Positions 1 to 64,000 of a stretch of DNA of 64,000 nucleotides are shown piece by piece (position 1 is the stretch's first letter; the number at the start of each line of letters is the position of its first letter). Source of the stretch: Empedobacter tilapiae (GTDB lineage Bacteria > Bacteroidota > Bacteroidia > Flavobacteriales > Weeksellaceae); the NCBI RefSeq assembly GCF_004785645.1, contig NZ_SRPE01000010.1, positions 301 through 64,300 on the forward strand, in the 5' to 3' direction. The notes below the pieces were generated by a model. The model saw only the letters and a program-made list of their open reading frames with translations. It searched no databases and was not told the origin of the DNA. Both the position numbers and the translations under genes were made by a program.

Positions 1-89
1 ATATTTTTTAGGTCTCCATTATCAGGCAAGAAAAAATTAAATGTCATTCAATCAGATTTAATAAATTAATAATGAACGAATTTAACAAA

Positions 90-118
90 AAAAAGTAGTC
101 CTTCCTAGACTACTTTTT
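90..118. repeat. Left inverted-repeat site of invertible segment 1
   Basis: Two perfect 11-bp arms (AAAAAGTAGTC at 90-100 and its complement at 108-118) flank a 7-bp centre, CTTCCTA, at 101-107. The 17-bp core at 96-112 recurs in exact inverted orientation at 295-311. The arms-plus-7-bp-centre form is what is known for tyrosine-recombinase crossover sites. The left flank (AATGAACGAATTTAA at 71-85) is also conserved beside the second cassette's left site. Alternative: a bidirectional intrinsic terminator, because the right arm ends in a T-run. Role as a recombination site is inferred. Confidence 0.7.
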
Positions 119-121
119 ATG

Positions 122-153
122 CAAATATATTCTTTTTTTAAAAACAAAGCAAA
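122..153 (-). promoter_or_regulatory. Promoter inside invertible segment 1, facing away from the cassette
   Basis: On the minus strand a -33 box TTTG (150-153) is followed after exactly 20 bp by a -7 box TATATTTG (122-129). This matches the Bacteroidota sigma-factor consensus TTTG / TAnnTTTG. Transcription would start near position 117 and run leftward, away from the gene at 344. If the segment flips about the centres of the two sites, the -7 box moves to about 278-285 and transcription would start near 290, about 54 bases before the ATG. No comparable promoter is visible between the right site and the ATG. Confidence 0.65.
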
Positions 154-292
154 TTACTGAAAAATACTGTCTTAACTCTCTTTTCAAGTATTCTTTTTTT
201 AAAACAAAGGTGTTTTTAATTGCTTATTAAATGAGTAATTAACTAAAAATCACTTTTATAATTTATTGCACTGTAAATCAATACACTGAATA

Positions 293-313
293 AATAGTCT
301 AGGAAGGACTATT
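293..313. repeat. Right inverted-repeat site of invertible segment 1
   Basis: Seven-bp arms AATAGTC (293-299) and GACTATT (307-313) flank the centre TAGGAAG (300-306), which is the exact reverse complement of the centre in the left site. The 17-bp core 295-311 matches 96-112 inverted, giving a segment of about 200 bp between crossover centres. The following 30 bp, including the start of the next gene, are nearly identical to the corresponding stretch at 3213-3256. Confidence 0.7.
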
Positions 314-343
314 CATAAAATAATCACTAAACAATTTAAAATT

Positions 344-1819
344 ATGAAAAAACATTTAGTCATTTTGATGAGCTTATTTTCATCCATATTTCTATTCTCA
401 CAACAAGATATTCGTAAGAGAAGCATTAAAAAAACTTTACAATGTAACCCATCCATTTTCTTATCTCAGACTAACCAGCTTAAATTAGTAGACACATCAA
501 CTAATCCATTCACTTATAATAATATTGGGCTAGCTAATAGTTTTAATTATAATGCAATGGGATATAATCCAGTTGATAGTTTTTTATATGCAATTAAAGT
601 TTCAAATTCAAATGAGATAGTAAAGATTAATCCCACTAATGGTATTGTAACTCCAATTGGTAATATTAATAAATTACCAGTGGCGACTTATATTAATGGA
701 GAGATAGATGATGTAGGAAATTTTTATGTGATGGATAATACATTTACTGATGCTTTATATAAAGTGAATTTAACAACATTAACTTCTACAAAAATAACTT
801 TAAGTAGAAAGATTTATTCTGCTGATTTTGCATTTAATCCTATAAATGGCTTATTATATGGTGTCAATAGTGCTTCAGATACAAATAGCCCTGGTGATTA
901 TGGTAAACTTTATACAATAAACCCACAAACAGGTATTGTTAATTTTATTGGCAGTTCATATGCTGGTAATCAAGTCTATGGAGCTATGATGGGAGTAGTT
1001 ACTGGGGAATTATATGGTTCTGAAAATTCTGGTAATTTTTATCAATTCAATATATTAACAGGTGAAAGAACTCTTATTTCAGGAGCTCCACCAAGTTCTG
1101 GAAATGATGGTGCACATTGTGTTCTTTCTTCTTTTACTTTAGGAATAGATTTATATATTACAAAAACTGATAATAAAACTCAATATATTCCAGGTACTAG
1201 CAATACTTATACTATTGTTGCAGGAAACAATGGTCCTTATGGAACATTAGGAGCCACAGTTTCAGACCCTTTACCTTTAAATATTCCTTCTAGTAATATG
1301 AGCTATAGAGTAACTTCGCTCTCTGGTGGAGCTACAAGTAATGTTATAGGTACTCAAATTGGAGCTATTAATGATAAAGTAAACTTACCTGTAGGAGCAA
1401 AAGTTACCTATGAGGTTATTATTAATGTTCCTTACACATATGTTGGCGATTTGACAAATAAAGCTACAATAAATGCTCCTGTTAATTCGTCGAACGATAT
1501 CAATCTAGCCAATAATACAGCCAGTGATACTGATACAACAACTATTTGTTATAAGCCTGGAAACTTTAATATGAATGGTACACCTACTAGAGTAGGTATT
1601 ACTAATTTACAAAAACAAGTTGGATGGCCAGAAAATATTCCTAATGGATTTATCGCTTTAGAATCTAAATCAACAGGTCTTGTAATCACTAGAGTTCAAA
1701 ACAATACAATGATTACTGAGCCTAAAGAAGGAATGATCATTTATGATATCAATGCAAATTGTGTCAGTCTCTATAATGGGAGTATATGGAAATGTATTAA
1801 ACAAGATTGTAATAATTAA
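344..1819 (+). CDS. Secreted DUF11-type repeat protein, first gene of phase-variable cassette 1
   Basis: The 491-aa product begins with a clear signal peptide (residues 1-19, ending LFLFSQ). Residues about 50-260 look like a beta-propeller-type domain that reads timeline-like features (GLLYGVN, GELYGSEN). A DUF11-like immunoglobulin fold follows at about 262-395 (DLYITKTDN to NNTASDTDT). The last 90 residues carry a module common at the C-terminus of flavobacterial surface proteins (GMIIYDINANCVSLYNG). No type IX sorting domain is obvious. The first 12 residues match those of the gene at 3242, including the DNA upstream. The only recognisable promoter lies in the invertible segment and currently faces the other way. 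The function is probably a surface adhesin or decoration, which is inference. Confidence 0.8.
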   Translation: MKKHLVILMSLFSSIFLFSQQDIRKRSIKKTLQCNPSIFLSQTNQLKLVDTSTNPFTYNNIGLANSFNYNAMGYNPVDSFLYAIKVSNSNEIVKINPTNGIVTPIGNINKLPVATYINGEIDDVGNFYVMDNTFTDALYKVNLTTLTSTKITLSRKIYSADFAFNPINGLLYGVNSASDTNSPGDYGKLYTINPQTGIVNFIGSSYAGNQVYGAMMGVVTGELYGSENSGNFYQFNILTGERTLISGAPPSSGNDGAHCVLSSFTLGIDLYITKTDNKTQYIPGTSNTYTIVAGNNGPYGTLGATVSDPLPLNIPSSNMSYRVTSLSGGATSNVIGTQIGAINDKVNLPVGAKVTYEVIINVPYTYVGDLTNKATINAPVNSSNDINLANNTASDTDTTTICYKPGNFNMNGTPTRVGITNLQKQVGWPENIPNGFIALESKSTGLVITRVQNNTMITEPKEGMIIYDINANCVSLYNGSIWKCIKQDCNN

Positions 1820-1881
1820 TTCATCAAAAATAATAGATCAAAAGTTGTCAAATTTAATTCAATTAACAAAATTTAAAAGGA

Positions 1882-2406
1882 ATGAAAAAAATAATATTTT
1901 TAATTTCAGTTTGTACATTATCGACTGCCACAGCACAAGTATTAATTGGGGATAATCAAATTAATGAAGATCAATCTACAATTTTATATTTTAGCAATAC
2001 TTCTTCAAATACTAACGGAATTATTCTTCCTGCAATAGAAAATGTGACCAATGCATTAGCAGAGTCAACCATTAATAATAATGGAACTTTTTTATTTGAT
2101 AAATCGGATAAGAAAGTAAAAATGTATGAAAAAAATTTATGGGTAACACTTTCTGGTAGTGGTAATACTTCTCAAATTATAAATAATAATTCAGAAGAAC
2201 TAGGAAACGGAGTTATTATAGGAGCGCAAACAACGAATGCAAAAGGAGTTTTAGTATTAGAATCGGATAGCAAAGCAATGGTACTTCCAAAAATAGCAAA
2301 TCCTCACACAACTGTAAAAAGTCCTTATCCTGGTATGATATGTTATGATACGGTGAGTAAAACACTAGCTGTATTTGATGGAAACCATTGGAGTTACTGG
2401 AAATAA
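1882..2406 (+). CDS. Small secreted protein of cassette 1
   Basis: The 174-aa product has a signal peptide (residues 1-18, ending TATAQ). It continues with a short N-terminal region mentioning VLIGDN and ends with the same style of module as its upstream neighbour: an LPKIANP segment followed by PGMICYDTVSKTLAVFDGNHW. In flavobacteria this C-terminal module sits on exported structural proteins. It lies 62 bp after the previous gene and 12 bp before the helix-turn-helix gene, so all three are probably co-transcribed. The exact function is not known to me. Confidence 0.75.
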   Translation: MKKIIFLISVCTLSTATAQVLIGDNQINEDQSTILYFSNTSSNTNGIILPAIENVTNALAESTINNNGTFLFDKSDKKVKMYEKNLWVTLSGSGNTSQIINNNSEELGNGVIIGAQTTNAKGVLVLESDSKAMVLPKIANPHTTVKSPYPGMICYDTVSKTLAVFDGNHWSYWK

Positions 2407-2418
2407 AAATATACAATA

Positions 2419-2856
2419 ATGAATTTCAAAGAAATACATATTGGAACTTTAATCAATCAAGCAGTCATAGAAAATAAAATAGAACTATCTCGTATTTGTA
2501 AATTTATGAAATGTACAGAGCAAGAAGTAAATGAAATGTACAGTATGAACAGTTTGGAACTTGAAGTTGTATTAAAATGGAGTAAATTATTAGAGTATGA
2601 TTTTTTTCGTTTGTATTCTCAACACTTGATTTTATATGCTCCTATTAAAAAAGATGATAGTGAGAAAGTAATCAATAATTATAAATCATCTTTACCCCAA
2701 TTTCGTAAAAATGTTTACACAAAGGAAGTCATAGATTATATTTTAAATAAAATAGACACAGGAGAAATGAAAAAGTCAGAAATAATGGAACGCTATAACA
2801 TCCCAAAAACAACTTTGTATAAATGGATTAGTAAATATAAAAATTCAACCAAATAG
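2419..2856 (+). CDS. Helix-turn-helix protein of cassette 1 (145 aa)
   Basis: The N-terminal half (1-75) has a motif I recall from other flavobacterial genomes (IHIGTLI, WSKLLEYDFFRLYSQHL) without an assigned function. The C-terminal part (about 100-141) is a helix-turn-helix of the IS3 OrfA/transposase type (GEMKKSEIMERYNIPKTTLY). No catalytic DDE residues are present, so it is a DNA-binding protein rather than a transposase. It is closely similar to the protein at 4030-4467, most strongly in the last 50 residues (SLPQFRKNVYTKEVIDYILN). The position at the end of the secreted-protein cassette suggests a regulator of these cassettes or a recombination accessory factor. Both roles are inference. 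Confidence 0.75.
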   Translation: MNFKEIHIGTLINQAVIENKIELSRICKFMKCTEQEVNEMYSMNSLELEVVLKWSKLLEYDFFRLYSQHLILYAPIKKDDSEKVINNYKSSLPQFRKNVYTKEVIDYILNKIDTGEMKKSEIMERYNIPKTTLYKWISKYKNSTK

Positions 2857-2896
2857 ATATCTAATTACTAATTTAGCCTATTCTAATTAACCATTA

Positions 2897-2930
2897 GCTG
2901 CTAATCATTTTCTAGTGATTAGTGGCTTTT
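2897..2930 (+). terminator. Terminator of cassette 1
   Basis: An 11-bp stem (2897-2907 with 2916-2926, two G-T wobbles) with an 8-nt loop is followed by TTTT. The same hairpin and about 40 bp upstream of it recur after the second cassette (4515-4549), showing that the cassette end is duplicated too. Confidence 0.7.
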
Positions 2931-3003
2931 GCTTAAAAAAGAAGATATTACCTAATATTTTCTTTTTTATTAAAGTGCTAATAATGAACGAATTTAATAA
3001 AAA

Positions 3004-3030
3004 AAAAGTAGTCCTAGTTAGACTACTTTT
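3004..3030. repeat. Left inverted-repeat site of invertible segment 2
   Basis: Ten-bp perfect arms (AAAAGTAGTC at 3004-3013 and its complement at 3021-3030) flank the centre CTAGTTA (3014-3020). The arms match those of the first cassette's left site, but the central 7 bp differ (CTAGTTA against CTTCCTA). The 17-bp core 3009-3025 recurs inverted at 3193-3209. The flank AATGAACGAATTTAA at 2983-2997 is shared with cassette 1. Confidence 0.7.
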
Positions 3031-3033
3031 GTA

Positions 3034-3064
3034 CAAAGGTATTCTTTTTCTTTAAAAAAGCAAA
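3034..3064 (-). promoter_or_regulatory. Promoter inside invertible segment 2, facing away from its cassette
   Basis: On the minus strand TTTG (3061-3064) is followed after 19 bp by TACCTTTG (3034-3041), an exact TTTG / TAnnTTTG promoter. It sits at the same distance from its left site as the promoter of segment 1. In this orientation it drives transcription leftward, antisense to cassette 1. After inversion the -7 box would lie at about 3177-3184, with a start near 3189 and a leader of about 53 bases before the ATG at 3242. Confidence 0.65.
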
Positions 3065-3189
3065 TTGTTGAGAAATAATGTTTTAAGAGCATTTATATTT
3101 TTTTATAAAATTAATAATCACGTATTAAATGCTTACTTAATTGTAAATCATAATTATAATACACTATACTGTAAATCAATGTGATGAAC

Positions 3190-3212
3190 AAATAGTCTAA
3201 CTAGGACTATTT
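3190..3212. repeat. Right inverted-repeat site of invertible segment 2
   Basis: Eight-bp arms AAATAGTC (3190-3197) and GACTATTT (3205-3212) flank TAACTAG (3198-3204), the exact reverse complement of this pair's left centre. The core 3193-3209 matches 3009-3025 inverted. The invertible segment is about 185 bp between centres. Confidence 0.7.
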
Positions 3213-3241
3213 ATTAAATAATCACTAAACAATTTAAAATT

Positions 3242-3991
3242 ATGAAAAAACATTTAATCGTTTTAATGTCTTTATTTTCATCCGTTTCACTATTTTCACA
3301 AGTCGGAATTAATACAGAAAATCCACAAAAAACATTGCATGTAAATGGAGATTTACAATTAACAAAAGAATTTAATGTCGGAGGCAATGCTTCTACTCAA
3401 GGAAGCCCTGGAGTAAGTGGACAAGTTTTGGTTTCAAAAGGTGCTAATAGTGCTCCTGAATGGAAAACATTATCTATTCCCACATTACCCGATTTAGCTA
3501 CAGGAACAGTAATTTCTATAGATGGACAACTTATGATTGCGCAAGAAATCACATTGCAAATGACTGCTGATTATACTAATGCAGGAGCCTCATCAGGACC
3601 AGGTGTAGCAATAGGTAATTTAAATAATGAGATAATTGATAATGAGAATACGTATTTAGGTACTACAACTAGTAATTCTTTTAAAGTGAGTAATGATGGT
3701 ATTTATCATGTAAATATGAATATGCAAATTTCAACTACCAATAATACTTCACCTGTTATAGGTGTATGGGATAACACCGTAGGAAATTGGGTAGCTAGAG
3801 TTAGTGATCAGTTTGTTGCTGCGACTGGAGGATATCAAACATTTACTTTAATAACAGCTATACCTATGTTAGCAAGTCATACCTATTCATTTAGGTTTTT
3901 AAATACAACAAGTGTCACCATTAAACATCTAAGTAGTGGTTTTACTGGAAGTGGTCCTGTCTCACAAGTGACTTTAAAACGTTTGAGATAG
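3242..3991 (+). CDS. Secreted fibre-like protein, structural gene of phase-variable cassette 2
   Basis: The 249-aa product begins with a signal peptide nearly identical to that of the gene at 344 (residues 1-19, ending LFSQ). Residues 20-34 carry the VGINTENPQKTLHV module typical of flavobacterial surface and fibre proteins. A Gly/Ser-rich linker (about 50-75) leads to a beta-rich C-terminal domain (about 100-249, FKVSNDGIYHVNMNMQIS, SHTYSFRFLN) resembling C1q/TNF-like trimeric heads. This is a different structural gene on the same promoter and signal-peptide DNA as cassette 1. The predicted location is the cell surface or periplasm; the ligand is unknown. Confidence 0.78.
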   Translation: MKKHLIVLMSLFSSVSLFSQVGINTENPQKTLHVNGDLQLTKEFNVGGNASTQGSPGVSGQVLVSKGANSAPEWKTLSIPTLPDLATGTVISIDGQLMIAQEITLQMTADYTNAGASSGPGVAIGNLNNEIIDNENTYLGTTTSNSFKVSNDGIYHVNMNMQISTTNNTSPVIGVWDNTVGNWVARVSDQFVAATGGYQTFTLITAIPMLASHTYSFRFLNTTSVTIKHLSSGFTGSGPVSQVTLKRLR

Positions 3992-4029
3992 GATTAAATT
4001 TCAACAAATCTCTTCTAAAAAATAAGCAA

Positions 4030-4467
4030 ATGAATTTCAAAATAATTCATATCGGAATATTGATAAAAGAGCTAGTCCAAGAAAGAGAAATTGAGTTGTA
4101 TCGCATCTGTAATTTTATGAAATGTACAGAACAAGAAATAAGTGAAATGTACAATATGGAAAATATGAGTACTGATGTTTTATTGAGATGGAGTAAATTA
4201 TTAGAGTATGATTTTTTTCGTTTGTATTCGCAGCACTTAATTTTATATGCTCCTGTGAGAAATACAAGCTACAAAAAATTTCATGAAAATATACCGTCTT
4301 CTTTACCCCAATTTCGTAAAAATGTTTACACAAAAGAAGTCATAGATTATATTTTAAATAAAATAAAAACAGGTGAAATGAAAAAAACTGAAATAATAGA
4401 ACGCTATAACATCCCAAAAACAACTTTGTATAAATGGATAAGTAAGTATAAAAATTTGGATAAATAA
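4030..4467 (+). CDS. Helix-turn-helix protein of cassette 2 (145 aa)
   Basis: This is a paralogue of the protein at 2419-2856 with the same length and layout: an N-terminal domain with WSKLLEYDFFRLYSQHL and a C-terminal IS3 OrfA-type helix-turn-helix (GEMKKTEIIERYNIPKTTLY). The DNA for the last 50 codons is almost identical in the two genes, while residues 75-95 differ, suggesting recent duplication or gene conversion. It follows the secreted-protein gene by 38 bp and probably shares its transcript. A regulatory role over the cassette promoters or the recombination is inferred. Confidence 0.75.
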   Translation: MNFKIIHIGILIKELVQEREIELYRICNFMKCTEQEISEMYNMENMSTDVLLRWSKLLEYDFFRLYSQHLILYAPVRNTSYKKFHENIPSSLPQFRKNVYTKEVIDYILNKIKTGEMKKTEIIERYNIPKTTLYKWISKYKNLDK

Positions 4468-4514
4468 AATGATACTCTCTAATTACTAATTTAACCTATT
4501 CTAATTAACCATTA

Positions 4515-4549
4515 GCTGCTAATCATTTCTTAGTGATTAGTGGCTTTTT
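4515..4549 (+). terminator. Terminator of cassette 2
   Basis: The 11-bp stem (4515-4525 with 4534-4544) is followed by TTTTT. It is a copy of the hairpin at 2897-2930. The next gene starts only 12 bases downstream, so that gene depends on read-through or on a promoter I could not identify. Confidence 0.7.
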
Positions 4550-4561
4550 AAACTCAAATCA

Positions 4562-4882
4562 ATGAAAACCAAGATAAATTATAAAACACTTTATACAGAT
4601 ATAATAAATGATCTTTATCCTGATAAATTATTACAATGTCAAGAAATTCTAAATAAACAAGATTTAAATATTTTAGATATTTTAGAATTGAATAAATTAA
4701 TTTTTCAAGAAGAATATAAAAACAATATCGAAGTAAATCAAAAATTCAGATCTTATTCAAAACAAGATATTTTATTGATATTAGATTATCAGAAAAAACA
4801 TAATCTAAACAATTCTCAATTGGCTAATCATTTTAATTTAAGCAGAAATACTGTTGCTAAATGGAAAAAAATATTTATTTAA
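4562..4882 (+). CDS. Helix-turn-helix protein (106 aa) behind the cassettes
   Basis: The C-terminal third (about 68-105) is a helix-turn-helix (LNNSQLANHFNLSRNTVAKW) of the kind found in transposase OrfA and small regulators. The N-terminal part (NYKTLYTDIINDLYPDKLLQ) is unassigned. I recall similar proteins beside the 145-aa type in other flavobacteria, but no characterised function. It lies directly after the terminator of cassette 2. It is probably a third DNA-binding component of the locus; this rests on position and fold only. Confidence 0.7.
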   Translation: MKTKINYKTLYTDIINDLYPDKLLQCQEILNKQDLNILDILELNKLIFQEEYKNNIEVNQKFRSYSKQDILLILDYQKKHNLNNSQLANHFNLSRNTVAKWKKIFI

Positions 4883-5146
4883 GAGCTTTGTAGTATCAAA
4901 AAAAATCGTTGAAATATTGTGCTGTTAATTAACAGGAGAAACTGTTGCACAAATAAAAGACTATATAACAAACCTCATTTATTTTTTAAAATATTTTTTT
5001 GTGTAAAACTATAATTTATTGTGAGATAGTTTTTGGATATTTGAGTTTAATCTTACGAAATACAGATATATAAAAAATGTTTTATGAAACGAGATAATAT
5101 TTTACTTTGTAAAAAATGTTGTACACTTACTAAAAAATCAGAATAA

Positions 5147-5908
5147 ATGAAATCTACATATATTTTTACTTCTTTTTTTATTATTTTACTAAGTTGTAAT
5201 CCTTCTAAAGAAGAAATTTATACAGAACTAGAAAAATTTGACAATTCTTTAGACTCACTAATTTCAATTGACACATATAATAAACCAAATACTCTAATTT
5301 TTCAAGCAGATACTTTAAACAATAATCCTAAAACAATTGAAGAGACTTGCTACCAGATCATTGAAAATGATTCTATTAAAATTGATGCCAATTGTCATAT
5401 TTATAAATTTAACAATAATGAGTTAGTACTTAACTCGAGTGAAGATTTTTTAGGAAGGAAGTTTGTTCAAAAATATATTTATTTTTTGGATAAAATTGAC
5501 AATAAATTAATTGAACGATTGAGAGAAACAAAATCAGATACAATTTATTTTGGCAATGTAAATAAATACGATAATAAAGGACGTCGTATAAAATTCGTAG
5601 AATCAGGAGTCTGGAACGAGATTGAAAATGGAGTTACTAAAGTAAATGAGAATAGACGTGTTGAAGTATATAAATATAACAATGACCAAACGGTAACAAC
5701 TTGGAGAAAAGAATATTTCAACAAGGAATACAATATTGATAGTCTTAATAAGGCAAAAATTACAACTTTTACTAGTTCTAATAACAATACATGGTCCTAT
5801 AATCATAAAGAATATACGTATAAAAACGATAAATTTGGAAATTGGATTGAGAAAAGAAATAAGAAAAAAGAAAATCCAGAGGTATATTATAGAAAATATT
5901 CTTACTAG
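5147..5908 (+). CDS. Lipoprotein of unknown function
   Basis: The 253-aa product has a lipoprotein signal (residues 1-17, lipobox LLSC with Cys17), placing it in the membrane. The C-terminal half (about 140-253) contains short tyrosine-rich strands (YKYNNDQTVTTW, YKNDKFGNWIEKRN) like the YD/MORN-style segments of Bacteroidota lipoproteins. No enzyme motif is visible. It follows 264 bp of AT-rich DNA in which I saw no gene. Its start was fixed by the lipobox. Confidence 0.7.
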   Translation: MKSTYIFTSFFIILLSCNPSKEEIYTELEKFDNSLDSLISIDTYNKPNTLIFQADTLNNNPKTIEETCYQIIENDSIKIDANCHIYKFNNNELVLNSSEDFLGRKFVQKYIYFLDKIDNKLIERLRETKSDTIYFGNVNKYDNKGRRIKFVESGVWNEIENGVTKVNENRRVEVYKYNNDQTVTTWRKEYFNKEYNIDSLNKAKITTFTSSNNNTWSYNHKEYTYKNDKFGNWIEKRNKKKENPEVYYRKYSY

Positions 5909-6048
5909 AACCAGCTTTCAATAACTAAGCTTTCGAATTGATTAAAATAATTGATAATACATATTTTAAACATGAAAAATAGTAAATTAAAGACATTCGT
6001 ATATTTAAGTAATTAAAAGCAAAACCTGACAAAATTAAACACATCAAA

Positions 6049-6699
6049 ATGATTTCAACTAAACAGATAAATTCACTTCCTGCTCCAAAAAAATTACAAA
6101 AAATTTGCAAAGCGATTTCTGTTTTAGATGCTATTCTTTCCCAAGAGTGGGAATATCGTTACTATTCATATAACAACAAATGGTCTGTAAATGAAGAATT
6201 TTTCGAAATTAGAAATGGAGAAGGAGACCATATACTAATTTTATTTAAACAAGAGGATTGTATAATAAATGGATTTGCTCACGAACTCTACGATTTTGAA
6301 GAAAAACTTCCTGCAAAAGAAAAATTAACTCATGAAATGCCTGAAATATTTAATGAATTTATTTTTGGAGAACCTGTACAATCAATCGGGACAACATTTT
6401 GTATTTGGACAACTGAACAAAACAAATGGAAAACGGGTAAACTTGAACATTTTGAAGATGGTTCTGATGAGTTTTTAGAAATTTTTGATGGAAATCCGCA
6501 AACTTATATTGATTGGGCGACAGAATATTTTGAAGAAAGTTATATAGAAACAGGAATCCCATTAGAAACTGTAAAAGAAATCTATAACGGAAAAACCTTG
6601 ACAAAAGAAATGGTTTTAAAAATTGTAGAAGAACTAGAAGATTGGGAACAACTAGAAGATGATCTAAAAATAATTGGTTATGCATACGACTTAAAGTAA
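6049..6699 (+). CDS. Hypothetical acidic cytoplasmic protein
   Basis: The 216-aa product has no signal peptide or membrane segment. It is rich in Glu, Asp, Trp and Phe (ILFKQEDCIINGFAHELYDF, DWATEYFEESY). The composition and single-gene context resemble immunity-type or SUKH-like stress proteins, but I cannot assign a family. It stands alone between a lipoprotein gene and the arsenic locus. Confidence 0.65.
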   Translation: MISTKQINSLPAPKKLQKICKAISVLDAILSQEWEYRYYSYNNKWSVNEEFFEIRNGEGDHILILFKQEDCIINGFAHELYDFEEKLPAKEKLTHEMPEIFNEFIFGEPVQSIGTTFCIWTTEQNKWKTGKLEHFEDGSDEFLEIFDGNPQTYIDWATEYFEESYIETGIPLETVKEIYNGKTLTKEMVLKIVEELEDWEQLEDDLKIIGYAYDLK

Positions 6700-6842
6700 C
6701 TAAAAAATAACTTCTATAGCAATTACGTAACTCTAAAGTAAAATACAACTTCCTTAAAATCTTTTAAACGAGATTTTTGTTTTTTAAAACTAAATGTATG
6801 TATTAAAATAACAGAGATTAATTATAAGGTTTTAAAATTAAA

Positions 6843-6858
6843 ATCGTAATATTGCGAT
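6843..6858. promoter_or_regulatory. ArsR operator upstream of arsR
   Basis: ATCGTAATATTGCGAT is a 16-bp palindrome with one mismatch, located 15 bp before the arsR start codon. A perfect version lies at 7228-7243, before the rest of the operon. Location and recurrence support it as the ArsR binding site, giving autoregulation. Confidence 0.75.
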
Positions 6859-6873
6859 ATAATAAAATTAGAA

Positions 6874-7203
6874 ATGGGAATCACAAAAACGGAGATGTTT
6901 ACAGAAGAGCAAAATCGATTAGCAATAATGTTTAAGGTTTTGGGACATCCTGCTCGTATTGCTATTTTGCAACATATAATCAATCAAAAAGCGTGTATTT
7001 GTAACGACTTAGTCGATGAATTAGGATTAGCGCAAGCAACCATTTCTCAACATTTGAAAGAATTAAAAAATATAGGAATTATACAAGGTTCTGTAGAAGG
7101 AAAGTCTGTTTGTTATTGTATTGAAGAGAGAGTTTGGAAAGAAATACAAAGCGAATTAGTTACATTCTTTCAACAAGATGTGAAAGTTAATCAATGCTGT
7201 TAA
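6874..7203 (+). CDS. arsR: ArsR-family arsenic-responsive repressor
   Basis: The 109-aa product is a winged-helix regulator (about 15-95) with the recognition helix around LAQATISQHLKEL. Cys41 and Cys43 (ACICNDL) sit at the helix 3 position where arsenic-sensing ArsR proteins bind As(III), and the protein ends in a Cys pair (108-109) that may add ligands. Binding of arsenite is known to release such repressors from DNA. Palindromic operators lie before this gene and before the next, and arsC and acr3 follow, so it most likely controls the whole locus. Confidence 0.9.
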   Translation: MGITKTEMFTEEQNRLAIMFKVLGHPARIAILQHIINQKACICNDLVDELGLAQATISQHLKELKNIGIIQGSVEGKSVCYCIEERVWKEIQSELVTFFQQDVKVNQCC

Positions 7204-7227
7204 AGGCATTTTTTTTAATCCAAATAC

Positions 7228-7243
7228 ATCGTAATATTACGAT
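7228..7243. promoter_or_regulatory. Second ArsR operator, before the ars structural genes
   Basis: ATCGTAATATTACGAT is a perfect 16-bp palindrome 30 bp before the DUF6428 gene. It differs by one base from the operator ahead of arsR. It implies a separate regulated promoter for the genes at 7274-9393. Confidence 0.8.
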
Positions 7244-7273
7244 TGATAATATAAATTTAAAAACTCAATTCAT

Positions 7274-7738
7274 ATGACACTTGAACAAATCAAAGAGATA
7301 TTGCCAAATTTAGACAATGTTGAATTTCAATTAGAAGATGGGACATTTGTACCAGAACATTTTCATGTAACAGAAGTAGGACAAATCACAAAAAACTTTA
7401 TTGATTGTGGTGGAACAATAAGAACTGAAAAAGTCGTGAATTTTCAATTATGGAATGCTGACGATTTTGAACACCGTTTAAAACCTATTAAATTACTTCA
7501 TATCATCCAGCTTTCAGAAAGCAAATTAGGAATTGAAAACGGTGAAATAGAAGTAGAATATCAAGCCGAAACAATTGGTAAATATAATTTAGAATTCAAT
7601 GGTAAACATTTTGTTTTAAAGAATAAACAAACGGCATGTTTAGCAGAAGATGCATGTGGAATTCCAAATAAAAAGCCAAAAGTGAAATTATCTGAGATTC
7701 AATCGTCTTGTTGCACACCAAACTCAGGATGTTGTTAA
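7274..7738 (+). CDS. DUF6428 family protein of the arsenic operon
   Basis: The 154-aa product matches the DUF6428 family as I remember it (LEDGTFVPEHFHVTEVG, DCGGTIRTEKVVNFQLW), which often lies between arsR and arsC in Bacteroidota. The C-terminus has additional cysteines (a CLAEDACG segment near 120 and SSCCTPNSGCC at the end) that could bind As(III) or another soft metal. The biochemical role is not established; a metallochaperone role is inference. It is 12 bp from arsC, so they are co-transcribed. Confidence 0.8.
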   Translation: MTLEQIKEILPNLDNVEFQLEDGTFVPEHFHVTEVGQITKNFIDCGGTIRTEKVVNFQLWNADDFEHRLKPIKLLHIIQLSESKLGIENGEIEVEYQAETIGKYNLEFNGKHFVLKNKQTACLAEDACGIPNKKPKVKLSEIQSSCCTPNSGCC

Positions 7739-7750
7739 AAATCAAAAAAA

Positions 7751-8365
7751 ATGTATTCAATATTAAAAGAAAACATAACTAAGTTTCAAAATTTTGAGGC
7801 TATATCTACAGGTAGAAAGGCTGTTTTACAGCCTTTAGTAGAATACATTCAACAAAAAGTAGACAATGGACAAACTGTAAATCTTAACTTTATTTGCACA
7901 CACAATTCACGTCGAAGCCATTTTTCACAAGTTTGGGCACAAATGGCAGCTTTTTATCACCATATTGAAAATGTTTTTTGTTATTCAGGTGGAACAGAAG
8001 AAACGGCGCTATTCTCAAAAGTAGTAGAAACATTAAGTAACCAAGGCTTTCATATTTTCAAAATTGCAGAAAGTACAAATTCAATTTATGTGATTAAGTA
8101 TGACGAAAATTCACTTCCAATTATTGGTTTTTCAAAAAAATATGACAACTCTTTTAATCCTATAAACCAATTTGGAGCAATTATGACTTGTTCACAAGCA
8201 GATGGCGAATGTCCATTTATTGTGGGTGCAGAAAAAAGAATACCTCTAAATTTCGAAGATCCCAAAACTTCAGATGGTACACCACAACAAAATCTTGTTT
8301 ATACACAAAGAAGTACTGAAATAGCAACAGAAATGTTCTATGTTTTTTCGCAAATAACAAAATAA
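7751..8365 (+). CDS. arsC: Arsenate reductase-type protein tyrosine phosphatase family protein
   Basis: The 204-aa product carries the low-molecular-weight phosphatase P-loop CTHNSRRS (Cys49 to Arg55, the CX5R signature) used by thioredoxin-coupled arsenate reductases. A second conserved block, [11 protein letters not shown], lies around residue 145, and [13 protein letters not shown] follows. These proteins reduce arsenate to arsenite in the cytoplasm, which is then exported by the neighbouring Acr3. It is longer than typical ArsC (about 130-140 aa), like other Bacteroidota members. It ends 2 bp before acr3. Confidence 0.85.
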
Positions 8366-8367
8366 GT

Positions 8368-9393
8368 ATGCAACCAAAACTAAAATTTCTAGACAGATAC
8401 CTCACTCTTTGGATATTCCTCGCAATGGCAATCGGTATAGGTTTGAGTTATTTATTTCCATCAATTTCAATCCTTACAAACTCATTGAGTGTCGGTACTA
8501 CTAATATTCCGTTAGCAATAGGATTGATCCTAATGATGTACCCACCTTTGGCAAAAGTAGATTATTCTTTATTACCTCAAGCTTTTAAGGATAAAAAGAT
8601 AATAGGTATATCTTTATTTCTCAATTGGTTTGTTGGTACATTGTTGATGTTTGGCTTAGCTGTTTTGTTTCTAAGAAATGAGCCTGATTATATGACAGGT
8701 TTGATATTAATAGGCTTAGCGAGATGTATTGCAATGGTAATTGTTTGGAGCGATTTAGCCAAAGCAAACCGAGAGTATACAGCAATGTTAGTAGCCTTGA
8801 ATAGTATATTTCAAATACTTTCTTACAGTTTGTTGGTTTGGCTATTCATTAATGTTTTACCTAATCAATTAGGATTAGCTAATTTCAATGTGAATGTATC
8901 AATGAAAGATGTGACAGAAAGTGTGCTAATCTACCTAGGGATTCCCTTTATAGCAGGGTTTGTAAGTCGTTACATATTGATTAAATCAAAAGGTTTGGAA
9001 TGGTACAACAGAAAATTTATTCCTAAAATATCGCCTATAACTTTATATGCTTTATTGTTTACCATTATATTAATGTTCAGTTTGAAAGGAAATAAAATAG
9101 TACAATTACCATTAGATGTCGTAAAAATAGCAATCCCTTTAATCCTCTATTTTGTACTAATGTTTTTTGTAAGCTTCTTTATCAATAAATGGCTAAAAGT
9201 TCCTTACGATAAAAATGCATCAATTGCATTTACAGCAACAGGAAACAACTTCGAATTAGCAATTGCTGTTGCTATCGCAGTATTTGGTATCAATTCTCCG
9301 CAAGCATTTGTAGGTGTTATAGGTCCGTTAGTGGAAGTCCCTATTTTAATTCTTTTGGTAAAAGCAAGTTTATGGCTAAAAGAAAAGTATTAA
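8368..9393 (+). CDS. acr3: ACR3-family arsenite efflux transporter
   Basis: The 341-aa product has about ten membrane helices. Diagnostic Acr3 features are the [19 protein letters not shown] segment, whose cysteine is essential in known Acr3 pumps, and the [17 protein letters not shown] helix. The role is export of As(OH)3 from the cytoplasm. It is the last gene of the operon led by the operator at 7228-7243. Confidence 0.93.
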
Positions 9394-9510
9394 AATTAAA
9401 AAAATAGTATGAATATTATTTCAATACTTTTTAGTGATATTTATAGTATAAACTGTTTGTAGATTCAGGATAAAACCAACTTTATTCTATTTTTTCCGAT
9501 ACTGTAATTG

Positions 9511-9560
9511 TTTTTCTAAAAGCAATAAACTAATTTAGTTTTAGAAAAGAGTTATTGCTT
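9511..9560. promoter_or_regulatory. Interleaved inverted repeats ahead of a Crp/Fnr gene
   Basis: Two perfect 10-bp inverted repeats interlock: TTTTCTAAAA (9512-9521) with TTTTAGAAAA (9539-9548), and AAGCAATAAC (9520-9529) with GTTATTGCTT (9551-9560). A third, AAACTAA with TTAGTTT (9527-9533 and 9535-9541), sits in the middle. As RNA they would be mutually exclusive or form an H-type pseudoknot. It lies 87-136 bp before the next start codon and may also end the ars transcript. I know no named riboswitch with this form. Confidence 0.4.
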
Positions 9561-9646
9561 GAATAGACGAATTTTCCCAACTTCTCTCCTATTCATTCGA
9601 AATACTCGTCGAATTAGCAGTAATATCACAAGAAACGCTTTGATAA

Positions 9647-10231
9647 ATGAAAGAAAAATTAAAAATATATTTATCTCAACTTAATATATTGAGCAGCGAC
9701 GAAATTGAATATTCTGTTACTATGTTTGAAAATGTAATAATAAAGAAAAATGATTTTTTTGTTTCAGAAAAAAAATTGTGTGATCAAATTGCTTTTATAT
9801 TCAAAGGAGGTGTTAGAAGTTTCTCTATAGCAGAAAATGGCGAAGACAATACTACTTGTTTCAAATTTGAAAATCAGTTTATCACTTCTTATGAAAGCTT
9901 TATTTCTAAAAAAAAATCAAAAAAAAGTATTCAGGCTATTGAAGACTGTGATTTATTAGTTATCAATCGCACAAATTTTTTGTATTTAATGGAAAAATTT
10001 CCATCATGGATATCTGTTCAAAATTTTATAATTCAACAAGAGTTTATCGAGAAAGAAAACTATCTTAATTATCTAAAAAACACTTCTGCAAAAGATAAAT
10101 ACTTACATATTCTTAACGAAAAACCAGAAATTGCAAAAAGAGCAAGTGTTAATCATATTGCATCTTATTTAGGCATTACACAGAGGACTCTTACACGAGT
10201 AAAAAAGGGAATTTCATTTCAAACATTTTAG
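9647..10231 (+). CDS. Crp/Fnr-family transcription regulator
   Basis: The 194-aa product has a cyclic-nucleotide-binding-like beta-roll (about 25-115, FIFKGGVRSFSIAENGED) and a short C-terminal helix-turn-helix (RASVNHIASYLGITQRTLTR). The family pattern in Bacteroidota often lacks the conserved cAMP-contact residues, so the ligand is unknown. It precedes an MBL-fold hydrolase gene by 55 bp, which may be its target. Confidence 0.85.
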   Translation: MKEKLKIYLSQLNILSSDEIEYSVTMFENVIIKKNDFFVSEKKLCDQIAFIFKGGVRSFSIAENGEDNTTCFKFENQFITSYESFISKKKSKKSIQAIEDCDLLVINRTNFLYLMEKFPSWISVQNFIIQQEFIEKENYLNYLKNTSAKDKYLHILNEKPEIAKRASVNHIASYLGITQRTLTRVKKGISFQTF

Positions 10232-10286
10232 GACAAATGTCCTATAAATAAGCAGAGCGTAATAGTATTTTTGAGAAAATTAAATT

Positions 10287-10955
10287 ATGCAGCAGATTGC
10301 CAAAGACGTTTATCATATTCCACTACTGCCCAAAAACAGCATCAATTGCTATATTATAGAAGGCGTTTTAATCGATTCTGGAATAAGAGCTTCTTTTAAT
10401 AAAATTTCAGAGTGTATAAAGAAAGTTCCCATTTATTCACATGCCTTAACACATGCTCATGCTGACCATCAAGGTTCTAGTGATAAAATATGTAATCACT
10501 TCAATGTACCATTATATTGTCATGAAAAAGAAGTATTGCGTACAGAGTCAGGTTTTGTAACGAAAGATTATCCGTCAAACAAAAACATTATTGCACGGTT
10601 TCAGCAAAAATATTGGGCTGGACAAGGCCATAAAGTTTCTCATACATTAAAAGAGAATGATACCCTTGGAAATTTTAAAGTAATAGAAACTCCTGGACAT
10701 TCCGAAGGTCATATTTCTTTTTTTAGAGAACAAGATGGGATTTTGATAATTGGAGATGCTGCAACAAATATGAATCTTTTGACTACTATCCAAGGATTAC
10801 ACTTACCCCCTTCTATTTTCACATCAAACAGAGACGAAAATATAAATTCGTTATTTAAATTATCAAAACTAAATCCACAAATTATTTGTTTTGGACATGG
10901 CCCAATTTTATACAATAAGAATAAAACATTTGAAAAATTTGTTGAAAAATTATAA
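10287..10955 (+). CDS. MBL-fold metallohydrolase
   Basis: The 222-aa product has the metallo-beta-lactamase signature HAHADH (56-61), a second histidine in ETPGHSEGHISF (about 135-146), and GDAATN for the bridging aspartate. This matches a dinuclear-zinc hydrolase of the glyoxalase II/lactonase type. There is no signal peptide, so it is cytoplasmic. The substrate cannot be decided from sequence. It probably forms a unit with the upstream Crp/Fnr gene. Confidence 0.85.
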   Translation: MQQIAKDVYHIPLLPKNSINCYIIEGVLIDSGIRASFNKISECIKKVPIYSHALTHAHADHQGSSDKICNHFNVPLYCHEKEVLRTESGFVTKDYPSNKNIIARFQQKYWAGQGHKVSHTLKENDTLGNFKVIETPGHSEGHISFFREQDGILIIGDAATNMNLLTTIQGLHLPPSIFTSNRDENINSLFKLSKLNPQIICFGHGPILYNKNKTFEKFVEKL

Positions 10956-11061
10956 GTGCTAATGCGAACATCACATTAGTAGAATACCGAACATGGTATA
11001 TACAAACTTATCACTTAGAAAACTAACCATTGTTTAAAGCTAAATACTTGATAATTAAGAT

Positions 11062-11769
11062 TTAACCCACCTCATCATTATCCCAAAAGCTTTTGGAATG
11101 TATTTTTAGAATAGAATGATTAAAGAAATTCTTCAAAAATTTATTTATAAGAGATATTTCTTTGGAGTCACCCACAACATAAACAACAGCTTTATCTTCA
11201 AGTTTTGGAAGATGAAGTTCTAGAAGTTTTATTATATCATCAGGAGATTTAGAATCAAGAAGATAAGAATTTAACGGAAAACTATGATCAATGTCGGGAA
11301 AAATTTGATTGGTATTATTAGTAAAAATAAGACTATAGACATTTTTACTTATCGAAATAGCTCTATTCAGTTCATAAAAATAAGACAGAGAAGTTATGTT
11401 TCCGATTAATAAATATTCTGTTGCTGTATCATCAAGTAACAGTTCTCCCTTAGGTTCTTTAAAGAAAACTTTGTCTCCAAGTTGTACTGATTTTATCCAG
11501 GTTGCACTTTCTCCATTATAATATGTATTAATGGCAAAATCAATAGTGTTAAATACTGGTTCAAAATTCCAAACTGAAAATTTACGAAGCAAGGTTTTTG
11601 TATTAGAAAAAGGATTGGACAAATAGATTTCTGTGGTAAGACCTGCAACATATTTAAGTTTGGAAAGGTTCATACTTTGAATCTTGATATGGTAAATGTG
11701 TTTAGCAATTTGAGCATGGTGAATCACAGTACCACAATAAATATTAGATATTGAGGATTGATCAATCAT
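11062..11769 (-). CDS. Divergent siderophore-interacting / FAD-binding oxidoreductase-like protein
   Basis: The 235-aa product has the layout of the ferredoxin-reductase-like siderophore-interacting proteins. There is an N-terminal FAD-binding beta-barrel with the RKFSVW motif (about 60) followed by a flavin-contact block (TWIKSVQLGDKVFFKEPKG), and a C-terminal NAD(P)-binding domain. It is shorter than the paralogues at 12422-13213 and 27997-28806, and its C-terminus lacks their SYWKAG-AE ending. It probably reduces a ferric chelate or another substrate using NAD(P)H. It is 9 bp downstream of a Crp/Fnr gene on the same strand and is likely co-transcribed with it. Confidence 0.7.
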   Translation of the reverse strand: MIDQSSISNIYCGTVIHHAQIAKHIYHIKIQSMNLSKLKYVAGLTTEIYLSNPFSNTKTLLRKFSVWNFEPVFNTIDFAINTYYNGESATWIKSVQLGDKVFFKEPKGELLLDDTATEYLLIGNITSLSYFYELNRAISISKNVYSLIFTNNTNQIFPDIDHSFPLNSYLLDSKSPDDIIKLLELHLPKLEDKAVVYVVGDSKEISLINKFLKNFFNHSILKIHSKSFWDNDEVG

Positions 11770-11778
11770 TTTTTTAAA

Positions 11779-12369
11779 TTAATATGGATTATTATCACTA
11801 AAAAGTTTAGGTTTTAGACGGCTCAATGTTGCCTGCGATATGTTAAGATAAGAAGCTACCATTTTGTTGGATAATCGCTGAACAATAGTTGGATTTTCAT
11901 CTAATAGTTGACGATACTTTTCTAAAGCATCTTGAATTAAGAATGACATTAATCTTTTGGTATTGGTAACATATGCAATCTCAAGATAGATCCTATAGAA
12001 CTTTTCCCATTGTGGAACAATCTCTAGCAAATGATAAAAATCTTTGTGTGTTATATAATAAACTTCCGAGTCTTCTACTGCTTGTAAATATTCTTCAGAA
12101 GGCTCGGAAGTTATGAAGCTCACCAAAGCTGTTGCAAACTGATTTTCAAAAGCAAAATATCGTGTAGAATCTTGTCCATCCTCATTGATAAAAAATATGC
12201 GTAAGCATCCTTTCGTTACAAAATAGGTACGTTGACTAGACTGTCCATGTGTAAGAAGTAACTCATTTTTTTTCAATTTTAAAGGTCTGAAATAAGACAA
12301 AATGTTTACAATATCCTCATCGGTAATGGATATTTTGCTTTTAATATAGGAAATTAATAATTCTTCCAT
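11779..12369 (-). CDS. Crp/Fnr-family transcription regulator
   Basis: The 196-aa product has an effector-binding beta-roll (about 25-115, TKGCLRIFFINEDGQDSTRYF) and a C-terminal helix-turn-helix (LSNKMVASYLNISQATLSRLKP). It is similar in length and layout to the regulator at 9647. It forms an operon with the following siderophore-interacting-like gene (9-bp gap). The effector is unknown. Confidence 0.88.
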   Translation of the reverse strand: MEELLISYIKSKISITDEDIVNILSYFRPLKLKKNELLLTHGQSSQRTYFVTKGCLRIFFINEDGQDSTRYFAFENQFATALVSFITSEPSEEYLQAVEDSEVYYITHKDFYHLLEIVPQWEKFYRIYLEIAYVTNTKRLMSFLIQDALEKYRQLLDENPTIVQRLSNKMVASYLNISQATLSRLKPKLFSDNNPY

Positions 12370-12421
12370 TACTTAGAAATCAGTATAAGACAAATGTACC
12401 AATAAAACACCAAAAAGTTTA

Positions 12422-13213
12422 CTATCTACCTAGACTATGATTAACTTGACCATTTGCTCCCTCAGCTATTCCTGCTTTCCAATAACTGCAAGTATAAATC
12501 ATTTCTGTAGCCCAATTCAACGTTTTACGGTAGTATTCTCTAACTTCTTTTACTGTACTATATTCTGCAGCGCAATAAACAAAATTACATGCATTTTTAT
12601 TTTCAAATTGATATGCTAAAGCTTTTGATGCTAAACAACTTCCTTTCTTAGGATTGTAATTATGTAACCATTCTATTTCTACATTTGCCATAGAGCACAT
12701 TATCATTTCATCATCTTTAGTAGGAACTTCTAATATAACTTTTGCACAAACATCTGCAGAAAGACTTTCTAAAATACATGCAATAACGGGAATTGCAGTA
12801 GCATCTCCTACAAGCAGATAATGATTAGCTTTGTTAATTAAAGGACGCTTTGTATCCTTCATCGCAATACCTAGAGGATCACCAATTTTAGAATACATCG
12901 CCCAAGCAGAAGCAGGACTAACATTACCATGAGTAGCAAAATCTATCGTTAATTCTTTTTTCACCAAATCAATTTTCCTATTGGTGTAAGTTCGCACCAT
13001 AGCTACTAATTCTGAATTAAGACTAACTCCTTTATTTGGAAAGTAAATTAGTTCAACACCTTTAGGTGGAATAAAGATTTTATTATTTGAGCCTTCCCGA
13101 ATATTTGCGAGTATTTTACATTGTTCATTTGTCATTTCAAAAACGACACGTATAAAATTAGGAGTCAAAAACTCTTTTCTTTTTACCGTAAAAACAGAAC
13201 GTATTTTTTTCAT
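12422..13213 (-). CDS. Siderophore-interacting protein (ferric-siderophore reductase)
   Basis: I place the start at 13213 (MKKIRSVFTVKRKEF). The open frame continues upstream, but those 20 codons overlap the ribB pseudogene. The 263-aa product has the SIP-family layout: an FAD-binding domain with a VRTYTNRKIDL motif, an ATHGNVSPASAWAM block, then an NAD(P)H-binding domain (LVGDATAIPVIACILE) and the C-terminal ending SYWKAGIAEGANGQ. Family members reduce ferric siderophores in the cytoplasm and release Fe(II). It is a paralogue of the protein at 27997-28806. Confidence 0.85.
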   Translation of the reverse strand: MKKIRSVFTVKRKEFLTPNFIRVVFEMTNEQCKILANIREGSNNKIFIPPKGVELIYFPNKGVSLNSELVAMVRTYTNRKIDLVKKELTIDFATHGNVSPASAWAMYSKIGDPLGIAMKDTKRPLINKANHYLLVGDATAIPVIACILESLSADVCAKVILEVPTKDDEMIMCSMANVEIEWLHNYNPKKGSCLASKALAYQFENKNACNFVYCAAEYSTVKEVREYYRKTLNWATEMIYTCSYWKAGIAEGANGQVNHSLGR

Positions 13214-13241
13214 TTGAATCGCATTTATTATTGTTTTATAT

Positions 13242-13690
13242 TTATAAAATTTCGTTTTGATGATATTCCCCATATTCTATAATATCTTCCATAGAGATAT
13301 GTCCTAGGCGCACCAAATCTTTAGGAGAAACTTTATTCTGAAATCATGACTTCTACTTGTTACTCTATCAGAAGTCGAAAGCCCTATTGTTGTATTTTCT
13401 TTGTATCTATCGAACCAGTAAATGGTGTGTTAAACAAATTAGAATTATCACTAACCATATAAGGCAACTCTAATTGATCGACTTTTTTATTAGTAAGACA
13501 AAAACAAACTACTCCACTATAATATGTAATCATTTATTTCATATTTTGCTCCATCATTTTCTCCTCAGAAAAGATAAGGTCACCTTCATTTTCACAATTC
13601 TAATTGTCTATTAATAAAATACCTTTACCAAATTGCAGTTTCTACTCTTTCTTTGGTGGTTGTACCAAAACTTATTAAACTCTTTTTCAT
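13242..13690 (-). pseudogene. ribB: Degraded ribB (3,4-dihydroxy-2-butanone-4-phosphate synthase) pseudogene
   Basis: Conceptual translation of the minus strand, with frame changes, gives fragments that align in order with RibB: LISFGTTTKERVETAI, then NENEGD-like CENEGDLIFSEEKMMEQNM, then SGVVCFCLTNKKVDQLELPY, then TIGLSTSDRVT, then SPKDLVRLGHI followed directly by SMEDIIEYGEYH. There are in-frame stops (for example between LLIDN and NCEN, and after QNMK), at least two frameshifts, and a deletion joining the middle (GHI) to the C-terminal end. It begins at an intact ATG (13690). It cannot make a functional enzyme. It lies between the siderophore-interacting gene and the MFS gene, where an ancestral ribB may have been co-transcribed. 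Confidence 0.85.
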
Positions 13691-13701
13691 TGTTCTTAAT
13701 T

Positions 13702-14880
13702 TTATTTTTTATTATTAAACATTAAGATTAATATAGCTAACATACAGCTAATACTGCCGAACAAGTATACCGATTGATAAGTGAACCAAGCCGCAATTAC
13801 ACCAGCTAATGGACCTGCTATTGCTAAAGACAGATCAACAAAAGCGACATAAGCACCTAATGCAGTTCCTCTCATTTGAGGTTTTACTTTTTTTATAGCC
13901 AATACACCTAGTGCAGGAAACACTAGAGAAAATCCAATTCCTGTTAAACCACATCCAAGAATTGCCATTGTTTTACTTGTAGAAGACCATATAAGAAGTT
14001 GACCTGCAATTTCAATTAGAAGAGATATTAATGCTATTTTATAGCCACCATATTTGTCAGGGAATGAAGCAAAAAACACTCTTGTTACTACATAACAAAC
14101 ACCAAAAACCATAAATGCTAATGAGGCGTCACCCCAATTTCTCTCAGTGAAAAATAGAGCAATAAAAGAGGCAATGCATCCAAAAGCCAATGATGAGAAA
14201 GCCAAGCTAAACCCTTGACCAGAAATAGCTCCAATCACTTTATAAAATGGTGTTCTGATATGATCTTTATCTATTGCTAAGGATGGTAATTTCGCAGTCG
14301 CAATCCAACTTATAAAAGGCATCAATATAATCAGTACAAAAGCAGGAAAAACTCCAAAGTTAGAACTAAGCCCTATGCTCAAAGGAGCACCAATAGCTAT
14401 ACCAGCATACATTGCAATACCATTCCACGTCATAACTTTACCAGAGTTCTTGTTACCAACCAAACCAATTCCCCAAGTTAAGGCACCTGTTACCAAAAAG
14501 CTCTCACCAACACCATGAATCAATCGAGCAAACAATAATACACCTAAAGATAGACCTGTATTTTCTTGAAATAAAAAAGCCAACATATAAGCAAATCCAG
14601 CGATTATAGCTAAAATTACACCTATAAGATTACTTTTTTTAGCACCTTTTGTATCTGTAATTTTACCTGAATAAGCACGTGTTAACAATGTAGATAAAGA
14701 TTGTAAACCAATTGCTAATCCGACAATAAGACTCCCATATCCAAGATTATTCTGTACAAAGCTAGGAAGTACACCAAACGCAATGCCTATGGTAAGATAT
14801 ACGCCAAAAACAGATATAATAATGGGAATTATAGCTTGATAGAAACGAAGTGTTTTTTGTGTTTGTAATGTTACACTCAT
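13702..14880 (-). CDS. MFS transporter
   Basis: With the start at 14880 (MSVTLQTQKTLRFYQ), the product is 392 aa with about twelve membrane helices. The loop after helix 2 (SGKITDTKGAKKSNLIG) is the MFS signature region. Features such as LARLIHGVGESFLVTGALTW recall the YhhS/YfcJ-type arabinose or drug exporters. An alternative start 17 codons upstream (14931) would add a polar extension not typical of the family. The substrate is unknown. It is immediately upstream of the ribB pseudogene on the same strand, and siderophore export is one possibility, without direct support. Confidence 0.82.
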   Translation of the reverse strand: MSVTLQTQKTLRFYQAIIPIIISVFGVYLTIGIAFGVLPSFVQNNLGYGSLIVGLAIGLQSLSTLLTRAYSGKITDTKGAKKSNLIGVILAIIAGFAYMLAFLFQENTGLSLGVLLFARLIHGVGESFLVTGALTWGIGLVGNKNSGKVMTWNGIAMYAGIAIGAPLSIGLSSNFGVFPAFVLIILMPFISWIATAKLPSLAIDKDHIRTPFYKVIGAISGQGFSLAFSSLAFGCIASFIALFFTERNWGDASLAFMVFGVCYVVTRVFFASFPDKYGGYKIALISLLIEIAGQLLIWSSTSKTMAILGCGLTGIGFSLVFPALGVLAIKKVKPQMRGTALGAYVAFVDLSLAIAGPLAGVIAAWFTYQSVYLFGSISCMLAILILMFNNKK

Positions 14881-15103
14881 AAATTTTGTTTTAAAATTAT
14901 TTCGAGGGCAAAATTGCGATTGGTTGAGCACTAAAACTTTGACTCAGGTCAAAAAAGAAGTTTAATTAATAAAAAAACATACAAACAGTTTAGCAAAATG
15001 AGAAGTTAATGCCTAATTGATCTTCTCTCCTATCTGATCTTTTATAAACTATTTACTTTTTTTACTGAAAGTGATTTAATCTAGAAAATATACTATCATA
15101 GTA

Positions 15104-15973
15104 ATGATTTTAAAAATGTTAATAAAAATTTTAACTAAATTAGCTTATCTGAAAAAGTATCATTTTAAATTGGATATTATACGAAAATATTACCAACCTA
15201 TTCAACCTACAATTTCTAAAATTGACGGAGAAATAATTTATCAAGAAATTCAACCAACAAAAAAAATAGAAAACATGATCTATTGTTTTTGGAATCTAAA
15301 AACTAAAAAAAAATTAAAAAAAAATTATCTATATCGAGTAGTATCAGATGGTTGCATTGACATATTTTTTGATAACAATAATCCTACTGAAAATTATATT
15401 ATGGGATTTTGCAAAAAATATACTGAATTCCAAATTGGTAAAGATTTCAATTATATCGGTATTAGATTTCTACCATCTGCATTTCCTTTAATATTTGGCA
15501 TTAATGCCAAATTATTAAGTAATAATTCACAAGAACTTAAATTTATTTTACCTGAATTTTCTAATTGGATAAGTACTGAATTTAAAACAAAAAAAACATT
15601 TGAAGAAATTACAAAATTGTTGAACGAAAAACTAATAATTGAATTCAATCAACAAAAAAAAGAAATTGATACTCGTTTTTTAAAATCATTAGAACTAATT
15701 TTTCAAAACAACGGATTTTTAGATACTGAAAATGATTTGAACATTGGACTGAGTTCTAGACAACTTAGAAGAATTTTTGATTATTATATTGGAACATCTG
15801 TAAAGTCTTTTAGCAATGTTGTCAGATTTCAACATATTTTAAATTCAAAACCTTCTAAAGAAAGTTTAAAAAATAGTAAACTCTACTTTGATGTTGGATT
15901 TTATGATCAAGCACATTTTATCAATAACTTTAAAGCATTTTATGGAGTAACGCCTTCTGAAGCATTCTCTTAA
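15104..15973 (+). CDS. AraC-family transcription regulator with DUF6597-type sensor domain
   Basis: The 289-aa product has an N-terminal sensor domain (about 45-150; YCFWNLKTKKK, VSDGCIDIFFDN, YIGIRFLPSAFP) of the DUF6597 type and a C-terminal AraC helix-turn-helix (about 215-289; LSSRQLRRIFDYYIGTSVKS and DVGFYDQAHFINNFKAFYG). Such regulators usually control a neighbouring gene, here perhaps the VOC protein 136 bp downstream. Several in-frame ATGs exist near the 5' end, so the exact start is uncertain. Confidence 0.85.
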   Translation: MILKMLIKILTKLAYLKKYHFKLDIIRKYYQPIQPTISKIDGEIIYQEIQPTKKIENMIYCFWNLKTKKKLKKNYLYRVVSDGCIDIFFDNNNPTENYIMGFCKKYTEFQIGKDFNYIGIRFLPSAFPLIFGINAKLLSNNSQELKFILPEFSNWISTEFKTKKTFEEITKLLNEKLIIEFNQQKKEIDTRFLKSLELIFQNNGFLDTENDLNIGLSSRQLRRIFDYYIGTSVKSFSNVVRFQHILNSKPSKESLKNSKLYFDVGFYDQAHFINNFKAFYGVTPSEAFS

Positions 15974-16109
15974 TTTTGTCCGATTTTTACAATTTAAATG
16001 AAATTTTTGATTCTAGATTTGCATAACAAAATTGTAAACAATCAAAACATTATTATTAATCGTATTTATATTTCTCTTTGGAATTTCAAATGCACAAAAG
16101 ACAAACAAT

Positions 16110-16487
16110 ATGAAACTTAACGCAGGAATTATTACCGAAAAATTAAAAGAAACTAAAAAATTTTACACTGAAATTTTAGATTTTGGGATTAGCTTCGAAA
16201 ATGAATTTTATATTTTATTACACACTCCTAACCATTCTTCAGAAATTAGTTTTTTACTTCCAAACCATCCTAGTCAACAACCTATTTTTCAAACAGCTTT
16301 TAACGGTAAAGGAATGTATTTAACAATTGAAGTTGAAAATGTTAATTTAGTATATGAACAATTAAAAAACAAAGGTGTACCAATTGAAATAGAAATTCGT
16401 AATGAAGATTGGGGAGATAGACATTTTGCAATCATGGATCCAAACGGAATAGGAATAGATATTGTTACTTACACAAAACCTGAATAA
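16110..16487 (+). CDS. VOC-superfamily (glyoxalase/bleomycin-resistance-like) protein with a fossil signal peptide upstream
   Basis: The 125-aa product is a single glyoxalase-like fold (KLKETKKFYTEILDFGI at the start; MDPNGIGIDIVTY at the end). No complete set of metal ligands is obvious, so function is open. In frame upstream, codons 16041-16109 read as a convincing signal peptide (KTLLLIVFIFLFGISNAQ) joined to the annotated start, but the codon at the expected start position is ATC rather than ATG and a stop lies just before it. Either the exported form was lost by an ATG-to-ATC change, or ATC is used inefficiently. Confidence 0.75.
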   Translation: MKLNAGIITEKLKETKKFYTEILDFGISFENEFYILLHTPNHSSEISFLLPNHPSQQPIFQTAFNGKGMYLTIEVENVNLVYEQLKNKGVPIEIEIRNEDWGDRHFAIMDPNGIGIDIVTYTKPE

Positions 16488-16579
16488 ACAGATTAATTAC
16501 TATACAAAATCGTGCTATATACTTTCGTTTTAGTAAAACTTATAATAGATCTTAAAAAAACAAAATCATCTCCATTACA

Positions 16580-17329
16580 ATGAACAATACTACTCAAAAT
16601 AAAATACATATCGAAGAAACAGTAGGAATATTTGTTGGACAGTTTAGCGATAACATTTTACATAAGCATTACGCCCTACAAATAAGTATTGCTTCACAAA
16701 ATAAATTTGAAATTATAGACGAAAATAGCAACAAAAGTTCTTACTCAACTTGTTTTATTAATAGCAATATTAAACACCAATTTAAAAATAATGAAACTTC
16801 TTTGATTATTCTAATAAATCCAATTAGCAGTATAGGTCATCAATTACACAATAAATTTAAAAATGTGCAGATCACGAGTTTGAATGAAGACTTTGAACAA
16901 CTTGGAGAAATTTTCACTGATTATTTGCAATGTAATTCCGATTTCACCAATTTGATTAATAGTATTAACAATTATTTTATAAATTTTAAATGTCAATGTG
17001 AACTTAAAAATCACTTTAAAGATGAAAGAATTTACAAATCCATTCAATATTTGGAACAAAATTTTGACCGAGTTGTATCTCTAGAAGAAATTGCTGGTAC
17101 TTGTTTTCTTTCAAAAACACGATTTTTGCATCTTTTCAAAGAGAAAACTAGTCTCAATTTTAGACGCTACCAACTTTGGAACAAACTCATAAAATCATTA
17201 CCATATTTAAAAACACATTCAATTACCGAAACTGCACATCAATTTGGATTCACAGATAGTTCTCATTACAATAGAACATTCAAACAAACATTTGGCCTTT
17301 CTCCTAAATTTTTATCATCACTAAAATAG
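16580..17329 (+). CDS. AraC-family transcription regulator
   Basis: The 249-aa product has a cupin-like N-terminal half (HKHYALQISIASQNKFEI) and two C-terminal helix-turn-helix motifs (about 155-245; VSLEEIAGTCFLSKTRFLHL and TETAHQFGFTDSSHYNRTFK) ending with GLSPKFLSS. Its targets are not evident from the neighbours. Confidence 0.87.
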   Translation: MNNTTQNKIHIEETVGIFVGQFSDNILHKHYALQISIASQNKFEIIDENSNKSSYSTCFINSNIKHQFKNNETSLIILINPISSIGHQLHNKFKNVQITSLNEDFEQLGEIFTDYLQCNSDFTNLINSINNYFINFKCQCELKNHFKDERIYKSIQYLEQNFDRVVSLEEIAGTCFLSKTRFLHLFKEKTSLNFRRYQLWNKLIKSLPYLKTHSITETAHQFGFTDSSHYNRTFKQTFGLSPKFLSSLK

Positions 17330-17387
17330 CCACTTTATACAAGTTTATCCTATTATTGTTTTTAATCTTTGCTCTATAAAAAATGAT

Positions 17388-18089
17388 ATGAATAATTACC
17401 TCAAAGAAACTAAAATTCTTGACTATTCACACTATTCAATTCAGAAATTAATCAAACATAGAAAGTGGAATCAACTCGATAAAATAGCAAGAATAAAAGC
17501 CATTTATAATTTTGTAAAAGATGAAATAAAATTCGGATACAATCTAGCTGATGATATTTCAGCTTCAGCAATTTTAAAAAACGGATATGGACAATGTAAC
17601 ACTAAAGCTACATTATTAATGACTTTGCTTAGAGCTGTAGGAATACCAAATCGCATTCACGGTTTTACGATTAATAAGGCTTTACAAAAAGGAGCGATTA
17701 CAGGAATTTGGTACAAACTCTCTCCTCGTAACATTCTGCATAGTTGGGTTGAAATATTAGTTGAGGAAAAATGGTATTTTTTAGAAGGAGTTATTTTGGA
17801 CAAACAGTACTTAATAAAACTTCAAGAAAAAAACAGCAATTGTAAAACTACTTTTTGTGGTTATGGTGCATATACAGATAATTTTAAAAACCCGCCAGTA
17901 GATTGGCATTTAAATAATACGTTTATTCAAAACAAAGGAATCAATCAAGATTTTGGTTTATTCGACACACCAGACGAATTCTATGCAAAACATCAACAAA
18001 AATTAAATATTTTTGAGAAGTTCTTTTTCCAAAATATTGTTAGACATACTATGAACAGAAATGTTGAAAATATAAGAAATAGCAAGTAA
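17388..18089 (+). CDS. Transglutaminase-like (papain-fold) protein
   Basis: The 233-aa product has the transglutaminase core: a catalytic cysteine around residue 70 in NGYGQCNTKATLLMTLLR, a histidine in ILHSWVEI (about 119), and an acidic residue in the following strand (EGVILD). Family members act as proteases or amide-bond-forming enzymes. There is no signal peptide, so it is cytoplasmic. Similar single-domain proteins occur widely as uncharacterised transglutaminase-like proteins. It stands alone. Confidence 0.8.
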   Translation: MNNYLKETKILDYSHYSIQKLIKHRKWNQLDKIARIKAIYNFVKDEIKFGYNLADDISASAILKNGYGQCNTKATLLMTLLRAVGIPNRIHGFTINKALQKGAITGIWYKLSPRNILHSWVEILVEEKWYFLEGVILDKQYLIKLQEKNSNCKTTFCGYGAYTDNFKNPPVDWHLNNTFIQNKGINQDFGLFDTPDEFYAKHQQKLNIFEKFFFQNIVRHTMNRNVENIRNSK

Positions 18090-18276
18090 ATAGTAATAAG
18101 ACACTGAATTCATCATTATAATAACTTTTTTTCATAATTGATCAGTTAAAAACAACAACAATCTGAAAGTCATGATTTTCAAGACAACACATCTAAAATT
18201 GGACGAATCCAGAAGTATATTACATAAATTATAATCAGTTAAGTAAAACTTATAAATGTTATTGTATTAAAAAATT

Positions 18277-18305
18277 AACTTTTAATATATAATTCATTAA
18301 AAGTT
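18277..18305. promoter_or_regulatory. Palindromic operator-like site before the GIY-YIG gene
   Basis: AACTTTTAAT (18277-18286) and ATTAAAAGTT (18296-18305) are perfect 10-bp inverted arms with a 9-bp spacer, 19 bp before the start codon. A weak -7-like box, TAATTTCG, overlaps the gap before the ATG. The size and location suggest a dimeric repressor site. The rest of the 235-bp gap before it shows nothing recognisable. Confidence 0.45.
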
Positions 18306-18324
18306 GATTCAGTAATTTCGTACG

Positions 18325-19131
18325 ATGTCTCTGAACGATAGATTAAAATATTTGGTTGATGAAGTTCCTAAAAAAATTTGCGGAGTATATTTCTTATACA
18401 ATGATCATAATCGTATTATATACATAGGGAAAAGCATTGACGTAAAAAAAAGATTGATTCAACACTTTAAATCTCTTGAAAAAAAGGAAATTAAACTACA
18501 ACATTTTACACATTCAATTAGTTTCGAGAATACAGGAAACGAATTAATCGCTTTACTAAGGGAATCTGAACTAATAAAGCAACATTTACCTATTTTTAAT
18601 CGTGCACAAAGGAAAATAAAATTTTTTTATGCAATTTATAAAGAAGTTAATATCGATGGTTACGAATCCTTAATAGCAAAGAAAATTGATAATTCAGGGA
18701 ATGAAATAATATCCTTTACTTCATTAAATGAAGCAAAAGAACATCTTTTTTATATTACTGAAAAATATAAGCTTTGTCAAAAAATTAACGGATTATATAA
18801 AAGTAAATTAAGCTGTTTCCAGTATAGTTTAAAGGAATGTAATGGTGCCTGTATGAACAGAGAGGATACTAAACTTTACAACGTAAGAGTTCATCAATAT
18901 TTGAAAACAGTTCATTTACCTAAAAAAGACTTTTTATTCGAATTAACAGGTCGAAATCAAAATGAAAAAGGAATTGTTTTTATTGAGAAAGGAATCTATA
19001 AAGGTTTTGGTTATTGTCCAAAAGAAATTGAGAGCCTTGAAGAATTAAAATCATTTATTAAGATAAAACAAGACAATAAAGATGTACGAAAAATATTATT
19101 CCGGTACATTAAATCACAATTTATCAAATAA
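18325..19131 (+). CDS. Lone GIY-YIG nuclease (Cho/UvrC N-terminal type)
   Basis: The 268-aa product has the GIY-YIG core at its N-terminus: GVYFLYNDHNRIIYIGKS (about 20-37), then arginine and glutamate positions as in the UvrC nuclease (LIALLRESELIKQHLPIFNR). The C-terminal half has a cysteine pair (SLKECNGACMNRED, about 172-185) as in UvrC/Cho. In Bacteroidota this module is usually fused behind a DnaQ-like exonuclease domain; here the exonuclease part is missing. It most likely makes the 3' incision in nucleotide-excision repair or a related cleavage. A palindrome lies just upstream. Confidence 0.8.
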   Translation: MSLNDRLKYLVDEVPKKICGVYFLYNDHNRIIYIGKSIDVKKRLIQHFKSLEKKEIKLQHFTHSISFENTGNELIALLRESELIKQHLPIFNRAQRKIKFFYAIYKEVNIDGYESLIAKKIDNSGNEIISFTSLNEAKEHLFYITEKYKLCQKINGLYKSKLSCFQYSLKECNGACMNREDTKLYNVRVHQYLKTVHLPKKDFLFELTGRNQNEKGIVFIEKGIYKGFGYCPKEIESLEELKSFIKIKQDNKDVRKILFRYIKSQFIK

Positions 19132-19208
19132 ACTCATTCGAATTTCTTTTCATTAATATCAAAAATTAATCTAAATATTTAGTACATTACTTAAAATTAA
19201 AGACATAG

Positions 19209-19436
19209 CTTTTATTAAAGGTGCTAATAGATTTTTTAGGAAAACATGTTACAAAAATATTTAAAAATGATTATCATGTAAGATTATTCACACATACACA
19301 AAAAGATAAAAACAAATATCATTAAGATGTACACATAAAAAATGCTAAACCACATAAAATATATTATCCTTTAGCTTATCCTAAACTGAAAATATTCGAA
19401 TCAAAAAAACTGAAAAATCAGAAAAATTCACCATAA
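19209..19436 (+). pseudogene. Possible remnant of an NAD(P)-binding (NmrA-like) oxidoreductase
   Basis: In the 356-bp gap before the next gene, the plus strand can be read as KVLIDFLGKHVTKIFKNDYH followed by VRLFTHTQKD. This resembles the start of NmrA/SDR-type proteins, whose consensus is GxxGKHVTKxL then VRxLTR. A stop follows (at about residue 40), then another stretch without identifiable match, ending at 19436. There is no start codon and the Gly-rich loop is incomplete. The resemblance is by eye and short, so chance remains possible. Nothing else is visible in this gap. Confidence 0.3.
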
Positions 19437-19487
19437 ATAAGTCTACGAAAAATCTCAATTTTCAAAATAATTTTTATCTGAAGTAAA

Positions 19488-19865
19488 ATGGAAAAAACTA
19501 AACAAGATAGACTAAAGAGAAGCGCAGAAATTACCGAAAGCTACTTCCTCTTTTTGGATAAGCATATTACAGATGTAATTTCGGGTGATATTGATCACTT
19601 TATGGAAATTAATCAAATTGCAAGTAAGCTATTTTTATCGCATAAACATTTGACTGCTACTGTTCAGAATGAAACAGGTAATCACCCTTGCTATTTTTAT
19701 GATATTAAAATTATTGAAGCAGCAAAAAAAATGCTTTCAGATACAAATAAATCCGTTTCTGAAATTGCAAGAATATTAACTTACGATCCATCAAATTTTT
19801 CTAAATTTTTCAAGAAATTTGTTGGACAGACACCAGGGCAATTCAGGAAAGAAAACAAAAAGTAA
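19488..19865 (+). CDS. Short AraC-family DNA-binding protein
   Basis: The 125-aa product consists almost entirely of the AraC DNA-binding domain: first helix-turn-helix around MEINQIASKLFLSHKHL, second around VSEIARILTYDPSNFSKFFK, ending with GQTPGQFRKENKK. It lacks the usual sensor domain but has an intact start. It lies 72 bp before an SDR gene and may regulate it. Confidence 0.8.
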   Translation: MEKTKQDRLKRSAEITESYFLFLDKHITDVISGDIDHFMEINQIASKLFLSHKHLTATVQNETGNHPCYFYDIKIIEAAKKMLSDTNKSVSEIARILTYDPSNFSKFFKKFVGQTPGQFRKENKK

Positions 19866-19937
19866 AACTTTCCGAAAAGTTCACCACGATTTATATTTTA
19901 CGACTCACCATTTTTGTTATTAACTAAATTAAATAAA

Positions 19938-20693
19938 ATGACAAAAAACAATTTACACGGTAAAGTAGTTCTTATTGCAGGTGGTGCAAAAAATTTAGGT
20001 GGTTTATTGAGTCGAAATTTTGCTAAAAAAGGAGCAAAAGTAGTAATTCACTACAACAGTGATACAACAAAATCAGATGCCGAAAAAACATTAACAGAAA
20101 TTATAAGTGCAGGAGGTGAAGCATTTCTATTTCAGGCAGATTTAACAAAAGTTAATAATATAAAGAAGCTTTTTGACGAAACAAAATCTAAATTTGGAGG
20201 TATAGACATTGCTATTAATACAGTTGGAATGGTCTTAAAAAAACCTTTCCTTGATACTACCGAAGATGATTATGATACGATGTTCGATATCAATTCAAAA
20301 GTTGCTTATTTCTTCATTCAAGAAGCCGGAAAAAACCTAAACGACAATGGGAAAATCTGTACAATTCTAACTTCACTTTTAGCAGCTTATACAGGTTTAT
20401 ATTCCACATATGCAGGAGCAAAAGCGCCTGTAGAACATTTTACTAGAATGGCTTCGAAAGAGTTTGGTGGCAGAGGGATTTCAGTAACAGGAGTAGCTCC
20501 CGGACCTATGGATACACCTTTTTTCTACGGACAAGAAGATGAAAATGCAGTAGCTTACCATAAATCAGCTTCTGCTTTAGGCGGATTAACGGACATTAAA
20601 GATATTGCTCCATTGGTAGAGTTTTTAGTAACAGATGGTTCGTGGATTACAGGACAAACCATTTTTGCAAACGGAGGTTACACAACTAGATAA
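19938..20693 (+). CDS. Short-chain dehydrogenase/reductase (SDR)
   Basis: With the start at 19938 (MTKNNLHGKVVLIAGG), the product is 251 aa. It has a Rossmann nucleotide-binding loop (AGGAKNLGG, about 13-21; the usual TGxxxGxG is altered), the N-T-VG motif (INTVGM), and the catalytic Tyr/Lys in YSTYAGAKAPVEH. The HYNSD segment after beta-2 suggests NADP(H) preference. SDRs oxidise or reduce alcohols and ketones; the substrate is not assignable. The AraC-type gene just upstream is a likely regulator. Confidence 0.88.
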   Translation: MTKNNLHGKVVLIAGGAKNLGGLLSRNFAKKGAKVVIHYNSDTTKSDAEKTLTEIISAGGEAFLFQADLTKVNNIKKLFDETKSKFGGIDIAINTVGMVLKKPFLDTTEDDYDTMFDINSKVAYFFIQEAGKNLNDNGKICTILTSLLAAYTGLYSTYAGAKAPVEHFTRMASKEFGGRGISVTGVAPGPMDTPFFYGQEDENAVAYHKSASALGGLTDIKDIAPLVEFLVTDGSWITGQTIFANGGYTTR

Positions 20694-20782
20694 TTAAAAT
20701 ATGTAATATTAAATGTTTGCAAAAAATTAAAATAAATACATCAAATAGTACAATAAGTAAGAAATTTCAACTATAAAACACT

Positions 20783-20812
20783 TCACCTAAAGTGCATACT
20801 TTGGGTGATTTT
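20783..20812 (+). terminator. Terminator after the SDR gene
   Basis: An 11-bp stem (20783-20793 with 20798-20808, one G-T pair) with a GCAT loop is followed by TTTTG. It lies 90 bp after the SDR stop codon. Confidence 0.55.
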
Positions 20813-20912
20813 GTTGAATTTCTGCCTTTTGATGAAGTATTTCCAAAAAAATAATTCAATAAAAACATATAAAGCAAGACATTTTGTAAATTTGAGGTAA
20901 AAGAATCTGATT

Positions 20913-21650
20913 ATGTTTCGACATGAAGGGAAAGGACGTACTTATTCCCATAATCTCAAATTAGCTTCATTATTATCTTGTGTTGCAGGAATTGTAAATA
21001 TTACAAGTGTTTTAAAATTAAATACATTAACAACTAATGTTACTGGACATTTTGCTTTTTTCTCAGAAGAGTTGATCCTGAAAAATTACAGTATGGCAAT
21101 TGCTTATTTATTCTATATTCTATTTTTCTTATTGGGAGCTTTTACATCAAGCCTTATTATGGAAGCTATATCAAAACATAAATCTCATGGTTCCTATATT
21201 CTTCCTTTAAGTATCGAAATCTTTTTGTTACTAACTGTTGTTCTTTTAGGTTTCATCTACTCAAATCAATATTTCTATTTTTCTATTTTCTTATCATCTA
21301 TTTTACTTTTTTCAATGGGACTACAAAATGCTTTGGTTACACGTGTTTCTCAATCAGTCGTAAGAACCACTCATTTAACTGGATTGTTTACAGATCTCGG
21401 AATTGAGCTATCTCGTATTTTCTTTTATAAAAAGAATTCAGAAAGAGTACAACTTAATAAAAGTATACGTTTAAAATTAGCAATTATATGTTGTTTTTTT
21501 TCAGGAGGAATAATCGGTGGATTTTTATATTCTTATTTGGGTTTAGGTACTCTCCTATTCCCTGTACTCCTGTTATACATTGCTTTATGGTATGATAATT
21601 TATTATTTCGTTATTATTTAATCAAACGAAAAATTAGAAATAAACATTAA
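20913..21650 (+). CDS. DUF1275 (YoaK-like) membrane protein
   Basis: The 245-aa product has about six membrane helices and matches the DUF1275 family (LLSCVAGIVNITSVLKL at the start; MGLQNALVTRVSQSVVRTTH followed by LTGLFTDLGIELSRIFFYK in the second half). The family is conserved in many bacteria but has no established function. No operon partner is apparent. Confidence 0.8.
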   Translation: MFRHEGKGRTYSHNLKLASLLSCVAGIVNITSVLKLNTLTTNVTGHFAFFSEELILKNYSMAIAYLFYILFFLLGAFTSSLIMEAISKHKSHGSYILPLSIEIFLLLTVVLLGFIYSNQYFYFSIFLSSILLFSMGLQNALVTRVSQSVVRTTHLTGLFTDLGIELSRIFFYKKNSERVQLNKSIRLKLAIICCFFSGGIIGGFLYSYLGLGTLLFPVLLLYIALWYDNLLFRYYLIKRKIRNKH

Positions 21651-21795
21651 AAACACTTTAAATGCTTATTCTTGCGCATATATGAAGGATGATAGACCTT
21701 ATACATAAACGATTATTTTTAATTTTATAAAACTGTGTATTAGTACCTATTTTATTTTTATCAAAATACTCTTTTTCTTCAATCTCCAATCATAT

Positions 21796-22272
21796 TTACT
21801 TAAAATCCTTTTTGGGTAGCGGAATTTGTAAACCCGTTTTCACAGTATGCATGTTGACAAACGTCTTAAAGCGCCGAATATTAGAATTACTAAAAAATAA
21901 CTTTCGTGTCAAAGATTCGTATTCACGCATATTGTTAACTACCATAACTAAAACAAAATCTACTTCACCCGTCACATAATAACATTGCTGAATCTGAGGA
22001 ATTTTACTAAAAGTTGATTTTATTTCATCAATAAATTCAATTTTATCAGTATCCAATTCAATTTCTACGAAGAGTAAAATTTGTGAAGCAACTTCTTCAG
22101 GATTAATCACAGAAATATCTGCAGTAATCACTTTTTCTTCACGCATTTTTTTGATTCGACGCTGCACAGCTGCAGCTGAAAGCCCAATTTTATCGCCAAT
22201 ATCACGTTGCGAAGTCATATTATCTTGCTGTAAAATCTCGAAAATTTGGATATCAAACTGATCTAAATCCAT
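21796..22272 (-). CDS. Lrp/AsnC-family transcription regulator
   Basis: I place the start at 22272 (MDLDQFDIQIFEILQQ), giving 158 aa; the 11 upstream codons are atypical for the family. There is an N-terminal helix-turn-helix (RDIGDKIGLSAAAVQRRIKK) and a C-terminal RAM ligand-binding domain (PQIQQCYYVTGEVDFVLVMV). It is divergent from an EamA transporter gene with 114 bp between the starts, the classic layout of an amino-acid-responsive regulator controlling an exporter. Confidence 0.9.
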   Translation of the reverse strand: MDLDQFDIQIFEILQQDNMTSQRDIGDKIGLSAAAVQRRIKKMREEKVITADISVINPEEVASQILLFVEIELDTDKIEFIDEIKSTFSKIPQIQQCYYVTGEVDFVLVMVVNNMREYESLTRKLFFSNSNIRRFKTFVNMHTVKTGLQIPLPKKDFK

Positions 22273-22347
22273 AAAAAAAACACTTATAATGAAACAAAAT
22301 TGCAAAATACCCTATAAAATTAAAGATTTTCACCTTAGTATTTAAAT

Positions 22348-22355
22348 TATTTTTG
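22348..22355 (+). promoter_or_regulatory. -7 promoter element of the EamA gene
   Basis: TATTTTTG fits TAnnTTTG and lies 31 bp before the EamA start codon. No perfect -33 TTTG is at the expected distance (TTTTC is nearby). The 114-bp divergent region would carry control by the AsnC-type regulator. Confidence 0.5.
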
Positions 22356-22386
22356 CAATTCAATTAAAATACCAAACATTTTATTA

Positions 22387-23277
22387 ATGAAAAATGAGAC
22401 ACTAAAAGGATTCTTGTTTGCAATTATTGCAGCAGCATTATGGGGAATTTCGGGAACATTTGGACAGTTTTTGTTTCAACAACGAGAAATCAATGTAGAG
22501 TGGATGATTACGGTAAGAATGCTTTTTTCTGGTAGTCTTTTGTTAATGTATGCAGCAAGTAAAAAAGAAGCTAAAATCTTTGAAATTTGGCGTAATAAAA
22601 AGGATTCTACTCGACTATTACTTTTTTCAATAACAGGAATGCTTATGGTTCAATATACATATTTTGCAGCAATCAAACATTCCAATGCAGCAACTGCAAC
22701 TGTTTTACAATACGCTGGCCCTGTTCTTATAGCCATTTATTTATCGTTTAAAAATAAACAAATTCCTCGTTTCATTGATTTTATAGCAATTACATTTGCC
22801 GTTTTAGGAACATTTTTATTGGTAACACATGGTAAATTAAATACACTTACTATCTCTACAACAGCTCTATTACTCGGTTTAGGATCTGCTGTAGCATTAG
22901 CTATTTACACATTGCAACCGATTCCATTACTTCAAAAATATAATTCTGCAACCATTATCGGTTGGGGAATGTTAATAGGTGGGCTAACATTTTCGCTCGT
23001 TAAAGCACCTTGGTCTGTTGATGGTATTTGGGATGATAAAACCTACATTTACACTGCTTTTATTATCCTATTTGGAACACTAATACCATTTTATCTATAC
23101 CTAACGGCAGTACAAATTATTGGCGGTCAAAAAAGTAGCCTACTCGCTTCTGCCGAACCTCTTTCTGCAACAATAATTGCGATACTTTGGTTAAATGTTT
23201 CATTTGGTGTAATTGATTGGATTGGAAGTTTTCTAATTATTTCGACTATTTTTTTATTGAGTTATGAAAAAAAGTAG
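22387..23277 (+). CDS. EamA-family (DMT) transporter
   Basis: The 296-aa product has ten predicted membrane helices in two EamA repeats; the first opens with GFLFAIIAAALWGISGTFGQ and the second contains TLIPFYLYLTAVQIIGGQKS. Members export amino acids, metabolites or drugs. The divergent Lrp/AsnC regulator suggests an amino acid substrate; this is inferred from the arrangement. Confidence 0.87.
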   Translation: MKNETLKGFLFAIIAAALWGISGTFGQFLFQQREINVEWMITVRMLFSGSLLLMYAASKKEAKIFEIWRNKKDSTRLLLFSITGMLMVQYTYFAAIKHSNAATATVLQYAGPVLIAIYLSFKNKQIPRFIDFIAITFAVLGTFLLVTHGKLNTLTISTTALLLGLGSAVALAIYTLQPIPLLQKYNSATIIGWGMLIGGLTFSLVKAPWSVDGIWDDKTYIYTAFIILFGTLIPFYLYLTAVQIIGGQKSSLLASAEPLSATIIAILWLNVSFGVIDWIGSFLIISTIFLLSYEKK

Positions 23278-23436
23278 TAACTTCTATACATTGATAATAA
23301 TCAAATATATCTATGCAAAGACATGATCAGTAAGATAGTAGATGATAAAACTGTAAAATAATTACATAATTTATAATTTGAAAAATTCCTGTGTGTCTTA
23401 AATAGAATTTTATAAAAAAAGAAAGTCTATAGACAA

Positions 23437-23985
23437 ATGAAAATATTTGCAGAAACAGAAAGATTAATCTTGAGGGAAATACTTCCAACAGATATTGATG
23501 GAATGTTCGAACTTCATTCCGACATAGAAGTCCATAGATTTTTAGGAAATCAAACTATAACAAATAAAGAACAAGCGAAAGAACTTATTAAGTTTGTAAG
23601 GCAACAATATACAGACTTTGGTATTGGACGCTGGGCAATTATTGATAAAAAAAATAATAATTTCATTGGCTGGACTGGCTTAGAATTTGTTACAGAACAA
23701 ATAAACAACCATAAAAATTTCTATGACCTCGGTTACAGACTGATAAAAAAATATTGGGGTCAAGGCTTTGCGACAGAAACTGCGTTTGTTTCATTAGAAT
23801 ATGCTTTTAATAAACTTAACACAGACGAAGTTTTCGCAAGAGCTGATAGCAGAAATATTGGTTCAAACAAAATATTAGATAAAGTAGGACTAAAATTCAT
23901 TGAAACTTTTGACTTTGAAGGAATTGAACACAATTGGTATAGAGTTGAGAGAACAGAGTTTGAAAATAAAAAATCGAATCGCTGA
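23437..23985 (+). CDS. GNAT-family N-acetyltransferase (RimJ/RimL type)
   Basis: The 182-aa product has the layout of acetyltransferase 3 enzymes: TERLILREILPTDIDGMFEL at the start, an acetyl-CoA-binding region (DLGYRLIKKYWGQGFATETA), and ADSRNIGSNKILDKVGLKFI near the end. It transfers an acetyl group to an amine; the substrate (antibiotic, ribosomal protein or small molecule) is not decidable. Confidence 0.87.
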   Translation: MKIFAETERLILREILPTDIDGMFELHSDIEVHRFLGNQTITNKEQAKELIKFVRQQYTDFGIGRWAIIDKKNNNFIGWTGLEFVTEQINNHKNFYDLGYRLIKKYWGQGFATETAFVSLEYAFNKLNTDEVFARADSRNIGSNKILDKVGLKFIETFDFEGIEHNWYRVERTEFENKKSNR

Positions 23986-24023
23986 CATTGAGTAACCGTA
24001 CATAACTCCAAAAAATACATAGT

Positions 24024-24066
24024 GTAACAACCTCTTTTAAGCTTTTTAAATGGGGTTGTTACTTTT
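24024..24066 (+). terminator. Hairpin after the acetyltransferase gene
   Basis: GTAACAACC (24024-24032) pairs with GGTTGTTAC (24054-24062), followed by TTTT. The remaining 330 bp to the next gene are AT-rich and contain the two palindromes described separately but no gene that I can see. Confidence 0.55.
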
Positions 24067-24336
24067 ACGTAAATAGTAACATCTTAATAAAAACAAATAT
24101 TTCATCACTTTGTAAAATTTTATAAGAATTACAAATCTTTGGTTTAAAATCAAAGTTATTCTATTTATAATATTTAGACGCTATTACTTTTCATATTTAG
24201 CACAAAACACCAAATACATTTAAAACACTACAAATCAACTTATTATACTTTTTTTTTCATCAATTCTCATAAATTGAAATATTATACTTACAACAAAGAA
24301 TAACAATTCAATTATAAATAATAAAACTAGGTCAAC

Positions 24337-24389
24337 AATAATTAGGATAATTATTTTTCATACATTTACTTATATTTAGTCTAAATAAA
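24337..24389. promoter_or_regulatory. Operator region of the siderophore ABC-importer operon
   Basis: Two perfect palindromes lie just before the first gene. AATAATTA-GGA-TAATTATT spans 24337-24355. TATTTAG (24373-24379) and CTAAATA (24381-24387) flank a single T. The 15-mer TTTAGTCTAAATAAA (24375-24389) closely resembles sites near two TonB-receptor genes at 30072-30086 and 37775-37789. An iron-responsive repressor (Fur or DtxR family) is the natural candidate, by inference; the first site only loosely resembles a Fur box. Confidence 0.5.
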
Positions 24390-24395
24390 GCAAAA

Positions 24396-25340
24396 TTGAA
24401 GTATATAATATCATGTTTACTAATAGTATTCCTTTTTATTACATCACTATTAGTTGGTGTAAAAGAAGTGACACTACAAAGTATATTCAATAATATGAAT
24501 GATGAGCAATCTATCCTTATCATCAGTAGATTACCACGTACATTAGCTTTGATTCTTACAGGTATGGGACTAAGTATTGCTGGATTTGTGATGCAACAAT
24601 TAGCTCAAAATAAATTTGTTTCTCCTTCTACAATTGGAACAATAGAAGCTTCAAAATTCGGAATTTTAATAAGTCTTTTGCTATTTCCAACTTATGGATT
24701 AATTACAAAAACGACTATTTCATTTATCATTACTGCCTTATTTAGTATTCTTTTTATTATTTTAATACAACGTTTAAAAAACAAAAACATCATTTTTGTC
24801 CCACTTTTAGGAATTATGTTTGGATATATTATCAATGCTTTTGCTACATATTTTGCCTTCAAAAATAATATAGTGCAAAATATGGCAGGATGGTTAATTG
24901 GTGATTTTTCTAACATTCTACAAGGCAATTACGAATCATTATATTTCATTATTCCAGCAATTACAATTTTGTATTGTTATGCAAATGAGTTTGTGGTCTT
25001 GGGCATGGGTGAATCTTACGCAAAAAATTTAGGTTTAAATTACCAACAAGTATTAATGATTGGTTTAATCTGTGTTTCATTAACAGTTAGTATCATTGTC
25101 GTAAACGTTGGTGCAATACCTTTTGTCGGTTTAGTTGTCCCCAATATTATAAGCCTATTATATGGAGACAATCTCAAACGAATGTTACCACTTTCAGCCT
25201 TGTTTGGTGCGATATTTTTGTTAGCAGCAGATATTGTAGGAAGATGGATTATTTTCCCGTACGAACTTCCCATTGGTTTAACAGTAGGTGTCATTGGTGG
25301 AATTTTCTTTTTTGTCATTCTTTTAAAACGCAAGAATTAA
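24396..25340 (+). CDS. Siderophore ABC transporter permease 1 (FecCD family)
   Basis: The 314-aa product has about nine membrane helices and FecCD-family motifs (SRLPRTLALILTGMGLSIAG, NVGAIPFVGLVVPNI, ELPIGLTVGVIGG). The start used is a TTG, because no in-frame ATG lies close upstream and the N-terminus fits the family; exact start uncertain. It overlaps the second permease by 1 bp. The four-gene order permease, permease, ATPase, binding protein matches the CeuBCDE/YclNOPQ type, known for catecholate siderophores such as enterobactin derivatives or petrobactin. Confidence 0.9.
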   Translation: MKYIISCLLIVFLFITSLLVGVKEVTLQSIFNNMNDEQSILIISRLPRTLALILTGMGLSIAGFVMQQLAQNKFVSPSTIGTIEASKFGILISLLLFPTYGLITKTTISFIITALFSILFIILIQRLKNKNIIFVPLLGIMFGYIINAFATYFAFKNNIVQNMAGWLIGDFSNILQGNYESLYFIIPAITILYCYANEFVVLGMGESYAKNLGLNYQQVLMIGLICVSLTVSIIVVNVGAIPFVGLVVPNIISLLYGDNLKRMLPLSALFGAIFLLAADIVGRWIIFPYELPIGLTVGVIGGIFFFVILLKRKN

Positions 25341-26293
25341 TGAAAACAAAGAATTTAAAACTTTACATTTTACTCTTACTTTTTATTGGGTCAGGATTAT
25401 TATTCTTAGGATATAGTATTGGATCTCATTACGAATATATTCTTCCAAAACGATTAATCCGATTGACGACTATGATATTAGTTGCTGTGGCAGTTGCTTA
25501 TTCTTCATTAATCTTTCAAACCATTACAAATAATCGTATCCTAACACCTGCTATTATGGGATACGAATCAGTATTTATATTAATTCAGACCATAATTATT
25601 TACATCTATGGAGATGTTACTTTTCGAACAATTACAGAAACCAATAATTTCTTTATTGCAATTGGCGGAATGCTGTTATTTTCTATCATTTTGTACTTTA
25701 TTCTCTTCCGAAAAGGAAAACAAAATATCTATTTGCTTTTATTAATCGGAATTGTATTAGGAACACTTTTCGAAAAAGTAAGTCAGTTTTTCCAAATCAT
25801 TCTTGATCCGAATGAATTTTCAATGTTAGAAACCAATCTTTTTGTTTCATTCAATAAAATGAACACCGATTTATTAGTAATCGGAACTATTTTAACAAGT
25901 GTTGCTCTCCTATTACTTCATCCTTTTTTGAAATATTTGGATGTCATCGCTCTTGGAAAAGAACATGCCATTAATTTGGGATTGGATTACGAAAAATTAA
26001 TTCGATTCTACATGATGATTATTTGTGTATTAGTTTCTGTTTCTACTGCTTTAGTTGGACCGATTGCGTTTTTAGGAATCATGGTCACGAACATTTGTTA
26101 TGAATTATTTCCTACAAATAAGCATCAAAAAACGGTTTGGTATTGTTCTGCTATTGGCTGTATCATCTTGTTTTTAGGACAATTTTTAGTAGAACATGTT
26201 TTCAATTTTTCTACCACCACAAGTATCATCATTAATTTTATAGGTGGCATTTATTTTATCTATTTAATTCTAAAATCAACACAAAAGAAATGA
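25340..26293 (+). CDS. Siderophore ABC transporter permease 2 (FecCD family)
   Basis: With the start at 25340 (MKTKNLKLYILLLLFIG), overlapping the previous stop in TAATG, the product is 317 aa with about nine membrane helices. It has the second-permease features of the CeuC/YclO branch (SLIFQTITNNRILTPAIMGY, ALGKEHAINLGLDYEKLIR, VGPIAFLGIMVTNICYELF). Together with the first permease it forms the heterodimeric channel. It overlaps the ATPase gene by 4 bp (ATGA). Confidence 0.9.
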   Translation: MKTKNLKLYILLLLFIGSGLLFLGYSIGSHYEYILPKRLIRLTTMILVAVAVAYSSLIFQTITNNRILTPAIMGYESVFILIQTIIIYIYGDVTFRTITETNNFFIAIGGMLLFSIILYFILFRKGKQNIYLLLLIGIVLGTLFEKVSQFFQIILDPNEFSMLETNLFVSFNKMNTDLLVIGTILTSVALLLLHPFLKYLDVIALGKEHAINLGLDYEKLIRFYMMIICVLVSVSTALVGPIAFLGIMVTNICYELFPTNKHQKTVWYCSAIGCIILFLGQFLVEHVFNFSTTTSIIINFIGGIYFIYLILKSTQKK

Positions 26294-27048
26294 TCGAAAT
26301 AAAAGAAATAGAAAAACAATATGGCAATCAAAAAGTCTTGCAAGACATCAATCTTACGCTACCTAAAAATCAATTAATCTCGTTGATTGGACCAAACGGA
26401 GCAGGAAAAAGTACGCTGTTGTCGATTGCAAGTCGATTGCTACATCAAGACAAAGGAACTGTTATTTTGGAAGACAAATTATTAACCGATTTTAAGAGCA
26501 ATGCGTTGGCAAAACAATTGGCAATTCTGAAGCAATCCAATCACATGGAACTTCGCTTAACGATAGAGGATTTGGTTGCTTTTGGTCGATTTCCATATTC
26601 AAAAGGGAAATTAACCGCTTTGGATCAGGAAAAAATTAACGACGCATTAGTTTTTTGTTCATTGGAAGATATTAAAACAAAATTTTTAGATGAACTAAGT
26701 GGAGGACAAAAACAGCGAGCTTTTTTGGCAATGATTATTGCGCAAGACACCGATTACATTTTCTTAGATGAACCTTTGAATAATTTGGATATGAAATTAT
26801 CAGTTCAGATTATGCAAATGTTGAAACGATTGGTTTTGGAGAAAAAGAAAACTATCGTAATTGTAATTCACGAAATCAATTTTGCAGCCAACTATTCCGA
26901 TTATATTGTTGGAATGAAAAATGGTAAAATATTCAACCAAGGTAAAGCATTAGAAGTAATTACTACAAAAAATTTAGAAAATCTATTCGATATGAAATTT
27001 GAAATTATAGAATATAACGGAACTAAAATTTGCAACTATTTTAAATAA
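26290..27048 (+). CDS. Siderophore ABC transporter ATPase
   Basis: The 252-aa product has a complete ABC ATPase domain: Walker A GPNGAGKST (about 34-42), signature LSGGQKQR (about 137-144), Walker B YIFLDEP (about 157-163) and the switch histidine in VIVIHEINFA. It powers the import of ferric siderophore through the two FecCD permeases. Start and stop overlaps indicate tight co-translation. Confidence 0.93.
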   Translation: MIEIKEIEKQYGNQKVLQDINLTLPKNQLISLIGPNGAGKSTLLSIASRLLHQDKGTVILEDKLLTDFKSNALAKQLAILKQSNHMELRLTIEDLVAFGRFPYSKGKLTALDQEKINDALVFCSLEDIKTKFLDELSGGQKQRAFLAMIIAQDTDYIFLDEPLNNLDMKLSVQIMQMLKRLVLEKKKTIVIVIHEINFAANYSDYIVGMKNGKIFNQGKALEVITTKNLENLFDMKFEIIEYNGTKICNYFK

Positions 27049-27054
27049 ATTTAT

Positions 27055-27993
27055 ATGAAAAAAATACACATTGCCCTAGCTTTGGCTATCGGAGTCATCA
27101 TTACATCTTGTGGTGATAAAAAAGAAAAAAACGTAGAAAATGCAACAAATACAATAGAAATCGTGCATGCTTTAGACACTGTTTCGGTAAACATACAACC
27201 TAAAAAAGTGGTTGCTTTTGACATTGGAGCAATGGAAACATTGAATGAAATAGGAATAAAACCTGTTGGTGTACCTTTGGAATTTATTCCAGAACATTTA
27301 AAGTTTCTGAAAGATGACAAATCGATTATAGATGTAGGTTCGATGATGGAACCTAATTTTGAGAAAATCTATGCAGCTCAGCCCGATTTAATTGTTATTT
27401 CTGCTCGTTCAGAAAAATTTTACAAGCAACTTTCTGAAATTGCACCAACCATTTTTACGCAAGTGGACAACAAGGATTATGTGAATAGTTTCGAGAAAAA
27501 TAATTTGATGCTTGGAAAAATATTTGGTCAAGAAGAAAAAATTCAAAAACGGATCCATGATCTAAAATCTCTAATAAATTCTTCAAGAGATGAAATTAGT
27601 AAATCAGACAAAAAAGGATTAGTAATTCTTTACAATAAAGGTAAATTTAGTGCATATGGAAAAAATTCAAGATTTGGATTTATTCATGATGTGATGGGTG
27701 TGAAACCAATTGATCAAACATTAGAAGTCGCAACTCACGGTCAGCCTATTTCCAATGAATTTATAGAAACTACCAACCCAGATTACTTGTTTATTCTAGA
27801 TCGTTCAGCGGTAGTTAATGGCATCAAAACGAATAAAAATGAAATCGAAAACGCATTAATAAAAAGAACAAATGCATATAAAAATAACAACATTATTTAC
27901 CTAGATCCACAGATTTGGTATTTATCTGGAGGTGGATTGACATCAACAGAACAGATGATAAATGATATCAAACAAGCCGTTTTAAAGATATAA
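27055..27993 (+). CDS. Siderophore-binding lipoprotein of the ABC importer (CeuE/YclQ-like)
   Basis: The 312-aa product begins with a lipoprotein signal (lipobox ITSC, Cys19), tethering it to the inner membrane facing the periplasm. The mature part is a class III binding fold with the CeuE/YclQ pattern: QPKKVVAFDIGAMETLNEIG near the start, QPDLIVISARSEKFYKQLSE, and YLDPQIWYLSGGGLTS at the end. CeuE-type proteins bind ferric catecholates through Tyr, Arg and His residues; matching residues need alignment. It lies 6 bp after the ATPase gene. Confidence 0.9.
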   Translation: MKKIHIALALAIGVIITSCGDKKEKNVENATNTIEIVHALDTVSVNIQPKKVVAFDIGAMETLNEIGIKPVGVPLEFIPEHLKFLKDDKSIIDVGSMMEPNFEKIYAAQPDLIVISARSEKFYKQLSEIAPTIFTQVDNKDYVNSFEKNNLMLGKIFGQEEKIQKRIHDLKSLINSSRDEISKSDKKGLVILYNKGKFSAYGKNSRFGFIHDVMGVKPIDQTLEVATHGQPISNEFIETTNPDYLFILDRSAVVNGIKTNKNEIENALIKRTNAYKNNNIIYLDPQIWYLSGGGLTSTEQMINDIKQAVLKI

Positions 27994-27996
27994 AAA

Positions 27997-28806
27997 ATGG
28001 AGACACCTAAAATACATCGAGACAAGTTTGTGCTCGAAAAAAAAGAATGGATTACGCCGCATATGATTCGTATTACGCTAAAAGGCGATGTACAACCGTA
28101 TAAAAACTGTATTGTCGGAGTTAATAATAAAATTTTTATTCCGCCAATGGGACAAAAGAAAGTACATTTTTCGGAAACAAATCCTGAAACTAGAGAACTT
28201 ATTTTACCTCCAGAAGAAGTAAGGCCAAGTTTGCGAACGTATACCCACCGTGGAATTGATTTGAAAAACAATCATTTAATTGTTGATTTTGTAAATCATG
28301 GAGAAAATGGCCCCGCTTCATATTGGGCTTTACATGCGGAGATTGGCGATGAATTAGGCGTTGCGATGAAGTTGAAAGACGCTCCACTTCATCCACAAGC
28401 TGATTGGTATTTTTTTATTGGCGATGCAACTGCATTACCCGTTATCAGTTGTATTTTAGAAGCCTTACCGAAAAATGCAAAAGGAAAAGTACTTCTTGAA
28501 ATCCCTACAAAAAAAGATGAACAATCGCTTGTAAAACCTGAAGGAATAGACATTTCTTGGATATATAACGAACATCCCGAGAACGGAAGTGAATTAGCTA
28601 TATTGACAAAGCAAATTGAACTTCCAATTGTCAACTCTAAATTTGCATACGTAGCTGCCGAATTTGCTACCGTAAAAGATTTACGTCAGTATTTTAAGAA
28701 GGAATTAGAATGGTCATCATCTGAATTATATGCCTATTCATACTGGAAAGCTGGAGTTGCAGAAGATAAATCAACATCTGAAAGACAGAACGAAAAAAGA
28801 ACTTAA
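27997..28806 (+). CDS. Siderophore-interacting protein (ferric-siderophore reductase)
   Basis: The 269-aa product is the last gene of the importer operon (3-bp gap). It has the SIP layout: FAD-binding barrel with a LRTYTHRGIDL motif and VNHGENGPASYWAL block, then an NAD(P)H domain (FIGDATALPVISCILEAL) and the ending SYWKAGVAEDK. Members release Fe from imported siderophores by reduction in the cytoplasm, so the operon covers import and iron release. It is the closest paralogue of 12422-13213. Confidence 0.92.
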   Translation: METPKIHRDKFVLEKKEWITPHMIRITLKGDVQPYKNCIVGVNNKIFIPPMGQKKVHFSETNPETRELILPPEEVRPSLRTYTHRGIDLKNNHLIVDFVNHGENGPASYWALHAEIGDELGVAMKLKDAPLHPQADWYFFIGDATALPVISCILEALPKNAKGKVLLEIPTKKDEQSLVKPEGIDISWIYNEHPENGSELAILTKQIELPIVNSKFAYVAAEFATVKDLRQYFKKELEWSSSELYAYSYWKAGVAEDKSTSERQNEKRT

Positions 28807-28824
28807 AAGACTTTATTTAATATT

Positions 28825-28866
28825 AAAAACCTCGAAGTTATTATTGTAAATAATTTTGAGGTTTTT
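28825..28866. terminator. Bidirectional terminator between the importer operon and the AraC gene
   Basis: AAAAACCTC (28825-28833) pairs with GAGGTTTTT (28858-28866), with a further imperfect inner stem (AAGTTATTA with AAATAATTT). Both ends carry A/T runs, so it can stop transcription from the operon and from the opposite gene at 28953-29981. Confidence 0.75.
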
Positions 28867-28952
28867 AATATTATTTATATTTACTTTAAAATCATTTTAA
28901 ACTCCAAAAAAAATATTATTCACCTTTTAGTTTAGTTCTGTAAATAGAATAA

Positions 28953-29981
28953 TTAATCTATATTAAACTTCTTTAAAGAAGTTCTTGTATTCATCTTTTT
29001 CAAGAGATTATTTTCATTTCTTATTATGCTTGGTGAATAACTATAGTATTTTTTAAATGCATTGCTAAAATTAGAAAGGTTAATATAACCACATTTCTGA
29101 CTCACCTCTTCAATAGTTAATTCTGTATCGAGCAGATAATGTTTAGCTTCATTCATTCTTAAATCTTGTAAATAACCAAAAACAGTTGTTCCAAAAACAC
29201 TCTTAAATCCAACTTTTAATTTTGTTTCATTAATTCCTATTTTTTTAGAAATTTCTTTTATTGTTAGTGGATGATTAATGTCTGCATGTATCAATTGAGC
29301 TGCGTATTTTATACAATCGATATCTCGTGTAGAAAGTTTAATTGAATAATTATCATTCAAACATTCAAAACTATATGCAATAATCTCTCTAACTTTTGAT
29401 TCTATATACATTTTGCGAATAAATCCTTCATAACAACAATATTGAATATCTTGAATAGCTAATAAAATTTTTGAATTTAGGCTTATTGCATTATCTGTAA
29501 GTCCAACACTTTTATGTTGCACAATTTGATTAAGAAATTTATCTAACATTTTATTTTCACCTTCATACTCGTTAAGCATTTTTATTGGAAAATGAATATC
29601 AAACGTGTTATAATTTATTTCTTTACAAAAAATTATTTCAGATTTTTCATCACTTGGTTCTACATATATCATGTTACCTGTCATAGGAGCTACTACTTGA
29701 GACGTAGTAATAGGATTTTTATAATTAATTCCTGATCCTGAAAGGTTGAAATGTAGCTCTAAAAATGATTCTTTAGTAAAACAATCGAGTATCACATCGT
29801 CTTTCATGCAATAATTAGCTTTTACTACAACCAAATCATCTTTTACTACTTCCTGATTTATAGACGTACTTAAATGATAATTCCTAAAATAATTATCTTT
29901 TACTCCAATATCTGAAATCGAAAAATGATCTTGATTATTAATCATTTCTATGAAATCTAAAACGTCCACTCTATAACTCAT
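28953..29981 (-). CDS. AraC-family regulator of the PchR type
   Basis: The 342-aa product has a large N-terminal sensing domain and a C-terminal double helix-turn-helix (about 240-325; LTIKEISKKIGINETKLKVG and LTIEEVSQKCGYINLSNFSN). The length and KFKSVFGTTVFGYLQ-style linker fit PchR/YbtA-type regulators, which activate siderophore-uptake genes when a ferric siderophore enters the cell. Its position between the importer operon and a TonB-receptor gene, transcribed divergently from the latter, supports that role. Confidence 0.85.
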   Translation of the reverse strand: MSYRVDVLDFIEMINNQDHFSISDIGVKDNYFRNYHLSTSINQEVVKDDLVVVKANYCMKDDVILDCFTKESFLELHFNLSGSGINYKNPITTSQVVAPMTGNMIYVEPSDEKSEIIFCKEINYNTFDIHFPIKMLNEYEGENKMLDKFLNQIVQHKSVGLTDNAISLNSKILLAIQDIQYCCYEGFIRKMYIESKVREIIAYSFECLNDNYSIKLSTRDIDCIKYAAQLIHADINHPLTIKEISKKIGINETKLKVGFKSVFGTTVFGYLQDLRMNEAKHYLLDTELTIEEVSQKCGYINLSNFSNAFKKYYSYSPSIIRNENNLLKKMNTRTSLKKFNID

Positions 29982-30042
29982 ACAAACCTTTTTTAGTAAA
30001 AATTAAAACCATATTAGTAACAATGGAATAACATCTACAGGA

Positions 30043-30086
30043 TATTTTTGCATAAATATATATTATTTAAATTTATTCCAAATAAA
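30043..30086 (+). promoter_or_regulatory. Promoter and iron-box candidate of the first TonB receptor
   Basis: The -7 element TATTTTTG lies at 30043-30050. Downstream of the expected start (near 30056), the 15-mer TTTATTCCAAATAAA at 30072-30086 matches the motif at 24375-24389 and 37775-37789 (consensus TTTA[G/T]TC[T/C]AAAT[A/T]AA). No clear -33 TTTG is present, which would fit an activator-dependent promoter. Confidence 0.45.
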
Positions 30087-30089
30087 AAT

Positions 30090-32465
30090 ATGATTAAATA
30101 CTTCTTACTTTTATTTTTCATTAACTCAACAGCGTTTGCTTGCAATATTTCTTTCACGGTGAATAAAAATAATGGTATTTCAATACCAAACGCTTCACTA
30201 GTTATTGACAATAAGAAGTTAACTTTAAATTCAAACGGAAAAACAGATATTCTTGATCTAGATAAAGGAACATATTTCATCGAAATCTATGAAAACGATG
30301 AGCTTATCGATACTCAAACATTAAATATTGATTGCAAGACAATACATTATCAGATTATTGTTCAAAGCGATACTACTACTGAAAAGCTTGAAGAAGTTAT
30401 TATACATTCGCAGTCAATTAAGCAAAAATTAGAAAGTTCTCCTTTCTCTGTTCAGATTATCGATATGAAAACCTTATATGATAGATCAGGTGATGTTGGT
30501 AATCTTCTTAACCAAGCAGCAGGAATAAAAATTCGTACCAACGGAAATCTAGGCTCTGAAACTCAAATAAATCTTGGAGGTTTACAAGGAAAAGCCATTC
30601 GAATATTCAAAGATGGAATACCTGTGGAGCTATTTGGTCATGGTTTTAATATTGGAACAATACCAACCAATATGCTAGAACGCGTCGAAATATACAAAGG
30701 AACAATGCCTGTTTATTTAGCTTCTGATGCTTTAGGAGGAGGAATCAACTTGGTAACACGAAACCCTACTTCTAATCTGATGGAAGTTTCTTATGAAATA
30801 GGATCTTTTAACACTCATCGAGCTACAGCAAACGTTTTTATTAAAGGTAAAAATCCCTCGTATTATGTTGGATTAAACTCAGCTTATAATTATTCCGATA
30901 ACAATTACAAGATCAACACTCCATTTATTAATTTTGAAACAGGACAGAAATATTACAAAGAAGTAAACCGATTCCATGATGCTACAAAGTCTTATTATGG
31001 AGAAGTTTTTACAGGAATTCGAGGCAAAAAATGGGCTGATGATTTAAGATTTTCTTTCATCTTTTCAGATTTCTATAAAGAGATACAAAATGATAGTGAA
31101 ATGGGAAAGGTTTATGGAAAACCTTTTAACAAAGAACAAAATTATGCTGCATTAATAGCCTTTAAAAAAGAATTGCTTGACAAAAGATTAAAAATAAATT
31201 CAACGTTTAATTACAGTCATTTCAATACCAGACTCATTGATACAGCAACTGTTCGTTACGATTGGGATGGAAAAATTATCTTGAGGGATCAAGTTATAGG
31301 AGAAATCAATAAAGGAGGCAGTAATCAACGCTTACATTATGATCTTTTTTCAAGTAGAATTAGTGCTTCTTATGAAATAAAAAACAACCATTTTATTGAA
31401 TTAGGTGAACTTTTCTATTATCAAAGAAGGAAAGGAAGTGATCCTTTAGGAGCTGTTTCTCCAGTTTACAATATTGATGTTTTGACTATTCCGGCAACTT
31501 ATCAAAAAAACATCTTAGCACTTGCTTTGCGTTCGCTGTGGTTGGATAAAAAAGTTGAAAGTATTCTCGCTGTTAAACATTACAATAGTAAAACAGAAGG
31601 TTTTACCACTGATAAATTCAATTTTGCCTGGCAGTCTTCCAAATCGAATAATTTACTGGGTTATTTGGGAGGTTTTAAGTGGAACAATGATCAATTTCTC
31701 TCTAAGCTATCTTACGAATACGCTACGCGTTTACCGGATGAATTTGAAGTATTTGGAGACGGAGTCTTAATCAAAGAAAATCTTGATCTCAATCCGGAGA
31801 AAAGTCATAATGTCAATTTAAACGCTCAATATGTCTATGGCAACAAAAAAAACAATGGAACTATTGCGACAAATCTTTTCTACCGTAAAGTGAAAGATGC
31901 TATTTTTTTACAACCTGATATTCCTTATAACCGTTACATCAATTTTCATCAGGTTGAAATCAAAGGAATTGAAATTGAAGCAACTTATAACATAAACAAT
32001 CAAATTGATTTCGGTTTCAATGGAACATATCAAGATATTCGTCGTATAAACGAAAAGCCAGAATTTAAAATATACGAAGGTTCACGTGTTGCGAATATTC
32101 CTTTTTTATTTGGAAATGTCTTTTTAAATGGCCATCTCAACAATATCTTAAAAACTAAAGACCGGTTGAGCTTGCGATGGAACCTTAATTATGTGCATCG
32201 TTTTTACTTAACTGATATTCCTAAAAGCCAAGAGCCTTCTCTTTTCGGAGAAGCGACAGAAGTTAGTTCAGAACTAATTATTCCTAACGATGGAAGATTA
32301 GGACAATTTTCGCATGACATCGGTCTTTATTATCAATTTTCTAACAAAAAAATCAGAACATCTTTAGAGATAATGAACCTTGGAAATGTAAAACTTTATG
32401 ACAATTTCAATGTACAAAAACCTGGACGTTCTATTCATTTTAAAATCATTTATAATTTTTTTTAA
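30090..32465 (+). CDS. TonB-dependent receptor (XusA-like)
   Basis: With the start at 30090 (MIKYFLLLFFINSTAFAC), the 791-aa product has a signal peptide, an N-terminal carboxypeptidase-like domain (about 20-100), a plug (about 110-235; GNLLNQAAGIKIRTNGNLG) and a 22-strand barrel ending in aromatic Phe. It imports substrates across the outer membrane with energy from TonB. The DUF4374 lipoprotein directly behind it matches the XusA-XusB order of Bacteroides, which takes up foreign siderophores. It lies opposite the PchR-like gene. Confidence 0.9.
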   Translation: MIKYFLLLFFINSTAFACNISFTVNKNNGISIPNASLVIDNKKLTLNSNGKTDILDLDKGTYFIEIYENDELIDTQTLNIDCKTIHYQIIVQSDTTTEKLEEVIIHSQSIKQKLESSPFSVQIIDMKTLYDRSGDVGNLLNQAAGIKIRTNGNLGSETQINLGGLQGKAIRIFKDGIPVELFGHGFNIGTIPTNMLERVEIYKGTMPVYLASDALGGGINLVTRNPTSNLMEVSYEIGSFNTHRATANVFIKGKNPSYYVGLNSAYNYSDNNYKINTPFINFETGQKYYKEVNRFHDATKSYYGEVFTGIRGKKWADDLRFSFIFSDFYKEIQNDSEMGKVYGKPFNKEQNYAALIAFKKELLDKRLKINSTFNYSHFNTRLIDTATVRYDWDGKIILRDQVIGEINKGGSNQRLHYDLFSSRISASYEIKNNHFIELGELFYYQRRKGSDPLGAVSPVYNIDVLTIPATYQKNILALALRSLWLDKKVESILAVKHYNSKTEGFTTDKFNFAWQSSKSNNLLGYLGGFKWNNDQFLSKLSYEYATRLPDEFEVFGDGVLIKENLDLNPEKSHNVNLNAQYVYGNKKNNGTIATNLFYRKVKDAIFLQPDIPYNRYINFHQVEIKGIEIEATYNINNQIDFGFNGTYQDIRRINEKPEFKIYEGSRVANIPFLFGNVFLNGHLNNILKTKDRLSLRWNLNYVHRFYLTDIPKSQEPSLFGEATEVSSELIIPNDGRLGQFSHDIGLYYQFSNKKIRTSLEIMNLGNVKLYDNFNVQKPGRSIHFKIIYNFF

Positions 32466-32478
32466 ATCATTCAAAATC

Positions 32479-33735
32479 ATGAAAAAATTTTCATTAAAAC
32501 TTATTGCAACAGTAGTATTATCAACCTCTTTTCTATATTCATGTAAAAGTGATGATGATTCCACAACAGATCCAAATCCAACCGAAAATACGGATGCTCT
32601 TCCAAAAGACGAAACATGGGTTATTTTCAACGGTACTGAAAAATGGTCAGGAGGAATTTATGCACTGGGCGATAATAAAGCACGAGAGATTAATCTATCT
32701 ACTATTCCTTTCTATCAGTTGGGATATTCCGCTGGAGGTCGTGTAATCAATAATGTATTATACAAAAAAGATGGCGCTGTTTCTAGTGACATCGGAATTT
32801 CTAAATATAAACTAGAATCAGGAAAATTTTCAGCCAATGGTTTTATCAGTACCCCAAACAATACTTATGAAACAAATTATTTAGTTGTAAGTTCCTCTGA
32901 AGGTTATTATTGGGATCTTTCTGTTGGTGGATTAAAAATTCAGAAATTCAATCCTGAAACAATGCAACGAACTGGAGAAATAGATCTTTCATCATTATCA
33001 AATGGTAGCCCTTATGAAGCCACAGGTCAATTAATTTTAGCTAAAAGAGATAATAAATTATATGTTGATGTACAACACGGAACACGAGGAACAGCATGGC
33101 AGGTTACCCCTACTATTCAAAAAGCTGAAATTGCAGTATATGATTTAGGTACAAATAAAATAGAAAATGTTACAGCATATACAGGAGCAACCAACCTTGG
33201 TTTATTTGCCGATCATATTTTATGGAGTATAGATGAAATTACCAAAGATTTGTATGTCGTTGCAGTTGGTGATATGAAAGCACAAACACCAGAATCAACG
33301 ATATTACGTATCAAAAATGGCGAAACAAAATTTGATCCCAACTTCGAATTGAAAATATCAGATTATCAATACCCAAGTGATTTTAATAGAATTTTTGCAT
33401 ACAATAATAAAATTTATACTACAATTTCTAGTAGACCTACATCTTACTACGGAGGAGGACAACATGGCGTTAGTTACAGACAGGATATTTGGTATTGGAC
33501 AGAAATTGATGTAAACAGTAAAAAAGCAACAAGGTTAGAAATGCTTCCTGATAACTTCTATTCATATCAAAATCCATTTTATCACAAAGGAAATATTTAC
33601 TTTATCTCGAACAATACGACTGAAAATTTCGCAGGTGCTTACCAATATAATCCTCAGACAGGAAAAATAAAAGAAACATTCCGTCTAAAAGGTAGTGGTC
33701 GATTAATGGGCTTTAATATTATTGATAACAAATAA
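32479..33735 (+). CDS. DUF4374-type surface lipoprotein (XusB-like)
   Basis: I place the start at 32479 (MKKFSLKLIATVVLS), giving 418 aa. The lipobox (FLYSC, about residue 20) is followed by an acidic stretch (KSDDDSTTDPNPTEN) of the kind that marks surface-exported lipoproteins in Bacteroidota. The rest is a beta-propeller-like domain (DETWVIFNGTEKWSGGIYAL, GSGRLMGFNI). As in XusB, it probably captures a ferric siderophore at the surface and passes it to the receptor 14 bp upstream. Function is by family and order. Confidence 0.85.
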   Translation: MKKFSLKLIATVVLSTSFLYSCKSDDDSTTDPNPTENTDALPKDETWVIFNGTEKWSGGIYALGDNKAREINLSTIPFYQLGYSAGGRVINNVLYKKDGAVSSDIGISKYKLESGKFSANGFISTPNNTYETNYLVVSSSEGYYWDLSVGGLKIQKFNPETMQRTGEIDLSSLSNGSPYEATGQLILAKRDNKLYVDVQHGTRGTAWQVTPTIQKAEIAVYDLGTNKIENVTAYTGATNLGLFADHILWSIDEITKDLYVVAVGDMKAQTPESTILRIKNGETKFDPNFELKISDYQYPSDFNRIFAYNNKIYTTISSRPTSYYGGGQHGVSYRQDIWYWTEIDVNSKKATRLEMLPDNFYSYQNPFYHKGNIYFISNNTTENFAGAYQYNPQTGKIKETFRLKGSGRLMGFNIIDNK

Positions 33736-33738
33736 AAC

Positions 33739-34173
33739 ATGGAAAATATTTCCAAAAAAATAGGAATCGCCATAAGCTATTTATTTCGAGCTTTTTTAGC
33801 CTATGTTTATATCCCTCATGGTTATGAAAAATTAACTATAACAATTGACCCTCAAGAATATATCGATTTTGGTTTAAAGGGTGATTTTTTAGATTTCTAT
33901 CTCATCTGGGAAAGAACAGGTTTTATTTGGGTAATTGGTATGGCTCAATTAGTAGGAGGTTTACTTTTATTACCCAAAAGAACTAGTTTCTTTGGAGCAA
34001 TATGGTTATTTCCAGTTTCTATAGGCATGTTTTTTAGTCACGTCTACATTAGCCACGCAGTAGATTTCCTCTATTTCGATTTGATAATTCTAGTTTTGAA
34101 CCTATACTTAATCTTTGAACATTTTAATTTATTAAAAACAGTTTTCTTTCAACCTCAAAAAACATGGATTTAA
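33739..34173 (+). CDS. DoxX-like membrane protein of the receptor operon
   Basis: The 144-aa product has four membrane helices of the DoxX/DUF417-like form (YLFRAFLAYVYIPHGYEKL at the start, GMAQLVGGLLLLPKRTSFFG in the middle). It is 3 bp after the DUF4374 gene, so it is part of the same operon. DoxX-like proteins are often tied to redox tasks in the membrane. A role in electron transfer to imported ferric chelates is speculation. In Bacteroides the third Xus gene codes for a PepSY protein instead. Confidence 0.75.
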   Translation: MENISKKIGIAISYLFRAFLAYVYIPHGYEKLTITIDPQEYIDFGLKGDFLDFYLIWERTGFIWVIGMAQLVGGLLLLPKRTSFFGAIWLFPVSIGMFFSHVYISHAVDFLYFDLIILVLNLYLIFEHFNLLKTVFFQPQKTWI

Positions 34174-34299
34174 AAGATGTCACAATAAATCGAATTCTTA
34201 TTAATCTGAAAAATATTTTTTTTACATCTGTAAATTAAATCAAGGTTATACGTACTGAACTAATCTATTAGATATAAATTTATAAATATCTTCTCAAAA

Positions 34300-34330
34300 A
34301 AAGATCCTAACTCTTAGAGCTAGGATCTTT
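34300..34330. terminator. Bidirectional terminator between convergent iron operons
   Basis: AAAGATCCTA (34300-34309) pairs perfectly with TAGGATCTTT (34321-34330), with an inner near-match of CTAACTCT and AGAGCTAG. It separates the DoxX-like gene from the convergent PepSY gene, whose stop lies 4 bp away. Confidence 0.8.
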
Positions 34331-34333
34331 GCT

Positions 34334-35548
34334 TTATAAAAAACTTACCTGTTTTTTTTTCTTTCTTCTTCCCCACCATATCATAAAACCTGTTACTGGT
34401 AGAGAAGCACAAATTAAGCTTACAACAAAAGCCAATATTTTTGTAGGCAATCCTAAAATAGATCCAACATGTATATCATAATTTGCTCCAACTACTTTTT
34501 CTCCAAAGTTTTTATCTTTCGGATCATGTGTATGTAATAATTTTCCTGAATTTTCATCAAAAATTAAACTACTGCTGCTGTAATAAACTTGTTTTTTATG
34601 TGCAACATAAACTTCAAAATTTGGATGTTCGTGATCGTCCACATGTTCATGTCCTAAATCAATAGAGAAACCATACGAGCTAGGATAGTTGGTTTTTACT
34701 GTTTCAATAATCTTATCGAGTGTAGATTCTTGTCTTAATTCAATTGGCGCAGTTGTTTTGATATGAGAAAAATCTGGATAAGTTGTATTGCCTCCCGAAA
34801 ATATCACATAAATAGCAGCTTGAATAAAGAAAAAAGCATAAAATAATCCAGTAATAGAAAATATTAAAGCGAAAATTGAAGAATAAAATCCTAAGATATT
34901 ATGAAGATCATAATTTTTACGTTTCCAATTTTTTATGTTTTTCCATCTGAACCAGAAGCGTTGTTTTTTAGCAGCTTTATTTTTTGGCCACCATAATACA
35001 ATACCGCTAATTAACATAAAAATAAAGATAATAACAGGAATTCCTACCACATAGCTTCCCCAGCTCTGTTTTAATAAGAAACTCCAATGTATCATTTTTA
35101 CGATATTAAAAAAACCATTTTTTTCATCATAAACTCTTAAAACTTTCCCTGTATAAGGATTTACATAAGCTTGTTTATAAATAGGAAATTCATCAAAATA
35201 ATTCCAAGCATTTACATCGTGTTCATACCAATAGAACATATAAGACATGTTTTTATCCATTGGTATATTTACCCAATGAATAGGATATTTTTCTTGGGTT
35301 TGTTCGTCAACTAATTTTTCAAGTTGACGAATTGGAATAACTTTCTTATTCTCTACATCTTTTTCTTGATGATAGATAACATCCTTACGAGCAATATTTT
35401 CAAATTCATCTTTGAAAACGTATAATGCACCAGTTACTGAAACAATAAAAATTATTAATCCAATAATTAATCCAAACCAGAGATGTAGTTTACCAAATAT
35501 TTTTTTCAGTCGTGAACTTTTTTTAGATGATTTTCGCTTGGAAGTCAT
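34334..35548 (-). CDS. PepSY-TM inner-membrane protein (putative ferric-siderophore reductase)
   Basis: The 404-aa product has four membrane helices (the first around LHLWFGLIIGLIIFIVSVTG, later IFIFMLISGIVLWWPKN, and LICASLPVTGFMIWWG near the end) with periplasmic PepSY loops. Conserved histidines (LHLWFGL, MIHWSFLLK, DLHNILGFY, IHVGSILGL) are the positions that bind haem in FoxB-type reductases. It lies 6 bp after a TonB-receptor gene, the usual pairing in Bacteroidota and proteobacteria. It probably reduces the iron of the imported siderophore in the periplasm. Confidence 0.88.
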   Translation of the reverse strand: MTSKRKSSKKSSRLKKIFGKLHLWFGLIIGLIIFIVSVTGALYVFKDEFENIARKDVIYHQEKDVENKKVIPIRQLEKLVDEQTQEKYPIHWVNIPMDKNMSYMFYWYEHDVNAWNYFDEFPIYKQAYVNPYTGKVLRVYDEKNGFFNIVKMIHWSFLLKQSWGSYVVGIPVIIFIFMLISGIVLWWPKNKAAKKQRFWFRWKNIKNWKRKNYDLHNILGFYSSIFALIFSITGLFYAFFFIQAAIYVIFSGGNTTYPDFSHIKTTAPIELRQESTLDKIIETVKTNYPSSYGFSIDLGHEHVDDHEHPNFEVYVAHKKQVYYSSSSLIFDENSGKLLHTHDPKDKNFGEKVVGANYDIHVGSILGLPTKILAFVVSLICASLPVTGFMIWWGRRKKKKQVSFL

Positions 35549-35554
35549 TTTTTA

Positions 35555-37738
35555 TTAAAATTTGAATGTTAAACTTCCCGAAACATTTACTAACTGTTGT
35601 GGATTTGCTGTTGTATAACCAATCCAATAATGTTCATTTGTTAGATTATCTACTTTTACTCCTATTCTAAATTTCTTCGCATCGTAGAAAGCATTTGCAT
35701 TTACGATAAAATATTCTGGTAAATAAAAGGTGCTACTTATTTGATTTTTGCTCGCATAATTTGCTCCAATTCCGAATCCTAATCCTTTTATTTTACCATC
35801 TAAAAATTGATAACTTGCATTGAAATTAGCTAACCATTCAGAACCAGCAGTTGTTGGTCTTGTTCCTTCTAAAGAAGTGTTTATTGGGTTATCCACAACT
35901 TTCGAATTATTATAAGCTAATCCTCCTAACAAAGAGAATCCTTTTACTAAATAAGCATTTACTTCTAATTCTACTCCTTCACTTTTCACTTTTCCTGATT
36001 GAGCTTGAACAGCTTGGGAATTAGCAATATATTCTCCTGTATTTAATAATGAATTTTTTACATTGATATTATAATAGCTTAAAGTTGCATTAATTTTATT
36101 GTTGAAAATATTCATTTTTAAACCTCCTTCAAATTGATTTCCTTTTTCAGGATCAGAAAGTACTTGAGTATTTTCTTTATCTATGGCATAATATCCATTG
36201 CTTTTGAAACTATTTTGGTAATTTCCGAATACTGAAAACTTGCTTGGAACAAATTCATATACAAATCCAAGCTTTGGAGACCAAGCTGATTGCGAATATG
36301 GCTCTGTTGGGTTATTATATAAATTACCTCTTTTAGAATCGTTATTCTCGTAACGAATAGAAGCTAAAATATTTAATCCTTGTACTGGCGTAAAAACATT
36401 CGAAATGTATGCACTATACGTATTTAATTCCCCTTTTATAGGATATTCTGCTAAATTTGTTGCATTATTATACGAATCCATTACAGAATTATTGTTCATT
36501 GATGCGTAATCCCCATTTTTAAATGGTACCCAATCAAAATCACCAGAAATAAATAGCTGATTATCTTTCGTTTGCATATAATCTAAACCAACAACCGTTC
36601 TGTTTCTCATTTTACCAAATGTATAATCGAAATTGAAATTTTGTTGAATTTGAAAAGTTGTTTTTTTACTGTCTCTTGTTGATTGATCAGCACGCATAAC
36701 GCCTAATTCCGTATCTAATGGGTTTTTAGTATATCTACTTTCTGGAGCTACATAAAAATATGGGCTAAATCCATTCGATTGAGAATAAGCATTACTAATA
36801 TTCGTAGATGATTTTATATGATCGTTAATTTTATAATTTACTTGACCAAATAAATTTCTAACTTTTGATTTGGCTTTAAGACCATCTCCAACATAAGATT
36901 GTTTGTAATCTAATCCCAAAACTCTTTCAACATCATTCATATTATTAATCCCTAAAGAAGGATTACCTGCCAAGTAAAAAAACATCTGCTCTGCCATTGC
37001 ATTATTTTCGTACATTTCAAGATCAACGTTGATATCTAATCGATCATTTGGTTTGTATCGCAATGAAGGTGCAAAAGCAAAATATTCATTTCCACTATTT
37101 TTTTTCTGAAAAGTACCAGAATTTGTATAAGCAGTATTGATTCTGAACATCAATTTATTATCATTCGTAATCGGAGCATTTACATCTGCAGAAGCTCGAT
37201 AATAATTATAACTTCCACCTGCAAGAGTTACTGATCCATCAAAATTTTCATGAGGTTTTTTTGTAATTCTATTTACAACACCTCCATAAGAAGTAACATT
37301 ACTACCAAACATTGTAGCAGAAGGACCTTTCAATACTTCTAATCTTTCTAAATTCACAGCATCTATTGTAGTAGAAACAGGTGCTACTAAACCGTTACGT
37401 AAAGAGTTGTTGGAAACAAAACCTCTTAAAGTAACATAAGCTCCTCCATCACCAGATCGACCAGTAGAGTTCCACATTTTTTGCAAACCCGTTACGTTAC
37501 GATAAGCATCGTCTACTGTAAAAATGACCTGATGTTCTAAAATTGATTTATCGATACTCGAAAAAACTTGTGGATTTTCAATAAACTTCAACGGCATTTT
37601 ATTTGAAGTATCGGTATCTTTTTTTATAAAAGTATTGATAATTACTTCGCCTAATGTATTAGTCTGAATTGAATCTTTTTCTTGTGCAAAGGAAATAGAT
37701 GCATATAGTAGTGAAAGTACTATTGTTACTTTTTTCAT
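35555..37738 (-). CDS. TonB-dependent siderophore receptor (FhuA/FpvA-like)
   Basis: The 727-aa product has a signal peptide (1-18), a short extension, the plug domain (about 60-190; SGDGGAYVTLRGFVSNNSLR, LEVLKGPSATMFG) and a C-terminal barrel ending in VSGSLTFKF. The pattern is that of siderophore receptors of the FhuA/FpvA group. It lacks the carboxypeptidase-like N-terminal domain of the receptor at 30090, so the two likely differ in substrate. It forms an operon with the PepSY gene. A promoter and an iron-box candidate lie directly upstream. Confidence 0.92.
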   Translation of the reverse strand: MKKVTIVLSLLYASISFAQEKDSIQTNTLGEVIINTFIKKDTDTSNKMPLKFIENPQVFSSIDKSILEHQVIFTVDDAYRNVTGLQKMWNSTGRSGDGGAYVTLRGFVSNNSLRNGLVAPVSTTIDAVNLERLEVLKGPSATMFGSNVTSYGGVVNRITKKPHENFDGSVTLAGGSYNYYRASADVNAPITNDNKLMFRINTAYTNSGTFQKKNSGNEYFAFAPSLRYKPNDRLDINVDLEMYENNAMAEQMFFYLAGNPSLGINNMNDVERVLGLDYKQSYVGDGLKAKSKVRNLFGQVNYKINDHIKSSTNISNAYSQSNGFSPYFYVAPESRYTKNPLDTELGVMRADQSTRDSKKTTFQIQQNFNFDYTFGKMRNRTVVGLDYMQTKDNQLFISGDFDWVPFKNGDYASMNNNSVMDSYNNATNLAEYPIKGELNTYSAYISNVFTPVQGLNILASIRYENNDSKRGNLYNNPTEPYSQSAWSPKLGFVYEFVPSKFSVFGNYQNSFKSNGYYAIDKENTQVLSDPEKGNQFEGGLKMNIFNNKINATLSYYNINVKNSLLNTGEYIANSQAVQAQSGKVKSEGVELEVNAYLVKGFSLLGGLAYNNSKVVDNPINTSLEGTRPTTAGSEWLANFNASYQFLDGKIKGLGFGIGANYASKNQISSTFYLPEYFIVNANAFYDAKKFRIGVKVDNLTNEHYWIGYTTANPQQLVNVSGSLTFKF

Positions 37739-37752
37739 TTTAAAAATTTTAG

Positions 37753-37789
37753 CAAAGCTATTTCATTATCTTTATTTATTCTAAATTAA
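37753..37789 (-). promoter_or_regulatory. Promoter and iron-box candidate of the second TonB receptor
   Basis: The minus-strand -7 box TAGCTTTG lies at 37753-37760; a near -33 box, TTTAG, is at the right distance (about 37781-37785) and overlaps the 15-mer TTTATTCTAAATTAA (37775-37789, plus strand), which resembles motifs at 24375 and 30072. Binding there would block the -33 region. The rest of the 428-bp intergenic region to 38166 shows no gene or other element I recognise. Confidence 0.5.
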
Positions 37790-38166
37790 TTTTATAGTAT
37801 TTTTTTATTTTATTTAATTCACTTATTAAGTTTTATCTATAAAATAGTCAGTTGTTCAGTTTCAATAGAATTGTATATATTGAAGATATAATTCCTATAA
37901 TCTTATTTTTATGTAGTGACGAATCTCAATGGATTACAGGATAAAATATAGGAATAAATGATGGAATGGTGTAAAAAAAATGTAGAAATAAAATACTTTA
38001 TACTGATCCTTTTAACCTTTAAGTTAAATGCTCAAAAATTGAATTAATAAATATAAATTAGAAATTTATGATTTAATACCTTTTAAAGAAAGAAAATATT
38101 TTTTGAAAACATGAATTTAAAGTTATCTCGCTTTATTATTTTTATCAACAAAAAAAACGAGTAATT

Positions 38167-39246
38167 ATGAAATGGTCAAATAAAATAACAGAATTATTGA
38201 ATATTGACTTTCCAATTGTTCAGGCTCCAATGTTTGGCGTAACCACTCCAGATATGGTAGCGGCTACTTCAAATATAGCTTGTTTAGGTTCATTAGCTTT
38301 AGGTGATCTCGATGCAAATAAAAGTGTAGAAGTAATTCGTAAAACAAAACAACTTACAAATAAGCCTTTTGCTGTTAACATTTTTGTACATGATATTCCA
38401 GAAATAACAAATACGTTAAAAGCAAAATACACAAAATCAAAAAATTTTATAGAACAATTTGCCTGTCAAAATAATTTACATGTTAACTTGCCAACTATCG
38501 ATGAATTAACAATCAATAGTTATCATGAACAAATTGAAGCAATTATTTCAGAAAATTGTAAAATAGTAAGCTTCACTTTTGGAAATTTAGATCAACAAAG
38601 TATTGATAAATTAAAACATAATGGAACAATTCTAATTGGAACTTGTACTTCTATAGAAGAAGCAATTGTGTTAGAAAACTCGGGAATTGATATAATATGT
38701 GTTCAAGGATTAGAAGCAGGAGGACATAGAGGAAGTTTTGTAACTGATCAAATACCTAAAATTGGAGGTTTATCTTTATTATCTAAAGTTAACGAAACTG
38801 TAAAAGTACCTATTATTTATGCTGGAGGCATTTATGATGGAAAAACTTTATTAGCTACAAAGATTTTGGGAGCAAATGGGTTTCAAATAGGAAGTTTACT
38901 ATTAGGTTCGACAGAAAGTGGACTACAAGATTTTGAGAAAAAACGATTAAGAAAAGTCAAAGAAAATGAAATTGTTTTAACTAAAAGCTTTTCAGGAAGA
39001 TTCGCAAGAGGAATTAAAAACACTTATATTTCAGAGATTGAAAATACAGAATATATCCTACCATATCCTTATCAAAATAAACTAACTAATGAATTACGAA
39101 AAATCGCTAAACTTAATAAGAACACTGAATTTCTTAGTATATGGGTTGGACAATCTATAAACGAATTTAGTGATAACTCTACAGCACAAATTATCAAAAA
39201 TTTAATTAAACAAACAGAAACTATCAATTCAAAATCTGCACTTTGA
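38167..39246 (+). CDS. Nitronate monooxygenase family protein
   Basis: The 359-aa product is an FMN-dependent TIM barrel of the 2-nitropropane dioxygenase type. Characteristic segments are FPIVQAPMFGVTTPDMVAA at the start, VQGLEAGGHRGSF (with the catalytic-region His) near residue 185, and VPIIYAGGIYDGKTLLA followed by GANGFQIGSLLLGS for FMN phosphate binding. These enzymes oxidise alkyl nitronates such as the toxin propionate-3-nitronate. It stands alone. Confidence 0.88.
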   Translation: MKWSNKITELLNIDFPIVQAPMFGVTTPDMVAATSNIACLGSLALGDLDANKSVEVIRKTKQLTNKPFAVNIFVHDIPEITNTLKAKYTKSKNFIEQFACQNNLHVNLPTIDELTINSYHEQIEAIISENCKIVSFTFGNLDQQSIDKLKHNGTILIGTCTSIEEAIVLENSGIDIICVQGLEAGGHRGSFVTDQIPKIGGLSLLSKVNETVKVPIIYAGGIYDGKTLLATKILGANGFQIGSLLLGSTESGLQDFEKKRLRKVKENEIVLTKSFSGRFARGIKNTYISEIENTEYILPYPYQNKLTNELRKIAKLNKNTEFLSIWVGQSINEFSDNSTAQIIKNLIKQTETINSKSAL

Positions 39247-39326
39247 CAATACTTTTTCCATTAATCGTAAATAAATTTATATTTTTTTTATCAAATACCT
39301 GAGTTTTCTCAAAAAATGAAAAATAC

Positions 39327-39334
39327 TACATTTG
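39327..39334 (+). promoter_or_regulatory. -7 promoter element of a membrane AraC gene
   Basis: TACATTTG matches TAnnTTTG and ends 16 bp before the next ATG. No perfect -33 TTTG is at the usual distance (GTTTTC is close). A short leader of about 10 bases is implied. Confidence 0.45.
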
Positions 39335-39350
39335 TCTCAAGATAAAAAAA

Positions 39351-40487
39351 ATGGATAACTTCACATTTAAAGAAATAGCCGCTTTTATAGGAATTTTCCT
39401 TGTACTTGTACTTGCTATATTTTTGGTAACTGTAAAGACGAAGCACAAACTTTCAAACTGTCTATTAGCATTTTTTCTTTTTACTAATGCGCTCGATGCC
39501 ATCAAGTTTTTACAAAATGGGGTTCCAGTTAATTATATCAACCTCGAAGCTTTTCGCTGGAGTTCTAATTATGTAGTTTCGGCGACGTTTTACCTTTACG
39601 TATTGTCCGTTTGTTACACCAACTTTCGTTTAAAACTGAAACATTTAATACATCTTATTCCATTTTTCGCATTCAATGCGCTTATGATGTGGGGAATTTA
39701 TCTTAATGATAGACCTACGAAAATAATGTTCATCAACAGCATGAACGATATGCCACTCGTGCAATTTTTTCTCTACCTTTTTGAGGTACTGTTTCAAGTT
39801 TATTTCATTGCTTCTTTTTTGGTCATTAGAAAAGCTAAAAAAATCTATCTCGAAAATTACACCAATCCCAATATTTCTGCACTCAACGCTCTTTACAAAA
39901 TAACAATACTTTATTATGTTTTGCATTTTATTGTCTTGATAAGATGGTTAGTCACCTATATTTTTGGTGTGGGCGAGATTCGAGCATGGATTGTAACTAT
40001 TGATGGTTTTTCATTTTTGTTTTGTACCTGTTGGTATCTTTTTGTAGCATTAAATAATCCCGAGTTTTTCCGAGGTGTAAATTCGGATTTAAAACCAATT
40101 AAAGAAGTCGTTTCTGAAGAAAAATCTACTCCAGAAATTAACGAGGAGAAAAATGCAGCAATCAAATCTTTAAAAGATTTCATGGTTAAAAACAAACCTT
40201 ATCTCGATTCGTCATTAACAATTCAGAATCTGGCTGAGCAAGTTGAAATGCCTGTGAAAGATTTATCGACTTTGATTAATTTGTACATGGACAAACATTT
40301 TTTCGATTTTGTAAATGAATATCGAATTGAAAAAGCCATACAAATTCTAAAAGATCCCGCTCAAAAACAATTAACAGTTTTGGAAATTTTATATCAAGTT
40401 GGATTTAATTCCAAATCTTCGTTTAATACTTCTTTTAAAAAATATACTGGAAAAACACCGACCGATTTTCGAAAAGAAACTTTGTAA
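39351..40487 (+). CDS. Membrane-anchored AraC-family regulator
   Basis: The 378-aa product has about seven membrane helices in residues 1-235 and a cytoplasmic C-terminal AraC domain (about 270-375; LTIQNLAEQVEMPVKDLSTL and LTVLEILYQVGFNSKSSFNT, ending GKTPTDFRKE). This 7TM-AraC build is common in Bacteroidota and presumably senses an extracellular or membrane signal. It lies 126 bp before a serine-hydrolase gene, a likely target. Confidence 0.9.
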   Translation: MDNFTFKEIAAFIGIFLVLVLAIFLVTVKTKHKLSNCLLAFFLFTNALDAIKFLQNGVPVNYINLEAFRWSSNYVVSATFYLYVLSVCYTNFRLKLKHLIHLIPFFAFNALMMWGIYLNDRPTKIMFINSMNDMPLVQFFLYLFEVLFQVYFIASFLVIRKAKKIYLENYTNPNISALNALYKITILYYVLHFIVLIRWLVTYIFGVGEIRAWIVTIDGFSFLFCTCWYLFVALNNPEFFRGVNSDLKPIKEVVSEEKSTPEINEEKNAAIKSLKDFMVKNKPYLDSSLTIQNLAEQVEMPVKDLSTLINLYMDKHFFDFVNEYRIEKAIQILKDPAQKQLTVLEILYQVGFNSKSSFNTSFKKYTGKTPTDFRKETL

Positions 40488-40613
40488 AATCGTATTACTT
40501 TCTAAAAAATGAGTTCGATTTTTTTTAGTCGGTCGTGTATTAAAGCATTTTGACGCAGTTTTGCAGAAAAGTAATTATTATTGAATATGAATCACAATCA
40601 AATGGTTTCGCAT

Positions 40614-41999
40614 ATGAAAAATGCAATCCTTTTCTTTTTTCTAATTTTTTCAAGCTTCACTTATGCTCAAAATGTCACCGAAAAAATCGATTCCTTAATG
40701 AGTAAATCTTACGAAAGAGGTTTGTTCAATGGAAATGTTTTGGTTGCCAAAAAAGGAAAAATCATCTATCAAAAATCTTTTGGTTTTACCGACGAAACAA
40801 AGAAAACGCCCTTAACGAAAAACTCAATTTTAAATTTTGGTTCTATTGCAAAAGAGTTCAATACAGTTGCGATTATGATGTTGGTGGAACGTGGTCAACT
40901 CAATCTTGACGACCCGATTTCGAAATACGATTTCGATTTACCAAAATGGTCGGAAAAAGTAACGACAAGACATTTGATTAATTACTCCAGCGGAATTCCC
41001 AGAATAGAAAACGGGTTAATTGTTTCAAAAAACGATGAAGAAGCTTGGAAGATTTTGAGAAAAACGGATACGTTGTTATTTGAACCTGGAAAGGATTACC
41101 GATACGATAACGGCAATGTTTTTTTACAAAGAAGAATCATTGAAAAAATAACAGGAATGACTTTCCAAGATTTTGTAACGAAAAACATTATCAAACCTTT
41201 GAAAATGACAAATTCTGTATTTGACGCAAAATCAGGCTACAAAAACCGAACATCTTGCTACGATATGGATAATAACCGTTGCCCAGAAATGGAATTTATC
41301 AGTGGTTGGCTTTGGATGGACACCTATGATATGTACAAATGGATTGATGCGATGAATCATAATCGTTTAATTTCCAAGAAATCATTTGAAAAATTATTGA
41401 ATAATCCCTACACAAAAGACCATCAAGGTGGATCGTTTGGAGATTATTTTGAAGAAGAAGAATTGCAGCGTCATAATGGTGTTTCCTATAAATTTGAATC
41501 GCTGGTGTTAAATGATATGAAAAACGATGTCGTTATCATTTTAGCATCCAACAATCGGAATAAAGTTTGGGATTTAGGACATATTATTCGCGAAATTATG
41601 TTAGGGAAACTTTTTGAAATTCCTAAAAAATCGGTTTATCAAGCTTTAAGAAAAGAAGCACAAACCGACGTCAATAAAGCGATTGAAAATTATTATCAAC
41701 TGAAAAAGACTTCCGAAAAAGAATATAGTTTTGACAATGCAATCGAAATCAACACATTGGGCTACGAATTATTGCGAGCGGGCAAAATCAACGAATCCAT
41801 CAAGATATTTCAATTGGTTGTAAAAGAGTTTCCAAATAACGCAAGTGTTGCTGATAGTTTGGGCGAAGCTTACCTTACCAACAAACAATACGATTTAGCG
41901 TTAGAATGGTACAACAAAGCCATCAACCTTGGCGGAACCAAAGGTAATGCCGAAAGAATGATTGAGAAAATCGAAAAAATCATCAATTCAAAGCCATAA
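40614..41999 (+). CDS. Secreted class C beta-lactamase-like serine hydrolase with TPR tail
   Basis: The better start is 40614 (MKNAILFFFLIFSSFTYAQ), which gives an intact signal peptide; upstream Met codons add 11 residues. The 461-aa product has the beta-lactamase/transpeptidase fold with the serine in NFGSIAKEF (SxxK) and the YSSG tyrosine motif. A HxG-type third motif (HNGV) follows near residue 280. The C-terminus (about 380-455) is TPR-like (ASVADSLGEAYLTNKQYDL). The role is probably periplasmic or surface peptidase/esterase rather than a true beta-lactamase. Confidence 0.85.
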   Translation: MKNAILFFFLIFSSFTYAQNVTEKIDSLMSKSYERGLFNGNVLVAKKGKIIYQKSFGFTDETKKTPLTKNSILNFGSIAKEFNTVAIMMLVERGQLNLDDPISKYDFDLPKWSEKVTTRHLINYSSGIPRIENGLIVSKNDEEAWKILRKTDTLLFEPGKDYRYDNGNVFLQRRIIEKITGMTFQDFVTKNIIKPLKMTNSVFDAKSGYKNRTSCYDMDNNRCPEMEFISGWLWMDTYDMYKWIDAMNHNRLISKKSFEKLLNNPYTKDHQGGSFGDYFEEEELQRHNGVSYKFESLVLNDMKNDVVIILASNNRNKVWDLGHIIREIMLGKLFEIPKKSVYQALRKEAQTDVNKAIENYYQLKKTSEKEYSFDNAIEINTLGYELLRAGKINESIKIFQLVVKEFPNNASVADSLGEAYLTNKQYDLALEWYNKAINLGGTKGNAERMIEKIEKIINSKP

Positions 42000-42016
42000 T
42001 ATATTTACAATGAAAC

Positions 42017-42052
42017 AATAAAGCCTAAAACTTTTTGGTTTAAGGCTTTATT
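42017..42052 (+). terminator. Terminator after the serine-hydrolase gene
   Basis: AATAAAGCCT (42017-42026) and AGGCTTTATT (42043-42052) are perfect 10-bp arms with a 16-nt loop that itself pairs partly (AAAAC with GGTTT); T-rich sequence follows. Confidence 0.65.
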
Positions 42053-42170
42053 ATTTTTGGATTTCATGAACAAACTATAATTTTAAGATTAACATTTATT
42101 AACTCACTCATTTGACTCCTATTTTACTTCTATAGTATTTTTTTTAGTAAATTTAATCAAATTAAAAATT

Positions 42171-42578
42171 ATGAAAAAGCTCATTTTATTAATCAGTATT
42201 TCTCTCCTATTTTTTTCTTGTACAACCAATCAATCCACACAAAATTCAGTTCCGAATAAAGATGAGAATTCATTAAAATTCGAACCGAATGAAGATGGAG
42301 ACTATGATATTGTTGTATTTGATCCTCAATATGATATTTATTTAAAAACAACTGCTTTACCCAAAGAATATTATTCGAAAGAATATTACGAACAAAAAAA
42401 CCGCCAATATGTAATGATTTGGAATCAACGCTATATGCAACCTTTGGCTTACAATCCAGATTTGTATGCTGTTAGCATAGATTTGGATCCTTCTATTGAT
42501 TATGGATATGATTTTGAATATAAATTATTTAACTTTTTTCGATTCATTGAATATAAATATCGTGTCAGAATTAGATAA
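42171..42578 (+). CDS. DUF6146 family lipoprotein
   Basis: The 135-aa product has a lipoprotein signal (lipobox FFSC, Cys17). The mature part is conserved in flavobacteria as DUF6146 (DIVVFDPQYDIYLKTTALPK, YVMIWNQRYMQP, DPSIDYGYDFEYKLFNFFRF). No function is known to me. It lies 33 bp before a small cytoplasmic gene. Confidence 0.8.
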   Translation: MKKLILLISISLLFFSCTTNQSTQNSVPNKDENSLKFEPNEDGDYDIVVFDPQYDIYLKTTALPKEYYSKEYYEQKNRQYVMIWNQRYMQPLAYNPDLYAVSIDLDPSIDYGYDFEYKLFNFFRFIEYKYRVRIR

Positions 42579-42585
42579 TATCGTT

Positions 42586-42593
42586 TATTTTTG
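42586..42593 (+). promoter_or_regulatory. -7 promoter element
   Basis: TATTTTTG between the lipoprotein gene and the gene at 42612 matches TAnnTTTG, 18 bp before the start codon. No clear -33 box is visible. Confidence 0.4.
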
Positions 42594-42611
42594 CAAGCTA
42601 ATTTTAGAAAG

Positions 42612-43010
42612 ATGAACGATTTCTCAACCCATATATACAATCAAATTGTTGAAGCTCTGCCAGATTTAGTAGATCTTCAAAAAAAAAATACAGAACTATT
42701 AGAGTTTCATATCGAGAATGAATACAAGTCAACTTTTGGTGATCTTTATATTCAGACTTCGGATGATGATAAGATTTGGATCAAATCCTCTTTCCCTTTT
42801 ACAACTTACGAAGTAGATTCTGTTGAGGAACTTTTGTATATTTTAGAAGGTTTGTTGTTCAACCAATTATTCTGGGTAATTAGTTATGATGATGGCGATT
42901 GGGATGATACTTTTCTGATGCTGAAAGACCAAGAAATTAAAACTGAAGAAGGTTTTACTTATAAAATTCTTTCTTGGAACGGAAAAAATGATAAAGTTAT
43001 TAATGCTTAA
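42612..43010 (+). CDS. Hypothetical cytoplasmic protein
   Basis: With the start at 42612 ([20 protein letters not shown]), the 132-aa product is acidic and shows no signal peptide or catalytic motif ([20 protein letters not shown] in the C-terminal half is WI-rich). I recognise no family. It sits just before prfB, which has its own promoter. Confidence 0.65.
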
Positions 43011-43015
43011 TCTAT

Positions 43016-43049
43016 TTTGTTCTTAAAATCCTCTATTTTTATACATTTG
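43016..43049 (+). promoter_or_regulatory. prfB promoter
   Basis: TTTG (43016-43019) and TACATTTG (43042-43049) are separated by 22 bp, a full match to the Bacteroidota consensus. The -7 box ends 5 bp before the prfB ATG, so the transcript should start at or next to the start codon (leaderless or nearly so). Confidence 0.65.
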
Positions 43050-43054
43050 CAATT

Positions 43055-44155
43055 ATGTTTAACAACGAATTACTAAAAGACATCCAAAAACGTACACAAG
43101 ATTTGCACGAATATTTGGAAATCGAACAAAAAGAAATCGAAGTTCAAAATGAAGAAGAACATGCTGCTTCTCCTGAATTTTGGAACAACCCGAAAGAAGC
43201 CGAAGCTTTTATGAAAGTTTTGCGTGGTAAAAAGAAATGGATCGATGAATACCAAACTATTGCAAATGCTGTAAACGATGTAGAAGTTTTAGTAGAGTTT
43301 AACCGCGAAGGTGAAGTAACAGACGATGAAGTAATGGAGCAATATAATGTTGTTTCAAAGCTTTTAGAAGATATAGAATTCAAGAATATGCTTTCAGAAG
43401 AAGGAGATAATCTTGGTGCAATTCTTCAAATTACTGCCGGAGCTGGGGGTACAGAATCTTGCGATTGGGCTTCTATGTTGATGCGTATGTATTTGATGTG
43501 GGCCGAAAAACAGGGGTATAAAGTAAAAGAATTAAACTATCAAGCAGGTGATGTTGCTGGTGTAAAAACTGTAACATTAGAAATGGATGGCGAATTTGCT
43601 TTCGGTTACCTAAAAGGAGAAAATGGTGTCCATCGTTTGGTGCGTATTTCACCTTTTGATAGTAATGCAAAGCGTCATACAAGTTTCGTTTCTGTTTATG
43701 TTTCGCCAATTGTAGATGATACCATCGAGATTGAAATCAATCCTGCTGATATCGAATTACAAACTTCTCGTTCTGGTGGTGCTGGAGGACAAAATGTAAA
43801 CAAAGTAGAAACGAAAGTTCAGTTAACACACAAACCTACAGGAATTGTAGTAGTTTGTCAGGTTGAACGTTCGCAATTAGCGAATCGCGAGCGCGCAATG
43901 GAAATGTTAAAATCTGAATTGTACAAGATTGAATTAGAGAAAAAAATGGCTGCGCGTAACGAAATTGAAGCAAATAAGATGAAAATCGAATGGGGTTCTC
44001 AAATTCGTAACTATGTAATGCATCCATATAAGTTGGTAAAAGACGTTAGAACAGGAACTGAAACAGGTAATGTGGATGCTGTAATGAATGGTGATATAGA
44101 CGAATTTTTAAAATCGTTCCTTATGCTAATGGGACAAAAAGAAACGTCAAAATAG
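43055..44155 (+). CDS. prfB: Peptide chain release factor 2
   Basis: The 366-aa product ends translation at UGA and UAA. It has the SPF stop-codon-recognition tripeptide ([14 protein letters not shown], about 205) and the universal GGQ peptidyl-hydrolysis motif ([18 protein letters not shown], about 245). Unlike Escherichia coli prfB it has an uninterrupted frame: the region after LHEYLEIEQ lacks the in-frame UGA and programmed frameshift, so autoregulation by frameshifting is absent. The next gene is trkA, 20 bp away. Confidence 0.96.
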
Positions 44156-44175
44156 TTTTATACTAAATTTCTTTC

Positions 44176-45543
44176 ATGAAAATATTAATCGGAGGCGCTG
44201 GAGAAGTTGGTTTTCATTTAGCTAAATTACTTTCCAATGAAATGAATGACATCGTCATCATGGATATGGATAAGGACAAATTGTTAATGATAGAAAACAC
44301 TTTAGATGTAATGGCTTATCGCGGTGATATAACTTCTTTTAAGTCTTTACGAGAAGTTGGTATTGATGATACTGATATTTTTATATCAGTCACTCATCTT
44401 CAAAATACGAATCTTACAAGTGCTTCGATTGCAAAAGATTTAGGAGCAAAACGTACATTAGCTCGAATATCTAATCCTGAATTTTTACACAAAGAAAATC
44501 AGTTCTGGGTACAAGGAATGGGAATTGACGCCTTAATTAGTCCTGAAAAATTAGCCGCTGATGAGATTTATTCTCTTGTTCAACAATCTGCTTTTAATGC
44601 AATGCATCCTTTTGCTAATGGACAATTATTTATGGTTGGTACCGTTTTGGATGCTGATTGTAAAATATTGGATAAAAAATACAAAGACATGTATTTGACT
44701 ACAAAAGGTGGAGAAGATAAACTTTTAATGCCTATTGCCATTATTCGAAGTAATGAACGTGGAGAATATCAGACTATTATTCCTGAAGCTGAAACTGAAT
44801 TCAAAATTGACGATCATGTATATTTTATAGTTAAAAAAGCTGGAATTTTAGAAGTTTATAAAATACTCGGAAAAAAACAAGAATATTTTAAAAACGTCAT
44901 TGTTCTTGGTGGAGGAAGTATTGGAGTTAAAGTTTCCAAACTTTTAAAAGATAACAAACACAATATTAAGTTACTAGAAATCAACCGAAATAAAGCATTT
45001 GATTTAGCTGATGATTTAAATAATATTTTGATTATCAATGGAGATGGTCGAGATGGCGAATTATTATTAGAAGAAGGAATTTCTGATTCGGATGCATTTA
45101 TTGCTGTAACAGGAAGTTCTGAAACCAATATTATGTCATGTCTTTTAGCAAAATCAAAAGGAGTTAAAAAAACGATTGCCTTAGTTGAAAATATTGATTA
45201 TATTCATTTAAGTCAAGAAGTTGGAATTAATGCCTTTATTAATAAAAAACTTTTAACTGCTGATAGTATTTTTCGCTACATTCGTCAAGGTTCAGTAATG
45301 GATGTTACTGGAATTTCTGATTTAGATGCAGAAGTCTTAGAATTCAGAATTCATGAAAATTCTGAAATAGCAAATAAGCATGTTTCCGATTTTCCTTTTA
45401 AAGAAGATGCTATCATTGCTGGGATTGTTCGAGGAAATGACGGATTTATTCCTACAAAAGATTTCATTATCGAACCAAAAGATCATGTAGTTGTTTTTAG
45501 TCAAGCCAATTTAATCCCGAGAGTGACAAAATATTTTAAATAA
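44176..45543 (+). CDS. trkA: Trk potassium transport regulator TrkA
   Basis: The 455-aa product has two RCK/KTN modules: NAD-binding Rossmann fold (MKILIGGAGEVGFHLAKLL) and TrkA-C domain, then a second copy (KNVIVLGGGSIGVKVSKLLK, near 235) and second TrkA-C. It is the cytoplasmic gating subunit of the Trk K+ system, responding to nucleotides. It overlaps trkH by one base (TAATG). Confidence 0.95.
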   Translation: MKILIGGAGEVGFHLAKLLSNEMNDIVIMDMDKDKLLMIENTLDVMAYRGDITSFKSLREVGIDDTDIFISVTHLQNTNLTSASIAKDLGAKRTLARISNPEFLHKENQFWVQGMGIDALISPEKLAADEIYSLVQQSAFNAMHPFANGQLFMVGTVLDADCKILDKKYKDMYLTTKGGEDKLLMPIAIIRSNERGEYQTIIPEAETEFKIDDHVYFIVKKAGILEVYKILGKKQEYFKNVIVLGGGSIGVKVSKLLKDNKHNIKLLEINRNKAFDLADDLNNILIINGDGRDGELLLEEGISDSDAFIAVTGSSETNIMSCLLAKSKGVKKTIALVENIDYIHLSQEVGINAFINKKLLTADSIFRYIRQGSVMDVTGISDLDAEVLEFRIHENSEIANKHVSDFPFKEDAIIAGIVRGNDGFIPTKDFIIEPKDHVVVFSQANLIPRVTKYFK

Positions 45544-47084
45544 TGAAATCACTTAACATCAAAGTAATCCTGAATCTTTCGGGTGTTTTATTACTATTAA
45601 ATGCGCTCTTTATGTTTATTGCAACATGTGTCAGCATTTATTTTAATGATCATCTACTCTACCCTTTTTTAGTTTCAGGGAGTTTAGTAGGATTGTCAGG
45701 AACTGCAATGATGTATTTTACGCGTGACAGAAGAAAACATATCAACAAACGCGAAGGGTATATCGTAGTTTGTGTCGGATGGCTTTTCTTAATTCTTTCG
45801 GGTTGTTTACCCTATGTTACGTCGTTAATATTTTTACCCAACGATCATATCATCAATGAGAATTTTAGTTTTGTCAACATTGTTTACGAAACCGTTTCTG
45901 GTTATACAGCGACTGGAACATCGATTTATGATGATGTAGAAAGTCTCCCAAAAAGTATATTGTTTTGGCGAAGTACAACCAATTGGATTGGTGGTATGGG
46001 AATTATCGTTTTGACGATTGCAATTTTACCGTTTCTTGGAATTGGTGGTCGACAACTTTTTATGGCAGAAGCGCCTGGAATTTATACAGATAAAATCCAT
46101 CCTCGAATTACAGAAACAGCGAAAAACCTTTGGTTAGTTTATTTAGGATTAACTACTTTTTTTGCGATGTTGCTTTATTTTGGTGGAATGAATTTATTTG
46201 ATGCTGCAAATCATTCGATGAGTGTGATTGCAACTGCAGGTTTCTCTACTAAAAATGAAGGTCTGATGTATTGGAATAACAATGTTTTTATTCAATATGT
46301 ATTAATCGTGATGATGTTTTTGGGCGGAACAAACTTCGCTTTGATTTATTTATTGATTAAAGGACAATTCAAAAAAGTCTGGAAAAATGAAGAGTTTCGC
46401 TGGTGGGTTGGTTTACTTGCTGTCGTTACGTTTATTGTCTTTATTGTATTATTTTTCAATATTTATCCTACTTATTCCGTCGAAACATATTCATGGTTTA
46501 ACTTAGAACATTCATTCAGAAGTTCTTTATTCCACGTAGTTTCCATCGCATCTACAACTGCTTTAGCTATGGAAGATTACACAAGTTGGTTAACTGTAAC
46601 CACACTTATTTTCTTCTCTTTGTTCTTTATCGGAGGTTCAGCAGGTTCTACATCTGGAGGAATTACAGTTATAAGACATGTCATTTTATTAAAAAATAGC
46701 TGGATTGAATTTAAGCGTATTTTACATCCAAACGCAATTATTCCAGTTCGTTACAACAATCGTTCTCTTAACCAATCTATCGTTTTCCACGTCATGGCAT
46801 TCTTTGTCATGTTTATGTTTACATGGATTGTGAGTTCTATTTTGTTTGCGCTTTTGAATTATGGTATAACAATGAGTTTCCAAGATATTTTGGCCTCTTT
46901 AACATTAACTGCTTCCACTTTAGGAAACGTAGGGCCGGGAATTGGCGAATTTGGACCGGGTACTTCAATGAATTCCTTAACAGATAGTGCAAAATTATTA
47001 TGTTGTTTTTTAATGGTTTTAGGTCGATTAGAGCTTTATACAATCTTAATTTTATTTACGCCTGCATTTTGGAAAAATAATTAA
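45543..47084 (+). CDS. trkH: Trk potassium transporter TrkH
   Basis: The 513-aa product has about ten membrane helices plus re-entrant selectivity-filter loops, seen as TVSGYTATGTSIYDD, AATAGFSTKNEG, GGSAGSTSGGITVIRH and STLGNVGPGIGEFGPG. It forms the K+ channel-like pore with TrkA on the inside. The stop codon is interlocked with that of the convergent glycosyltransferase gene within TTAA (47081-47084). Confidence 0.95.
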   Translation: MKSLNIKVILNLSGVLLLLNALFMFIATCVSIYFNDHLLYPFLVSGSLVGLSGTAMMYFTRDRRKHINKREGYIVVCVGWLFLILSGCLPYVTSLIFLPNDHIINENFSFVNIVYETVSGYTATGTSIYDDVESLPKSILFWRSTTNWIGGMGIIVLTIAILPFLGIGGRQLFMAEAPGIYTDKIHPRITETAKNLWLVYLGLTTFFAMLLYFGGMNLFDAANHSMSVIATAGFSTKNEGLMYWNNNVFIQYVLIVMMFLGGTNFALIYLLIKGQFKKVWKNEEFRWWVGLLAVVTFIVFIVLFFNIYPTYSVETYSWFNLEHSFRSSLFHVVSIASTTALAMEDYTSWLTVTTLIFFSLFFIGGSAGSTSGGITVIRHVILLKNSWIEFKRILHPNAIIPVRYNNRSLNQSIVFHVMAFFVMFMFTWIVSSILFALLNYGITMSFQDILASLTLTASTLGNVGPGIGEFGPGTSMNSLTDSAKLLCCFLMVLGRLELYTILILFTPAFWKNN

Positions 47085-48055
47085 TGAGACGCTTCTAAAA
47101 TTACTTTCTGAATGATTTCTTCAGTTTGATCTGGGAAATCTTTCTCAATAATTTTATTAGAATCAACCCAACGTTGTAATTGCGCTATATTCAAATCATA
47201 TGAATAATCAACGCCTATCATTTTTAAAGCCTCGCAATTACACAATTGTTCGTACTGTCCTTTGATCGGAATCACAAAAAGTTTCTTTTTAAGATAAATA
47301 CTTTCGGCAGGCAATTCGAAACCAGCCCCACACAAAACTCCTTTGCAATTCTCTAAAGTTTTGGTAAAAAGGCGTTCATCAATTGGATAAATTTCAACAT
47401 TAAATTGCTTCGTAACTTCTTTCACAAAAGGAGAAAAGACTTTCCATTTAGACTCTTTAATCACAGATAAAACCTCTATTATCTCATTTGGATGATAACT
47501 TGGTAAATAAACTAAATAATAATCTTCTTGTTTTGGATTCAATAATCTAATTTTATCTCGAATTATGGGTAAAAAAATAGAGTCATTATATTCCTCGAAA
47601 TGGAATCCATAATGCTTAGAAGTTGGTGCATAATATTTTAAAATTGCCTCACCTGTTTTATTCTTTACTTTTGGTGTTTCATCAAATAAAAGCGAAGATT
47701 GATGACTTAAACCAATAATGTTTTTCTTTTTTTTCCGAGCCGAATGTGCCGTAATTGGTTCAAAATCATTAATAATCAAATCATATTTTTCAATCGGAAA
47801 ATGATTCACTTCATTCCAAAAAGATTTAAAACTATTTTCCTTAAAAATTCTCTTGTACGAAACTTTTCCTATTTCATTATAAAATAATGATAAACCTTTA
47901 TGATGTTTAAATTGATAGTTTTTCAATTGTAATTGCGAATTTGAACCGCTTATAAAAATATCTAAATTTCCATAATTTTCAAGAATCGGTAATATTTTCT
48001 GAGCACGTGCCATATGGCCGTTTCCTGTACCTTGTAATGCGTATAAAATTTTCAT
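47081..48055 (-). CDS. Glycosyltransferase-like protein
   Basis: The 324-aa product resembles GT-B fold glycosyltransferases (MKILYALQGTGNGHMARAQK at the start; CKGVLCGAGFELPAESIYLK followed by KLFVIPIKGQYEQLCNC in the second half, the nucleotide-sugar site as in MurG/UGT). It follows directly (0 bp) after the UDP-diacylglucosamine pyrophosphohydrolase-like gene, and the pair is conserved in flavobacteria as I recall. A role in lipid or surface glycan modification is inferred. Confidence 0.8.
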   Translation of the reverse strand: MKILYALQGTGNGHMARAQKILPILENYGNLDIFISGSNSQLQLKNYQFKHHKGLSLFYNEIGKVSYKRIFKENSFKSFWNEVNHFPIEKYDLIINDFEPITAHSARKKKKNIIGLSHQSSLLFDETPKVKNKTGEAILKYYAPTSKHYGFHFEEYNDSIFLPIIRDKIRLLNPKQEDYYLVYLPSYHPNEIIEVLSVIKESKWKVFSPFVKEVTKQFNVEIYPIDERLFTKTLENCKGVLCGAGFELPAESIYLKKKLFVIPIKGQYEQLCNCEALKMIGVDYSYDLNIAQLQRWVDSNKIIEKDFPDQTEEIIQKVILEASH

Positions 48056-48880
48056 TTACTTTTTGTTGAGAATAGAAACTATTAATTCATCTAATGAGTA
48101 ATTAAATTCGATTTCTTCTAAGTTTTGCATCAAAATTTGTTTATGTTCTTCAAAATAAAACACCGACCAATTTCCATCTATATATTCTAAAGCAGATAAA
48201 TTTTCGATCCAATCTCCCGAATTCATATAAAGACAACTTCCTTTTTCTGTTTTTACTTTTCGTAATTGTGGTTGATGAATGTGCCCACAAATCACATAAT
48301 CATATTCATTTTCTATTGCTAATTCTGCTGCAGTTTGCTCAAAATCGTTTATATGTTTAACTGCTTTTTTTACTGAATTTTTAATTTTTTGAGACAAAGA
48401 ATAACGCTCTCTTCCAAAAAACTCTAAACATTTATTGATAAAATAGTTTAACTGAATTAACTTATCATATCCCCAACCTCCTAGCTTTGCTATCCATTTT
48501 GAATGTTGAATTGAAGCATCAAATACATCTCCATGAAATATCCACGCTACTTTATCATTCTGTTTCAGCATATATTTATCCGTTAAAAGAATATTCCCAA
48601 AACGCATTGTCGAAAATTTACGCAACAATTCATCGTGATTTCCTGTTATATAAACGATTGGAATTCCCTGTTCTGAAAGATTTAACAAATAACTAATAAT
48701 TTGAAGATGCGTTTCAGGAAAGTAACTTTTCTTAAAATTCCAAATATCCACAATATCTCCATTAAGAATTATTTTTTTTGGATTAATCGATTGAAGATAG
48801 GCTAACAATTCTTGTGCTTTGCAACCAAAAGTTCCTAAATGCACATCTGAAATTATAACAACATCAAGATTACGCTTCAT
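48056..48880 (-). CDS. UDP-2,3-diacylglucosamine diphosphatase-like metallophosphoesterase
   Basis: The 274-aa product has the calcineurin-like metallophosphoesterase motifs in order: DVHLG (about 11-15), GDIVD (about 41-45), GNHDE (about 78-82) and GHIH (about 200-203). The family includes LpxH, which cleaves UDP-diacylglucosamine to lipid X in lipid A synthesis, and related enzymes of other function. It is shorter on motifs than true LpxH, so specificity is open. It forms an operon with the following glycosyltransferase. Confidence 0.85.
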   Translation of the reverse strand: MKRNLDVVIISDVHLGTFGCKAQELLAYLQSINPKKIILNGDIVDIWNFKKSYFPETHLQIISYLLNLSEQGIPIVYITGNHDELLRKFSTMRFGNILLTDKYMLKQNDKVAWIFHGDVFDASIQHSKWIAKLGGWGYDKLIQLNYFINKCLEFFGRERYSLSQKIKNSVKKAVKHINDFEQTAAELAIENEYDYVICGHIHQPQLRKVKTEKGSCLYMNSGDWIENLSALEYIDGNWSVFYFEEHKQILMQNLEEIEFNYSLDELIVSILNKK

Positions 48881-48972
48881 TGATTTTTATTTAAATTTCG
48901 AAATCAAATATTACTTAAACGTCTTTTTAATCTTATGAAATCTTTATAAATTTGAGTCTAAATTGTAAAGTT

Positions 48973-49185
48973 ATGAGCGAATTTAAATTTAAAACAAATA
49001 TAAATTGTGATAGTTGTATCAAATCTGTGAAACCTTTTTTGGATGATGCTATAGGAGAAGACAACTGGAAAGTGGATACAACTGATGAAAGAAAAGTACT
49101 GACTGTGACAACTAGTGAGGATGAAGAAGAAATTATAGAAGCTGTGACTGATGCAGGTTTTAAAATTCAGAAAATAGAAGGATAA
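48973..49185 (+). CDS. Heavy-metal-associated (HMA) domain protein
   Basis: With the start at 48973, the 70-aa product is a single HMA ferredoxin-like fold with the metal-binding CxxC in NINCDSCIKSVKP (about residues 13-16). It resembles CopZ-type copper chaperones, though the loop lacks the usual MxCxxC methionine (here N-CDSC). It is cytoplasmic and stands alone with its own terminator. Confidence 0.8.
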   Translation: MSEFKFKTNINCDSCIKSVKPFLDDAIGEDNWKVDTTDERKVLTVTTSEDEEEIIEAVTDAGFKIQKIEG

Positions 49186-49189
49186 ATAA

Positions 49190-49220
49190 AAAGCGATTCA
49201 ATTTTTTTTTGAATCGCTTT
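49190..49220. terminator. Bidirectional terminator
   Basis: AAAGCGATTCAA (49190-49201) and TTGAATCGCTTT (49209-49220) form a perfect 12-bp stem with a T-rich loop. It ends the HMA gene and can also serve the convergent gene at 49249-50064. Confidence 0.8.
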
Positions 49221-49248
49221 ATTATTTAAACTAAGAAAATATTCCTAA

Positions 49249-50064
49249 TTATTTTTTAACTACTTTTTGAGTAGAAACTTTTCCATTTGAAGTTGTTTTA
49301 ACAACATAAGCTCCTTTAGCTAATGAAGAAACATCAACAGACTGAACTCCTTTCACTTCAAAAGTTTTTACTAATTGTCCGTTTATATTATAAACTTCTA
49401 CAGTAGTTTTATCTTTTACATTGAAAGAAGCTGTATTTGTCCATAATGTATTAGAAACTGCTTTACTTGAAGTTAAATCGTATACATTCATATTAACATC
49501 CCATAATTGGATATTATCTATATCTAAAGAATAAGCCACATCTTTACCAACTTTTAAAGCAAAAAAGTCTTTTGTTAAATCAGCAACATTTAAATCTTTT
49601 TTATCAGATAAATCCAATGTTACCTTTACCCAATTTCCTTTTGTATCAATAACACCTGTATATTGATTATTTGCAGATGAAGAAATTTTTGAATCTGAAG
49701 ATAAGTCTCCTACATTATATGCGTAATATCCTGCATCACTTTTATATACATTTAATGATAAAGTTTTTCCTGCTGTTCCTTTAACCCAAAAAGTAATTTC
49801 TTTTGGTTGAGCAGAAACAGTACCTCCTAATAATGATGTAAAAACATAATCATTTGCAGTTGGCGTTGTTACAATATTTAAAGAATTAGAACCATTAACA
49901 CCTTTACCAACTCCTTGAACAGCATATGATTTAAGACCGAATTTATTAATTCCTGTAGTAAACTTAGCCCAATCTTCAAAATCAGATCCTGGTATTGCAT
50001 TTACTTGAGCAAAAGATAATGTTGATAATGCAGCAATTGCTACTAAAGAATAGAATTTTTTCAT
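49249..50064 (-). CDS. Type IX-secreted protein with C-terminal sorting domain
   Basis: The 271-aa product has a signal peptide (1-19, LSTLSFAQ) and a carbohydrate-binding-like beta-sandwich (about 20-190). The last 80 residues are a type A sorting domain (TVEVYNINGQLVKTFEVKGV then LAKGAYVVKTTSNGKVSTQK then VVKK), which directs export through the T9SS and usual anchoring to the surface. The middle part suggests glycan binding (NNIQLWDVN-like strands; no catalytic residues seen). It marks the organism as Bacteroidota. Confidence 0.88.
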   Translation of the reverse strand: MKKFYSLVAIAALSTLSFAQVNAIPGSDFEDWAKFTTGINKFGLKSYAVQGVGKGVNGSNSLNIVTTPTANDYVFTSLLGGTVSAQPKEITFWVKGTAGKTLSLNVYKSDAGYYAYNVGDLSSDSKISSSANNQYTGVIDTKGNWVKVTLDLSDKKDLNVADLTKDFFALKVGKDVAYSLDIDNIQLWDVNMNVYDLTSSKAVSNTLWTNTASFNVKDKTTVEVYNINGQLVKTFEVKGVQSVDVSSLAKGAYVVKTTSNGKVSTQKVVKK

Positions 50065-50146
50065 ATAATTTGTTTTTAATTACTTTTTGTAAAGATAGTT
50101 AAAAAAATAAATCAATATACATTATATATAAAATTAACGATTTAGT

Positions 50147-50188
50147 AAAATTGAAAAGCAGTCCTTACAAGGACTGCTTTTCAATTTT
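50147..50188. terminator. Strong bidirectional terminator
   Basis: A 20-bp perfect inverted repeat (50147-50166 with 50169-50188), with the inner part GCAGTCC / GGACTGC GC-rich for this genome and A/T runs at both ends. It sits between the sorting-domain gene's upstream region and the end of lpdA. Confidence 0.85.
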
Positions 50189-50208
50189 ATATTACTATTT
50201 ATTATTTT

Positions 50209-51600
50209 TTAGATATGAATAGCATGACCATATGCATCTTCTACTGCTTCCATAATAGCCTCTGCCATAGTTGGATGAGCGTGTACAGACTTCATAATTT
50301 CATGAGCTGTTGTTTCTAATTTTCGAGCAACAACAGCTTCTGCAATCATTTCTGTCACTCCATCACCAATCATGTGACATCCTAACCATTCACCATATTT
50401 AGCATCGAAAACAACTTTTACAAATCCATCAGCAGCTCCATTTGCAACTGCTTTACCGTTAGCAGAAAATGGAAATTTACCAACTTTAACTTCGTAACCT
50501 GCTTCTTTTGCTTGCGCTTCAGTTAAACCTACAGATGCAATTTCTGGAGAACAATATGTACATCCAGGAATATTTCCATAATCAATCGGTTCTACTTTTT
50601 CTCCAGCAATATGCTCTACACATAAAATACCTTGTGCAGATGCTAAGTGTGCCAAATCAGCTCCTTTTACAACATCACCAATTGCATAATATCCTTTTAC
50701 AGACGTTTCACAAAAATCATTAATCACAATTTTACCTCTTTCAGTCGCAATTCCAACTTCTTCAAGACCGATATTTTCTGTATTTGGAACAACTCCTACA
50801 GCTGATAAAACAACTTCAGCTTCGATGATTTCTTCACCTTTTGCTGTTTTAATTGTTGCTTTTACTAAATCTCCTGAAGTATCAACACCTGTAACTTCTG
50901 AATTAGTTAAGATTTTAATTCCAGATTTTTTTAGTGATAATTGTAATTGTTTCGAAATATCTTCGTCTTCAACATTTACAATACGTGGTAAAAACTCTAC
51001 GATTGTTACTTCAGTTCCTAATGTATTATAAAAATGAGCAAACTCAACTCCAATCGCACCAGAACCTACAACAATCATAGATTTTGGTTGTTTTTCCATC
51101 GCTAAAGCTCCACGGTAACCAATTACTTTTTTACCATCTTGTGGTAAAGCTGGTAACTCTCGAGAACGTGCACCTGTTGCAATTATTATATTTTCTGAAG
51201 ATAATTCGCTAACAGAACCATCAGCTGCTGTAACTTTTACTTTTTTACCTGATAAAATTTTTGCTTCACCTTGAATTACTTCAATCTTGTTCTTCTTCAT
51301 TAAGAATTGAACACCTTTACTCATACGATCTGCTACTCCTCTACTACGAGAAACAACATTTCCAAATTCGAATGAAATATCTGAAGGTAGGTTAATTCCA
51401 AAATCTTCTGCATGATTTAAGTATTTAAATACTTGTGCAGATTTTAATAAAGCTTTTGTAGGAATACATCCCCAGTTAAGACAAATACCACCTAACTCAG
51501 CTTTTTCTACGATTGCTACTTTTTTACCTAATTGTGCTGCTCTAATTGCTGCTACGTATCCTCCAGGACCACTTCCAATAACTATAATGTCGTAACTCAT
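50209..51600 (-). CDS. lpdA: Dihydrolipoyl dehydrogenase
   Basis: The 463-aa product has the FAD-binding GSGPGGY motif near the start, the redox-active disulfide in GGICLNWGCIPTK (about 40-50), an NAD-binding GSGAIGVEF, and a C-terminal interface domain with HAHPTMAEA, whose His and Glu are catalytic. It is the E3 component of pyruvate and 2-oxoglutarate dehydrogenase and glycine cleavage complexes. A Met three codons upstream (51609) is an equal alternative start. No E1/E2 genes are adjacent. Confidence 0.95.
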   Translation of the reverse strand: MSYDIIVIGSGPGGYVAAIRAAQLGKKVAIVEKAELGGICLNWGCIPTKALLKSAQVFKYLNHAEDFGINLPSDISFEFGNVVSRSRGVADRMSKGVQFLMKKNKIEVIQGEAKILSGKKVKVTAADGSVSELSSENIIIATGARSRELPALPQDGKKVIGYRGALAMEKQPKSMIVVGSGAIGVEFAHFYNTLGTEVTIVEFLPRIVNVEDEDISKQLQLSLKKSGIKILTNSEVTGVDTSGDLVKATIKTAKGEEIIEAEVVLSAVGVVPNTENIGLEEVGIATERGKIVINDFCETSVKGYYAIGDVVKGADLAHLASAQGILCVEHIAGEKVEPIDYGNIPGCTYCSPEIASVGLTEAQAKEAGYEVKVGKFPFSANGKAVANGAADGFVKVVFDAKYGEWLGCHMIGDGVTEMIAEAVVARKLETTAHEIMKSVHAHPTMAEAIMEAVEDAYGHAIHI

Positions 51601-51690
51601 TTTTTCCATAATTTGATTGCTAATTTAATAATTATAACCCGAAAAAAAAGGAATTCCTCAAAATAGATTTAAATTTCTTACTTTTGCAGT

Positions 51691-52038
51691 GTGAAAATAT
51701 TCTTTGAAAATTACGCTGACGACTTACAAGTTGAAACTGAATTACCTTTGGAAGGTAGTTTATCACAAGCTATTGAGATTTTTCATAACCTACCCGATTA
51801 TGACGGAAGTTATATTGGTTTGATTAATCAAGATGGGAATACTGTTCAGATTTCGAAGTATGATCGATTTTTATTTTTAGTAGAAATCCCTGTTTATCAA
51901 GAACAAGCTTCATATTCAGTATTATTTACTTATTTTCAAGTAATGCAATTATTACAAGATTTATACAAAGGATTTGATCCTTATAATATAAAAAATTTAA
52001 AGTTTGAACAGTATTTAAATAAAAAAGCAACGAAATAA
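51691..52038 (+). CDS. Conserved hypothetical protein with GTG start
   Basis: The 115-aa product starts with GTG (VKIFFENYADDLQVETELPL). A promoter -7 box, TACTTTTG (51679-51686), ends 4 bp before it, so the transcript is near-leaderless. The protein has no signal peptide and no motif I recognise. It overlaps its terminator. Confidence 0.65.
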   Translation: MKIFFENYADDLQVETELPLEGSLSQAIEIFHNLPDYDGSYIGLINQDGNTVQISKYDRFLFLVEIPVYQEQASYSVLFTYFQVMQLLQDLYKGFDPYNIKNLKFEQYLNKKATK

Positions 52039-52051
52039 TCGTTGCTTTTTT
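52021..52051 (+). terminator. Terminator overlapping the stop codon of the preceding gene
   Basis: GCAACGA and TCGTTGC with flanking A/T runs (52021-52033 with 52039-52051), loop AATAA containing part of the stop codon (52036-52038). Confidence 0.75.
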
Positions 52052-52066
52052 ATTTAACATTATGTA

Positions 52067-52273
52067 TTAATTCACCAAATTAGAATATTTTTTTCTCGTT
52101 TTATTTAAACGAATTAATACATAAATTAAGCTAATAATTGAAATTGAAAAAGTAACATTTAATAATAAATCAGCAGATTCAAATTCCAAAATTTTCATAA
52201 ACCCTGCAATCATAACCAATATAAAACTATATACATAAATAAAAATTGGGTGTTTAACATTAATTTTTTTCAT
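52067..52273 (-). CDS. Small two-helix membrane protein, GldL-related in pattern
   Basis: The 68-aa product has two membrane helices (IFIYVYSFILVMIAGFMKIL and LLNVTFSISIISLIYVLI) joined by EFESADL. The AGFMKILEFESADLLL pattern recalls GldL, the T9SS motor protein, which has similar helices with a HWPGAD-type link. It is far too short to be GldL, and lacks its key charged helix residues as far as I can tell. It may be a stand-alone relative. Its reality as a gene rests on the clean helix pattern. Confidence 0.55.
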   Translation of the reverse strand: MKKINVKHPIFIYVYSFILVMIAGFMKILEFESADLLLNVTFSISIISLIYVLIRLNKTRKKYSNLVN

Positions 52274-52372
52274 ATTTAACCAAATCTTAACATTTTATAA
52301 AAATATTAATTATTTAGAAATTTCCAAATAGTTTTTAATTAAATACTTAACTAAATCTTAAAATAGATGATT

Positions 52373-52945
52373 TTATTTCTGCTTAGATAATTCTTCTTTA
52401 TAAAAAGCAAGGCTCTGTTGATTAAATTTATTTAAAAATGTATCATTAAAATCATTCAACGTTACAACATCTAAATTAATTTTAGTTTTAAGAATTGGTA
52501 AGGCTATTACTTTATTTGATGATTTATCTAAACTATTCCATTTCGCAATAAATTCTTTGGTTGAAGTAAAATAAGTAGATTCACCATTTTCCTTTGTAAA
52601 GTCTTCTGAAACTATAGAACGTTTTATAGCCGACAATTCTAATTTTTGAGATTGACGATTATATTTAAAATAAGATGTAAACAAAACATCTCCTATTCTA
52701 TTTACAAGTTTAAATCCTTTTCTTGTTTCTTCTATCGAAGTTTCTTTATTTAAATTTTCAAAAACAAGACTACTTTCTTTTTTATAATCTGAACTAGATA
52801 ATAAAAAATCTATTCTTTTGGTTTCGAAATTAATCGATATTTTATCAAACTTTCCATCTCCATCAAAATCTTTCACAATAGTTTCTTTTGCAAAAATCGA
52901 TAGATTCATGCTAAAAGATAACATTATGAAAAATATTAATTTCAT
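52373..52945 (-). CDS. Secreted protein of unknown function
   Basis: The 190-aa product has a signal peptide (1-19, LSIFA). Near the start of the mature part DFDGDGKFDKI is a calcium-binding-like segment of the FG-GAP/dockerin type, followed by beta-rich sequence. I see no family beyond that. It stands alone. Confidence 0.65.
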   Translation of the reverse strand: MKLIFFIMLSFSMNLSIFAKETIVKDFDGDGKFDKISINFETKRIDFLLSSSDYKKESSLVFENLNKETSIEETRKGFKLVNRIGDVLFTSYFKYNRQSQKLELSAIKRSIVSEDFTKENGESTYFTSTKEFIAKWNSLDKSSNKVIALPILKTKINLDVVTLNDFNDTFLNKFNQQSLAFYKEELSKQK

Positions 52946-52984
52946 TTAAAATAAAGTCTTTTAAATTTTATATAAATATACTAC

Positions 52985-53009
52985 AAAAAAAGCTCCAAAA
53001 AGGAGCTTT
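52985..53009 (-). terminator. Terminator of the M15 peptidase gene
   Basis: On the minus strand AAAGCTCC (53009-53002) pairs with GGAGCTTT (52996-52989) and is followed by a T-run, two bases after the stop codon. Confidence 0.8.
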
Positions 53010-53011
53010 AA

Positions 53012-53758
53012 CTATTTAATAATAGGATTTATATCAAGTATATTTTCTTTTCGATATTTTTCTATAAAATCATCTGTAAAATTTTCACTTCCCATTAGTT
53101 TATTTTCTTGCAAAACTTTTTTGATGTCAAGTTTTTTATAAGCTTCTAACATCGGTTCAGAAATTGCTTTGTAAGTAAAGTGCCAAGGTTCATATTTAAA
53201 TCCTTTTCTCATTGGATCATTCGTGTACACCAAATAAAAACCATATTTTGAAGCGTTTTCATCTAACCAAAGTTTAAATTTGTGCATAGATCCTCCTTCA
53301 TTAAAATGTTTTTCGTGCAACGGATCTGCTGGTACTCCACGAGTTCCATCTATAATATCCAAATCAGTCCCCCAATGATGGCGTGAAGTTCCTGGTATTG
53401 TAGAATACTCAATTATCTTTTCGATGTTTTGTTTCGCTGCAATTTTCTTAGCTTGATTCGCTTTGTATTTGCGTTCCCAAATTCCGTTTTGGTAGGTATA
53501 ATTTCTATAACTCGAAATCACTTGTATTTTAAAACCTGCTTTTTGCGCATCAGCTTTCATCAACTCAAATTGTTTTGCAACTTCTGGCAACAATTTATAC
53601 CCATTCCCCACCATCGTAGGATTTCCTTTACCAATAAGTTCAGCCGTTGTAAAAGTTGGTAAAATAGTATCTGTTTCTTCTAAAGTTTGATCACTGCTGC
53701 CAAAAGCACAACCAGCATTTAGCATAAAAGCAAGTAAAATTAAATAAGAAAATTTCAT
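53012..53758 (-). CDS. M15-family D-alanyl-D-alanine carboxypeptidase lipoprotein
   Basis: I place the start at 53758 (MKFSYLILLAFMLNAGCAFG), because this gives a proper lipobox (LNAGC). The 248-aa product has the VanY/DdcY zinc-site motifs: SSYRNYTYQNGIWE, SRHHWGTDLDII (His and Asp ligands) and EPWHFTY (catalytic Glu and third His). It trims the terminal D-Ala of peptidoglycan peptides in the periplasm. It may affect glycopeptide response, but no van genes are adjacent. Confidence 0.87.
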   Translation of the reverse strand: MKFSYLILLAFMLNAGCAFGSSDQTLEETDTILPTFTTAELIGKGNPTMVGNGYKLLPEVAKQFELMKADAQKAGFKIQVISSYRNYTYQNGIWERKYKANQAKKIAAKQNIEKIIEYSTIPGTSRHHWGTDLDIIDGTRGVPADPLHEKHFNEGGSMHKFKLWLDENASKYGFYLVYTNDPMRKGFKYEPWHFTYKAISEPMLEAYKKLDIKKVLQENKLMGSENFTDDFIEKYRKENILDINPIIK

Positions 53759-53827
53759 AATATTAAATTGAGTCATTATGGTGGGTATTAGATTTTGGTT
53801 TATTTTTATCAAAATTAAAAAATAAAA

Positions 53828-55099
53828 GTGGAGATTGTTATAATAATTGTATTGATTTTATTGAACGGAATTTTTTCCATGTCAGAAATGGCACTTGTTT
53901 CGTCAAGGAAATTTAAATTAGAAAATAAAATGAAGAAAGGAAGTTCTGGCGCTAAAACTGCCTTGGAACTTGCTGAAAATCCGAATAAATTTTTATCAAC
54001 CGTACAAATCGGAATTACCTTAATTGGTATCTTGTTAGGGGTTTTCTCTGGCGATAAATTAACTGCAGATTTAACAGAATTTTTAACGTCTATCTCTTTC
54101 ATTGCTCCTTACGCTAAAACACTTTCTCCAATTATTATGGTAGTAATCATCACCTACTTTTCAATTGTATTTGGCGAATTATTACCAAAACGTTTGGGAA
54201 TGAAATTTCCAGAAATGGTTTCTACCATCGTTTCAAAACCAATGAAATGGTTATCTATCATCACTTCTCCGTTTGTTTGGTTATTAACTGTTACGAATAA
54301 TTTTTTCTTAAAATTATTTGGTATTAAAGACGATAGCAACGAAGTTGTGTCGGAAGAAGAAATTAAAAATATCATCAAAGAAAGTACTGAAGGCGGAGAA
54401 ATTCAAGAAAAAGAACACGAAATTCTAGAACGTGTTTTCGAACTTGGAGATCGTCGTGTGAATACGTTGGCAACACATCGTTCGGAAATTGCTTCATTAG
54501 ATATTTCAGATGATTATGAGAAAGCACGTGCAAAAGTCAAAAAAAATAAATATTCGGCTTATCCTGTTACGAAAAACAATAATCTGGATGAAATCGTTGG
54601 TATCTTAAAACTAAAAGATATGTTTGGGGTGAGTAAAGAAGATTTTAGCCTGAAAAAATTTATACACAAACCTATTTTTGTTAACGAAAATTCATTTAGT
54701 TATCCATTGTTAGAAATGTTACAAAATTCGCAAGCTCATTTCGCCATTATTTTGGACGAATATGGTACTACAGCAGGTATTGTTACTATAAATGATATTT
54801 TGGATGAATTGGTAGGAGATACACCCGAAAATCAAGACGAAGATTATGAAATAGTAGAGCGCGAAGATGGAACATGGTTGATAGATGGGCAGTTTTCTAT
54901 TTATGAATTCGAAAAGTTTTTTGACATTGATATTGACGAGGAAATCGAAAATAGATATGTGACTGTTGCTGGAATTTTCTTAGATAAATACGAAACAATT
55001 CCAAATGTTGGTGATAAGGTAGAAGTGGAAGATTTGACACTAGAAATTATGGATAAAGATGGTAATCGAATAGATAAAATATTAGCATCACGAAAATAA
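53828..55099 (+). CDS. CNNM/CorC-like transporter-domain protein with CBS pair
   Basis: The 423-aa product starts at GTG (53828). It has a CNNM (DUF21) membrane domain of about four helices (1-190), two CBS domains (about 205-330; THRSEIASLDISDDYEKARA and HFAIILDEYGTTAGIVT), and a C-terminal CorC/HlyC domain (about 345-420; WLIDGQFSIYEFEKFF). Family members take part in Mg2+ or Co2+ export. It was long annotated as hemolysin, which is not a good guide to function. Confidence 0.87.
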   Translation: MEIVIIIVLILLNGIFSMSEMALVSSRKFKLENKMKKGSSGAKTALELAENPNKFLSTVQIGITLIGILLGVFSGDKLTADLTEFLTSISFIAPYAKTLSPIIMVVIITYFSIVFGELLPKRLGMKFPEMVSTIVSKPMKWLSIITSPFVWLLTVTNNFFLKLFGIKDDSNEVVSEEEIKNIIKESTEGGEIQEKEHEILERVFELGDRRVNTLATHRSEIASLDISDDYEKARAKVKKNKYSAYPVTKNNNLDEIVGILKLKDMFGVSKEDFSLKKFIHKPIFVNENSFSYPLLEMLQNSQAHFAIILDEYGTTAGIVTINDILDELVGDTPENQDEDYEIVEREDGTWLIDGQFSIYEFEKFFDIDIDEEIENRYVTVAGIFLDKYETIPNVGDKVEVEDLTLEIMDKDGNRIDKILASRK

Positions 55100-55132
55100 A
55101 AAAAGAGACTCTAAATAGAGTCTCTTTTTTTA
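55098..55132. terminator. Bidirectional terminator between convergent genes
   Basis: AGAGACTCTA (55104-55113) and TAGAGTCTCT (55116-55125) with A and T runs outside it serve both the CNNM gene and the SurA-like gene. Confidence 0.82.
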
Positions 55133-55135
55133 TAA

Positions 55136-56521
55136 TTATTTATTATTTTTCTTTTCCCAATCAATAGGAAAAGTACAACTTTGATATTCTTTACCTATCT
55201 TCACATAAGCGTCACCTACTTGGCGTTTTACCCAATCCATTAACATTGTTCGTTCTTTATCTTGAACAGCGAACTTCTGAATTCTATAATAATCATCTTC
55301 ATAATTTATTTTATGTTCAGGATAGAATTTGTTTAATTTCAAAATTCTTAATGCTTTTCTATTATCAAAATCATCTTCAAAAACTTGAGAAATATCTCCT
55401 TCATTCAAAGCTGTAATTGCTGTAAACATTGGTAATGGTAAAGCTATTTTTTCAAATCGGTCATCACCAGAATTTTGGTTCATAATGTTTCCTGAATTAA
55501 ATTTCGTGTATTTATCATCTGAAAATCTTAAAGCAGCATCTTTAAAAGTCATCTTTCCATCATTAATTAATACTCGAATAGAATCCAATTTACTATTTGT
55601 TGCTTTTATTTCTTCTTCAGTTGGTTTCAAAGTAATCAAGATATGACGTAAATCTAACTCTTGCCCACGACGTTTCTCTAATTTAATAATATGATATCCA
55701 AAGTCTGTTTTGAAAGGATCTGAAATTTCACCTTCTTGTAAATTAAATGCAACTGCATCAAACTCTTTTACCATTTTACCACGAGAAACTTTTTTATACT
55801 CACCTCCATTACTCGCAGAACCTGGATCTTCTGAATATAAAATTGCTTTCGTTGCAAAAGAAGCTCCTTCTTCTATTTCTTTCTTAATTTCTTTTAATTG
55901 ATTAATAATTTTTTGTTGATTCTCTTCCGAGACTTGAGGAAACATCACAATATGACTAATAGAAACTTCATCTTTTACATCAGGTAATTCCCCTTGATGT
56001 TTTTCGAAAAATAAACGTACTTCTTCTGGAGTAGCATCTGCACCTTTTACAACCATTTCTCTTTTGTTACGAGCATAAATGTTATCTTCTACAATATATT
56101 TAGTTTCGTTTTTCATTTCAGCCATTGTACGGAATCCAAAATAATCTAAAATTTGTTTTTCTCCACCAGCTTGAGCAATCCAACCTTCTATTTGGTTATT
56201 TAGCTGACGTGTAACCTCATCTTGAGTCACTTTGATTAAAGTATCTTGTTTTGCACGATCAACTAACATTTTGTCTAACATAATATCATTTAAGAAATCA
56301 CATTTATCATCAACCTTCATTCCTTGTTGTTTTGACATTAAGAAATCACGATCTACATCTGATTCTAAAACAATTTGATCTCCAACAACAGCAGCAATAC
56401 CATCTACTTTAGCAAGACGTTTTGGTGTTGGTTTTGCTGTTTGTGCAAAAGTATTTACCGTAAATAATGCTGCAATTAACAACATCATACTCGATTTAAA
56501 TTTCATATACTTTAATTTCAT
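55136..56521 (-). CDS. SurA-like periplasmic peptidyl-prolyl isomerase
   Basis: The 461-aa product has a signal peptide (to NTFAQ), a SurA-type N-terminal helix domain (VDGIAAVVGDQIVLESDVDR) and two parvulin domains (about 180-275, EVSISHIVMFPQ and GYHIIKLEKRRG; about 280-385, LDLRHILITLKPT). It assists outer-membrane protein folding in the periplasm. The start at 56521 is uncertain, since a second Met (MKFKSS) lies five codons in. Confidence 0.9.
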   Translation of the reverse strand: MKLKYMKFKSSMMLLIAALFTVNTFAQTAKPTPKRLAKVDGIAAVVGDQIVLESDVDRDFLMSKQQGMKVDDKCDFLNDIMLDKMLVDRAKQDTLIKVTQDEVTRQLNNQIEGWIAQAGGEKQILDYFGFRTMAEMKNETKYIVEDNIYARNKREMVVKGADATPEEVRLFFEKHQGELPDVKDEVSISHIVMFPQVSEENQQKIINQLKEIKKEIEEGASFATKAILYSEDPGSASNGGEYKKVSRGKMVKEFDAVAFNLQEGEISDPFKTDFGYHIIKLEKRRGQELDLRHILITLKPTEEEIKATNSKLDSIRVLINDGKMTFKDAALRFSDDKYTKFNSGNIMNQNSGDDRFEKIALPLPMFTAITALNEGDISQVFEDDFDNRKALRILKLNKFYPEHKINYEDDYYRIQKFAVQDKERTMLMDWVKRQVGDAYVKIGKEYQSCTFPIDWEKKNNK

Positions 56522-56640
56522 TTTAATATTCTAAGTTCGATAAAAACTTACCGATGAGCAAATTTAACTTTTTTTGTTAAAGTCAAGCATATTTTAATTT
56601 CCTTTAACAAAAGAATTGATTTTTTAGTTTATTGTTAAGA

Positions 56641-57507
56641 TTAAACTAAGCCAAATGTACGCAAAGAAACATTCCAAGCAGATTCAAAATCAAAAAGATT
56701 CAAACCATGTTTTTCTTTGTGTTCATTTGCAAAACTAATTAGTTTCTCTGTAGGCATATTTCCAACCATATCGCTTTTTGACATTGGGCATCCTCCCAGC
56801 CCTTTTATTGCACCATCAAAACGACGACAACCATTATCATAAGCAGCTTGTACCTTAGAATGCCATTCTGTATAAACAGTATGAAAATGTGCTCCAAATT
56901 CTATTTCTGGATAATGCGGAATTAAATTTTGAAACAAATCAGCAATTGTTTTATCATCTGCAACGCCAATTGTATCTGATAAATTGATCGAAGAAATTCC
57001 GATATCAGCCATTTTTTTCGACCATTCTTTTACGATTTCTTCATTCCAAGTTTCTCCATAAGGATTTCCAAACGCCATCGAAAGATAAATTAACATATGT
57101 TTACCATTATCATTTGCTATTTGGTTGATTTCTTTCACCATTTCAAACGCTTCTTCACGACTTTTATTTGTGTTGAATTGCTGAAAATTCTCTGAAATAG
57201 AAAAAGGAAATCCAATAATATCCACTTTTTCGTGCTCAGCAGCTTTTATTGCACCACTTTTGTTGGCAACAACAACAGATAATTTCGATTTTGAATTGGT
57301 TTTATCAATATTATCTAAAACTTCTTTCGTATCAGCCATTTGTGGAATCGCTTTTGGCGAAACAAAACTTCCACAATCTATCGCTTCAAAACCAACAGTC
57401 AATAAACGATTTAGGTAATCGATTTTCTTGTCAGTCGGTATAAAATCTTTGCGTCCTTGCATCGCATCGCGTGGACATTCAATAATTTTAAAAGTTAGCT
57501 CACTCAT
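56641..57507 (-). CDS. mvaB: Hydroxymethylglutaryl-CoA lyase
   Basis: The 288-aa product is a TIM barrel of the HMGL-like family: IIECPRDAMQG near the start (Arg and Asp of the active site), SLSDTIGVADD-type strand (INLSDTIGVADDKTIADLF), HFHTVY for the metal-binding His pair, and the loop GCRRFDGAIKGLGGCPMSKS with the catalytic Cys and the GGCP signature. It cleaves HMG-CoA to acetyl-CoA and acetoacetate in leucine breakdown. It is divergent from pepT, with 64 bp between starts. Confidence 0.93.
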   Translation of the reverse strand: MSELTFKIIECPRDAMQGRKDFIPTDKKIDYLNRLLTVGFEAIDCGSFVSPKAIPQMADTKEVLDNIDKTNSKSKLSVVVANKSGAIKAAEHEKVDIIGFPFSISENFQQFNTNKSREEAFEMVKEINQIANDNGKHMLIYLSMAFGNPYGETWNEEIVKEWSKKMADIGISSINLSDTIGVADDKTIADLFQNLIPHYPEIEFGAHFHTVYTEWHSKVQAAYDNGCRRFDGAIKGLGGCPMSKSDMVGNMPTEKLISFANEHKEKHGLNLFDFESAWNVSLRTFGLV

Positions 57508-57519
57508 TTTTTTGGTTTA

Positions 57520-57554
57520 TTTGCGCCTTAAAGGTAGATAATTTAGTAATTTTG
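57520..57554 (+). promoter_or_regulatory. pepT promoter
   Basis: TTTG (57520-57523) and TAATTTTG (57547-57554) are separated by 23 bp. The -7 box ends 17 bp before the ATG. Confidence 0.6.
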
Positions 57555-57571
57555 ACAAAAATTAAAACGCA

Positions 57572-58813
57572 ATGCAAACAGAATGGAGAGAAAAGTTGGT
57601 AACACGCTTTTTGAAATATGTTAAAACTTACACTGAAAGTGAGGCTTTTTTAGATAAATTTCCAAGTACAGATCGTCAATGGGATTTAGCAAATTATTTG
57701 GTTGAGGAGTTAAAACAAATCGGTTTAGAAGACGTTTCGATTGATGAAAATGGGTATGTTTTCGGATATGTTCCTTCTACAGTTGATCACGAAGTGCCTA
57801 CAATTGGGTTTGTTTCTCATATGGATACATCGCCAGATTTTTCTGGAGAAAATGTACAACCTCAAATTTGGGAAAATTATGATGGTGGAGATATTAAATT
57901 GAACGAATCAATGATTTTATCTCCAAATGAGTTTCCAGAATTATCTCAATATAAAGGTCAAACTATCATTACAACTAATGGAACAACATTATTAGGTGCT
58001 GATGATAAAGCTGGTATTGCAGAAATTGTAACAGCAGCTGAATATTTGATTGCTCATCCAGAAATTAAACATGGACGTATCGCAATTGGTTTTACTCCTG
58101 ATGAAGAAGTTGGTCGTGGTGCAGATTTCTTTAATGTAGAGAAATTTGGTGCAGAATGGGGTTACACAATGGATGGTTCTGAAATTGGAGAATTAGAGTA
58201 TGAAAACTTTAATGCTGCCTCTGGAATTGTTACAATCAAAGGAAAATCTGTTCATCCTGGTTATGCAAAAGATAAGATGATTAATGCATCTAATATTGCA
58301 ATGGAATTTGCTGCACAATTACCAAGTGATGAAGTTCCTGAATTAACAGACGGACGCGAAGGATTCTTTCATTTAGCTAAAATTACAGGAAATGTAACAG
58401 AAGCAAAAATGGTATATATCATTCGTGATCACGATATGGAGCAATATGAAGCGCGTAAAGCTTTATTCTTACAAATTGCCGCTGATATTCAAGAGCGTTT
58501 TGATCATGAAGTAATTAAAGCAGAAGTTTCTGATCAATATTTTAATATGATTGAGAAAGTAAAAGAGAAATTCCAATCTGTTGAAATCGCAGAACAAGCT
58601 CTTAAAGATTGCGGAGTTACGCCTAATATCAAACCAATTCGTGGTGGTACAGATGGCGCTCGTTTATCTTTTATGGGATTACCTTGTCCTAATATTTTTG
58701 CTGGAGGTCACAATTTTCATGGACCTTACGAATATGTTCCAGTAGAATCAATGGAAAAAGCAACTGAAATTATTGTTCGTATCGCTGAATTAACAGCTGA
58801 AGGGACAAAATAA
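57572..58813 (+). CDS. pepT: Peptidase T (tripeptide aminopeptidase)
   Basis: The 413-aa product is an M20-family dizinc peptidase: GFVSHMDTSPDFSG (His and Asp), LLGADDKAGIAEIVTAAEYL (bridging Asp), FTPDEEVGRGADFF (Glu pair), YTMDGSEIGELEYENFNAAS (Asp ligand and PepT pattern), and FAGGHNFHGPYEYVPVESM (last His). It removes the N-terminal residue of tripeptides in the cytoplasm. Confidence 0.95.
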   Translation: MQTEWREKLVTRFLKYVKTYTESEAFLDKFPSTDRQWDLANYLVEELKQIGLEDVSIDENGYVFGYVPSTVDHEVPTIGFVSHMDTSPDFSGENVQPQIWENYDGGDIKLNESMILSPNEFPELSQYKGQTIITTNGTTLLGADDKAGIAEIVTAAEYLIAHPEIKHGRIAIGFTPDEEVGRGADFFNVEKFGAEWGYTMDGSEIGELEYENFNAASGIVTIKGKSVHPGYAKDKMINASNIAMEFAAQLPSDEVPELTDGREGFFHLAKITGNVTEAKMVYIIRDHDMEQYEARKALFLQIAADIQERFDHEVIKAEVSDQYFNMIEKVKEKFQSVEIAEQALKDCGVTPNIKPIRGGTDGARLSFMGLPCPNIFAGGHNFHGPYEYVPVESMEKATEIIVRIAELTAEGTK

Positions 58814-58838
58814 CAGTCACAACATATCATTAAAATAA

Positions 58839-58898
58839 AAAATTTTCTTTTTGGTTTGAATTTTGTGTAATTTCAAACCAAATTAGAAAATTTTTTTT
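58839..58898 (+). terminator. Large hairpin between pepT and the DUF2807 gene
   Basis: Two stacked perfect arms: AAAATTTTCT (58839-58848) with AGAAAATTTT (58885-58894), and GGTTTGAA (58853-58860) with TTCAAACC (58872-58879), then a T-run that abuts the next start codon at 58899. It looks like the pepT terminator but reaches to within 4 bp of the ATG, so it would cover the ribosome-binding region of the next gene on a read-through transcript. Confidence 0.6.
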
Positions 58899-59567
58899 AT
58901 GAAAAATATTGTATTATCAGCAGTAGCTTTATTTGGTTCTTCATTTGCCTTTGCTCAGGAAGAAATTAATGTAGGAGATTTTAATATTTTAAAGGTTTAC
59001 GATAAAATCCCTGTAGAATTAATATCTTCTAATAAAAATATTGTAGAAGTAGATGGTATTAATTCTAGCGATGTACAAGTTGAAAACAACAAAGGAGAAT
59101 TAAAAATTAAGATGACAGGAACTAAATTGATGCAAGGAGGTGAAGCAACAGTTAAAGTTTATTATACATCATTATATGAAATCCAAGCAAGTCAAGGTTC
59201 TCGAATTCATTCTGATGATGTAATCAAATCTCAGGCTTTGTATTTAACGTCAAATGAAGGTTCTTCAATCAAACTACCTATAAATACAGGAAAATTAGAA
59301 GTTAAAATAAATTCTGGTGCAGAAGTTATTTTAACTGGAGATACAGAATCTCAGACTGTAATTGCAAATTCAGGAGGGAAATATTATTCAAAAACTTTAA
59401 ATTCTGATAAAGCGAGTTTAACAACAAATGCTGGTGGTGTAATAGAAGCTCGTGTAGAAAAATCAGTTGAGGTAAAAACAAGAGCTGGCGGCGTAATTGA
59501 CATTTATGGAAATCCTACTCAGCGTAATCAGAAAAAAATAGCTGGAGGAAAAATAAATTTTAAATAA
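58899..59567 (+). CDS. DUF2807 (GIN-domain) secreted protein
   Basis: The 222-aa product has a signal peptide (1-20, FAFAQ). The rest is the putative auto-transporter adhesin head GIN domain, a right-handed beta-helix made of repeats (VGDFNILKVYDKIPVELISS, QASQGSRIHSDDVIKS, LTTNAGGVIEARVEKSVEVK). It is abundant in Bacteroidota, exported, and of unknown ligand. A strong terminator follows. Confidence 0.88.
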   Translation: MKNIVLSAVALFGSSFAFAQEEINVGDFNILKVYDKIPVELISSNKNIVEVDGINSSDVQVENNKGELKIKMTGTKLMQGGEATVKVYYTSLYEIQASQGSRIHSDDVIKSQALYLTSNEGSSIKLPINTGKLEVKINSGAEVILTGDTESQTVIANSGGKYYSKTLNSDKASLTTNAGGVIEARVEKSVEVKTRAGGVIDIYGNPTQRNQKKIAGGKINFK

Positions 59568-59590
59568 AATAATAATTCAGAACAATATTT

Positions 59591-59629
59591 AAATAGTACA
59601 TATTCTAAGAATATGTACTATTTTTTTTT
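59591..59629 (+). terminator. Strong terminator after the DUF2807 gene
   Basis: A 15-bp perfect stem (59591-59605 with 59609-59623, loop TAA) is followed by a T-run to 59629. Confidence 0.9.
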
Positions 59630-60006
59630 ATAACTTAGATAATATCGTTTATTCATTAAAAATAAGGGAATTTATTAAACTAAATCCCTCTTTTTAAACC
59701 CATAAAGTCTTTTAAAATTTATTATTAGAAATATTATTATATATTTGCTCAGATTATTTTTACATATTTGTAAATATCTATTAATTACTCTTTACTATGA
59801 TAACTACCAAATTTTATTTTGCCTTACCTGCAAATAATCCTTCTTATTTTATTGCTTTTCGCAAATTGTAATTTATTGATACTATTCATAATTTGAATAA
59901 TTAATCCATAAAATAAATTCTCAAGAATTTTAAAAATATTTAGAAGTATTGTTTTACAACAACACATATTTCTACATTTTTATCTATATAATAAAAATAA
60001 ACACTT
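59630..60006 (+). promoter_or_regulatory. Long gene-free leader region with a possible promoter
   Basis: The 377-bp stretch has no gene. A -7 box candidate TATATTTG lies at 59740-59747 without a good -33 partner, which would give a leader of about 255 bases. TTTACA-TATT-TGTAAA (59759-59774) is a short palindrome near it. No inverted repeats like those of cassettes 1 and 2 were found. Confidence 0.35.
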
Positions 60007-61758
60007 ATGAAAAAAAATTTACTTACTCTTGCCTTTTTAGGTTTTACTTATTTTGCGAATGCTCAGGTGGGGATTGACACAAACACTCCTCAAGCCACAT
60101 TAGATATAAAAGAAAAAAGAACATCTAATGTAAACGACGTTTCTGCTCATGACGGAATATTAATTCCTAAAGTTACAAAAGCAGAACTTGCCTTGAAAGA
60201 CACAAATGCATATACATCAATACAGAATGGTGCTATAATTTATGTTCCTAATATAGGGGGAGCAATAACTGGACCTAGTTTAGCACAAGTAGCTAATGTA
60301 GATGCTATTGGCTTTTATTATTTAGATGCATCTACTTCAACAATTGTATGGAGAAAACTAGACACAAATACTAATTTATATAATGTAAATGGTACTCTTA
60401 TAGAGACAAGGATTGTTACTCAAAATGGTAATACTTTAATGTTTACTGATGGTATAGCAAGAGATGTTACAAGTAAGACTAATTCTATCATTTTTGGACA
60501 AACAAGTGCTACAGATGCAAACCCGACAATGGTATTAGCCTCAGGAGCAAGAAAAGTAGGTATTAATACTAAGTCTCCCCGTGTTTCATTTGATATTAAT
60601 GGAGCTTTATCTGCTACTTCAGCAGCAGCTGAAGGCTTATTAATTCCCAAAATGACAGCTTCAGAATTATCAAAAAAGGAACTTAACACATATCAAGCGA
60701 GAGGTACTCATAGTAATAATACAGGTCAAGGCTCATTGGAAGGTACATTAGTTTACATTTTTCCTGATTCAGATAACAATTTTATTATTAGCCCAACAGA
60801 TCCTAGTTATACAAAAGTTAAAGAAGTTACTAAAGAAGGCTTATATTATTATGGTATAGATGATAAATGGCATCCAGTAAGTAGTACTTCTACAAACTTT
60901 TATACAGCAAATGGTACATTAACAGGACCTAGAGTTGTAACACAAGGTACAAATACATTAGCATTTACTGGAACGACTACAAATGCATTCTCTGTGGATG
61001 GAACTACATTCTCTGTAGATGCTGCTAACGATAGAATCGGAATTGGAACTAATGCTCCTAGTAATACTTTACATGTAAAAGCTACTTCTAATCCTACTAA
61101 ATTTGAAGGATTACAAGAAGATACAAGTGTTCAAAGTGTAATAGTTACTGGAACAGACGGTGTATTAAAAACTATTCCTAAATCATCATTATTAAATGAT
61201 GTTACGAACTTTACAATGCCTATTATTAGAGGAACTTTTAATAGTTCTCTTGGTACTAATATAGATATAGCAACCAAACAATTTACTACTGCTAACCCAT
61301 ATGCTAATCCAGTTCCTCTAGATGCTACAATAAATTTACCTAAAGGCACATGGGAAGTAAAAGTTACTATGTTAATGAGAGGAAATAATAGTATCAATAA
61401 TTATAGTTCATCTAATAGACCTGCTTATATTTATACTAAATTCGCTTTTTGTACTACTGCTTCAGGTTGTACTGCCGCAAATGGAGCAGGATCTTCAAGA
61501 AACTTCTTATTAGCAGGAACTCTAATTGGTGCAGGTTCTAAAATTACACCTTCTGGACAAACAGACGAAATATTCACTCTTGTAAATGGATCTATTATTG
61601 TGAAAAATTCTTCAGAAACTAACCAAACTTATTATTTATATTGGTGGGGAGCTAATACAAATATCCCTACAACAACTACAAATACGTATTTAATAACTAG
61701 CTTAGGTAATAACGCTGGAGAGAATAGTATATCCGCAATTAGAATTACAGATATGTAA
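60007..61758 (+). CDS. Large secreted fibre-like protein with VGIxTxxPxxTLDI repeats
   Basis: The 583-aa product has a signal peptide (1-19, YFANAQ). It contains three copies of a module led by VGIDTNTPQATLDI (about 21), VGINTKSPRVSFDI (about 185) and IGIGTNAPSNTLHV (about 340). Between them lies a second repeat, NGTLIETRIVTQNGNTLMFT (about 130) and NGTLTGPRVVTQGTNTLAFT (about 300). The C-terminal domain (about 400-583) is beta-rich and ends in ISAIRITDM, like trimeric fibre heads. It belongs to the same broad group as the product of 3242 but has no invertible promoter. The role is probably cell-surface adhesion. Confidence 0.82.
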   Translation: MKKNLLTLAFLGFTYFANAQVGIDTNTPQATLDIKEKRTSNVNDVSAHDGILIPKVTKAELALKDTNAYTSIQNGAIIYVPNIGGAITGPSLAQVANVDAIGFYYLDASTSTIVWRKLDTNTNLYNVNGTLIETRIVTQNGNTLMFTDGIARDVTSKTNSIIFGQTSATDANPTMVLASGARKVGINTKSPRVSFDINGALSATSAAAEGLLIPKMTASELSKKELNTYQARGTHSNNTGQGSLEGTLVYIFPDSDNNFIISPTDPSYTKVKEVTKEGLYYYGIDDKWHPVSSTSTNFYTANGTLTGPRVVTQGTNTLAFTGTTTNAFSVDGTTFSVDAANDRIGIGTNAPSNTLHVKATSNPTKFEGLQEDTSVQSVIVTGTDGVLKTIPKSSLLNDVTNFTMPIIRGTFNSSLGTNIDIATKQFTTANPYANPVPLDATINLPKGTWEVKVTMLMRGNNSINNYSSSNRPAYIYTKFAFCTTASGCTAANGAGSSRNFLLAGTLIGAGSKITPSGQTDEIFTLVNGSIIVKNSSETNQTYYLYWWGANTNIPTTTTNTYLITSLGNNAGENSISAIRITDM

Positions 61759-61785
61759 AATAATATTAAATTATACTGATTATAT

Positions 61786-61820
61786 AAAACCCTTCATCTA
61801 GTTAGTGAAGGGTTTTTATT
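61786..61820 (+). terminator. Terminator of the fibre-like gene
   Basis: AAAACCCTTCA (61786-61796) pairs with TGAAGGGTTTT (61806-61816), followed by TATTTTATT. Confidence 0.85.
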
Positions 61821-61861
61821 TTATTAACTTATTAATCTTTTAACTATTTAAATAGTTTAAC

Positions 61862-61892
61862 AAAAAGCCACTCTCTAAGAGAGTGGCTTTTT
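61862..61892. terminator. Bidirectional terminator before pdxH end
   Basis: A 14-bp stem (61862-61875 with 61879-61892), GC-rich in the middle (GCCACTCTC), with A and T runs outside. It lies 4 bp from the pdxH stop and backs up the previous terminator. Confidence 0.88.
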
Positions 61893-61896
61893 GTTA

Positions 61897-62544
61897 TTAA
61901 GGAGCTAATCGTTCTTTCTTCCAATCAAAATCATCTTGTAATACATAACGAACTCTATCATGTAAACGACTTGGTCTTCCTTGCCAAAATTCTATTTCCG
62001 TTGGTCTTACTAAAAAACCTCCCCAATGTGCTGGACGAGGAATTTCTTTACCTTCATATTCTTTTTCTAATTCTAGTTCTTCTGCTGCTAAATCTTGATA
62101 TTCATCAATCACAGAGCTTTGGGCAGATATCCAAGCCCCCAATTTACTACTTCGTGGACGCGTTTCGAAATAACCATCCGAATTATTATCTGATGTCTTT
62201 TCTGCGACTCCTTTTATAATAATTTGTCTCTCTAAAAAAGGCCAAAAAAAGGATAAACAGATTTTTGAATTTTCTAATAAAGCTTTTCCTTTTTGACTAT
62301 TATAATTTGTATAAAAAATAAACCCCTCGTCTGTAAATCTTTTTAATAAAACAACACGTGTTCTTGGAAAACCATCTTCACCAATAGTTGCTACTGACAT
62401 TGCATTTGCTTCATCTACTCCGTCAGATTCTTCTGCTTGCAAAAACCAATCACGAAATTGTTCGATAGGATTTTCTCTTAACGAATCAAAATTCATCGAT
62501 TGTTTTTCATAGACTTTTCTTTTATAACTTAAATCTTGTTTCAT
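61897..62544 (-). CDS. pdxH: Pyridoxamine 5'-phosphate oxidase
   Basis: The 215-aa product has the PNPOx fold with FMN-binding RVVLLKRFTDEGFIFYTNYN and SQKGKALLENSKICLSFFW, and the C-terminal substrate block RPAHWGGFLVRPTEIEFWQG then RPSRLHDRVRY. It makes pyridoxal 5'-phosphate with FMN and O2. It is divergent from the AlgH/YqgE gene. Confidence 0.95.
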   Translation of the reverse strand: MKQDLSYKRKVYEKQSMNFDSLRENPIEQFRDWFLQAEESDGVDEANAMSVATIGEDGFPRTRVVLLKRFTDEGFIFYTNYNSQKGKALLENSKICLSFFWPFLERQIIIKGVAEKTSDNNSDGYFETRPRSSKLGAWISAQSSVIDEYQDLAAEELELEKEYEGKEIPRPAHWGGFLVRPTEIEFWQGRPSRLHDRVRYVLQDDFDWKKERLAP

Positions 62545-62620
62545 TAATGAATATTTTTTATTTTTAAACGGATAATCTTATATTTCGTCAAGATTTCATA
62601 CTAGAAAACCAAAAACAGAA

Positions 62621-63172
62621 ATGTCTATCAAAAGTATAAAAAAAGGAACTATTTTAGTTGCCAAACCAACATTAAGTAACGATATTTTTCAACGTAGTAT
62701 TATTTTGATTACAGAGCACTTAGAATCTGGAAGTATTGGTTTTATCTTAAATCGTTCTTCTCATATACCAATTAGTATTTTTGTTTCTGAAATAGAATCG
62801 GGCTCTATTGTTTATGAAGGAGGTCCTGTAGATAAAGAAAATATTTATTACATTCACAAACGTCCAGATTTAATTAAGAACAGTGAAAAAATAGTTGATA
62901 ATTTATATTGGTCTGGATCATATGATGATGTTCGTGAAGCTGTTAATCAAAATTTGATACAGAATAATGAAATCAAATTTTTTATTGGATATTGTGGTTG
63001 GGCTCCAAAACAAATAAAAGATGAATTAGATCATAATTCTTGGACTATTACAGATTTGGACTTTGATATCTTTGAGAATTGGGATGCCAATTTATGGAAG
63101 ACTCTGATGAAACAGCTTGGAGGTGAAAACCTAATTTGGTTAAACACTCCAGCTGATCCTTCTATGAATTAA
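62621..63172 (+). CDS. YqgE/AlgH family protein
   Basis: The 183-aa product matches the UPF0301 family (KGTILVAKPTLSNDIFQRSI, GSIGFILNRSSH, VYEGGPVDKENIYYIHKRPD, FFIGYCGWAPKQIKDELDHN). It is cytoplasmic and its function is unsettled; in Pseudomonas AlgH is a regulator of alginate and stress genes. It lies next to the aminotransferase-like gene on the opposite strand. Confidence 0.92.
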   Translation: MSIKSIKKGTILVAKPTLSNDIFQRSIILITEHLESGSIGFILNRSSHIPISIFVSEIESGSIVYEGGPVDKENIYYIHKRPDLIKNSEKIVDNLYWSGSYDDVREAVNQNLIQNNEIKFFIGYCGWAPKQIKDELDHNSWTITDLDFDIFENWDANLWKTLMKQLGGENLIWLNTPADPSMN

Positions 63173-63177
63173 ATTGG

Positions 63178-63987
63178 TTATAAATAATTAAAAACCAATT
63201 TTGTTTTATTTGAAGTATATTCTTTTTTACGATTTTTGGTAATTGGTAAAATCCCTACTCCATCTATCAAGATAAAAACTTCTTCTGCTTTTTGTATTTC
63301 GAAAGGAAATATTTCGGTTTCTTCAATCTTAAATTCTTCAGATTTATTGACTTTAGAAATGAAATTGTTTCTCAAAACACTTGTAATTACACCTTCTTCT
63401 TTTTTTGGTGTTCTAATTACTTCTCCATTTACAACAAAAATATTTCCGCATAAAGAACGTGCCATTTTTTTGTTGGCATTTAGTAAAATAATATCTGTAT
63501 AATCATTTTCTAAACGATAGATTTCTGCAATATTTTCTTCTGGACGATAGGTATTTACAAGCGAATAAAATGCTGTATTTACTGTATAATCTTTGTATAC
63601 ATCAATTTCGTTCTCACTCTCTAAAAACTCCCATTCTTTGTCACTATTTTCTATAGAAATCAAGAAATTGATTGATGCTTTTAGATAATCAACTTCATCA
63701 TTTCTAAAAGCAAAAAACTCTACTCTCCCCGATTTGGTTTGATTTGCTTCAGCTAATAAATTGATTTGTTCTTGAAAAAATTCTGGTGTAAAATCTAATG
63801 GAATATTCATACGAAATATCCGCATTGAAGCCATAAGATTAAAATAATGATCTTCCCAATCAATTATTTCACCATTTACAAATCGTAAAATTTCTTTTAC
63901 AGCGTCACCATATCGAAAAGCTCTGTTCTGAATTCCTATTTCTGCATTTGCTTTTTCTATGATAACACCACCTAAGTTAATTTTCAA
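63178..63987 (-). CDS. Class IV aminotransferase-like protein lacking the PLP lysine
   Basis: The 269-aa product has the fold-type IV layout: FRYGDAVKEILRFVNGE near the start, HYFNLMASMRIFRM, ILLNANKKMARSLCGNIFVV in the middle (phosphate-binding strand) and GVITSVLRNNFISK near the end. The lysine that binds PLP in flavobacterial relatives (in an LKTNN segment) corresponds to SLVNTYRPEEN (residues 142-152), where Val144 or Asn145 stands instead. The codons are GTA and AAT; no nearby Lys replaces it. It may be an inactive paralogue or have a different role. Confidence 0.8.
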   Translation of the reverse strand: MKINLGGVIIEKANAEIGIQNRAFRYGDAVKEILRFVNGEIIDWEDHYFNLMASMRIFRMNIPLDFTPEFFQEQINLLAEANQTKSGRVEFFAFRNDEVDYLKASINFLISIENSDKEWEFLESENEIDVYKDYTVNTAFYSLVNTYRPEENIAEIYRLENDYTDIILLNANKKMARSLCGNIFVVNGEVIRTPKKEEGVITSVLRNNFISKVNKSEEFKIEETEIFPFEIQKAEEVFILIDGVGILPITKNRKKEYTSNKTKLVFNYL

Positions 63988-64000
63988 AATAATAGTTTTT

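Follow-up and report, generated by a model that had tools for sequence, protein, structure and literature searches.

Locus-specific 7-bp centres locked within pairs of putative recombination sites in Empedobacter tilapiae and other Weeksellaceae

The window analysed here, 64,000 nucleotides of contig NZ_SRPE01000010.1 of Empedobacter tilapiae, opens on the 5' end of a tyrosine recombinase gene, which is followed by two pairs of short sites, each pair bounding a candidate invertible segment ahead of a gene for a secreted or surface-type protein. The features are listed below, where N7 denotes the seven bases between the TAGTC and GACTA arms of a site.

1..47 (-): 5' end of the tyrosine recombinase gene (MTFNFFLPDNG..), truncated where the window begins; C2:3-347 holds residues 1-115
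96-112: left site of pair 1, TAGTC CTTCCTA GACTA; N7 CTTCCTA at 101-107
113..294: candidate invertible segment 1, 182 bp, probable
122..152 (-): outward promoter motif of segment 1, TATATTTG at 122-129 and TTG at 150-152, spacing 20
295-311: right site of pair 1, TAGTC TAGGAAG GACTA; N7 TAGGAAG at 300-306
344..1819 (+): secreted/surface-type protein, 491 aa, with DUF6923 and DUF11 domains; presumed target of switch 1
1882..2406 (+): 174-aa protein without family match, second gene of the presumed operon
2419..2856 (+): helix-turn-helix protein, 145 aa, of a kind that recurs after the surface genes
3009-3025: left site of pair 2, TAGTC CTAGTTA GACTA; N7 CTAGTTA at 3014-3020
3026..3192: candidate invertible segment 2, 167 bp, probable
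3034..3063 (-): outward promoter motif of segment 2, TACCTTTG at 3034-3041 and TTG at 3061-3063, spacing 19
3193-3209: right site of pair 2, TAGTC TAACTAG GACTA; N7 TAACTAG at 3198-3204
3242..3991 (+): secreted-type protein, 249 aa (MKKHLIVLMSLFSS..QVGINTENPQ), without family match; presumed target of switch 2
4030..4467 (+): second copy of the helix-turn-helix protein, 145 aa

Exact matches to TAGTC-N7-GACTA in the window are confined to these four sites (starting at 96, 295, 3009 and 3193). With one mismatch allowed there are five, against a mean of 1.00 in shuffled sequence, and five were reached in 1 of 100 shuffles; the fifth site, at 11319, has no mate. An earlier note on this DNA had described common TAGTC/GACTA arms whose outer bases differ between left sites (AGTAGTC..GACTACT) and right sites (AATAGTC..GACTATT), and an N7 that is the exact reverse complement of its partner's, and both observations are confirmed in the window. 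The whole Empedobacter genome holds 18 exact sites, forming nine pairs with starts 158-199 bp apart. All 18 read CT-NNN-TA, with variation confined to the middle three bases, and the nine pairs comprise CTTCCTA and CTAGTTA (three pairs each) and CTTGCTA, CTATCTA and CTATATA (one each). As controls in this genome, the reversed 10-base arm pattern gave 8 matches, while a 14-base pattern combined with CT..TA gave 18 (9 per strand) and its reversed form 0.

The note had expected N7 to match within pairs throughout the genome and its relatives, and this expectation was borne out. N7 was identical within all nine own-genome pairs and within 83 of 85 distinct pairs pooled from this genome and its relatives, whereas shuffling the partners 10000 times gave 2.95 matches on average and 11 at most. 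Our statements on N7 matching rest on these two sets, in which copies with identical segment and site were collapsed across loci and genomes and one of 86 candidate pairs (L149:1709) was dropped as a chance site overlapping a real one. A chance origin of the sites was rejected on the basis of these shuffles and of a reversed-pattern control that returned 0 in 320 genomes of the family. Sites that share arms and carry a pair-locked N7 are real and general. Agreement between flanking bases is no higher inside a pair than across pairs (outer flanks, 0.446 vs 0.475; inner flanks, 0.426 vs 0.438), so the lock spans exactly the arms and N7, and for the same reason general homogenisation of inverted repeats was rejected as the source of the match.

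The protein adjoining the sites belongs to the Phage_integrase family (PF00589, 29.9 bits against a cut-off of 27.1, with PF13102 and PF17293 also above cut-off), and is not a serine recombinase of the Mpi or Hin type. R251, K278, H352, R355, H377 and Y386 are invariant in six members, and may correspond to the R-K-H-R-H-Y catalytic residues; among solved structures, none matches the recombinase profile. A divergent recombinase gene adjoins 56 of the 85 pooled pairs, and 24 of 25 recombinase loci examined have a pair while one lacks a mate; since loci came partly from a recombinase search, these counts are not a genome-wide rate. N7 is identical in 24/24 of the recombinase-adjacent pairs, a count that omits L098 (partial recombinase) and the distant L105 and L106. 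L080 has a single site without a mate. At recombinase-adjacent loci the site starts 54-68 bp upstream of the recombinase start. It is scarcely credible that the sites are instead bidirectional terminators or leader hairpins, as the stem, 7-nt loop and T run of AAAAAGTAGTC-N7-GACTACTTTTT might suggest: the loops of two separate hairpins need not match, yet 83 of 85 do, and the distance to the recombinase is fixed. A hairpin role could coexist with one as a recombination site.

The earlier note had also taken identical spacers to be a need of tyrosine recombinases. This is not universal, as IntDOT of CTnDOT is heterology-tolerant. Were the present enzyme to tolerate mismatched overlaps likewise, N7 identity would reflect homogenisation without partner choice; its Pfam domain order is that of many Bacteroidota integrases, and two mismatched pairs do occur. 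However, harmless mismatches would predict more than two such pairs in 85, and both of those found look decayed, that of G009 having a 105-bp segment and that of G150:C24 adjoining a recombinase matched from residue 53 only. We regard such tolerance as improbable. Less probable still is that each recombinase reads its own N7, with the centre co-evolving with the enzyme. Among 56 proteins, identity correlates with differences in the middle three bases (r = -0.23; 0 of 1000 permutations as low) and in the outer four (r = -0.22; p 0.011). The correlation is real but modest and is explained by shared descent; moreover, enzymes 99% identical adjoin CTTCATA and CTTCCTA, 32 comparisons of enzymes with 45-65% identity involve the same N7, and genome G125, with 12 pairs, 9 different N7 and a single intact member of the recombinase family, contradicts such co-evolution. 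The idea that the enzyme sets N7 was rejected.

An outward TAnnTTTG lies at one end of 78 of the 85 pooled segments and at both ends of 0; TTG accompanies it in 64, at a spacing of exactly 19 bp in 56. This predicted outward promoter is of the Bacteroidota type. In the window, the motif of segment 1 points toward the recombinase and away from the + gene, and that of segment 2 likewise points away from the + gene. Both orientations occur among relatives, in a comparison drawn across species: of the recombinase-linked loci, 45 have the promoter directed at the recombinase and 5 have it directed the other way. Where a promoter was detected at a satellite, it points away from the adjoining surface-type gene in 28/28.

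The sequences themselves show the anatomy of the loci, the locking of N7 inside pairs, the association with a recombinase gene, and a promoter motif in two orientations. From these we infer, with high confidence, that each pair brackets a phase-variable promoter cassette that a tyrosine recombinase would flip, with centres locked per locus. Both window segments are probably flippable on/off promoter switches of surface-protein genes. The recombinase whose gene adjoins pair 1 would also act on pair 2, in trans; it would bind the palindromic arms (TAGTC/GACTA with an A/T-rich extension) and exchange strands across the 7-bp centre, which would be the overlap. Because the arms are symmetric, only the centre could carry direction and partner identity, and because a pair carries one centre sequence twice, in opposite orientations, the product would be inversion, after which the promoter on the 167-182 bp segment would either face the surface-protein operon or point away from it. 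Each locus would keep its own centre, identical at both ends and probably re-matched by strand exchange itself, and thus no cross-recombination would be expected between switches with different centres, even under a common enzyme. Against this account stand the strong bias in orientation, the repetition of N7 types within genomes (CTTCCTA and CTAGTTA here; TTGGTTG at nine dispersed sites in G144) and a matched pair retained in G170 beside a recombinase copy with three stops.

Why centres differ between loci is a separate matter. N7 differs in 7/7 neighbouring couples among the matches listed, although seven are too few for a test. These couples and the single intact recombinase of G125 make one enzyme serving many independent switches plausible. 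The claim that one enzyme flips both window segments independently is to that extent plausible but unproven, as three full-length copies of the recombinase, plus four pieces at contig edges, occur in this genome. That each centre is complementary only to its own partner holds for the window pairs and fails beyond them, with five types among nine own-genome pairs and one type at nine sites in G144; orthogonality between pairs is likely but not absolute.

It is possible, if rather doubtful, that the differences are a selected address code, in which loci with equal centres recombine, deleting or inverting the DNA between them, so that different centres are favoured or survive. The neighbouring couples and the N7 of G125 would fit, as would the N7 diversity there, 0.461 where the arms have 0.000 and the adjoining 30 bases 0.074, and the 181 N7 differences against 76.3 expected at the segment rate (55 comparisons). 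We had considered strong diversifying selection on these figures, but a control with fourfold-degenerate sites removed most of their force and left little excess: across 11 genes of G125, N7 diversity was 0.478 against 0.381 at fourfold sites and 0.430 at third codon positions, and N7 exceeded fourfold divergence in 29/55 comparisons (L191 has no open frame at the expected place). The repeated types, in G144 and in this genome, also speak against a code.

Since N7 in G125 diverges about as fast as fourfold sites, drift between loci together with within-pair locking suffices, and we lean toward the differences being unselected, with N7 drifting per locus, inversion keeping the ends identical and partner specificity as a by-product. 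Single-base N7 changes coupled at both ends (L185/L186) agree with this, as does the report that mismatched LoxPsym sites, on recombining, returned at their inner positions to one parental sequence (PMC10850332). On the other side, close neighbours differ, and N7 in G144 shows no drift at all (0.000 against 0.156 at fourfold sites; 0 differences against 14.9 expected at the segment rate, 28 comparisons). This alternative shares its mechanism with the cassette reading and departs from it only on why centres differ. The note's assertion that random drift would not produce the pattern thus stands for the match within pairs and not for the difference between them, given the near-fourfold rate of the G125 paralogs. 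A special avoidance of self-complementary centres proved weak (mean distance to own reverse complement 5.67 vs 5.30, sd 0.20).

Several known systems resemble the proposed cassettes. In Bacteroides fragilis, Tsr19 (BF2766) and other master invertases flip local and distant surface-gene promoters (PMC4747536, referencing Weinacht 2004), and they share with the present loci a tyrosine recombinase, surface-gene promoters and TAnnTTTG inside the segment, but differ in sites and host order, and locus-specific centres are not discussed in the available text of that paper. The R64 shufflon (Rci, sfx) likewise involves inversion by a tyrosine recombinase with a 7-bp core between arms, but there the left arm is the variable part, with core and right arm constant, so that segments shuffle among themselves (PMC11852207), whereas the present sites keep their arms and differ from locus to locus in the core; several sites with one core, as in a shufflon, are found neither in the window pairs nor in the seven neighbouring couples, G144 being the exception. 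With the engineered orthogonal LoxPsym sites of Cre, one enzyme and fixed arms leave the spacer to decide the partner, although those spacers are 8-bp and palindromic (PMC10850332); the natural ones here are 7-bp, a length that rules out a perfect palindrome. Gut invertons, which have been sorted by their inverted-repeat motifs, also lie near invertases and surface genes and carry the Bacteroidota promoter motif (PMC11892184), in a main text from which the words spacer, palindrom and center are absent; their invertases are reported to be mostly not regulated by the inverton promoter, whereas of the 50 linked loci with a promoter in the present set, 45 have it directed at the recombinase.

Exact pairs were found in 0 of 319 genomes from other families of the order, but exact patterns undercount, since a pair with a single mismatch in an arm occurs in Mesonia (L083). 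The recombinase had no match on plasmids at E 1e-30, and phages gave five distant matches of 25-30% identity. Our literature search found no title or abstract opening that describes pair-specific centres in natural invertons, which is not a claim of their absence from print.

Somewhat short of even confidence, we propose a natural multiplexed address system, in which fixed palindromic arms would be read by the enzyme, the 7-bp overlap would encode direction and locus identity, one recombinase could run a dozen promoter switches, each independent of the others, in a dispersed family of surface proteins, and neighbouring addresses would stay distinct through divergence or loss. This would be a natural counterpart of the Cre spacer rule used by engineers, offering dozens of naturally matched site pairs, along with related recombinases, for testing, and it raises the question of how a 7-bp sequence and its separate partner can change in step at a roughly neutral rate. 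For the Weeksellaceae, the sites point to many surface-protein switches, of which the literature search found no study, and their 7-letter cores, usually different from one switch to the next, should keep neighbouring switches from recombining together.

Direct reading of the window sequence confirmed the four sites of the form TAGTC-N7-GACTA that the earlier note had described, arranged as two inverted pairs that each bracket a short segment.

Switch-associated features in the window
1-47, minus strand: recombinase gene cut by the window start (the window opens inside the gene)
96-112 and 295-311: sites of pair 1 (switch 1), centre (N7) CTTCCTA
2419-2856 and 4030-4467: ~145-aa helix-turn-helix protein (MNFKxIHIG..)
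3009-3025 and 3193-3209: sites of pair 2, centre CTAGTTA

The helix-turn-helix protein recurs in several genomes near such switches, which are probable invertible promoter cassettes next to surface-type genes (L041:12288, L047:17315, L051:5873, L052:8437). By eye, ORFs at 6874-9393 resemble an arsenic operon, with an ArsR-like regulator, an arsenate-reductase-like protein and an ACR3-like transporter.

The window's own genome (3.71 Mb, 27 contigs, with the window at C2:301-64300) contains 18 exact sites, which form nine pairs. The expectation that centres would match within pairs and differ between them held for its first half, with N7 equal in 9/9 pairs, and in part for its second, with five types among the nine. 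All 18 centres have the form CT-NNN-TA. In a backward control on this genome, the short pattern gave 8 matches and the 14-base pattern none. On contig C13, a copy of switch 1 (L045:9203-9377) has lost the promoter motif within a stretch of ~40 bp (segment of 141 bp vs 182 in switch 1), and its N7 is still equal at both ends.

Among relatives, an unbiased pattern (TAGTC-N7-GACTA, a gap of 145-205, TAGTC-N7-GACTA, with N7 unconstrained) was present in 37/320 genomes of the window's family, Weeksellaceae, from 7 of 33 genera, and its reversed form gave 0 matches in the same 320. At the level of the order, 14 of 395 genomes were positive, every one within the family, and the 319 order genomes outside the family contained none. 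Pooled loci with up to one arm mismatch per site yielded 86 candidates, or 85 after removal of one as a chance match; N7 was equal in 83 of these pooled pairs, as the earlier note had predicted for relatives. Shuffling partners among the 85 gave 2.95 matches on average and never more than 11 (10000 shuffles), and two random loci share an N7 with a frequency of 0.03. Per-position N7 identity is 0.99-1.00 within pairs vs 0.26-0.74 between pairs, and neither the outer flanks (0.446 within, 0.475 between) nor the inner flanks (0.426 and 0.438) of the pooled pairs have a within-pair excess. The lock is restricted to the arms and N7; within pairs it is strong, and it is our chief finding. The parts are laid out as in a tyrosine-recombinase inverton, and the best reading of these sequences is that the centre would decide which site serves as partner.

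A recombinase of 405-412 aa begins 37-50 bp from one site at loci on own contigs C13, C1 and C22 and in three relatives (G002, a genome of the same genus, G009 and G010). The one member scanned contains Arm-DNA-bind_5, Phage_int_SAM_5 and Phage_integrase domains, and five more share 58-99% identity with that member. Of seven matches in the own genome, three span the full length and four are truncated at contig edges. Scanning genome contigs recovered 28 recombinase loci, mainly in Chryseobacterium, Epilithonimonas, Elizabethkingia, Empedobacter and Mesonia. A site pair was present at 24 of 25 loci examined; its nearer site begins 54-68 bp upstream of where the recombinase starts, and N7 is equal within all 24 pairs. 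The exception, Epilithonimonas hungarica L080, has one site without a segment; this lone site (L080:5935) sits between the recombinase and a surface-type gene.

Two pooled pairs are mismatched. In G009, CTACTTA faces CTTATTA across a segment of 105 bp, vs 193 bp at a like-flanked locus in G044. In G150 (contig C24), AAATCAA faces CAATCAA and the adjoining recombinase matches from residue 53 onward only; a related locus in G105 has CAATCAA at both ends. Both pairs look like decaying switches, although a pair in G170 is still matched and the recombinase copy next to it contains three stops. Elsewhere, both ends have changed together: L185 and L186 differ by one N7 base at both ends of segments that are 94% identical, and own C13 (CTTCCTA) and G002 C9 (CTTCATA) have recombinases that are 99% identical.

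G125 has 12 exact pairs with nine different N7 and a single intact family recombinase, adjoining an AGACCTA pair; a second recombinase match is distant and has a stop. Across the 12 pairs, diversity is 0.000 in the arms, 0.461 in N7, 0.074 in the next 30 inner bases and 0.262 in the rest of the segment. G144 has one recombinase next to a CAGCATA pair and nine more promoter-side sites, every one with TTGGTTG (N7 diversity 0.000 over eight distinct aligned sites). Because G125 has nine centres and G144 has TTGGTTG at all nine further sites, a shared enzyme can be compatible with either distinct or identical centres. Two G125 centres (L145, TGAGTGG; L147, TGGGTTG) resemble reverse complements of their paralogs' CCACTCA-like centres, so that their polarity may have flipped at both ends.

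The earlier note had also held that drift would not produce such co-variation. For differences between pairs this did not stand: in G125, N7 diversity is 0.478 vs 0.381 at fourfold-degenerate positions of the switch-adjacent gene (11 genes), and therefore N7 changes from one locus to another at a near-neutral rate, which requires no selection for orthogonality (sites of different N7 not recombining with each other). The corresponding values in G144 are 0.000 and 0.156 (8 genes). Near-neutral change needs efficient re-matching of a pair's two ends; inner mismatches between LoxPsym sites are described as being re-matched (PMC10850332). N7 differs in 7/7 observed couples of close neighbouring pairs (the window; own C15; two on G002 C1; G002 C9; G214 C8; G072 C1, ~8 kb). 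This fits loss of recombining tandem copies, in a sample too small as proof. Selection for orthogonality is possible.

We also compared eight dispersed G125 units (L190-L197) over 12-18 kb regions, each couple both ways. Homology starts at the outer arm edge: counted from TAGTC in the site on the promoter side, the start is -7 or -8 in 42/56 alignments and within -14 to -7 in 54/56. These boundaries suggest that the recombination site itself may have served as breakpoint when the units spread.

An outward TAnnTTTG, given as the Bacteroides -7 consensus (PMC4747536), lies at one segment end in 78/85 pairs and at both ends in 0/85; 64 of these segments also have TTG, spaced at 19 bp in 56. At window sites 96-112 and 3009-3025 the motif lies 8-13 bp inside, and a transcript could start at or near the site, with the arms forming a 5' hairpin. 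The non-promoter end of many segments has, by eye, a TTGATTTACA-like partial palindrome (window ~255-290, 3140-3185), possibly a binding site. At recombinase-linked loci the promoter points toward the recombinase in 45 cases and away in five (L051, L078, L083, L093, L104), with none detected in six. In satellites, switches without an adjoining recombinase, all 28 detected promoters point away from the adjoining surface-type gene; at L007, L140, L143, L144, L151 and L156 the promoter would read toward a different gene 125-482 bp distant. Given these orientations, the assembled genomes are mostly OFF for the surface gene, which fits a biased switch with putative flipping.
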